DNA of 33,162 nucleotides from Flavobacteriales bacterium. GTDB lineage: Bacteria; Bacteroidota; Bacteroidia; Flavobacteriales_D; Crocinitomicaceae. How positions within the stretch are numbered: the first letter of the stretch is position 1; every line of letters begins with the position of its first letter. Below the pieces are notes generated by a model. The model did no database searches. It worked only from the letters and a program-made list of their open reading frames with translations, and had not been told where the DNA came from. A program made the translations under genes and the position numbers. This document shows, one piece after another, positions 1 through 33,162 of the stretch. The DNA lies in assembly GCA_947491305.1 (NCBI GenBank), contig CANLIL010000032.1, positions 1-33,162 on the forward strand. Reading direction: 5' to 3'.

Positions 1-57
1 AATAATTAAATTTCAACGAATAGAAAAATTGTGTTTGCTTATTTTGAATCAATTATT

Positions 58-3000
58 TTAACGTAACAACAACACATTTCCTCGTTTGACATGTGTTTGT
101 GTGCCATCCGTTTTAATCTTGATAACCCAATTATACGCACCATTTTGAACAATTCCACCCTTGTAACTTCCGTCCCAACCAACTTCTTTGTCAAATGATT
201 CGAAAATTAATTCTCCCCATCGGTTGTAAATTTGCATTTGATACTCAGCTACTAGTGAAGTTAAAATTGGTTTAAATACATTGTTGTATTCGTTTCCATC
301 TGGTGTAAATGTGTTCGGAACATAGAAAATCAAACTGTTGTCAAAGAAGATGGTATATTGAGCTGTGTCCACACATCCTTTATCCGATGTTGCGGTCAAA
401 GTAATTAAAAATTCATTCAAGGTGTACATCGGATACGTGTACATTCCAGGTTGGAAGAAATTGTACAAACCATTATCTCCCATGTCCCATTCATAACTTA
501 CAGCGCCTGTTGTTGTGTTTAAAATTTCTGTTTCTGGATTCGAAGTATCTAACGTAGTTGGGTTCGCACTAATCCCAGCAGTAGGAGTAGGGTTGATGCA
601 AATAATCGAAGGATAGGTCACAGAATTAGAACATCCAATTGGCGATTCTACGGTTAAACTCACGTCAAAACAACCTGGACTGTTATAAGTATTTGTAATG
701 TTATTATTTCCAGTAGCGCTGTTACCATCACCAAACTGCCAGGTGCTGATAAATTGCTCGTCTGAAGTATTCGTAAATTCAATCGTTGTAGGATCGCAAC
801 CAACGGTATCAGACACATTGAATGAAACTTGAATCTGATCTGGTTGATCAATAAAGCATGGTAATACAAAGACACAATTCTGTGCATCGGTAATCGTTGC
901 AGTGTAGTTTCCAGTAACAATTCCACTGTTGATTGAAGAAGTACTTCCGTTCGACCAGCTATACGCATACGGAGTTGTACCTCCTGTTGTATTCAAGGTG
1001 ATACTACCATCAGAATAGGCATAGCATAGCGGTTCAATGGTGGTATAAGTCGAAATTAAAGGCAACGGTTGAATTAATGAATATGTATATTGACGGTTGC
1101 ACAAGTGAGCATCAGTAATTGAAAGAGTATATGTCCCGATAATTACATTGGTTAAATCTTCGTTTGTTGTGTTATTCGACCATAAATAGGTATATGGTGC
1201 TGTTCCTCCAACAGTTGTTAAATTTATAGATCCATCACTGAAACCATTGCAACTAATATTATCAATAATAACATTTGAAGTATCTAAAAGTGCCGGTTCA
1301 ATAATCGTATCTGTTTTTGATAATACACAGTTGTTGTTATCCGTAATCGTTAAGGTGTAAATTCCAATTGGTAAATTAGAAAGGTCTTCAGTTATTGCAG
1401 TAGTATTCCATGAAAAATCATAAGGTATTGTTCCACCCGTAATTGTTGCATCAATCGCACCAGTTGTTCCACTAAAGCACAAAACATCAGAAGTTACAAA
1501 GTTGATGTTCAATGGTGCTAGTGGTTGTAAAACTTCAGAAGTGTCGTTAACGATACAATTGTTGGAATCTTTAACAATTACAGTATAAACACCTGCAATT
1601 AAATTGGAAGAGGCAGGAGTTAAAGCTGAATTGCTCCATAAATAAGTATAAGGAGCAATTCCTCCAGCAGCAACAACATTAACAGATCCAACAGCATCAC
1701 CATAACAAGGATTATCAATGTGTGTAGTTGAACTCGTTAATAATGTTGGTTCATTTACAAAAATAGTAAGAGAGTCTTGACAACCTTGATTATCGGTCAC
1801 AATAACGGAATAACTTCCTGTTAAAATTGAATCATTCAATGCATTTTGATCGCCATTACTCCATAAATAGGAATAGCCGGGTGTTCCTCCATTTGCAACT
1901 ACTGTAGCTGTTCCTGTTGCATCTCCATGACAAATAACGGGAGTTGTTGAGCCATTAATGACTAGTAATGTTGGTTGTGTGATTGTTCCAATAATTGAAT
2001 CAATACAATTATTGGTATCTGTAACAATTACAGCATACGTTCCAAAAGGATAATTGATTAAATCTTGATTAGTTGTAGAATCTGACCAAGAATAGGAGTA
2101 TGGTGCAGTACCTCCACTTGGTGTTAAATTAATTACACCATTACTTCCGCCGAAACATGAAACATTGGTTATGGAAGTTGCTAATGATAGTGCTGCAGTT
2201 GGTTGTGTAATGGCAACGGTGACAGGAAATGTACAATTATTTCCATCTTTTATTGTAACAAAATAATTACCTGCAATTAAGGAGTCAATATCTTCTGTTG
2301 TTTCACTTGACAACCATTGAAACGAATAATTCCCAACACCGCCAGTTGGAGTGATGTTGATTGAACCCGTACTATTACTAAAACATTTAACGTTGATGTG
2401 ACTTTCAGAAGCTGAAACAACAGTTGCAGGTTCAAAAATGGTGTCAGATAATACTAAAATACAATTGTGACTGTCCTTGATGGTTACTGTATATATTCCT
2501 GCAGTTAAATTCTGTAAATCTTGAGTAAGTTGATTGTTGTTCCATAAATACGTGTAAGGAGCAATTCCTCCGCCGTTTGTTAGATCAATAGAACCTGTTG
2601 CAAATGTTTTGCATAAGACATCAATTGAACTAATAGATCCTGAAACAGGCGTTGCAGGTTGATTAATAACAACTGAAATAAATGCGCCACAAGTATTTGT
2701 ATCTGTTACATTTACAGCATATGTTCCAATTGGTAGATTACTCAAATCTTGCGTTGTTGCTCCTGTGTTCCAATCATAAGCAAATCCAGGTGTACCGAAT
2801 TGAACAGCTAAGTTAACAGTTCCATCACTTCCTGCAAAACATTGAACATCTGTTTTTACTATAGATAATATCATTGAATTATTTGGATCTAAAACTGTTG
2901 CAGAAATCGTGTCATTACAGCCGTTTGCATCCGTTACTAACACATAATAAAACCCTTGATACAAACTGTCTAAATCGGGTGTTGTTTTGAAATTATTCCA

Positions 3001-6000
3001 AAGATATGTATAAGGCGTTGTTCCACCTATAACTGTTAAATCGATTGTACCTTGAGTTCCACCAACACACAACGCGTCAGTATGTGTAACAGCTAGCGTT
3101 AATGGAAGGATTGGTTGAGTAACTAGATACGTTGAACTATCCATACAACCTTTTGAATCTGTAACAATCACTTCATAACTCCCTAAAATAAGAGAATCAA
3201 TGTCTTGTGATAGTTGTCCATTTGACCAAGAATAGGTATAAGGTGAAGTTCCACCAGTAACTGATAAATTAATTGCACCATCAGATCCGTTGTGACATTT
3301 TACAGCATCAATTACCGCTGATAATGCAAGTGGAGCAAGTGGTTGAGGGATGTTAATGGTATCACTTGTTAAAACACATAAGTTTGCATCCGTAATTGTT
3401 ACTTGGTAATCTCCTGCCAAAAGAGCAGAAACATCTTCTGTTGTTGCAGCATTGGTCCAGGAAAAAGTGTAAGGTGCTGTTCCTCCCGCTGGAGAAATGT
3501 TAATTGCTCCACTTGCATCTCCAAAACAATTGATTGGCGTTACAATAGAGGTATAACTTAAAAAATTAAGTGGTTCACTGATTTGAATCGTGTCTTGAAT
3601 CGTGCATAAATTGGCATCTGTAATGGTAACAGCGTATTGCCCACTTAACAAGGAATCAATATCTTGAGCAGTTTGACCATTCGACCAAGAATAGGTATAA
3701 GGAGCTGTTCCACCACTTACTGTTAAATCAATAGATCCAGTTGAAAATCCTTTACATAAAACATTAATTTGTGTATTGCTAGAAGTTAGTGGAGCAATTG
3801 GCTGTGTTACTAGTTTTGTTAAGCTATCAATACATCCGTTAGTATCTGTTACAATTACTGCATAGTTTCCAAAAGTTAAGGAATCAATGTCTTGTGACGT
3901 TTGACCATTCGACCAAGAATACGTGTAAGGTGCTGTTCCACCTGTTACGTTTAAATCAATAGCACCATCTGTGCCTCCAAAACACTTAACCGCATCCGTT
4001 AAACCGGTTAATGCAATTGGTGCCAGTGGTTGAGCTACGTTCATCGTATCGGATAGTAAAATACACAAATTAGCATCGGTAATTGTTACCTGGTAATCTC
4101 CTGCCAAAAGAGCAGAAACATCTTCTGTTGTTGCAGCATTGGTCCAGGAAAAAGTGTAAGGCGCTGTTCCTCCCGCTGGAGAAATGTTAATTGCTCCTGT
4201 TGCATCTCCAAAACAATTAATTGGTGTTACTATAGAGTTATAACTTAAAAAAATAAGCGGTTCACTGATTTGAATCGTATCTTGAAGTATGCATAAATTG
4301 GAATCTGTAATGGTAACAACGTATTGTCCACTTATCAAGGAATCAATGTCTTGCGTAGTTTCGCCGTTCGACCAGGAATAGGTGTAAGGAGCGACTCCAC
4401 CACTTACGGATAAATCAATTGATCCAGTAGAAAAACCAGTACATAAAACAGCCACGCTATTTTCTGTTGAACTGATAGGGGCAGGTTGTGTTAATGTGAT
4501 CGATTTTTCTTTGAAACAGCCATTTGCTAGTGAGACAAAAACGGTATACGTTCCAGCAGTTAAATTGCTAAGATTTTGTGTCGTAGCATTATTAGACCAT
4601 CCAAAGGTATACGGAGGCGTTCCACCAGAAATGGATAAATTGATAGAGCCATTGTTACCGCCAAAACAAGATATGTCTTGGTGAATATCGGAAATTTCAA
4701 TATCCGTGGGCTGGGTAAGTGTAATGGATTGTATACTACTGCATGAATTAGCATCTGTAATCGTAACGCTATAATTGCCCGCAGATAAGCTAGTAGCGTT
4801 GGGAAGAGTAGTACCAGTGCTCCATAAATAAGTATACGGACCAACGCCTCCTGTTCCATTAACGGTTACGGAGCCATTGTTGTCGTTGAAACATTTAATG
4901 TTAAATCCATTGTAATTGGAGATATTGGAAAAGTTTCCACCAACAATGGTTGGCTGACTTATTGTAAAAGTATTGCTTACAACACAATTGTTTGCGTCTG
5001 TCACTTGGACAGAATATGTTCCAGCGGCAACATTTGAAAGGGTGCTTCCACTTGCGTTAGTTGACCATAAATATGAATATGGTGCCGTGCCATTGGTTAC
5101 TGCCACACCAACACTCCCATTTGAACCTCCGAAACACGAAACTGGCGTGTTGGAATTCTGATTGATTTGCATGGGTGGTAAAGTACCAACTGTAACGGTT
5201 GTAGTTCCTGAACATCCATTAGACAGAGTTATAGAACAAGTATAGGTTCCAGGGAGTAATCCGGTTGCTGTACTCGTTGTTTGACCTAAGGGATCATTCC
5301 ATAAATACGTAGCGGTTATACCTGCGTTTCCATTTTGTAAATTGAACAAAGCGGTGGCAGTGCCAGTATTGGATGTACTGCAAAATGCCCGAGTGGAGGT
5401 GGAGGAAAATGTTACATCACTCGTTACTGTTACACTCACAGTAACTGGAGGGATAGCAACATTTGTAACGGGATTTGGTGATGAGTTTACGGTTACAGAA
5501 TAGGTTCCAGGCACTAAATTTGAAACGCTTTGCGTAGTTGGGTTTCCTGGGGAATTCCACAAATAGGTATACGGTGCAAAACCTCCGATTGGGGTTACTT
5601 GTGCCGTTCCGTTAGGTTGACCACAGGTGGAACTGGTTGCGGAAGTGGAAGCCGTAAAGTTGATGACACAATTGATGCTTCCGGTAGAAGGATTCGCGAA
5701 GTTAGGTTGTAAAGATATTGTGCCCGAACCACCTGAAAAATTTGTGGTTAGCAAAATGTAAACTTGTCCAGCAATTGCATTAGGAATATCGACAAATTCA
5801 GTACTAGAGCCAGAAAATGAACAATCAATTGGCGCGGCAGCATTTAATATTGGACAACCAGCAGCGACACTCGTAAATGGACCATATAATGCAAAGTCAA
5901 CATCGGAGAAACCGATATTATTGTTACCTGTTTGTGTCAATACCAAGTGTATGGATCCACTTGTAGCAATTCCTAATGCAAGCCAATTCGCATTTGGTGT

Positions 6001-6165
6001 TACACCCAAACAACCATATTGACCTATACTAGGTGTTCCAGTTAAGCTAGGATAGGAACCACTTGTAGAGCAACCAGCTTGCGCGCAAGTATAGCCAGGA
6101 TTTACTTGAGTAAAAATTAAAGTATTAAAAAGAAGGAAATAAATTATTAATAACTGCTTAATCAT
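58..6165 (-). CDS. Giant SprB-repeat surface adhesin with T9SS type B C-terminal sorting domain
   Basis: Predicted 2035-residue exported protein. Residues 1-20 form a signal peptide ending near FTQ. Residues about 20-165 are a Cys-containing N-terminal domain that I recognise from T9SS cargo but cannot name. Residues about 165-1775 hold about 21 SprB-type repeats of roughly 76 residues; the core is GGTAPYTYSWSNG, then a G-Y-V-TITD-x-N-x-C strand and a closing QP or EP. The first two units are degenerate. Two PKD-like domains follow (about 1777-1945; WQFGDG and YEWDMGD motifs). The end (about 1946-2035, FYVPNTFTPDG to the terminus) matches the CHU_C / gliding-motility-associated C-terminal domain that directs type IX secretion. 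SprB in Flavobacterium johnsoniae is a mobile gliding adhesin; whether this protein serves gliding, attachment or other surface binding is not shown here. No partner gene is adjacent. Ends 57 bases from the window edge. Confidence 0.93.
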   Translation of the reverse strand: MIKQLLIIYFLLFNTLIFTQVNPGYTCAQAGCSTSGSYPSLTGTPSIGQYGCLGVTPNANWLALGIATSGSIHLVLTQTGNNNIGFSDVDFALYGPFTSVAAGCPILNAAAPIDCSFSGSSTEFVDIPNAIAGQVYILLTTNFSGGSGTISLQPNFANPSTGSINCVINFTASTSATSSTCGQPNGTAQVTPIGGFAPYTYLWNSPGNPTTQSVSNLVPGTYSVTVNSSPNPVTNVAIPPVTVSVTVTSDVTFSSTSTRAFCSTSNTGTATALFNLQNGNAGITATYLWNDPLGQTTSTATGLLPGTYTCSITLSNGCSGTTTVTVGTLPPMQINQNSNTPVSCFGGSNGSVGVAVTNGTAPYSYLWSTNASGSTLSNVAAGTYSVQVTDANNCVVSNTFTISQPTIVGGNFSNISNYNGFNIKCFNDNNGSVTVNGTGGVGPYTYLWSTGTTLPNATSLSAGNYSVTITDANSCSSIQSITLTQPTDIEISDIHQDISCFGGNNGSINLSISGGTPPYTFGWSNNATTQNLSNLTAGTYTVFVSLANGCFKEKSITLTQPAPISSTENSVAVLCTGFSTGSIDLSVSGGVAPYTYSWSNGETTQDIDSLISGQYVVTITDSNLCILQDTIQISEPLIFLSYNSIVTPINCFGDATGAINISPAGGTAPYTFSWTNAATTEDVSALLAGDYQVTITDANLCILLSDTMNVAQPLAPIALTGLTDAVKCFGGTDGAIDLNVTGGTAPYTYSWSNGQTSQDIDSLTFGNYAVIVTDTNGCIDSLTKLVTQPIAPLTSSNTQINVLCKGFSTGSIDLTVSGGTAPYTYSWSNGQTAQDIDSLLSGQYAVTITDANLCTIQDTIQISEPLNFLSYTSIVTPINCFGDASGAINISPAGGTAPYTFSWTNAATTEDVSALLAGDYQVTITDANLCVLTSDTINIPQPLAPLALSAVIDAVKCHNGSDGAINLSVTGGTSPYTYSWSNGQLSQDIDSLILGSYEVIVTDSKGCMDSSTYLVTQPILPLTLAVTHTDALCVGGTQGTIDLTVIGGTTPYTYLWNNFKTTPDLDSLYQGFYYVLVTDANGCNDTISATVLDPNNSMILSIVKTDVQCFAGSDGTVNLAVQFGTPGFAYDWNTGATTQDLSNLPIGTYAVNVTDTNTCGAFISVVINQPATPVSGSISSIDVLCKTFATGSIDLTNGGGIAPYTYLWNNNQLTQDLQNLTAGIYTVTIKDSHNCILVLSDTIFEPATVVSASESHINVKCFSNSTGSINITPTGGVGNYSFQWLSSETTEDIDSLIAGNYFVTIKDGNNCTFPVTVAITQPTAALSLATSITNVSCFGGSNGVINLTPSGGTAPYSYSWSDSTTNQDLINYPFGTYAVIVTDTNNCIDSIIGTITQPTLLVINGSTTPVICHGDATGTATVVANGGTPGYSYLWSNGDQNALNDSILTGSYSVIVTDNQGCQDSLTIFVNEPTLLTSSTTHIDNPCYGDAVGSVNVVAAGGIAPYTYLWSNSALTPASSNLIAGVYTVIVKDSNNCIVNDTSEVLQPLAPLNINFVTSDVLCFSGTTGAIDATITGGTIPYDFSWNTTAITEDLSNLPIGIYTLTITDNNNCVLSKTDTIIEPALLDTSNVIIDNISCNGFSDGSINLTTVGGTAPYTYLWSNNTTNEDLTNVIIGTYTLSITDAHLCNRQYTYSLIQPLPLISTYTTIEPLCYAYSDGSITLNTTGGTTPYAYSWSNGSTSSINSGIVTGNYTATITDAQNCVFVLPCFIDQPDQIQVSFNVSDTVGCDPTTIEFTNTSDEQFISTWQFGDGNSATGNNNITNTYNSPGCFDVSLTVESPIGCSNSVTYPSIICINPTPTAGISANPTTLDTSNPETEILNTTTGAVSYEWDMGDNGLYNFFQPGMYTYPMYTLNEFLITLTATSDKGCVDTAQYTIFFDNSLIFYVPNTFTPDGNEYNNVFKPILTSLVAEYQMQIYNRWGELIFESFDKEVGWDGSYKGGIVQNGAYNWVIKIKTDGTQTHVKRGNVLLLR
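3113..4486 (-). repeat. 687-bp tandem block duplication inside the adhesin gene
   Basis: Three consecutive SprB units (about 229 codons) are repeated head to tail. Two independent anchors give exactly the same offset: TGGTAATCTCCTGCC at 3404 and 4091, and GGTTCACTGATTTG at 3572 and 4259, both 687 bases apart. From each first anchor about 100 bases are identical apart from one change. Block limits (about 3113-3799 and 3800-4486) are approximate. The duplication keeps the reading frame. Confidence 0.85.
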
Positions 6166-6223
6166 TTACGTTTTTTTAATTCATGTTAGCAATCCTACTA
6201 AGTAGCAGATATATAAACGTATA

Positions 6224-6231
6224 AAGCATTA
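6224..6231 (-). promoter_or_regulatory. Possible -7 element for the adhesin gene
   Basis: On the minus strand this reads TACGTTTA, one base off the Bacteroidota -7 consensus TAnnTTTG, about 60 bases before the adhesin ATG. I see no clear -33 TTG at normal spacing, so this is only a candidate. Confidence 0.3.
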
Positions 6232-6257
6232 AAAAAGTTGGCTGTACTTTAAAAAAA

Positions 6258-6836
6258 TCAGAGATACCTAAAAGTTAAATTAATTCGAGGGTCGTTCACT
6301 TTTTTAGTTTTCGCAACCTGATGTTTCCAATGATGCTGCAATTCACCTCCCATAATTAAAACACTACCAGGTTCTAAATCCATTGAAATTTTTTCTTTTG
6401 TTGACGTATGTTTTAAGTCAAAACGCCTTTTTGCGCCCAAACTTAAAGATGCGATTATTGGATTTCTTCCTAACTCAGGTTCGTTATCAGCATGCCATCC
6501 GTTACTATCGTTTCCATCACGGTACAAATTTATTAAGACTGAATTTAATTGAATAGAAAATGTAAGTTCAATGTTCTCTTTTATTTGCGTTAACTCTTTC
6601 GTAAATGAAGATGTTGTTAAACGTTGTCCAGAATATCCGTAGGATTTATTTTCTTCGGCATAGAAAGCTTCTAGCCTAGGTGTGAGGTGTTTTTTACCAA
6701 ACAATTTTATTTCCCCTTGTTGCCAATTAATTGTATGATAGAATAAATTGAAAAATTGATCAGCTATTTCTTTTTCATAAAAGTTAGGGACATAAATAAT
6801 CCACCCATCTCTAAGAATTGTTTTCTCGAATTCCAT
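6258..6836 (-). CDS. AlkB-like 2-oxoglutarate/Fe(II) dioxygenase (alkylated nucleic acid repair)
   Basis: A 192-residue protein of the AlkB family, closest in motif style to the ALKBH2/ALKBH3 type, which oxidatively demethylates 1-methyladenine and 3-methylcytosine in nucleic acids. Seen motifs: NLYRDG (103-108), the iron-binding H115-x-D117 in GWHADNEPE, the distal iron His at about 172 in WKHQV, and the 2-oxoglutarate-binding Arg pair R184 and R190 in RINLTFR. The frame stays open 22 codons further upstream, but I chose the ATG at 6836 because it overlaps the stop of the upstream membrane-protein gene as TAATG and the protein then begins like family members. Translational coupling to that gene is likely. 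Complete catalytic set, so probably active. Confidence 0.92.
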   Translation of the reverse strand: MEFEKTILRDGWIIYVPNFYEKEIADQFFNLFYHTINWQQGEIKLFGKKHLTPRLEAFYAEENKSYGYSGQRLTTSSFTKELTQIKENIELTFSIQLNSVLINLYRDGNDSNGWHADNEPELGRNPIIASLSLGAKRRFDLKHTSTKEKISMDLEPGSVLIMGGELQHHWKHQVAKTKKVNDPRINLTFRYL

Positions 6837-7606
6837 TAATCGATGTATCCTACTAAATCGTATGTGATATAACCAAAAACTTCTTTGGTTAAATGATTCC
6901 ATTTCTCAAAATATTCTACGTTGGGAATAATGTATTGGTCCCAAAAATAACTTCTTTTTTCGCTCGTGTACAAGTCTGTTGAGAATGGGGTGACTTTTAT
7001 TCCTTCATTTTCAAAGCAAGCAATTGAACGACGCATGTGCATACCCGAAGTGATTAACAAAAAACGTGATAAATGAGGGTAGGATCTGTTTAAAATGTTT
7101 TGAGTTTCGACAGCGTTTTCATGCGTGTTTCTAGACGTTTCTTCAGTAATAATATCTTTTTCAGGTATTCCCCATTGAATAAGAATGGATTTAAATTGCT
7201 TGGCTTCATGCAATCCTCGGTCAGTGATATAGCCACTATCGCCTGAAATCAATATTTTTTTGATCTTTTTCAATTTGTACAAAGAAATCGCTTGCCAAAT
7301 TCGATCTGCTCCTCTTCGGATACTAATTCGTTTCATTTCTGTGTCATATTCAGCCATCCCTGTTAATACAATTCCAACATCGTATTTTTTGGTTTGCTCA
7401 AATGTAGTTCCATGTACTTCCCAAATTCTAGCAGTTTCTAAAAAGAGAAAAGGATTCGTGAAAACGATTAAAAGTGCTAAAGATGTCCATTTTGCAATTG
7501 TTTTGACGCGTTGTTTTTTCCAAAATAGAAAAAGTAAACTGCTAACAACAAACCACGTAAATGGGGATAGTAAAAATAATGCGGCTTTAGATAAGATAAA
7601 AAACAT
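6836..7606 (-). CDS. YdcF/SanA/ElyC-like membrane protein (DUF218)
   Basis: A 256-residue protein with two N-terminal hydrophobic segments (about 8-28 and 38-55) and a DUF218 domain from about residue 76 to 235. Family motifs are visible: IVLTG, ISGDSG, EETSRNTHENA and ITSGMHMRRS. Members of this family (E. coli SanA, ElyC, YdcF) act at the inner membrane and are linked to envelope integrity, but the biochemical activity is not settled. The open frame extends upstream to 7702, yet that extension is charged, would push the membrane segment inward and would cover the divergent spacer, so I start at the ATG at 7606. Its stop overlaps the AlkB start by one base, so the two are probably co-transcribed. 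Confidence 0.85.
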   Translation of the reverse strand: MFFILSKAALFLLSPFTWFVVSSLLFLFWKKQRVKTIAKWTSLALLIVFTNPFLFLETARIWEVHGTTFEQTKKYDVGIVLTGMAEYDTEMKRISIRRGADRIWQAISLYKLKKIKKILISGDSGYITDRGLHEAKQFKSILIQWGIPEKDIITEETSRNTHENAVETQNILNRSYPHLSRFLLITSGMHMRRSIACFENEGIKVTPFSTDLYTSEKRSYFWDQYIIPNVEYFEKWNHLTKEVFGYITYDLVGYID

Positions 7607-7610
7607 GTTA

Positions 7611-7618
7611 CAAATGTA
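7611..7618 (-). promoter_or_regulatory. TAnnTTTG element abutting the DUF218 gene start
   Basis: Minus-strand TACATTTG, a full match to the Bacteroidota -7 consensus, ends four bases before the chosen ATG (7606). If it works as a promoter the mRNA would have almost no leader. No -33 TTG is evident. Confidence 0.35.
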
Positions 7619-7702
7619 TGAAAATTGTATGTTTTTTATTGTTTTTTCATTATAAATAACTTCACGCTTTTTACTAACTTTACAATCCACTAATTTTATC
7701 AT

Positions 7703-9358
7703 ATGAAAGCTATCTTTTTTGTACTTTTTGTTGTTTTTTTCAGTAATTTATCGGCTCAAAACACGCTAAAATTAACGTATTTAAAACAAAATAACGGTCA
7801 AGTAATTCCTAATCAAGATGCAGTTGTTGTTTATTCAAACGCACAACAAACACTCATTTCTACAGAAAAAAATTTAGAAAACAAAGGAACTTTTCCCATG
7901 GAAAACACCTTGATCAATCGATCTGATTTTTCATACATTTCATCAGCTCAATTTAAAGATGGAACAGCCGTAAAAACTAAGGATTCTGTTGCAATTGCTC
8001 AACAAAACTTTCAGTTCTTTGATGAGGTTCGTAAATTGAAAGGATACACGTGTAAAAAAGCTCAAACTGTCATTAACTCAAATACGATTGAATTGTGGTA
8101 TACATCAGATTTGAAGATTGCTGGTTCACCAATGATTTTAGGTCAAAAACTAGGGCTAGTGTTAGAGATAGTTCGTAATGGTTCGGTTTTGCTTTCAATT
8201 CAAGCAATTGAAAAAATTAAAACGTTTCCAATACTTCCTGTGTTTCAATCTAATGCACCAACAGTCGATTTATTAACGTACCGCGATGAATTGTTTCAAC
8301 ACCGTTTTACTACGATTCCTATTTTTAAACAAGTAAAATTAGCTGAAAAACAAGATACTACACAAACAGATTTGCGTTATTTTGCCAACGAATCAATTGT
8401 AGTGAAAAAAGTGAAGTTCCCTAAAATTGCTTCATCTTCTCAGGTTTTTATTTCTGTGAACGAACAATCTTCGGGTGACGCTTACGATCGAACGGGATCT
8501 GTATTTATAATTCCAATAAAAAAAGCACAATCGTTTTTAGATGGACTCGAAAAAGGTGTTGCGAATTTGCCAGTTTACACAAATGGAAACGGCAAAGAAT
8601 ACCAAGGTGTTGTTACGACTTCTACTTTTGATCCATTGATAGAATTGGTTCGGTTTTTCACTCCATTTGGCGTTGGACAGTACAACACGATTCAAATAAA
8701 AGGAAAAAAATGGGCAGAATCGGTTGATTACCGTCAAGATATTTCAGACCTTTCTTCCGAATTATCTGAACAAGATGTCTATGTAGGATTTACAATTTTT
8801 GGTAAACACACGGTTTCAGTGAATGTGACAATTCATGAGGAAGAAGGAGTAGTGGTTGCACCGAAAAAAGTTGTTCCATTGTTCAATACGATGAATGTGA
8901 TGGAATTTGCAGGTCAAAATTATGGCACGATGTTTAGCAATGAAGAAGGGTTAAATATTGAATTCACATTAGATAAACCGATTAAAAATGCGAAGTTACG
9001 TTACATCACAACTGGACATGGTGGTTGGGAAAATGGCGACGAATTTGTGCCTAAAAAGAACAGTATTTTTCTAGATAATTCATTGGTGCATGCTTTTTAT
9101 CCGTGGCGACAAGATTGTGGTGCTTTTAGAAATTCCAATCCTGCCTCTGGTAATTTTGGAAATGGCTTATCTTCTTCGGATTACAGTCGCTCGAATTGGT
9201 GTCCTGGAACAGCAACAAATCCTGTTTACATTGATTTAGGTGATTTAAAAAGTGGCAAACATAGTGTGCAAGTTAAAATTCCATTAGGACCTTCTGAAGG
9301 GAATAGTTTTAGCGCTTGGAATGTGTCAGGTTGCATCATCGGTGAAGAACAAAACTAG
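7703..9358 (+). CDS. Secreted PNGase F-like peptide-N-glycosidase with extra N-terminal domain
   Basis: A 551-residue exported protein; signal peptide ends at about residue 18 (NLSAQ). Residues about 19-190 resemble the GLPGLI-type domain common in Bacteroidota. Residues about 225-551 resemble the two eight-stranded jellyroll domains of Elizabethkingia PNGase F, which cleaves Asn-linked glycans from glycoproteins. Comparing from memory with that enzyme: GDAYDR (258-263) matches its CDEWDR, FTPFG (319-323) its ITPYW, QDISDL (345-350) places D346 at the catalytic Asp60, E447 in GDEF is the likely Glu206 equivalent, and NWCPG (498-502) matches GWCPG. The equivalent of Glu118 is not obvious. A -7-like TAACTTTA sits at 7675-7682. 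Divergent from the DUF218 gene. Family call is firm, activity is inferred. Confidence 0.85.
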   Translation: MKAIFFVLFVVFFSNLSAQNTLKLTYLKQNNGQVIPNQDAVVVYSNAQQTLISTEKNLENKGTFPMENTLINRSDFSYISSAQFKDGTAVKTKDSVAIAQQNFQFFDEVRKLKGYTCKKAQTVINSNTIELWYTSDLKIAGSPMILGQKLGLVLEIVRNGSVLLSIQAIEKIKTFPILPVFQSNAPTVDLLTYRDELFQHRFTTIPIFKQVKLAEKQDTTQTDLRYFANESIVVKKVKFPKIASSSQVFISVNEQSSGDAYDRTGSVFIIPIKKAQSFLDGLEKGVANLPVYTNGNGKEYQGVVTTSTFDPLIELVRFFTPFGVGQYNTIQIKGKKWAESVDYRQDISDLSSELSEQDVYVGFTIFGKHTVSVNVTIHEEEGVVVAPKKVVPLFNTMNVMEFAGQNYGTMFSNEEGLNIEFTLDKPIKNAKLRYITTGHGGWENGDEFVPKKNSIFLDNSLVHAFYPWRQDCGAFRNSNPASGNFGNGLSSSDYSRSNWCPGTATNPVYIDLGDLKSGKHSVQVKIPLGPSEGNSFSAWNVSGCIIGEEQN

Positions 9359-9390
9359 GTTTAATTAGAATTGTTTATTTTTACTATCAG

Positions 9391-9430
9391 ATTAAAGATT
9401 TCAAATTAAAGATTACAAATTACAAATTAG
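9391..9430. repeat. Short iterated AT-rich repeats before the MscS gene
   Basis: ATTAAAGATT occurs at 9391-9400 and 9405-9414, and TTACAAA is tandem at 9413-9419 and 9420-9426. This fills much of the 81-base spacer between the PNGase F-like gene and the channel gene. No function is evident. Confidence 0.6.
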
Positions 9431-9439
9431 ATTAATTTT

Positions 9440-10285
9440 ATGAATATGAAATGGTTAGAGGAATTGTTTGGAATTAAAGCGACGGATATCAATCAATTCA
9501 TTGTGAAAGCTGGAACAAACTTAATCTTGGCAATACTAATTTTAGTCATTGGTTTTTGGTTGGCAAAAGTTTTGGCTAAAACGATGCGTAGGATTTTGCG
9601 CTCAAGTAATGTTGACGAAGGATTAATTACGTTCTCAGCTAGTTTTGTATCGATGGTTGTTAAGGTGATGGTTGTTGTAACTGCAATAGCTCAATTAGGT
9701 GTTCATATGTCATCATTTGTTGCTCTATTAGGTGCTGCTGGTTTAGCAATTGGTCTCGCTTTTTCGGGCACATTGTCCAATTTCGCAGGAGGAATAATGA
9801 TTTTGGTTTTAAAACCATTCAAAGTTGGTGACACAATTTTAACGCAAGATGAAAAAGGTGAAGTAAAAGAAATTCAAATTTTTAATACGTATTTGTATAC
9901 GACAGATAACAAAGTAATTATTTTACCAAACGGACCGGTAGCAAACGGAAATATTACCAATTTCACCAAAGCTGATAAAAGAAGGGTTGATTGGATGTTT
10001 TCCATTTCTTATGGCGATAATTTTGAATTTGCAAAAAAATTACTGGAGAAATTTATTGCTGAAGATGAAAGAATTTTAAAAGATCCTGAAGTTTTTATAG
10101 GAATACATTTATTGAATACTTCATCTGTTGATATTACAGTAAGAGCTTGGGTTTTAACAGATGATGTTCTGCCCGTATTCTATATGTTAAACGAGAAAGT
10201 TTACAAGCAATTTGAAGAAAATGGGCTACATTTTCCATTTCCTCAAATGGATGTTCATGTTAAAAGTGAACCGAAAGCTAACTAA
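9440..10285 (+). CDS. MscS-family small-conductance mechanosensitive channel
   Basis: A 281-residue inner-membrane channel of minimal MscS size that releases solutes on osmotic downshock. Three hydrophobic segments are visible at about 27-47, 66-87 and 92-126. The last carries the Gly/Ala-rich pore signature (LLGAAGLAIGLAFSGTLSNF, 97-116) followed by KPFKVGDTI, the entry to the beta domain, and the cytoplasmic vestibule follows with ILPNGPVANGNITN (161-174). A second ATG two codons downstream could equally be the start. It follows the PNGase F-like gene in the same direction, and the amidohydrolase begins 19 bases after it, so those two may be co-transcribed without any obvious functional link. 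Confidence 0.95.
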   Translation: MNMKWLEELFGIKATDINQFIVKAGTNLILAILILVIGFWLAKVLAKTMRRILRSSNVDEGLITFSASFVSMVVKVMVVVTAIAQLGVHMSSFVALLGAAGLAIGLAFSGTLSNFAGGIMILVLKPFKVGDTILTQDEKGEVKEIQIFNTYLYTTDNKVIILPNGPVANGNITNFTKADKRRVDWMFSISYGDNFEFAKKLLEKFIAEDERILKDPEVFIGIHLLNTSSVDITVRAWVLTDDVLPVFYMLNEKVYKQFEENGLHFPFPQMDVHVKSEPKAN

Positions 10286-10304
10286 CTTCCTCGAAAATAC
10301 GCTT

Positions 10305-11345
10305 ATGAAAAAACTTAAAATCAACGGCCACGGTCATTTATTGCCAGAACCAAATCAAATTCCTCAATTTATGAAGGATAAGAAATTGTTTTGGATCGAC
10401 GAAGATAAAAAATTCATGCGCCAAGATAATTGGTCACGACCGATTACAGATCCTAGTTTTTTCTTTCATGAGAAGTTAGAATGGATGGAGAAATACGACA
10501 TTGATCACGGAGTGATGTTGAACCTTTCTCAAATTTATTGCAATGGATGGAATCGTCAAGATACCTTTGATGCAATTCGTTGGCAAAATGATTTCAATGC
10601 AAGTATACAAGCGCAACGCCCGGATAAATTTACATGTGGATTTGTCGTTCAACCCTTGTATTTAGACGATGCTTTAACAGAAATTGAACGTTGTGTGACA
10701 AAGTTGAATATGAGTTTATTGTGCTTACCAACGCATTTTCTAGATGAAAATGGAGAATGGTTATCGGTAGCAGATGAACGTGTTTTTCCAATTTTTGAAT
10801 TGGCGAATAAATACCATTTAGCAATCGAAATTCATCCGTATGATGGCGAAAAAATGGTGAAATTGAAAGATGTTTATTGGCGTTTTCATTTGGTTTGGAT
10901 GATGGCTCAAACGGCTGATACCTTGCATTTATTTACCTTGAAAGATATTTTAAATAAATTTCCAAACATTCGTACCTGTTTTGCGCATGGTTGTATGTTG
11001 GGACAAGCAAATTATGGCCGTAGGTTACAAGGATTTGATGGTCGACCTGATTTGTTTGAAGGAACTACCAATCCACGTGAAGCATTAGGTCATCCTAATT
11101 TGTTTTTTGATTCTTTGGTGCATGATTCACATACGTTACAATTGATTAAAACAAGGGCAGGAGCAAGTCAAATTATTGCTGGATTAGACGATCCTTATCC
11201 TTTAGGAGAAATGGAAGGCGTTGCTCGTTCATATCCTGGAAGGGTAATCGATTTTGCCGTTGAATCTAAGATCATTACGCAAGAAGAATCCGATGCAATG
11301 TGGTCAACAAATGTACTGCGTTGGTTAGGAAAAACTTCTATCTAA
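10305..11345 (+). CDS. ACMSD-like amidohydrolase (aminocarboxymuconate-semialdehyde decarboxylase family)
   Basis: A 346-residue amidohydrolase-2 (PF04909) protein. It closely resembles 2-amino-3-carboxymuconate 6-semialdehyde decarboxylase of the kynurenine pathway. Metal-site residues are at H9 and H11 (GHGH), H177 (IEIHPYD), H228 (CFAHG) and D295 (GLDDPYPLGE), nearly the same numbering as I recall for the Pseudomonas fluorescens enzyme (His9, His11, His177, His228, Asp294). FDGRPDLF (244-251) and DSLVHD (269-274) also match that family. The frame is open back to 10212 inside the channel gene, but the metal-binding N-terminus fits the ATG at 10305. No kynureninase, kynurenine monooxygenase or 3-hydroxyanthranilate dioxygenase is next to it, so the exact substrate is inferred; another decarboxylase of the superfamily is possible. 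Confidence 0.82.
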   Translation: MKKLKINGHGHLLPEPNQIPQFMKDKKLFWIDEDKKFMRQDNWSRPITDPSFFFHEKLEWMEKYDIDHGVMLNLSQIYCNGWNRQDTFDAIRWQNDFNASIQAQRPDKFTCGFVVQPLYLDDALTEIERCVTKLNMSLLCLPTHFLDENGEWLSVADERVFPIFELANKYHLAIEIHPYDGEKMVKLKDVYWRFHLVWMMAQTADTLHLFTLKDILNKFPNIRTCFAHGCMLGQANYGRRLQGFDGRPDLFEGTTNPREALGHPNLFFDSLVHDSHTLQLIKTRAGASQIIAGLDDPYPLGEMEGVARSYPGRVIDFAVESKIITQEESDAMWSTNVLRWLGKTSI

Positions 11346-11348
11346 CGA

Positions 11349-12302
11349 TTACAACAATTCTTCAATAATTTTATCCATTGTAAATCCTTCGGCCTCAGCG
11401 CGGTAATTACGAACCAAACGGTGACGTAAAATTGGTTTTGCAACTGCTTTGACATCTTCAATGTCTGGTGAGAATTTTCCGTTCAATGCAGCGTGACATT
11501 TTGCACCAATAATTAAATATTGTGATGCACGAGGTCCTGCTCCCCAAGTTATGTAATCTTTCGTGATTTGTGGAGCGAATTCAGAATTTAAACGTGTTTT
11601 ACCAACTAATTTCACAGCATATTCCAATACATTATCTGCTACTGGTATGCGACGAATTAAATCTTGGTATTGCATAATTTGTTCACCTGTTAATATGGTG
11701 TTTAACGTTTCAACACTATCAGATGTAGTCGCTTTAACGATCGCTAATTCTTCTATGTAACTTGGGTAATCAACCCAAATATTGAACATGAAACGGTCCA
11801 ATTGCGCTTCAGGCAAAGGATACGTTCCTTCTTGTTCGATTGGATTTTGAGTAGCTAAAACAAAGAAAGGTGCTGGAAGTTTATAATTAACTCCTGCCGC
11901 TGTAACCGAACGTTCTTGCATTGCTTCTAATAAAGCAGATTGAGTTTTAGGCGGTGTACGGTTGATCTCATCCGCTAAAATAATGTTTGAAAACAAGGGT
12001 CCTTTTAAAAATTTAAAATTTCTATTTTCATCTAAAATTTCAGAACCAATAATGTCAGAAGGCATTAAATCGGGTGTAAATTGTACACGGTTAAAAGCCA
12101 ATCCTAAGGTTTGTGAAATCGTGTTAACTAACAGTGTTTTAGCCAAACCAGGAACACCAACCAACAAACAATGTCCTCTAGAAAAAATAGAAATTAATAC
12201 TTGATCCACCACGTCGTCTTGTCCAACAATGACTTTGTGGATTTCATTTTTTAATTCTTTGTAATGCGCTACTAATTGTTCAACTGCTGCAGTATCTGAC
12301 AT
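11349..12302 (-). CDS. MoxR-family AAA+ ATPase
   Basis: A 317-residue AAA_3-type ATPase. Walker A is GVPGLAKT (49-56), Walker B IILADE (107-112), sensor-1 region ATQNPIEQEGTYPLPEAQLDRF (150-171), and the C-terminal lid domain ends with the conserved RHRLVRNY stretch. MoxR proteins act as chaperone-like ATPases, often with vWA-domain partners in Bat operons; here the BatA-like vWA protein lies about 8.5 kb away rather than adjacent. The gene starts 23 bases after the SurA-like gene on the same strand, so it is probably co-transcribed with it. It converges with the ACMSD-like gene, leaving only three bases between the two stop codons. Confidence 0.95.
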   Translation of the reverse strand: MSDTAAVEQLVAHYKELKNEIHKVIVGQDDVVDQVLISIFSRGHCLLVGVPGLAKTLLVNTISQTLGLAFNRVQFTPDLMPSDIIGSEILDENRNFKFLKGPLFSNIILADEINRTPPKTQSALLEAMQERSVTAAGVNYKLPAPFFVLATQNPIEQEGTYPLPEAQLDRFMFNIWVDYPSYIEELAIVKATTSDSVETLNTILTGEQIMQYQDLIRRIPVADNVLEYAVKLVGKTRLNSEFAPQITKDYITWGAGPRASQYLIIGAKCHAALNGKFSPDIEDVKAVAKPILRHRLVRNYRAEAEGFTMDKIIEELL

Positions 12303-12325
12303 AGTCTATATTTTCTTCTGTTAAT

Positions 12326-13705
12326 CTACTTATTTTTAAGCCATTGATTTTTAAAATCACAGTCTTTGTATTCTTGATCGATTCGAATATAAGCATTTGC
12401 TAATTTCGATTTAACCCAATTTTTAATGATTCTTTGTTTTTTATCGTTTTCAGCTGCTCGTTTAATCAACGCATAATCGTCATTTAGATTTGCTTTGTGA
12501 GGTTGTGTACGTTCCAATAAGCGAACAATTCGAACGCCTTGCTTGTGATCATATTGGTTGTAATAAAGATTAGGTGATGAAATTTCACCTTTGGTTAAGG
12601 CATCCGTTAATAAAAAGATTTGTTGATCCACTTGATTTAAATCTTCCATATCCCACGTTTGTTCACCAGAAATTGGATTTGTAATGATTCCTTTATTTTG
12701 ATTGGTTAATTCATCATTAGAAAACTTAATAACGGCATCTTCCCAGTTTAGTTTATTTGATTTCAAAAGTTGATAACAAGAATCCATAATGGCAGCAGAT
12801 TTTTCTAATTCCATTGGATTGAATTCTGGAATAATTAGAATGTGTTGACACGCATAATCATCTCCTTTACGTTCAATTAATTTGATAATGTGATATCCAT
12901 AGGCTGTTTCAAAAATTTCAGAAACTTGACCTTTGTTTAATGAAAAGACCGTTGCTTCAAATTGAGGCACCATCATTCCTTTTGAAGCTTCAATTTTACC
13001 ACCTTGCTGTGCACTTCCAGGATCCATTGAATTGATTCGCGCTTGCGTCTCGAAGCTCTTTCCGTTTTGGATGTTATTTCGAATCTCAGCTAATTTATCG
13101 TAGGCTATTTTTTTATCATCTTTGGTGATTTTTGGATAATGAACAATTTGCTGAAAACTCAATTGTGAATTAATCAAAGGTATAGAATCAACCGGAATTG
13201 TTTTGTAAAAATCTTGCACTTCTTTGGGCGTAACAGACAATCTATTTGTGATTGAACCTTCCATTTCCTGCGCTAATAATTTGTCTTTGATGACTAATCT
13301 GAACTCATCTTTTATTTGTGCAACTGTTTTTCCGTAGAATGCTTCTAATTTTTCGCGACTTCCAATTTGTTTTTCAATCAAACGTAAACGATTTTCCATC
13401 TCAGCATCTACTTGTTGATCAGAAATTTGAATACTATCCAATTTTGCTTGGTTGATTAACAACTCTTGGTACATTAATTCCTCCAAAAGTTCGCACGAAG
13501 AATTTGCGGTTAATTTACCACCAGATCCAACTAATTGTGTTTTTTGTTGCTCAATATCAGATTGTAAAATGATGTTGTCACCAACTTGCGCAACAACTTT
13601 ATCGATTAACGTTCCATTTGTTTGTCCCCAACTTAAAAAAGTTACCATCAATAGTAGAAAGGTTGCGAGCGATTTTATGCGTAAAATTCTGTTAAAATGA
13701 ATCAT
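12326..13705 (-). CDS. SurA-like periplasmic peptidyl-prolyl isomerase/chaperone
   Basis: A 459-residue exported protein: signal peptide about 1-27 (ends SWGQ), SurA-N-like region about 30-165 starting with the typical IDKVVAQVGDNIILQSDI pattern, a clear parvulin domain about 180-285 (SFQQIV, QQGGKI, FETAYGYHIIKL) and a second, more degenerate parvulin-like domain about 287-400. By family knowledge it should escort outer-membrane proteins across the periplasm and catalyse proline isomerisation. It is followed closely by moxR and preceded, across a terminator, by a second parvulin gene; pairs like this are common in Bacteroidota. I saw no clear promoter in the 46 bases between the start and the terminator T-run at 13786-13792 or its flanks. 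Confidence 0.92.
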   Translation of the reverse strand: MIHFNRILRIKSLATFLLLMVTFLSWGQTNGTLIDKVVAQVGDNIILQSDIEQQKTQLVGSGGKLTANSSCELLEELMYQELLINQAKLDSIQISDQQVDAEMENRLRLIEKQIGSREKLEAFYGKTVAQIKDEFRLVIKDKLLAQEMEGSITNRLSVTPKEVQDFYKTIPVDSIPLINSQLSFQQIVHYPKITKDDKKIAYDKLAEIRNNIQNGKSFETQARINSMDPGSAQQGGKIEASKGMMVPQFEATVFSLNKGQVSEIFETAYGYHIIKLIERKGDDYACQHILIIPEFNPMELEKSAAIMDSCYQLLKSNKLNWEDAVIKFSNDELTNQNKGIITNPISGEQTWDMEDLNQVDQQIFLLTDALTKGEISSPNLYYNQYDHKQGVRIVRLLERTQPHKANLNDDYALIKRAAENDKKQRIIKNWVKSKLANAYIRIDQEYKDCDFKNQWLKNK

Positions 13706-13785
13706 AAGTTGTTAAATGTTAATCCTATAAAGTTGGTTAAAATTGCTTTATAAACAGTGATATTTATCAATTTTTAACATGCTTT

Positions 13786-13816
13786 AAAAAAATGAGCCGA
13801 CAAAAAAGCCAGCTCA
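13786..13816 (-). terminator. Intrinsic terminator after the large parvulin gene
   Basis: On the minus strand, a 9-bp stem TGAGCTGGC / GTCGGCTCA (including two G-U pairs) closes a six-T loop and is followed by seven T. It lies 22 bases past the stop at 13839. The G-U pairs become mismatches in the opposite direction, so it is oriented for the minus strand. It separates the two parvulin genes into different transcripts, at least in part. Confidence 0.85.
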
Positions 13817-13838
13817 ATTTTTAAATTTTATGTTGCAA

Positions 13839-15794
13839 TTAGTTTCCTAAGTTGTATAAAATTGATGCGTTGATTTCAATTGGATATTTCTTTGTTAATT
13901 CCTCCAACCAATTTTTCTCTAAGTAATTTTGATAATCAGATGTGATGACACCTTTCGCATCTTTTAATTCTTTTGGAGCAGGCTCCAAGATAGATTCAAC
14001 TTTAACCACATAGAATTTACCATCAAAAGAATAAGATTTATTCAACCCTTTTGCCAATTTTTGCTCTTTTAAATAAGGCGTGTCTTCGATTTCAAACTTG
14101 TTCATACGAACACGCAAGTTAAGCTCACTTTCTTTGTTTACAACGTCTAACACATGTTTTGAATTGATGGTGTCATTTTTTAACATTTTAGCGACTTGAT
14201 CAGCAATTTTTTGTGTTGCACATTCGTAAATTGTCGCATCTAAACGTTTTTTCCACATGTAATTCGTTCGATTTGTAGAAAAGTATGCTTTCAATCCTAC
14301 TGTATCTCGCGACGCTTTGTTCCAAACTTTGTCTGACATGATTTCGTACAATAAAATACCATCGTGGTATTCATTAACCAACGCTTTGTATTCAGGATAT
14401 TTTGTTGTTAATTTTGATTCTTCATAGCTTAAAATTGTTGCTTTTACCCAATTTTTAAATTGTAATTCAACAATGTTTTTAGCAGCATCCTTTTTAATTC
14501 CTTTGTAATTTGATTCTAAGTACGAAGCAAAATCTTTTTGTGTGTATGTTTTACCATCCAACATGAAAAGTGGTTTTTCTGTTTTCAAGTTAGTTGGATG
14601 CCATTTACCAATAAAATAAGTTGTGTCAAGATTTGAAACAAACCATTTTTTAGATTTTTTAGAAACATCAACAAAATTGTAAGTAGTTTTCAATTTTTCA
14701 ACAAAGAAATCCTGCGTTTTTTTCGATCGTTCGTCTTTGTTGACTTTGTTTTGAAGTTCTTTTTTTAATTCTTCGAAACTTTTCAAAGGTTTTAATTCCA
14801 ATCGTTTAATGATGTGGAATCCGTATTCTGTTCGAATTGGTTGGCTGATATCGCCATCTTTTTGTAAGGCGTAAGCTGCATCTTCGAAAGAAGGAACCAT
14901 TCGAGTTGTTGTTCCTGTTCCGAATGCTGTTAATTCACCACCTTTTTGATTTGAACTTGGATCATCAGAAAAATTCTTAGCTAAATCTTCAAATTTTTCG
15001 CCGTTCATTAATTTAGTATAGATTTCATAGATTTTTTTCTCTCCAGTTGCAATCTCTTCTTGAGTTGCTGTTTTAGGAATAGAAACCATGATATGAGCAG
15101 TTTTAATCGTTCCACGTGTAGTTCGTGTATCTGTTACTTTTACAATGTGGTAACCAAAACGCGTTCTAAAGGGCATTGAAACTTTCCCAATTTCTGTTTT
15201 GTATGCTTGGTCTTCAAACGGGTATACCATTTGGAACGCATTGAAGAATCCTAAATCGCCACCATTTGTTTGAGCTGATGGATCTTCAGAACCATTTCTA
15301 CCTTTGGCAACAGCTGCAAAATCTTCACCTTTATCAATACGCGCTTTCAAAGCCATGATTTTATTATAGGCAATCAATGTGTCAGCTGGACTTGCAGTTG
15401 GTTCAATGCGAATCAAAATATGAGAAGCACGAATTTCATTTTTTGTACGATCATACGCTTCTTTTACAAATTCTTGATTTTTACCAGCATCAATTAAATA
15501 GGGAAGGGCCAATTGTTTTTTGTAACCGTCTAATTCTTTCTTTAACTTTGGAAGCGTATCATAACCTAATGCTTCTGCTTCGGTCACTTTTAACTTGAAT
15601 TTTTTAAACAATTCCATGTATTCATCCAGCGATACCTTGTCGTATTTCGGCTGTTGGTTATTTTTGAGATAAATCTGTAAAAAATCTGATTTAGTAACTG
15701 GTTTACCATTGATTTGCATTAAAATCGGGTCTTGTTGAGCTTGAATGCTAATTGCAAAAAATAATCCAATTGCGATTAAAAACTGTTTTTTCAT
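13839..15794 (-). CDS. Two-domain periplasmic parvulin-type peptidyl-prolyl isomerase
   Basis: A 651-residue exported protein with signal peptide 1-20 (SIQAQ), an N-terminal helical region about 25-118, and two good parvulin domains: about 121-222 (ASHILIRI, TNGGDLGFF, FRTRFGYHIVKV) and about 231-333 (AHIMVSIP, QKGGELTAFG, IRTEYGFHIIK). The C-terminal 300 residues are Lys-rich, without a recognised domain. It resembles the SurA/PpiD-like foldases of Bacteroidota that assist outer-membrane and secreted protein folding. It follows guaB by 84 bases and has its own likely -7 element, and a strong terminator follows it. Whether it is soluble or lipid-anchored: no lipobox is seen, so periplasmic. 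Confidence 0.92.
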   Translation of the reverse strand: MKKQFLIAIGLFFAISIQAQQDPILMQINGKPVTKSDFLQIYLKNNQQPKYDKVSLDEYMELFKKFKLKVTEAEALGYDTLPKLKKELDGYKKQLALPYLIDAGKNQEFVKEAYDRTKNEIRASHILIRIEPTASPADTLIAYNKIMALKARIDKGEDFAAVAKGRNGSEDPSAQTNGGDLGFFNAFQMVYPFEDQAYKTEIGKVSMPFRTRFGYHIVKVTDTRTTRGTIKTAHIMVSIPKTATQEEIATGEKKIYEIYTKLMNGEKFEDLAKNFSDDPSSNQKGGELTAFGTGTTTRMVPSFEDAAYALQKDGDISQPIRTEYGFHIIKRLELKPLKSFEELKKELQNKVNKDERSKKTQDFFVEKLKTTYNFVDVSKKSKKWFVSNLDTTYFIGKWHPTNLKTEKPLFMLDGKTYTQKDFASYLESNYKGIKKDAAKNIVELQFKNWVKATILSYEESKLTTKYPEYKALVNEYHDGILLYEIMSDKVWNKASRDTVGLKAYFSTNRTNYMWKKRLDATIYECATQKIADQVAKMLKNDTINSKHVLDVVNKESELNLRVRMNKFEIEDTPYLKEQKLAKGLNKSYSFDGKFYVVKVESILEPAPKELKDAKGVITSDYQNYLEKNWLEELTKKYPIEINASILYNLGN

Positions 15795-15835
15795 AGTGTG
15801 TTTATCTTTAATTTTTTAGGTTTTAAAATGGAACG

Positions 15836-15843
15836 TAAATATA
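15836..15843 (-). promoter_or_regulatory. Possible -7 element for the large parvulin gene
   Basis: Minus-strand TATATTTA followed by CG, one base from TAnnTTTG, 41 bases before the ATG at 15794. No convincing -33 TTG. Confidence 0.35.
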
Positions 15844-15878
15844 AATCGAACTTTTGATAGATCGATTTTTTTTAACGA

Positions 15879-17351
15879 TTATTTAATACTATAATTTGGT
15901 GCTTCTCTTGAAATGGTAACATCGTGAGGATGAGATTCTCGAATTCCTGCTGAAGTAATTCGAACAAATTTAGCTCCTTTCAACGTGTCAATTGAAGCGG
16001 CACCGCAATATCCCATACCAGCTCTTAATCCACCAATAATTTGGTACATTACTTCATTTAAATTTCCTTTGAACGGAACGCGACCTGAGATTCCTTCGGG
16101 CACTAATTTTTTAATGTCATCTTCAGCATCTTGAAAATAACGGTCTTTAGAACCTTTTTGCATGGCTTCTATAGATCCCATACCTCGGTATGATTTAAAT
16201 TTTCTTCCTTCGTAAATGATTGTTTCTCCTGGAGATTCTTCAACTCCAGCAAACATGGAGCCAACCATAATTGTGTCAGCACCTGCAGCAATTGCTTTAA
16301 CGATATCGCCTGTGTAACGAATTCCTCCATCCGCAATAACAGGAATTCCAGTGCCTTCTAAAGCTTGAGCTACGTCATTTACAGCAGTTAATTGAGGTAC
16401 ACCAACTCCAGCAATAACTCGTGTCGTACATATTGAGCCTGGTCCAATTCCAACTTTCACTGCATCAGCACCTGCTTCAACTAAGTATTTTGCTGCTTCA
16501 GCTGTCGCAATATTTCCAACAATAACATCTAATGTTGGATATTTTGCTTTCACTTCTTTCAATTTTTCTACAACTCCTTTAGTGTGTCCATGAGCAGTAT
16601 CGATAACAATTGCATCAACACCCGCATCAACCAATGCATCAACGCGTTCAATCGTATCTGGTGTAACGCCAACAGCTGCTGCTACGCGCAAACGACCGTA
16701 AGAATCTTTACACGAATTAGGATGTGTTTTTACTTTTATAATATCTCGGTAGGTAATCAAACCAATTAATTTATGATCTGCATCAATTACTGGTAATTTC
16801 TCAATTTTTTTCTGTTGTAATATATCTTCTGCTTTTGATAAGTCAGTACCATCAACAGTTGTAATAATGTTTTCACTCGTCATTACTTCACGTATCGGTC
16901 GACTCATGTTTTTTTCAAATCGTAAATCTCTATTGGTTACAATTCCTTTTAATTTTCGATTTGAATCAACCACTGGAATTCCTCCAATACCATTTTCTTT
17001 CATCAATAAAAGTGCATCTTTAACCAATGCATCTTCAGATAAAGTTACAGGATCTAAAATCATTCCACTTTCTGACCGCTTCACTTTTCGAACTTCTAAT
17101 GCTTGTTCAGCAATTGTCATATTTTTATGAATCACACCAATACCACCTTGTTGCGCCATAGCAATTGCTAACTTAGCATCTGTAACTGTATCCATTGCCG
17201 CAGAAACAATAGGAGTATTGACAAGAATATTACGCGTAAATTTACTTTTTAATTGAACATCTCTTGGAAGAACTTCAGAATAAGCTGGAACTAATAATAC
17301 ATCGTCGTATGTTAGTCCTTCTTGAATTTTATTGATGTTTGTTAATGACAT
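15879..17351 (-). CDS. guaB: Inosine-5'-monophosphate dehydrogenase
   Basis: A 490-residue enzyme oxidising IMP to XMP with NAD+, the committed step of GMP synthesis. Visible features: N-terminal [10 protein letters not shown] (13-22), paired CBS domains about 94-205 inserted in the barrel, the catalytic loop [11 protein letters not shown] (301-311) with C308 forming the thioimidate, [10 protein letters not shown] (341-350) for phosphate binding, and the YRGMGS flap region. Length and all motifs are normal for the family. A full-match -7 element lies 29 bases upstream. The downstream neighbours are folding factors, so the order reflects conserved chromosome arrangement rather than pathway. 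Confidence 0.98.
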
Positions 17352-17380
17352 GTGAACCTATTTTTTATAATAAATTCTTG

Positions 17381-17388
17381 CAAAAGTA
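17381..17388 (-). promoter_or_regulatory. Likely -7 element of the guaB promoter
   Basis: Minus-strand TACTTTTG, a full match to TAnnTTTG, gives a leader of roughly 20-25 bases before the guaB ATG. The -33 region is A/T-rich without an obvious TTG. Confidence 0.55.
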
Positions 17389-17523
17389 GTTATAATTTAT
17401 GAGAAAATTACTATTTTATCACATAAAATTCGTAGGTTAGAAAGTCCCATAATTGTTAATTAAATGCAATTTTTTTGTACGTTTATTTAATTAACTTTAG
17501 ACTTGTATTCAAAACAAATAAAT

Positions 17524-18156
17524 ATGATTCGATATTTTCTCATTAGCTGCATCTTTTTTGCTAATTTAATTGTGTTTGCTCAACGATCGATTGACACGAC
17601 AAAATTAATGCAGTTGTCTGGGGTGACAATATCAGAATTAGATATGAATCCATTGCCTTACACAACAGTTTACAATAAATCTTTGAAAAGAGGCGTGATT
17701 GGTGATTATTTTGGTTTTTTCTCAATGGTTGTTTTACCAGGAGATACCTTATTATTCTCAAACTTCAATTATTCAACATCTACATACATCGTTTCAGATA
17801 CGTTGAAGGATAATCGATATTCTATGATTCATGTAATGCACAGAGATACGGTTAATTTGCCGGCTGTTACTGTTTATCCTTGGCCTTCAAGAGAAGATTT
17901 TGCAAGGGCTTTTGTAGAAATGGAGCCGTATGATGATGCAATGCGACGTGCACAACGTGAATTGTCAGGTGAAAGCTTGGCTTTTGTAGCGGCTCGTTTG
18001 GATAATGATGCATCGTTAGCAGCTGGTTACGCTTTGAATCAACGCTATTCAAAACTCTACACAAACAATCAAATGCCAGTTAACAATTTATTGAACCCAT
18101 ATTCTTGGGCTAAACTGATTCAAGATTGGAAACAGGGAAAATTATCTAAACAATAG
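17524..18156 (+). CDS. Exported protein with carboxypeptidase-regulatory-like domain, function unknown
   Basis: A 210-residue protein with signal peptide 1-20 (IVFAQ). Residues about 30-110 look like a CarboxypepD_reg-like beta-sandwich (LSGVTISELDMNPLPYTTVY then YFGFFSMVVLPGDTLLFS), the module that precedes many Bacteroidota outer-membrane receptors but here stands alone. The C-terminal 90 residues contain a charged helical part and a Tyr/Asn-rich end. I chose the ATG at 17524 over one seven codons upstream because it places the signal peptide at the N-terminus. A TAACTTTA -7-like element is at 17492-17499, with TTTG only 14 bases upstream, shorter than usual. Divergent from guaB. No specific function can be assigned. 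Confidence 0.8.
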   Translation: MIRYFLISCIFFANLIVFAQRSIDTTKLMQLSGVTISELDMNPLPYTTVYNKSLKRGVIGDYFGFFSMVVLPGDTLLFSNFNYSTSTYIVSDTLKDNRYSMIHVMHRDTVNLPAVTVYPWPSREDFARAFVEMEPYDDAMRRAQRELSGESLAFVAARLDNDASLAAGYALNQRYSKLYTNNQMPVNNLLNPYSWAKLIQDWKQGKLSKQ

Positions 18157-18371
18157 GATGAAGGGATTGATTAATGTAACAATTGTTTAATGTGTAAATG
18201 TAACATTGAAACGAGATCGTGATTCTGCTGAGATCGAATCTAATGACTAATCAACTAATGACTAATGCCTTTAAAAAAAGGATATTAAGACTACAAGAAT
18301 GAAGGAATGAAAGAGTCAAGACTAGATCGTGATACTGCTGAAATCTAAAACTAATGCCTTATGCCTTATGC
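18157..18371. repeat. Repeat-rich intergenic spacer with a near-duplicated 22-mer and 7-mer iterations
   Basis: A 22-base unit AGATCGTGATNCTGCTGANATC occurs at about 18214-18235 and 18324-18345 with two differences. TAATGACTAAT and CTAATGCCT phrases recur around both copies, and ATGCCTT is iterated nearly three times at 18354-18373, leading into the CTAA tract. I find no open frame, promoter or terminator that explains this segment. Confidence 0.7.
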
Positions 18372-18431
<60 letters not shown>

Positions 18432-18432
18432 A

Positions 18433-19020
18433 CTAACCAACTAAAGCCCCATAAGCTTCTTCTTTCGATAATTTAATTACTTTTCCAATTGGCAGTTTAT
18501 TTAAACTAATTTTCCCGATTTTAGTTCTGATTAATCTCAATGTTGGAAACCCAACAGCTGCAGTCATTTTACGAACTTGTCTGTTTTTCCCTTCGGTAAT
18601 ACTCAATTCAATCCACGAAGTAGGAATATTGGCTCTGAAACGAATGGGTGGTATTCTGTCTTCAATTTTAACATCGTCAATGATAACACACGTAGCCTTT
18701 TTAACTTGGTGAATTTTACCTTTGTGATTGATGTTGATTGAACCATTTTGAAGTTGTTCGATTGCAGTTGGCGTTATTGCACCTTCAACTTGAACCAAAT
18801 AGGTTTTAAAATGGTTTTTTTCAGGACTTAAAATTTTGTTTTTAAAATTGTTGTCATTTGTTAATAGAAGTAAACCTTCACTATCTTTATCGAGTCGACC
18901 AACCGGATAAACGTTTGGCGGAAAATCATGTAATTGGCCGAGTAATAAATCACTTTTTTCACCAGTAAATTGACATAAATAACCGTAAGGTTTGTGCGCC
19001 ATGAAATAGTGAAATTCCAT
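18433..19020 (-). CDS. RluE-type ribosomal RNA pseudouridine synthase
   Basis: A 195-residue pseudouridine synthase of the RsuA/RluB/E/F group without an S4 domain, as in E. coli RluE, which modifies 23S rRNA U2457. The catalytic Asp is D44 in VGRLDKDSEGLLLLTND (40-56). MAHKPYGYLC near the N-terminus and the terminal EGKNRQVRKMTAAVGFPTLRLIR stretch are both family signatures. The start overlaps the stop of the upstream methyltransferase gene as TAATG, so the two are translationally coupled. It is the last gene of a four-gene operon and its TAG stop abuts the CTAA tract. The target base is inferred by similarity to RluE. Confidence 0.9.
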   Translation of the reverse strand: MEFHYFMAHKPYGYLCQFTGEKSDLLLGQLHDFPPNVYPVGRLDKDSEGLLLLTNDNNFKNKILSPEKNHFKTYLVQVEGAITPTAIEQLQNGSININHKGKIHQVKKATCVIIDDVKIEDRIPPIRFRANIPTSWIELSITEGKNRQVRKMTAAVGFPTLRLIRTKIGKISLNKLPIGKVIKLSKEEAYGALVG

Positions 19021-19577
19021 TATTTTTTACACGTTAATACAAATGCTGGTGGAAAATTTAACGGAGTAAATTCAATTGCTATTTTGGGAAAAACGCGATT
19101 GATTTGGCGTTTAATTTGCAAAGTATATTGAAATTGTATATACTTTCCATCATCTTTTAATGCATTTTTAGAACTAACTAAAATACTTTCTCGCAGCGGT
19201 TTAGGAAAATTAGATAAGGGTAATGAAGAAACAATGCAATCTGCATGTGTAAATTTATTTTCAGTTAAGTAATGTTGTATTTTTTCAGCAGTATCGTGAA
19301 TCAAGATAACGCGTTCGTCATGAATTGATTTTTTTAGCGCTTTGTAAAAATTATCATTTAACTCAAATACTAATAAGCGAGCATCAGGCGCCATTTTTTG
19401 AATGATTTCTTTTGTGAACACTCCTGTTCCAGGTCCTAATTCAACGATAACTTTATCTAAACTAAAATCAATATTTTTAAGCATTTTTTTTGCCAAGAAT
19501 CGAGAACTTGGGGCCATTGCGCCTACCATTTTTTTCTCTTTCCAAAATTGCTTTAAAAATCCTTTTTTTTCAGGCAT
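19020..19577 (-). CDS. SAM-dependent methyltransferase, phospholipid N-methyltransferase/KsgA-like
   Basis: A 185-residue class I methyltransferase. Motif I is VELGPGTGVFT (45-55), motif II about LLVFELND (68-75), and a post-motif region SSLPLSNFP (116-124) stands where KsgA enzymes have NxPY. The N-terminal KKMVGAMAPSSRFLAKKM resembles proteins annotated as phospholipid N-methyltransferase (PmtA-like) in Proteobacteria, which act on phosphatidylethanolamine. Substrate cannot be settled from sequence: a lipid or an rRNA base are both possible, and coupling to a pseudouridine synthase gene slightly favours RNA while the N-terminus favours lipid. It begins four bases after the dihydroorotase-like gene. 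Confidence 0.82.
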   Translation of the reverse strand: MPEKKGFLKQFWKEKKMVGAMAPSSRFLAKKMLKNIDFSLDKVIVELGPGTGVFTKEIIQKMAPDARLLVFELNDNFYKALKKSIHDERVILIHDTAEKIQHYLTENKFTHADCIVSSLPLSNFPKPLRESILVSSKNALKDDGKYIQFQYTLQIKRQINRVFPKIAIEFTPLNFPPAFVLTCKK

Positions 19578-19581
19578 ATCG

Positions 19582-20844
19582 TTAGTCTGCTTTTAGCGCT
19601 AATTTACCATTATTTAGGACTCCAACAACATCTCCAGTTAGTTCATGTCCAATGAATGGCGAATTAAACGTATTTGAAACGATCGTGTCTTTTTCGAAAA
19701 TCCATTTTTCATCTGGTGTAAACAGCGTTAAATCAGCTTTTTGTCCTACCTCAATTGGGCATGATGGTATGGCTAATATGGAGCGGGATTTTTGTGTTAA
19801 ACAATTAATAATTTTTTGTAATTCAAATTCTTTACAATTTCCTAAACTAGCAAAAACTGTTTGAAGATTGATACAACCAAACGAAGCATTGTCAAATTCA
19901 ACATCTTTTTCTTCTTTATCATGCGGACGGTGGTCGGAAACAATTGTGTCAATTGTACCATCATTAACTCCATTCCATAAAGCTATGCGATCAATTTCTC
20001 TTCTTAATGGCGGCATTACTTTGAAATTTGAATCAAATCCTAAAACTTCTATTTCGTTGTAAATCAAATTCAATACATGCACATCGCAGGTAATATTTAA
20101 TCCGGCTTTTTTGGCTTTTTTTACTAACTCAACACTTTCTGCGCAAGAAATACCTGTTAAATGAATTGAGCCACCAGTATATTCTGTTAAGCGTATATTT
20201 CGTTCAATTTGTATGATTTCTGCAATTGTAGGATCAGCTTTTAATCCCGTTTTAGTGGAAGCTTCTCCTTCATTTACCATTCCATTTCCAGCAATGCTGT
20301 AATCTCTTGAAAATGCTATGATTTTCCCATTAAAATTCTTTGAATAGAGTAATGCTCTGTACATAATACCAGCATTAACAGGTGTTAAGTCATCACTAAA
20401 TAAGTTGACTCCCGTTTGGTGCATATCATACATTTCAGCTAGATTTACACCGGCTATTTTTTCTGTAATTGCTCCAATTGGGTGAATAGATGTTGTGTGG
20501 TTTTCAGCCCTTCTTAAAATATATTCAATGGTCGTTTTACCATCAATTACTGGGAGCGTGCTAGGAAGAATTGCAACATGCGTATATCCTCCAAGAGCTG
20601 CAGCATCTAATCCAGAATCAATTGTTTCTTTGTGTTCTTCTCCTGGATCAGAAAAATGCGCTTTCAAATCAACCCAGCCCTGCGAAATGTGTAGGTTTTC
20701 CGAACTAATTTCTTGTGCATCAGTTGCTTCGATTGTATTTTCGATTTTACTAATAATACCATCTTCAATTAAAATGTCTTTCTGTTGGTTAAACAAACTC
20801 GAATCAGCATCAACAATTTTTGCTCTTTTAATTAGAATTTTCAT
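19582..20844 (-). CDS. Dihydroorotase-like protein with degenerate catalytic site (pseudo-DHOase)
   Basis: A 420-residue class I dihydroorotase-fold protein (TIGR00857 type). The family's D-x-H-x-H-x-R-x-P-G is [10 protein letters not shown] (59-68) here: the first metal His is K61 and the substrate Arg is S65, while H63 remains. The usual H-x-E-D is FSRD (178-181). Of the paired metal His in the next strand, H228 is kept and its partner is replaced (SIHLTGIS). VNEGEAST (190-197), PPLRREIDR (278-286) and SDHRPHD (303-309) are retained. These losses suggest little or no dihydroorotase activity; it may instead be a structural partner of aspartate carbamoyltransferase, as described for the inactive PyrC-like protein of Pseudomonas. 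I recall similar second dihydroorotases in other Flavobacteriia. Starts 12 bases after the BatA-like gene. Confidence 0.85.
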
Positions 20845-20856
20845 AGTACGTTTTGA

Positions 20857-22902
20857 TTAATTTTTCCACAACTTTAAAAGTAATATTTCAGTCACTAAAA
20901 ACAATAGGGCTAAAATTATAAATAGTTTCCAATATTCGTAGGGCTTTTCTAATTCTATAGTGGTATTACTTTGTCCGTTTGTTATTTCACTCGTAATAAT
21001 ATGTTCTATTCCTTGATTTTTCAATCCGATTTTTATTTCAGGTACAGTTAAGCAGCTTGTTTGCGATTCAGAACGATCGTAATTTAATGATAAGTAGCCT
21101 AAGTTTTTATCATTTTTTAGGACATAGTTTCCAGCGTCTAACAGTTCCAATGCTTGTAATCCGTTGATGGAAACATCGAAATTAAAACCATTATCTTTAA
21201 TCGATGGGATTAAATCAATTTTATCTTTTACTAAATGAATAGGTTCGGACGAATTGTACGTTGAAAAAACAGGGAACGAAGCGTCTTTTCCAATAATTAA
21301 GTTATTTGGTGACTTTCGTTGACTCATTTCAGCTATTCGCAATAATATAGAAGGGTAGAGTGCATTAGTAGTAAATGTCCCGAAATTTGGAGTTAAACAA
21401 CTTGTGAATAAAAACGATTGCTGCATTCCGCTACTTCTTAAGAAAAGCGGTGAACTGTTTTGGAGCTGAATTAATTTTAATGCCGAACCAGCTGAATTAA
21501 CTTGGTAATAGTTAGAAATAGCTGGGAAATTTAAGGTTTCTTTTTCCTTTTCAAACATGCCCTTGAAGAATGGATCTTCGTAGAAGAGTTTTTTTATTTT
21601 TGTTCCGCCATTATTCAAAGTGCCTAAAACAGGTAGATTTAATTTTTTTAAGCAGGAATTCCATTCCGCTTTGTTGATCTTTTCACCAGGAAAAAAGGCA
21701 AGTGTGCCACCTGATTTTGAAAAACTCGTTAAGTTTTCACTGAATCCAGAAGGTATTTCATTTAGGCCATTTAATACAATTAAATCAGCTTTTTTTATTG
21801 CATCAAGCGTACATGCGGATTGATTAATTTGACTTGTTTTGTAAAATGGCTCAACGTTAAAAACTCGTTCAACTGTAGGTGAGGCATTTTCACCATTCAC
21901 AATTAAAACGTGCATTGTCTCATTTATTGAATAAGAAAAATAAAAATCATCATCCCAAAATAATTGTGCATCGTTTAAGGTGATTTTTCCTTTTTTGAAT
22001 CCACTAGATAGATCAGAGTAATTGATACTCGTTGTAACTTTACCATTAGCTGGAATAGCAATGAAAACATCGCGTTTTGATCGATCTACAACACAATGTA
22101 ATTCAATATTTTGAAGCGCTTCGTTTCCACTGTTACCAATTCTAATAAATAAGGTGTTGTTTTCATTAATTTTTCGAATAGGTGATTCGAACCAAACAGA
22201 ATCTATGAAACAATTGCTTGTTTTTTGAGGACGAAGTGCAATGGGGTAATAATAATTCGTGTTGTCATTTTTTAAATTCGAAAAATGAGCGCTTTGTTTT
22301 TGGAAATCAGATAAGAAAATAAATTGACGAATACCTATGCGTTGTATTGTAAGGTGTTGGTTTTCAATAAATTCTTTTTGCCAGTTGATAACATCGTCCA
22401 ATTTGCGAACAATTGCAGTTGGTGTAATTTTGTCCAATTCTTGAAGGGCTGCAACCTTTGTTAATAAACGTTGTTCTACACCATCCATTTTATTTGTATT
22501 CAACAAAATACGTGTTTCTATCGGGACTTTTTTTATTAATTTTCGCGCCATTTCTATGGCTTCTGAAAGTAATTCTCCTTCAGTGCCTTTTGCAGACATT
22601 GAGAAGGAATTGTCTATATAGATTGCCATAAGGGGTTTTCCTCCTCCATTAGCATTGTTTTTTAAAGGTGTAAAAGGTTGCGCAAATGCAAAAATTAAGG
22701 ACGTTAAAGCAAATAAACGTGCTAATAGAACCAATAAATGTTTTAATTTTTGAGTAGAACGGGTTTGTTGGTCAACGTATTGAATGAATTTTAAACTAGA
22801 AAAATAAAGTGTTTTGTACTTTCTGAAATTGAATAAATGAATGATAACCGGAATTGCCAGCGCTAGCAGCGCCCAAAGAAATGCAGGGTACACAAACTTC
22901 AT
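20857..22902 (-). CDS. BatA-like membrane protein with vWA domain
   Basis: A 681-residue inner-membrane protein. The N-terminus is a typical BatA domain (PF07584): a membrane segment at about 6-26, the HLFNFRKYK turn, and a second segment at about 54-76. A von Willebrand A-type domain follows from about residue 90, with a complete metal-site D97-x-S99-x-S101 motif in DNSFSMS. The middle is periplasmic and the C-terminus has a further membrane helix at about 657-679. Bat proteins have been associated with aerotolerance and stress in Bacteroidota, but the role is not well defined. It heads the operon with the dihydroorotase-like, methyltransferase and RluE-type genes. The canonical N-terminus supports this start. 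Confidence 0.92.
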   Translation of the reverse strand: MKFVYPAFLWALLALAIPVIIHLFNFRKYKTLYFSSLKFIQYVDQQTRSTQKLKHLLVLLARLFALTSLIFAFAQPFTPLKNNANGGGKPLMAIYIDNSFSMSAKGTEGELLSEAIEMARKLIKKVPIETRILLNTNKMDGVEQRLLTKVAALQELDKITPTAIVRKLDDVINWQKEFIENQHLTIQRIGIRQFIFLSDFQKQSAHFSNLKNDNTNYYYPIALRPQKTSNCFIDSVWFESPIRKINENNTLFIRIGNSGNEALQNIELHCVVDRSKRDVFIAIPANGKVTTSINYSDLSSGFKKGKITLNDAQLFWDDDFYFSYSINETMHVLIVNGENASPTVERVFNVEPFYKTSQINQSACTLDAIKKADLIVLNGLNEIPSGFSENLTSFSKSGGTLAFFPGEKINKAEWNSCLKKLNLPVLGTLNNGGTKIKKLFYEDPFFKGMFEKEKETLNFPAISNYYQVNSAGSALKLIQLQNSSPLFLRSSGMQQSFLFTSCLTPNFGTFTTNALYPSILLRIAEMSQRKSPNNLIIGKDASFPVFSTYNSSEPIHLVKDKIDLIPSIKDNGFNFDVSINGLQALELLDAGNYVLKNDKNLGYLSLNYDRSESQTSCLTVPEIKIGLKNQGIEHIITSEITNGQSNTTIELEKPYEYWKLFIILALLFLVTEILLLKLWKN

Positions 22903-22906
22903 GCCC

Positions 22907-22914
22907 CAAAAATA
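22907..22914 (-). promoter_or_regulatory. TAnnTTTG element abutting the BatA-like gene start
   Basis: Minus-strand TATTTTTG, a full consensus match, ends four bases before the ATG at 22902. A TTGAC lies about 13 bases further upstream, closer than the usual spacing. If functional, the operon mRNA would be nearly leaderless. Confidence 0.35.
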
Positions 22915-23005
22915 AGCATTTTTTAGTCAATTTTACTAGTCATTTTTGTATAAAATTATTTTTTTTGAAATTATAATTTCAAAATGAAAGTTGAAGTATC
23001 AAAAG

Positions 23006-23032
23006 AAAAAAAAGCGAGGATATTCCTCGCTT
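23006..23032 (-). terminator. Intrinsic terminator after the small lipoprotein gene
   Basis: Minus strand: perfect 9-bp stem AAGCGAGGA / TCCTCGCTT with a three-base loop, followed by eight T. It starts 17 bases past the lipoprotein stop. Confidence 0.92.
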
Positions 23033-23049
23033 AATTTAATAGAATAAAG

Positions 23050-23538
23050 TTAATTTACCTTTAATTGTGCTTCAAGATATTCTCCGATTTTTAATGCTCT
23101 GTTTTCTCTTAAGCCTCCGGTTACATCTTGTGTTATTTTAGATTTAACATAAACTTTTAATAAGTCATCAGTTTGTTTGTAATAGATACCTGTTACTGTT
23201 CTCCATTCGTTAAAACCCATTCCTTTTTTTCCAATCATATTATTTTGCTCTAAGTTTTTTGATTTGATTGTATAATTGAAATGAAGGAACGATAATTGAA
23301 TAATATTGTCAATTCTATCTTTTGAAATATTTTTATTTATTTCAAAATAATATTCATTACTTTTTTTATCCAACCATGAAGGAGTTGAAGTTGTTTTTAA
23401 TTCTGTAGTGTATTTTTCAAAATCTATTGAAGCTGAATCTGAAGAGAAGTCAGAAATTCTTGCAGTAGACACACAACTACTTAAAATCATTGATACGCCT
23501 AGGCATAAGATTGATACTTTAATTACTTTTTTGTTCAT
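23050..23538 (-). CDS. Small predicted lipoprotein, function unknown
   Basis: A 162-residue protein with a lipoprotein signal: positively charged start, hydrophobic core and lipobox LSSC with lipidated C22. The rest is a soluble alpha/beta-looking domain with many Lys, Asn and Ser residues and no family I recognise. I start at the ATG at 23538 rather than an in-frame one 15 codons upstream because this gives a normal signal peptide. It is a single-gene unit closed by a strong terminator and is transcribed away from the TIGR02757 gene. Cellular location is probably the outer membrane or periplasmic face; function cannot be stated. Confidence 0.8.
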   Translation of the reverse strand: MNKKVIKVSILCLGVSMILSSCVSTARISDFSSDSASIDFEKYTTELKTTSTPSWLDKKSNEYYFEINKNISKDRIDNIIQLSFLHFNYTIKSKNLEQNNMIGKKGMGFNEWRTVTGIYYKQTDDLLKVYVKSKITQDVTGGLRENRALKIGEYLEAQLKVN

Positions 23539-23638
23539 TTTTTTTGGTTTAATAAATAAATAAGATAAAAAAATTAAAAACACTTATTAAAATCTAATGC
23601 AACAAAATAAAAATAATGTAATATTAACGCAATAAAGA

Positions 23639-23646
23639 TAAATTTG
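23639..23646 (+). promoter_or_regulatory. Possible -7 element for the TIGR02757 gene
   Basis: TAAATTTG fully matches TAnnTTTG, 87 bases before the ATG at 23734. Between them is a small inverted repeat AATTAC-ACTT-GTAATT. No -33 TTG is obvious. Confidence 0.35.
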
Positions 23647-23733
23647 TGGTTTCAATTTTAAATTACACTTGTAATTCGATACAAATTTATTACTATTTTT
23701 TTTAATTCAAAAACAATTTTAATTTTTTTTTAA

Positions 23734-24501
23734 ATGCACCTTAATCCAGAAGATTTAAAAGATTTTTTAGATCAAAAAGTAATGGAGTATAACACCACTC
23801 AATTTATTGAACCAGACCCAATAAGTGTTCCGCATCGCTATTTATTGAAAGAAGACCAAGAAATTGCTGGATTTTTAGCAGCAAGTATCGCTTGGGGAAA
23901 TCGCAAGATGATCACTAAAAATGGACATAAAATGCTCGATTTAATGGGGGAGAGTCCGTTTGATTTTATTTGCAATCATTCCGAAAATCAATTAGAGCGA
24001 TTGCAATCGTTTGTTCATCGAACATTCAATGGAGAGGATTTTTGCTATTTTATTAAAGCACTCAAAAATATTTATGAAAATCATGCAGGTTTAGAAGCAT
24101 TATTTATTCGTTATCAAACAGCAGATTCCTTGCAACCAGCTATTCATCAATTTCACAAGCATTTTTTTGAAATTGAACATCCCGATCGCACAAGAAAACA
24201 TGTTGCAGATCCATTAAAAGGTTCTGTTGCAAAACGCCTCAACATGTATTTGCGTTGGATGTGTCGCAAAGATGCTACTGGTGTTGATTTAGGGATTTGG
24301 AACATTAATCCTGCCAAGTTGAGTTGCCCGTTGGATGTTCACAGTGGAAATGTAGCCCGAAAACTGGGTTTGTTAACCCGAAAGCAAAACGATCCAAAAG
24401 CTTTGTTAGAATTGGACACTAATTTACGCTTGTTAGATGCGAAAGACCCCGTAAAATATGATTTTGCGTTGTTTGGATTGGGAATTTTTGAAGGATTTTA
24501 A
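23734..24501 (+). CDS. TIGR02757 (DUF2400) family protein
   Basis: A 255-residue soluble protein matching the TIGR02757 family by its characteristic stretches: DPISVPHRY (29-37), EIAGFLAASIAWGNRKMI near 42-59, the SPFDF motif, RKHVADPLKGSVAKRLNMYLRWMCRKD in the middle, DLGIWNI, and SCPLDVHSGNVARKLGLLTRKQND near the C-terminus. Length is normal. The arrangement of helices and the conserved Lys/Asp in the second half recall HhH-type DNA glycosylase folds, but that is my impression and no activity is established for the family. It is divergent from the lipoprotein gene and is followed 101 bases later by the TonB receptor gene. Confidence 0.92.
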   Translation: MHLNPEDLKDFLDQKVMEYNTTQFIEPDPISVPHRYLLKEDQEIAGFLAASIAWGNRKMITKNGHKMLDLMGESPFDFICNHSENQLERLQSFVHRTFNGEDFCYFIKALKNIYENHAGLEALFIRYQTADSLQPAIHQFHKHFFEIEHPDRTRKHVADPLKGSVAKRLNMYLRWMCRKDATGVDLGIWNINPAKLSCPLDVHSGNVARKLGLLTRKQNDPKALLELDTNLRLLDAKDPVKYDFALFGLGIFEGF

Positions 24502-24557
24502 AACTAGTTTATTAATTAAAAAGTAATTGATTTTATTAAAAATTTAAAATGAATCCT

Positions 24558-24565
24558 TACTTTTA
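24558..24565 (+). promoter_or_regulatory. Possible -7 element for the TonB-dependent receptor gene
   Basis: TACTTTTA followed by CACCC, one base from consensus and with the same downstream CACCC seen after the tRNA promoter element. Leader about 35 bases. Confidence 0.4.
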
Positions 24566-24602
24566 CACCCAATTTTGGAATCATTTTATTTAAAAACACC
24601 AT

Positions 24603-26453
24603 ATGTTATCTTTGAAAAAGCAGTTATTTCTTTTATTTTCATCAATACACGTGCTTTCATTTGCACAATTAGATAGTGTTAAAACAGATTTAAACGAAAT
24701 TCCGGTTAACGCTATTCGTATAAAAGTTCTTTACCGGTCAGTCGCTCAGAATGTAGTGATTATTTCTAAAGAACAAATTCAAAATTCACCTGCAAGAAGT
24801 TTACAAGAAGTTTTAAGTATAGTTGCTGGAGTGGATGTCCGCCAAAGAGGAGTAGGTGGAGTTCAAGCTGATATTGGCATTCGAGGTGGAAGCTTTGAGC
24901 AAACGTTGTTTTTATTAAATGGTGTTAAATTAACGGATCCACAGACGGGGCATCATGCAATGAATATTCCAATTCCATTAGATGCGATTGAGCGAATTGA
25001 AGTTGTTAAAGGTCCATCAACCCGTGTTTATGGTCAAAATGCTTTTGCGGGTGCTGTTAATATTATTACAAAACTTGGCGAGAAAACAAGTGTTGTATCG
25101 ACGTTGTATGGAGCAGATTTCAATACGTTTGGCGGAAGTTTATATGTTAATATTCCAGTAAAAAAGCGATTAAAACAAGCTATTGCACTTTCAAAAGATG
25201 CTTCAGATGGGTATTGGTATAATTCAGATTATCAAGTGACAAATTTAAATTATGAAGCGAGTTTTAGATTGAATAGCAAAAATGAATTAAAAGGAGTAAT
25301 TGGCTACACGGTTCGAGATTTTGGCGCAAATGGATATTATTCTAAAAGTTTTCCTGATCAATGGGAGGCGACTAAAACAGGTTTTGTTGCTTTTTCGCAT
25401 GAATACAAAAAAGACAGATTAAACATACTATCTAGAGCATATTTTAGAACCAATCAAGATGAGTTTCGCTTAAAGAAAAATGTTCCTTCTTTTTACACTA
25501 ATCGCCACCGCTCGGAGGTTAAAGGGCTTGAAGTTAATGCATCATTTAGATCAAAATATGGTATAACAGGTTTAGGGATTGAGGCACGCGATGAAGCAAT
25601 AATTAGTTCAAATTTAGGAGAGAGAAATCGTCAATTTATCGGTTTGTTTTTAGAACATAAAAAGACATTTTGGGATAAAATTGATGTAAATGTTGGAATT
25701 CATTCTACACGATATAGCACAAATACTTGGAGACATTTTCCAGGTGTTGAGGTTGGTTACAATCTATTTAAATCGCTGCGATCTTATTTAAATTACGGAA
25801 TGAGTTACCGTGTACCAACGTATACCGAGTTGTTTTATGTTGACCCAAGTACTTCTAGTAATGCAAATTTAAGTGTGGAAGAGGCAAAAACAATTGATTT
25901 AGGGTTGATTTTCACTAAAGATTCTTGGCGAATGGAGTTGGTATATTTTAACCGACAAACAACTAATTTGATTGATTACGTGCGTGATTCTAGTATGATT
26001 TCTCCAAATCCAAACAAGTGGACACCAAAAAACATCGGAAAAGTTAATTTTAATGGAATCGAATTTTCAGGAAAATGGATACCGGATTTTAAAATAAATG
26101 GCGTTGAATTTAAAGAAGTGGCTGTTTCTTATAATTATATAGACGCTTCTGTTTTGCAACAAAATGGTTTAGAATCGAAATATTCTTTAAGTGCTTTACA
26201 CCAACAATTTATTACTTCTTTTACGCTAGAATTAGTTAAAAAAATTCGATTTGTTCCAGTTTTACGCTATATTGAACGAATGAATTTAAATTCATATACC
26301 TTGATTGATGCTAAATTAATTTACCAACATCACCCTAAATTCAAATGGTTTGCAGAAGTTTCCAATGTTTTTGATGAAGATTATACAGAAGCTGGATATG
26401 TTCAAATGCCAGGTAGATGGGTGAAAATCGGTGTAAATTTGCGATTGGATTAA
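24603..26453 (+). CDS. TonB-dependent outer-membrane receptor
   Basis: A 616-residue outer-membrane receptor: signal peptide 1-21 (LSFAQ), plug domain about 45-165 with IRGGSFEQTLFLLNGVKLTDPQTG and VKGPSTRVYGQNAFAGAVNIITK, then a beta barrel to the C-terminus ending in alternating hydrophobic strand residues. It is small for the family and lacks the N-terminal carboxypeptidase-like domain found in SusC-type receptors, so it is more like BtuB or siderophore receptors. No SusD-like, periplasmic-binding or transporter gene is adjacent, so the ligand is unknown. Energy comes from TonB-ExbBD encoded elsewhere. Confidence 0.93.
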   Translation: MLSLKKQLFLLFSSIHVLSFAQLDSVKTDLNEIPVNAIRIKVLYRSVAQNVVIISKEQIQNSPARSLQEVLSIVAGVDVRQRGVGGVQADIGIRGGSFEQTLFLLNGVKLTDPQTGHHAMNIPIPLDAIERIEVVKGPSTRVYGQNAFAGAVNIITKLGEKTSVVSTLYGADFNTFGGSLYVNIPVKKRLKQAIALSKDASDGYWYNSDYQVTNLNYEASFRLNSKNELKGVIGYTVRDFGANGYYSKSFPDQWEATKTGFVAFSHEYKKDRLNILSRAYFRTNQDEFRLKKNVPSFYTNRHRSEVKGLEVNASFRSKYGITGLGIEARDEAIISSNLGERNRQFIGLFLEHKKTFWDKIDVNVGIHSTRYSTNTWRHFPGVEVGYNLFKSLRSYLNYGMSYRVPTYTELFYVDPSTSSNANLSVEEAKTIDLGLIFTKDSWRMELVYFNRQTTNLIDYVRDSSMISPNPNKWTPKNIGKVNFNGIEFSGKWIPDFKINGVEFKEVAVSYNYIDASVLQQNGLESKYSLSALHQQFITSFTLELVKKIRFVPVLRYIERMNLNSYTLIDAKLIYQHHPKFKWFAEVSNVFDEDYTEAGYVQMPGRWVKIGVNLRLD

Positions 26454-26476
26454 GTCTTGGGTCGAGGGGATTTTTC

Positions 26477-26574
26477 TTAAGAATTCTTAAAGCGATTGAT
26501 TTTTACAACATTGCAATATTGTAAAGAAATTGATTTTACTTTGAACTTACAACATTACAATATTGTAAAGAAAT
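26477..26574. repeat. Palindromes and 28-bp direct repeats between converging genes
   Basis: A perfect 14-base palindrome TTAAGAATTCTTAA lies at 26477-26490. A 28-base unit beginning TTACAACATT and ending GTAAAGAAAT is present at 26503-26530 and 26547-26574 with one difference; each contains a palindromic core, perfect in the second copy (TTACAATATTGTAA, 26555-26568). They lie between the ends of the TonB receptor gene and the LolD-like gene. No GC-rich terminator is present here. Confidence 0.8.
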
Positions 26575-26584
26575 CAAAATAAAA

Positions 26585-27235
26585 TCATAAAATATTTCCA
26601 TCTTTCATTACCAATTTTCGGTCTGACATGTTTGCCAAAATTTCATTGTGCGTAACAATTACAAACGTTTGATTCATGTCTTTTCTTAGTTGGAAAAATA
26701 ATTCATGCAATTCTTTCGCGTTTGTTGAATCCAAATTTCCGGAAGGTTCATCTGCAAAAATCACTTTTGGTTGATTAATCAACGCCCGACAAACAGCTAT
26801 TCGTTGTTGTTCTCCTCCAGATAATTCATTTGGTCGATGCGTTGCACGGTTATTCAAGCCAATCATCTCTAGTAGTCGTAATCCTTTTTCTTTTGCAGCA
26901 TGCATGCTTTCTCCTTTAATCAATGCAGGCATGATGACATTTTCCAATGCAGTGAATTCAGGTAACAATTGATGCGCTTGAAAAATAAAGCCAATTGATT
27001 GATTTCTAAAAGCTGCAATTTTTTTAGAGGATAATAGAAATGGGTTGATTCCATCGATTTCAATTAATCCTTCATCAGGCTTATCTAATGTGCCTAATAA
27101 TTGTAAAAGTGTTGTTTTGCCAGCTCCTGAAGAACCAACAATTGAAACGATTTCACCTTTTTCAATGTGTAAATCAATACCTTTTAAAATGGCTAAATTG
27201 CCATATGATTTTTGTATGTTGGTTGCTTTAAGCAT
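26585..27235 (-). CDS. LolD-like ABC transporter ATP-binding protein
   Basis: A 216-residue ABC ATPase of the LolD/MacB group. Walker [10 protein letters not shown] (34-42), Q-loop in [13 protein letters not shown], signature LSGGEQQR, Walker [13 protein letters not shown] and the switch His in VTHN are all present. LolD energises release of lipoproteins from the inner membrane to LolA. No LolC/E permease gene is next to it, as is common in Bacteroidota where lolD may be separate; a MacB/FtsE-like role is the alternative. Its start lies eight bases inside the end of ribBA, so translation is probably coupled to that gene. Confidence 0.88.
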
Positions 27236-28448
27236 CTGGTTTTAAATTCAAAACATGTCCCATTTTGTCACGCTTAGTTTTTAAATAAAGTTCATTGTGC
27301 ACATTGCTTTCTATTTCTAAGCCAACATTTTCAACAATTTCTAGTCCATAACCAATTAAACCAGTTCGTTTTGTTGGGTTATTAGATAACAAACGCATTT
27401 TTGAAATTCCTAAATCACGAATAATTTGTGCACCAATTCCATAATCACGTTCGTCGCCTTTGAAACCTAACTCAATATTTGCTTCTAAAGTATCCATTCC
27501 TTGTTCTTGCAATTTGTAGGCTTTTAATTTATTAACCAAGCCAATTCCTCGACCTTCTTGGTTCATGTATATAATGGCGCCTTTACCTTCTTTTTCGATA
27601 ATATCCATTGCTTTGTGCAATTGTGGTCCACAATCACAACGACAAGAACCAAAAATATCGCCTGTTAAGCAGGAAGAATGTACTCGAACATAAACTGCTT
27701 CGTCTTTTTCCCACGTTCCTTTAACTAAGGCTAAATGTTCTTGACCAGAATTTGTTTCTTTATAGGCATACAATTGAAAATCTCCTTGTGTTGTAGGCAT
27801 TTTAACATCAACCAAACGCTCAATTAGCGACTCATGTTTAATGCGGTATTCAATTAAATCTTCAATAGAAACAATTTTTAAATCAAATTTTTCCGCAATT
27901 ATCATTAGTTCTGGCAATCGCGCCATTGTTCCATCTTCATTCAAGATTTCAACAATTACACCAGCAGGTTCAAATCCAGCCAAACGAGCTAAATCTATTG
28001 CTGCTTCAGTATGTCCAGCTCGACGTAAAACACCTTCTTTTTTTGCGCGTAACGGAAATATATGTCCTGGTTTACCCAAGTCTGATGGATTCGTTTCTGG
28101 ATCGATTAAAGCTAATATTGTTTTCGAACGATCACTGGCTGAAATTCCAGTTGTACATCCGTGACCATTTAAATCTACCGATACTGTAAAAGGTGTTTCA
28201 TATGTTGCCGAGTTTGAACGTACCATCAAATCTAAGCCTAATTCATCGCATCGATCTTCAACAATTGGGGCACAAATCAATCCTCGTCCATGAGTTGCCA
28301 TAAAGTTGACAATTTCTGGTGTTATGTTACGTGCTGCTGTTAAAAAATCTCCTTCGTTTTCACGGTCTTCATCGTCAACAACAATTACAACTTTTCCTTG
28401 TTTGATCTCTTCAATGGCTTCTTCTATGGTATTCAATGTAAATTTCAT
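27228..28448 (-). CDS. ribBA: RibBA: 3,4-dihydroxy-2-butanone-4-phosphate synthase / GTP cyclohydrolase II
   Basis: A 406-residue fusion that feeds both branches of riboflavin synthesis. The N-terminal half (about 1-200) is DHBP synthase, using ribulose 5-phosphate: [12 protein letters not shown] (about 22-33) and the [16 protein letters not shown] stretch carry its acidic metal and substrate residues. The C-terminal half (about 205-400) is GTP cyclohydrolase II: the zinc Cys residues lie in [19 protein letters not shown], followed by [11 protein letters not shown] and the LLSNNPTKR motif. Both halves look complete. I found no FMN riboswitch in the 54-base upstream spacer. The gene overlaps the LolD-like start. 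Confidence 0.97.
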
Positions 28449-28465
28449 GGTCTATATTTGAACTG

Positions 28466-28473
28466 CAAAATTA
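28466..28473 (-). promoter_or_regulatory. Likely -7 element of the ribBA promoter
   Basis: Minus-strand TAATTTTG, a full match to TAnnTTTG, 17 bases before the ATG. A TTTG lies about 24 bases further upstream, slightly more than the usual spacing. Confidence 0.45.
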
Positions 28474-28502
28474 AGCTAAATATTCTTGATTAAGGCACAA
28501 AT

Positions 28503-29699
28503 TTATTTATAAGTAACACCATTTTGAATTAAATCTGAAAGGTGTGTTGTGGTTTTTTTCCAACTGTATTTTTCTTTCACTAATTTTTGTCCGTTTTCAG
28601 CGATTTTACGATATAAAATCGGATCATTTAATAAGCGTTGTATGCAACTAATATATTCATCTGCAGAATCAGCAACTAAAATAGATTCATTGTGAACTGC
28701 TTGAATTGCATTATTGGCTAAATCTGTTGTAATACAGGGTAAACCAACTGCCATTGCTTCTAATAATTTATTTTGCATACCCGTTCCAATTTTCATTGGT
28801 GCAATAAATATTCTACCACTTAAATAAGCTGTTCGAATATCATCAACCCATCCATTAAGAGTAATTTGAGGTAATTTATTACTTTTTTTAATTAAAATCT
28901 GTGAGGGGTTTGCACCTGAAATTAAATACCTAAAATTTGAATTTTTAGGTAGCAGCTCATTAATAATAAAATCGATTGCTTCAATATTTGGTGGGTAATT
29001 AAGGTTCCCTACAAAAACTAGGTCGTTGCTAGCTTGTATTGAAAGTGATTCGAAAAAATGCGGATCAATTCCGTTCGGAATAACTTGAATATTCTGTTTA
29101 TCTGGATGTAAAATCAATTGTTTATCTTGCTCACTGATAATTGTTTTTACTTCAAAATAGTCAAAAATACTGCGTTCATACAATTTTAATCTTCTGGCTT
29201 CAATCTTAAAAATAAACCGATAATACCAAGGTGTTTTTAAAATTCTTCGTTCAATACCCATCGATAATGCATCCATGTAATCCAATGTTTTTGGACAAGA
29301 GTGAAAATTTTTCACATATTCAGCTGCGCGTATTAATTGACAGTAAATAAAATCTGGTTGAAATTCTTCCAAAATTCGATTTATTTTCCGCTGCCCAATA
29401 TAAGAATAGAAAAAGCCAATTTGAAATGGTTTGTTGGAGAAAAATGTTAAGAAAATATTGATAAATATACTTATTCTGGAACGTTTTATCACGTTTATTT
29501 GATTGCAAAAAGGCTTAATTTGTTCGAGTTGATTCGGTGATATTGTTTGATTTGTTAAGGCGATTAAATTAATTGAATAGGTAATCGACAATTCTTTTAA
29601 ATGATAATATGCACGCAATTTATCTCCTTTCTCTAGCGGGAATGGAAAACGTGACACAAGCATCACCAATTTTGGTTTATTGTTATTTGAAGCGCTCAA
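28503..29699 (-). CDS. Glycosyltransferase (GT4-like, GT-B fold)
   Basis: A 398-residue glycosyltransferase. The N-terminus (LVMLVSRFPFPLEKGDKLRAYYHL) is typical of GT-B sugar transferases related to the TIGR03087 exopolysaccharide group. The C-terminal half has the donor-binding signatures VFVGNLNYPPNIEAIDF and APMKIGTGMQNKLLEAMAVGLPCITTD with the E-x7-type acidic pattern. Donor and acceptor sugars cannot be read from sequence. The start overlaps the preceding glycosyltransferase gene by 17 bases, so both are made together. With the LptF/G-like permease upstream, a role in LPS or other surface polysaccharide synthesis is a reasonable inference. Confidence 0.9.
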   Translation of the reverse strand: MSASNNNKPKLVMLVSRFPFPLEKGDKLRAYYHLKELSITYSINLIALTNQTISPNQLEQIKPFCNQINVIKRSRISIFINIFLTFFSNKPFQIGFFYSYIGQRKINRILEEFQPDFIYCQLIRAAEYVKNFHSCPKTLDYMDALSMGIERRILKTPWYYRFIFKIEARRLKLYERSIFDYFEVKTIISEQDKQLILHPDKQNIQVIPNGIDPHFFESLSIQASNDLVFVGNLNYPPNIEAIDFIINELLPKNSNFRYLISGANPSQILIKKSNKLPQITLNGWVDDIRTAYLSGRIFIAPMKIGTGMQNKLLEAMAVGLPCITTDLANNAIQAVHNESILVADSADEYISCIQRLLNDPILYRKIAENGQKLVKEKYSWKKTTTHLSDLIQNGVTYK

Positions 29700-30843
29700 T
29701 TATTTTAGTTAATACAGCTGAGAATGAATAATGTTGTTGTATAAATTCTTTGGCTTGTTGTCCAATCGTTTGACGTAATTCTTCCGAAGTAATTAACTGC
29801 TGAATTTTCGATATAAATTCTTCTGAAGATTTAACGATAATCAATCCGCTGTTGTGAGGAATCCCAATAGCTCCAATTTCAGTTGTTATTATAGGTACGC
29901 CATATGACATAGCTTCTAGTAATTTCACGCGCACTCCAGAACCAGTCATTATTGGTGCCACTAAAATACCACTACTTTGGAAGAAGTTTGCTAAATCTTC
30001 AACAAATCCAACATGTTCAACACCATTTATCAGTGCTTGTTTGGTTGAAAATGAACCAGCTAATTTTAACGTTAAAAATGGAAATTCCTTTTTCAAAATA
30101 GGAAATAAATCCTCTTTTAACTTTTGAACTGCTTCAATATTTGGAAACCAATTCATCGAACCAACAAAAAACAAATCATTTATTGAATAATCCACTTGTC
30201 GATGATTCATCTCAAAATGCATTGGAACAACTGTACAAGGTGTAGTTACACCTAAATCATTGATTGAATTAGCATCATTTTCTGTTAATGTAAACAATTC
30301 GTCAGCTTCAGAGAATGCTATGATTTCTTTCGTTTTTAAACGATTTGCTATGTAAGTATACGCTATTTTTTTGAATGGATTTTTCGTTGAATTACTTTTT
30401 TGAAGCCATAAATCATGTTCTACATTGTGTGTGCGTATAAAAATTCGCGTGTTTTTTCTTTTTTTTAGTTCTGTTAGATAGGGCGCTAAATAAATGCTTT
30501 CCATCACCACAATCACTTCTTCATTGGGCGCAAAATTTGAAATGGCTATCTCTAATTCCGGAACGTAAAAACGTGTTATATTGTAAGAATTCCCGAGAAA
30601 AAAACTTTTTATAAAACCAAAAATAGTTGGTTTCGTTGCAACTTCAAACACTTTAATCGAACATTTTTCTCGAATATCTTTTGGATATTCCGTGCTTTTA
30701 AACGGATGTTTTTCTGTTGAAAGGGTGAAATGTGTAATAGGAATCTCGGTTGCTAAAAGTAATTCTAGCAATGCTTGCATCGCTTTGCAACCACCATCAA
30801 CTGTCGGATAAACCGGCTTATTTGTTAGGTAAAGTAGCTGCAT
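29683..30843 (-). CDS. Glycosyltransferase (GT4-like, GT-B fold)
   Basis: A 386-residue GT-B glycosyltransferase with N-terminal LLYLTNKPVYPTVDGGCKAMQALLELL, a central VGSMNWFPNIEAVQKL block and the nucleotide-sugar site APIMTGSGVRVKLLEAMSYGVPIITTEIGAIGIP. It shares its overall plan with the next gene downstream and the two may be ancient duplicates. An open frame extends to 30906, but the ATG at 30843 starts at the first beta strand, as expected. Even so it overlaps the permease gene by 26 bases, and its end overlaps the next gene by 17. Surface glycan synthesis is inferred from neighbours. Confidence 0.9.
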   Translation of the reverse strand: MQLLYLTNKPVYPTVDGGCKAMQALLELLLATEIPITHFTLSTEKHPFKSTEYPKDIREKCSIKVFEVATKPTIFGFIKSFFLGNSYNITRFYVPELEIAISNFAPNEEVIVVMESIYLAPYLTELKKRKNTRIFIRTHNVEHDLWLQKSNSTKNPFKKIAYTYIANRLKTKEIIAFSEADELFTLTENDANSINDLGVTTPCTVVPMHFEMNHRQVDYSINDLFFVGSMNWFPNIEAVQKLKEDLFPILKKEFPFLTLKLAGSFSTKQALINGVEHVGFVEDLANFFQSSGILVAPIMTGSGVRVKLLEAMSYGVPIITTEIGAIGIPHNSGLIIVKSSEEFISKIQQLITSEELRQTIGQQAKEFIQQHYSFSAVLTKIIERFK

Positions 30844-32308
30844 TTTTTTTCTTGAATCGTGAAAATATTTTTTTCCATTTTGATGCATCAAAAATGGGAG
30901 AATCATTTGCTGCTGCTCTTGTTAAAAGCACTGCAATTGGTGTTAATATTGCTGATGCAAACCACATTCCAATAAATGGAGAAACAACTTGGGATGTTGC
31001 TAAGCTTTCACCAGTACTTATCAAAATAAAATAAACCATGAACAATAATGCAGCAATAACAACGGGAGCACCAAAACCTCCTTTTTTGACAATTGCCCCC
31101 AAAGGCGCTCCAACAAAAAACAGCACTATTATAGCATATGTCAAGGCGAATTTTCGGTGAAATTCAATCCAATAGCCATCAACATCGTGCTGAATACTTT
31201 TCATGTAATCTGCTTGTGCCAATAAATTTTCATTTTGTCGGCGAATTTTTGATTGAACATTGGCAATTGCAGTAGCTTTTTCAAAATCAGATAATTGATT
31301 AAATTGTTGTGCTTTTTTCGGAACTGTGGAACTGATAACGAGTCCATTTCCAGCTCCATTCATAGTGTCTTTTTTGAAATTAATCGCTTGAAAATAGGGG
31401 TGATCGTATTTATAGCTTTGTAAGAAATTCAACAGTGTCGTTCCTCCGTTTTTTTGAACGGAATCAATTGCGTTATAAATTTGAAATACATTTAACATCT
31501 CATGTTTGTCAGCAAACAATTCATCTTGTGATCTCTTTAAGGAAAAACCATCGAGTTGAATTTTATATGTTGCGACTTCAAAGCTGGAACGTCGCGCAGG
31601 TCGTTTATTGTTTTTGTTAGGGAAAATTAAACCTTTTGGATCGAAGCTAGGCGATTGAATAGATAACTCTTCCATTACAATTCCTTTTTTTAATTCAAAA
31701 AACAAATTCTTACCGTTCACAGTTTTAAACATTTTCCCTTGTTCAGCTCGTATTGTTTTGATTTCATTCGGATTGGTGTGGTCATGTATTAATATTCCTT
31801 TAAACGTATTTCCTTTTCCACTTTCCACTTTAATGGCGTAACCTTCTAATTCTCTACTATAAACTCCGGGTTTAATCAATGATGCAATCTTAGTATTTTG
31901 AATATCGTAAATTAGTGAATGCCATTTTAAATTAGCAACAGGGATAATGTAATTGGAGAAATACAACGTGAATGCTGCGATTCCAATAATAGAAAAGGTT
32001 AGGGGACGAAGAATGCGGTACAAAGATAAACCGCTTGCTTTTAATGCTGTTAATTCATTGTTTTCGGTCAAATTTCCAATCGTCATAATCGATGACAAAA
32101 GAACAGCTAATGGCAAAGCTAAAGGAATTAAACTCGCGGAAACGTAAAACAACAATTCTAAAATGACAAATGTACTCAAACCTTTGCCCATTAAATCGTC
32201 GATGTATTTCCATAAAAATTGCATAACAAGTATGAACATAGAAATTGCCAGTGTCACAAAAAATGGACCTGCAAAAGTTCGAATACTAAAAACGTATAGC
32301 CGTTTCAA
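30818..32308 (-). CDS. LptF/LptG-like permease (YjgP/YjgQ family), TTG start
   Basis: A 496-residue inner-membrane protein of the YjgP/YjgQ family, which forms the LPS-export ABC transporter with LptB. Three N-terminal membrane helices (about 12-35, 50-78 with LIPLALPLAVLLSSIMTIG, and about 98-122), a large periplasmic beta-jellyroll region, and three C-terminal helices (about 385-470; VGAPLGAIVKKGG signature) are visible. It is longer than E. coli LptF/G (about 360) through an enlarged periplasmic part, which is common in Bacteroidota. The start codon is TTG at 32308: upstream in frame there is a TGA at 32330-32332 with no ATG between, and the first internal Met (residue 24) is inside the first helix. 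Confidence 0.92.
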   Translation of the reverse strand: MKRLYVFSIRTFAGPFFVTLAISMFILVMQFLWKYIDDLMGKGLSTFVILELLFYVSASLIPLALPLAVLLSSIMTIGNLTENNELTALKASGLSLYRILRPLTFSIIGIAAFTLYFSNYIIPVANLKWHSLIYDIQNTKIASLIKPGVYSRELEGYAIKVESGKGNTFKGILIHDHTNPNEIKTIRAEQGKMFKTVNGKNLFFELKKGIVMEELSIQSPSFDPKGLIFPNKNNKRPARRSSFEVATYKIQLDGFSLKRSQDELFADKHEMLNVFQIYNAIDSVQKNGGTTLLNFLQSYKYDHPYFQAINFKKDTMNGAGNGLVISSTVPKKAQQFNQLSDFEKATAIANVQSKIRRQNENLLAQADYMKSIQHDVDGYWIEFHRKFALTYAIIVLFFVGAPLGAIVKKGGFGAPVVIAALLFMVYFILISTGESLATSQVVSPFIGMWFASAILTPIAVLLTRAAANDSPIFDASKWKKIFSRFKKKNAATLPNK

Positions 32309-32375
32309 ATGAAATTTCTTTAATGAAGGTCAAAGATAAGAAAACGAATTTAAATGAAGACTTGAATAAAACTTC

Positions 32376-32759
32376 TTATGCGCCTAAAATGCGTTTTAAA
32401 TCTTGAATTTGCTGCTCCCATAACATGGTAACTTCTTCTACCTCGTCTTCTTCAGCAAAATCACTGATTTTTAAGACCGCAGCTTTTGTCATTGGATCAA
32501 TTTCAAATTCCATTTCAAAGAAATAGTCGCTTTTTTCATCTTTTTCCCATTGAAAACGTACACGGGAATTTCCTTTTTTTGTAATTAATCGCGCTTTTTC
32601 TTCGCTTCCATCCCAAATAAATGTATAAACATCATCTTTGATATTTACATCGTCTGCAAACCATTCGCTTAATCCACTTGGTGTACTTATCATCCCTTCT
32701 AAAACTTTAGGAGATGTCTTTAATAGGTATTCAAAAGAAATTTTAACTTTTTGACTCAT
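32376..32759 (-). CDS. START-like / SRPBCC-fold protein
   Basis: A 127-residue small cytosolic protein of the START-like (AHSA1-type SRPBCC) group: KISFEYLLKTSPKVLEGMISTPSGLSEWFADDV at the N-terminus, a string of beta strands with FIWDGSEEKARLI, and a C-terminal amphipathic helix ending WEQQIQDLKRILGA. Members bind hydrophobic ligands or act as co-chaperones, but this one has no defined role. An open frame continues 39 codons upstream with an atypical, basic sequence; I take the ATG at 32759. A weak -7-like TATCTTTA lies at 32789-32796. It is 67 bases upstream of the LptF/G-like gene and could be co-transcribed with it. Confidence 0.88.
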   Translation of the reverse strand: MSQKVKISFEYLLKTSPKVLEGMISTPSGLSEWFADDVNIKDDVYTFIWDGSEEKARLITKKGNSRVRFQWEKDEKSDYFFEMEFEIDPMTKAAVLKISDFAEEDEVEEVTMLWEQQIQDLKRILGA

Positions 32760-32969
32760 AGTAGCAATCTGCGGTATTATAATTTTCCTAAAGATACAAT
32801 TTCCTTTTGAATGCATATGATTCATTGGCTTAATTGTTATTAACAATTTATTATTTTTTCTTGTTATTAAAATCAAGTTGTTTTTACGAATTCAAATTGT
32901 TTACAATCAAACAGATACTTTAATTTATTAAAAAGTTCACTCAAATTTCATGAATAACTAAAAATAATG
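32760..32969. other. AT-rich divergent spacer
   Basis: No gene is visible. It separates the START-like gene (leftward) from the tRNA (rightward), holds one weak minus-strand -7-like element (TATCTTTA, 32789-32796) and ends at the strong plus-strand element at 32970. An open frame covering part of it on the minus strand has no coding character. Confidence 0.6.
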
Positions 32970-32977
32970 TATATTTG
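32970..32977 (+). promoter_or_regulatory. Strong -7 element of the tRNA promoter
   Basis: TATATTTG followed by CACCC is a full TAnnTTTG match in the form I recall upstream of many Bacteroidota stable-RNA genes. Transcription would begin near 32983, giving a leader of about 85 bases before the mature tRNA, which contains the duplicated tRNA fragment. No clear -33 TTG. Confidence 0.7.
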
Positions 32978-33014
32978 CACCCTCAAATCTAACGCTTGAT
33001 TAGAGGATATTTAT

Positions 33015-33058
33015 GGCGAGGTAGCTCTCCCGAAAGTTATCGGGAGGTTAGAGCGCAG
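33015..33058 (+). pseudogene. Partial tRNA duplicate (acceptor 5' strand and D-arm) with a hairpin inserted in the D-loop
   Basis: GGCGAGGTAGCTC (33015-33027) and GGTTAGAGCGCAG (33046-33058) repeat the first third of the tRNA at 33068 exactly, except that the four D-loop bases AGTT are replaced by the 18-base TCCCGAAAGTTATCGGGA. This makes a perfect 7-bp hairpin (33027-33033 / 33040-33046, loop AAGTTA) nested inside the intact D-stem GCTC/GAGC. There is no anticodon arm, T-arm or 3' acceptor strand, so it cannot be a tRNA by itself. Nine A/T bases separate it from the real gene. Confidence 0.9.
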
Positions 33059-33067
33059 AAAAAATAT

Positions 33068-33141
33068 GGCGAGGTAGCTCAGTTGGTTAGAGCGCAGGAT
33101 TCATAACCCTGAGGTCGAGAGTTCAAATCTCTCTCTCGCTA
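33068..33141 (+). tRNA. tRNA with CAT anticodon, probably elongator tRNA-Met
   Basis: Complete 74-base cloverleaf: acceptor GGCGAGG/TCTCGCT (with G-U at 1-72 and 7-66), D-stem GCTC/GAGC with loop AGTTGGTTA, anticodon arm CAGGA-TTCATAA-CCCTG, variable AGGTC, T-arm GAGAG-TTCAAAT-CTCTC, discriminator A. The 3' CCA is not encoded (CAAAGG follows). The anticodon stem lacks the three G-C pairs of an initiator. It has an A-C opposition at 31-39. A tRNA-Ile2 with lysidine-modified CAT cannot be excluded by eye. Confidence 0.93.
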
Positions 33142-33162
33142 CAAAGGAAAGCCCAGTTTAAC

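Follow-up and report, generated by a model that had tools for sequence, protein, structure and literature searches.

The window analysed here, the whole of the 33,162-nt contig C32 of genome G000, ends with a tRNA-Met gene preceded by a partial copy of itself that is broken by a palindrome in the D-loop. This leader copy likely represents the 5' arm of a tRNA-riding GIY-YIG element that has no nuclease gene at this locus, being a remnant or a non-autonomous form. In Bacteroidota, intact tRNA genes recurrently adjoin partial copies of themselves: a 5' copy with a hairpin interrupting its D-loop, a 3' copy with hairpins interrupting its T-loop, or both. A gene coding a minimal (~75-115 aa) UPF0213/SLX1-like GIY-YIG protein is often found between the intact tRNA and the partial copy. 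The odd leader is an instance of this class-wide architecture, in which essential tRNA genes are flanked by disarmed self-copies, often beside a nuclease gene. The polarity of the arrangement, its association with nucleases and its tandem arrays are documented below. Our confidence is high for the anatomy and recurrence of the arrangement, moderate for its reading as an element and low for the details of mechanism.

Organisation of the tRNA-Met leader

A single tRNA is detected by ARAGORN in the window, an elongator-type tRNA-Met(CAT) at 33068-33142 on the forward strand, which is also recognized by Rfam (RF00005, 67.6 bits). Nothing but this tRNA exceeds the threshold in the Rfam search. The promoter-like element TATATTTGC (32970..32978, +) is identical in the relatives G025 and G016 and corresponds to what we take to be the Bacteroidota -7 type promoter-like motif TAnnTTTG, which 15 of 16 relative loci have no more than 170 nt ahead of the tRNA. 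The leader copy lies between this element and the tRNA, on the same strand. It begins with TAT and a copy of tRNA-Met nt 1-13, the 5' strands of the acceptor and D-stems (33012..33027, of which 33015-33027 is the tRNA part). The 18-nt palindrome TCCCGAAAGTTATCGGGA follows in the D-loop (33028..33045) and leads to a copy of nt 18-30, the 3' strand of the D-stem and the start of the anticodon stem (33046..33058). An A-rich spacer, AAAAAATAT (33059..33067, +), precedes the intact tRNA. The first part of the tRNA's intrinsic terminator is found at 33151..33162 (+), where it is cut by the contig end; the whole stem-loop is present at positions 116-135 of contig C17.

The initial annotation described two direct repeats upstream of the tRNA, and inspection of the window bears out their coordinates: TATGGCGAGGTAGCTC is found at 33012 and 33065 and GGTTAGAGCGCAG at 33046 and 33085. 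It was also right that the D-loop alone is replaced, the 18-nt palindrome standing in place of tRNA nt 14-17. The copy ends at nt 30 and forms no complete cloverleaf, ARAGORN and Rfam detecting only the downstream tRNA.

The leader RNA is predicted to fold with -21.0 kcal/mol (z -4.3), a value reached by none of 200 shuffled sequences. This stable fold would suit a functional RNA leader whose D-arm-like hairpin acts, for example, on RNase P or tRNA-modifying enzymes, or as a stabiliser or attenuator that sets the tRNA level. This explanation, which extends the D-arm mimic of the initial annotation, we consider unlikely. The predicted pairing of the tRNA part is nearly the same with or without the leader, the acceptor stem being one pair shorter in its presence, which counts against such a role; both predictions fall short of the full cloverleaf. 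The competition between two 5' acceptor strands put forward in the initial annotation is therefore not predicted.

At the other extremity of the window, positions 58-6165 (-) hold a 2035-aa repetitive ORF that gives the impression of a large secreted repeat protein of gliding Bacteroidota.

The 3' copy on the adjoining contig

Contig C17 begins with the last 127 nt of C32, and its DNA further on matches, by eye, the DNA that follows the same tRNA in G016. It is thus read as the natural continuation of C32. A 3' copy of tRNA-Met is found there, outside the window (C17:153-195), composed of nt 47-58 with one mismatch, a T-loop hairpin and nt 64-76. The hairpin, TTCCGATAACAATCGGAA, is 18 nt long. 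The copy lies after the terminator of the tRNA and is followed by a repeat of the terminator stem. The intact tRNA-Met is flanked on both sides, by a 5' copy with its break in the D-loop and by a 3' copy with its break in the T-loop.

GUUA and UAAC, which could pair, are present in the loops of the hairpins at 33028-33045 and C17:165-182. A kissing interaction of these loops was set aside as mechanism because the complementarity spans only four bases and could be due to chance.

An assembly artefact, also raised by the initial annotation, would place the origin of the copy in its position at the end of C32 and in the overlap with C17. Both direct repeats are far shorter than the 127 nt of overlap, the copy of G025 is found well inside a contig of 40,961 nt, and the same structure occurs in 8 further genera, so that this explanation is virtually out of the question.

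Conservation of the leader copy

G025, a second species of the genus, carries the leader copy with 42 of 43 positions identical to G000 and a palindrome identical at 18/18 positions, while the upstream non-coding DNA of the two genomes is identical at 110 of 174 positions (Fisher p = 1.2e-6). The copy and its palindrome are conserved, not degraded, between the two species that have them. Such strong conservation would agree with a functional leader, against which stands a G-to-A change in the G025 copy that disrupts one pair of the D-stem. Conversion from the intact tRNA could renew the tRNA-derived parts of the copy, but not the palindrome, and the conservation between G000 and G025 may reflect constraint or recent spread.

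At the same tRNA, G016 has neither the leader copy nor the downstream copy. Absence of the fragment from relatives, which the initial annotation linked to a neutral duplication, is thus the case for G016 and not for G025. Pairwise identities among G000, G025 and G016 in the same non-coding stretch are 63%, 59% and 66%; with the genomes at roughly equal distances from one another, horizontal spread is not separable at this locus from shared descent followed by loss in G016.

The absence in G016 would accord with a neutral relic, namely a partial tandem duplication of the tRNA that was later hit by a dispersed palindrome, was kept by chance and is removed by RNase P. This course of events is rather improbable: the copy has been preserved far better than the flanking non-coding DNA, and its unchanged palindrome is the part that conversion from the intact tRNA could not restore.

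Within each genome the bases preceding the leader copy and those preceding the intact tRNA match (33012-33067 in the window). Both read TATGGCG in G000 and AAACGGCG in G025, suggesting that the two copies evolve in concert.

D-loop-palindrome leaders in other genera

The initial annotation proposed to look for the same hairpin in tRNA D-loops elsewhere. A D-loop-palindrome pattern is matched in 9 of 395 class genomes, each from a different genus, and its reversed-pattern control gives none; seven of the nine are new, since the window and G279 were already known when the pattern was drawn up. Each of the nine leaders starts 47-110 nt ahead of an intact tRNA that agrees with it in isotype and strand: two Val, four with a CAT anticodon, of which two are probably Ile-CAU, one Thr with two tandem copies, one Ala and one Asn. 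The motif TAnnTTTG is present within 130 nt before the leader in 6/9 loci, its exact form being absent over this distance in L340, L343 and L346. The constant position directly upstream of a tRNA on the same strand and the frequent promoter-like motif would both be expected of a functional leader.

A GIY-YIG gene comes right after the tRNA in three of the nine loci (L340, L345 and L346) and is followed by a hairpin-broken 3' copy in two of these, L340 and L345. The other six have no GIY-YIG gene in the DNA examined, which would agree with a neutral relic. Recurrence of the break at the same D-loop position in nine genera and at several tRNA types argues against it.

The tRNA-Met locus across relatives

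The tRNA-Met survey comprised 34 loci of 33 genomes: the two contig ends of the window's locus, 29 relatives and the genomes G012, G028 and G045, included on account of hits seen there earlier. ARAGORN found no tRNA in G006, so that 32 genomes are counted, and short flanks at some loci make misses uncertain. Upstream copies are found in four genomes (G000, G025, G001 and G028), a low frequency for a leader with a function in tRNA expression. Downstream copies are present in eleven (G000, G008, G023, G021, G024, G015, G055, G049, G046, G012 and G028). A GIY-YIG gene follows tRNA-Met in four, at 49-66 nt in G012, G036 and G055 and at 210 nt in G045; the window/C17 locus has none. The antisense control of the survey gave three chance matches in all.

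Two narrow patterns for hairpins in tRNA-Met arms were matched in 1/60 genomes each and two broader ones in 3/60 and 10/60. The broadest of them (10/60) is unfit for counting, as four of its listed sites (L085, L091, L093 and L094) have no tRNA in the locus.

GIY-YIG nuclease genes beside tRNA genes

The window's genome gave 31 tRNA matches, and the loci of 30 were scanned for partial copies. Val(TAC) and an initiator-like Met are the further tRNAs with adjoining partial copies. A GIY-YIG gene is found straight after each of these two tRNAs, and both reading frames enter the tRNA copy and stop inside its hairpin. Three tRNAs with a CAT anticodon were found in this genome, that of the window and two presumed to be initiator-like and Ile-CAU-like. 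The presence of like hairpins in 3' copies behind the tRNA and at the 3' ends of GIY-YIG genes does not favour a function specific to the leader.

A Pfam GIY-YIG search of 40 genomes, G000 included, gave matches in 37. Among the matches listed, 84 with loci or a short reading frame were examined; at least two short broken matches were listed outside these 84. Nineteen of the 84 follow a same-strand tRNA at a distance of up to 150 nt and 11 more at up to 1 kb, five lie upstream of a same-strand tRNA and one is near a tRNA on the opposite strand. For the remaining 48 of these listed matches the DNA examined holds no tRNA within 1 kb; 29 of them feature a UPF0213-like motif and 19 do not. Counted by motif, 29 of the 31 UPF0213-like proteins among the matches listed have no tRNA and two are within 1 kb of one.

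A GIY-YIG tree was built with 151 rows after removal of proteins shorter than 60 or longer than 140 aa and of identical rows. It has a separate clade of 31 rows, none with a tRNA (support 97). Isotype labels, with 'none' counted as one of them, show clustering over the tree (59 changes versus 92 when shuffled, with 0/200 shuffles as low); the alignment has few columns, isotype switches are many, and Asp, Pro and two Gly groups are unclustered. The nuclease clades follow the tRNA type only loosely.

A contig scan with the Met/His-type GIY-YIG clade yielded 249 relatives, from which 79 distinct loci were retained; these belong to Bacteroidota organisms and three 'Chlorobiota' bins. A tRNA is found on the same strand at most 150 nt upstream in 56 of the 79 and within 1 kb in 12 more. 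Eleven loci have no tRNA, four of these with less than 200 nt of upstream DNA, and a tRNA on the opposite strand is present at two of the 79. Among the 68 tRNA-linked loci, 51 have a partial 3' copy and 14 a partial 5' copy, while two more have only a whole second tRNA copy on the 3' side. The 3' copy most often begins at nt 55, in the T-loop (10/53 loci, whole copies included).

Integrases acting at tRNA genes typically leave copies of the tRNA 3' end as their footprint, and repeated integration and loss at a tRNA gene might have left partial copies as attachment-site remnants. This origin is highly improbable: 5' copies broken at the D-loop are not such a footprint, the hairpins would be unexplained and the associated gene seen is a GIY-YIG nuclease.

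The tRNA-Leu locus of G023 has two tandem units, each with nt 1-13, the insert TCCCGATGYATCGGGA, nt 17-26, an A-run and a GIY-YIG gene, followed by the intact tRNA. The A-run occupies the position that matches the AAAAAATAT spacer of the window. The insert reads TCCCGATGCATCGGGA in the first unit, whose nt 17-26 has a mismatch, and TCCCGATGTATCGGGA in the second. The tRNA-Arg locus of G037 likewise has two tandem units, of 295 nt, with nuclease-bearing 5' arms and a different palindrome. The arrangement of G023 and G037 is the layout of the window with the nuclease gene present.

In a PDB profile search the tRNA-associated GIY-YIG proteins matched UPF0213 (9.7e-16), SLX1 (1.5e-7) and I-TevI (0.02), and closer kinship with homing enzymes than with SLX1/UPF0213 was not found. 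The nearest solved relatives are thus UPF0213 and SLX1, the latter a structure-specific nuclease, with I-TevI far behind, so that cutting of hairpins or cruciforms is as plausible as site-specific cutting. NCBIfam gave no match for four of five small GIY-YIG proteins and one match below the cut-off of its family. Viral relatives of the nuclease were sought and none was confirmed among 100 candidate stretches for query A3 and 293 for A4. Comparison of the nuclease to phage records yielded one weak match and to plasmids six, each below 60% identity.

At L113 and L117 the GIY-YIG protein has a C-terminal tail derived from initiator-like tRNA-Met, with hairpin-bearing tRNA remnants alongside and no intact tRNA in the locus. 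Initiator-Met-type nuclease genes that keep the tRNA-derived tail with no intact tRNA close by (G010 and G004) fit cassettes that outlive their tRNA or move. At L333 (G259:C44:276200-279800) tandem GIY-YIG units follow a tRNA with a CAT anticodon, and the palindrome TCCCGATAGCTATCGGGA inside the nuclease gene splits the frame.

Hairpin inserts and dispersed palindromes

Inserts in partial copies were surveyed at 186 distinct tRNA loci, a set enriched for copies. Fragments of less than 90% identity were dropped, as were inserts that took the place of more than 14 tRNA positions. The 62 inserts recovered were reduced to 49 after collapsing, and 34 of these fold in the best 5% of their own mononucleotide shuffles. 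Their left break touches the D-, anticodon- or T-loop in 35/49 cases, versus 21.8 expected (p = 2e-4). The inserts show a polarity: those in the D-loop are found 11 times upstream and twice downstream of the tRNA, those in the T-loop once upstream and 21 times downstream (Fisher p = 2e-6), which is due in part to the copies before the tRNA consisting of its 5' portion and those behind it of its 3' portion. The association of D-loop breaks with the upstream side and of T-loop breaks with the downstream side is a further point against a neutral relic.

Two kinds of insert are recurrent. The first comprises single palindromes near TCCCGATARYTATCGGGA. The second is a double hairpin ending TGCTGACC..GCGTCAGCA, located at or near the T-loop, mostly at nt 53-55, beside several tRNA types. 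The palindrome of the window is one substitution away from TCCCGATARYTATCGGGA, from whose family it presumably descends. TCCCGATARYTATCGGGA is present in 75 of 247 class genomes, and four of 30 loci read have a tRNA within 1 kb and one has tRNA-like flanks. The double hairpin is present in 9/247, with a tRNA within 1 kb at three and tRNA-like flanks at four of 22 loci read. As the palindrome family is dispersed and mostly away from tRNAs, palindrome insertion may be an independent process. The wide dispersal of TCCCGATARYTATCGGGA, with no tRNA within 1 kb at 26/30 loci, is what the neutral relic would draw on for its palindrome. On the whole evidence, the simple relic and leader-folding interference are both weaker explanations than a tRNA-riding element without its nuclease gene.

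Genome G066 is rich in palindromes: it has 14 TGCTGACC..GCGTCAGCA sites (L291, L296-L308), at none of which the locus examined holds a tRNA, and also 35 exact TCCCGATARYTATCGGGA sites.

With up to two mismatches allowed, the palindrome of the window occurs once in its own genome, which rules out a dispersed repeat family there. The looser pattern TCCCGAN{2,12}TCGGGA occurs twice in this genome, and is matched by both the window and a pseudo-tRNA-Val copy at C14 beside a GIY-YIG gene. A viral origin of the palindrome was rejected, there being no exact match in viral contigs. Targeting of inverted-repeat centres by the palindromes was not adopted either, the signal being weak (3/43 contexts with arms of at least 6 versus 0.17 expected; permutation 45/5000).

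Locus L332 (G279:C45:25000-27500) has about five tandem 214-nt pseudo-tRNA-Leu units, the last partly seen, downstream of an intact tRNA-Leu(CAA). Their palindromes are found in the anticodon, variable and T-arm regions.

A model for a putative tRNA-riding element

From these sequences we infer cleavage, homing, mobility and amplification, as well as the role of the hairpins and any role of the RNA. In the proposed course the nuclease would break tRNA genes that have no insert. Recombination through the tRNA-derived arms, whose stretches of tRNA identity would serve this reaction, would then insert or tandemly amplify a unit composed of the intact tRNA and the nuclease gene. The essential tRNA would always be rescued because its intact copy travels in the unit, which would keep the cell alive. 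Hairpins in the arm loops would block recutting, formation of a tRNA from the arms and recombination back. The tandem units seen at several loci fit amplification through the arms. Against the element speak the lack of a nuclease gene at the window and at six of the nine D-loop leaders in the DNA examined, the 48 of 84 GIY-YIG matches without a neighbouring tRNA, the dispersal of the palindrome family and the loose agreement between nuclease clades and tRNA types. The suggestion of the initial annotation that the leader is a relic of an element that targeted the tRNA comes close to what the comparative evidence supports.

A more specific proposal can be advanced tentatively. The arrangement might represent an undescribed class of selfish element in which an SLX1-like GIY-YIG nuclease attacks essential tRNA genes in their loop regions and carries an intact rescue tRNA, its hairpin-armoured arms acting as homology and immunity sites, with the window holding a non-autonomous form; in effect it would be a natural homing-rescue drive on tRNA genes. 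If this mechanism is true, a natural selfish nuclease persists by carrying a spare essential gene, the small GIY-YIG proteins that NCBIfam leaves unnamed acquire a role, and the partial tRNA copies and hairpins gathered around these tRNA genes are explained.

Relation to known systems

Integrative elements at tRNA attachment sites restore an intact tRNA and leave a 3' fragment at the far end. The loci described here are alike in both respects, and differ in the GIY-YIG gene, the 5' copies broken at the D-loop, the hairpins at the breaks and the small size of the units, only ~50-400 nt. Synthetic homing-rescue gene drives couple a nuclease directed against an essential gene to an intact version of its target; in contrast to them, the arrangement in Bacteroidota is natural and based on tRNA genes, and its cleavage step is presumed.

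The closest known system is SegB of phages T4 and T6, described in the available parts of the sources as a free-standing GIY-YIG homing endonuclease of the tRNA region whose gene adjoins tRNA genes of numerous isotypes; the segB 3' end shares microhomology with the 5' end of the tRNA, and tRNA and nuclease are amplified in tandem (PMC13096335, PMC2988022). A GIY-YIG gene beside many tRNA isotypes, microhomology of the 3' end of that gene to the tRNA 5' end and tandem units of tRNA plus nuclease are common to both systems. SegB is phage-encoded, whereas the Bacteroidota genes are chromosomal and nearest in the PDB to UPF0213/SLX1, not to I-TevI. The Bacteroidota cassettes have hairpin-looped partial tRNA copies, and those parts of the SegB sources make no mention of such arms (PMC13096335, PMC2988022). 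As to a nuclease gene at the locus itself, the window and C17 are without one, but it is present at tRNA-Met in G012, G036, G045 and G055. A nuclease family tied to tRNA genes is likewise seen in the related cassettes (68/79 loci) and not in the window.

A survey of GIY-YIG proteins presents stand-alone SLX1-like proteins as minimal forms, and the term 'Bacteroid' occurs 0 times in the available part of its text (PMC1564403). A search of open-licence titles and abstract openings, which is a weak basis for absence, found no earlier account of GIY-YIG cassettes beside tRNA genes in Bacteroidota. CGTC-tagged palindromes without a dedicated transposase are reported, in the part of the source available, from Bacteroidetes among other phyla (PMC3733652). 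The palindromes of the present arrangement resemble these REP-type/CGTC sequences in being short and dispersed, and are distinguished by their recurrence at the D- and T-loops of tRNA copies.
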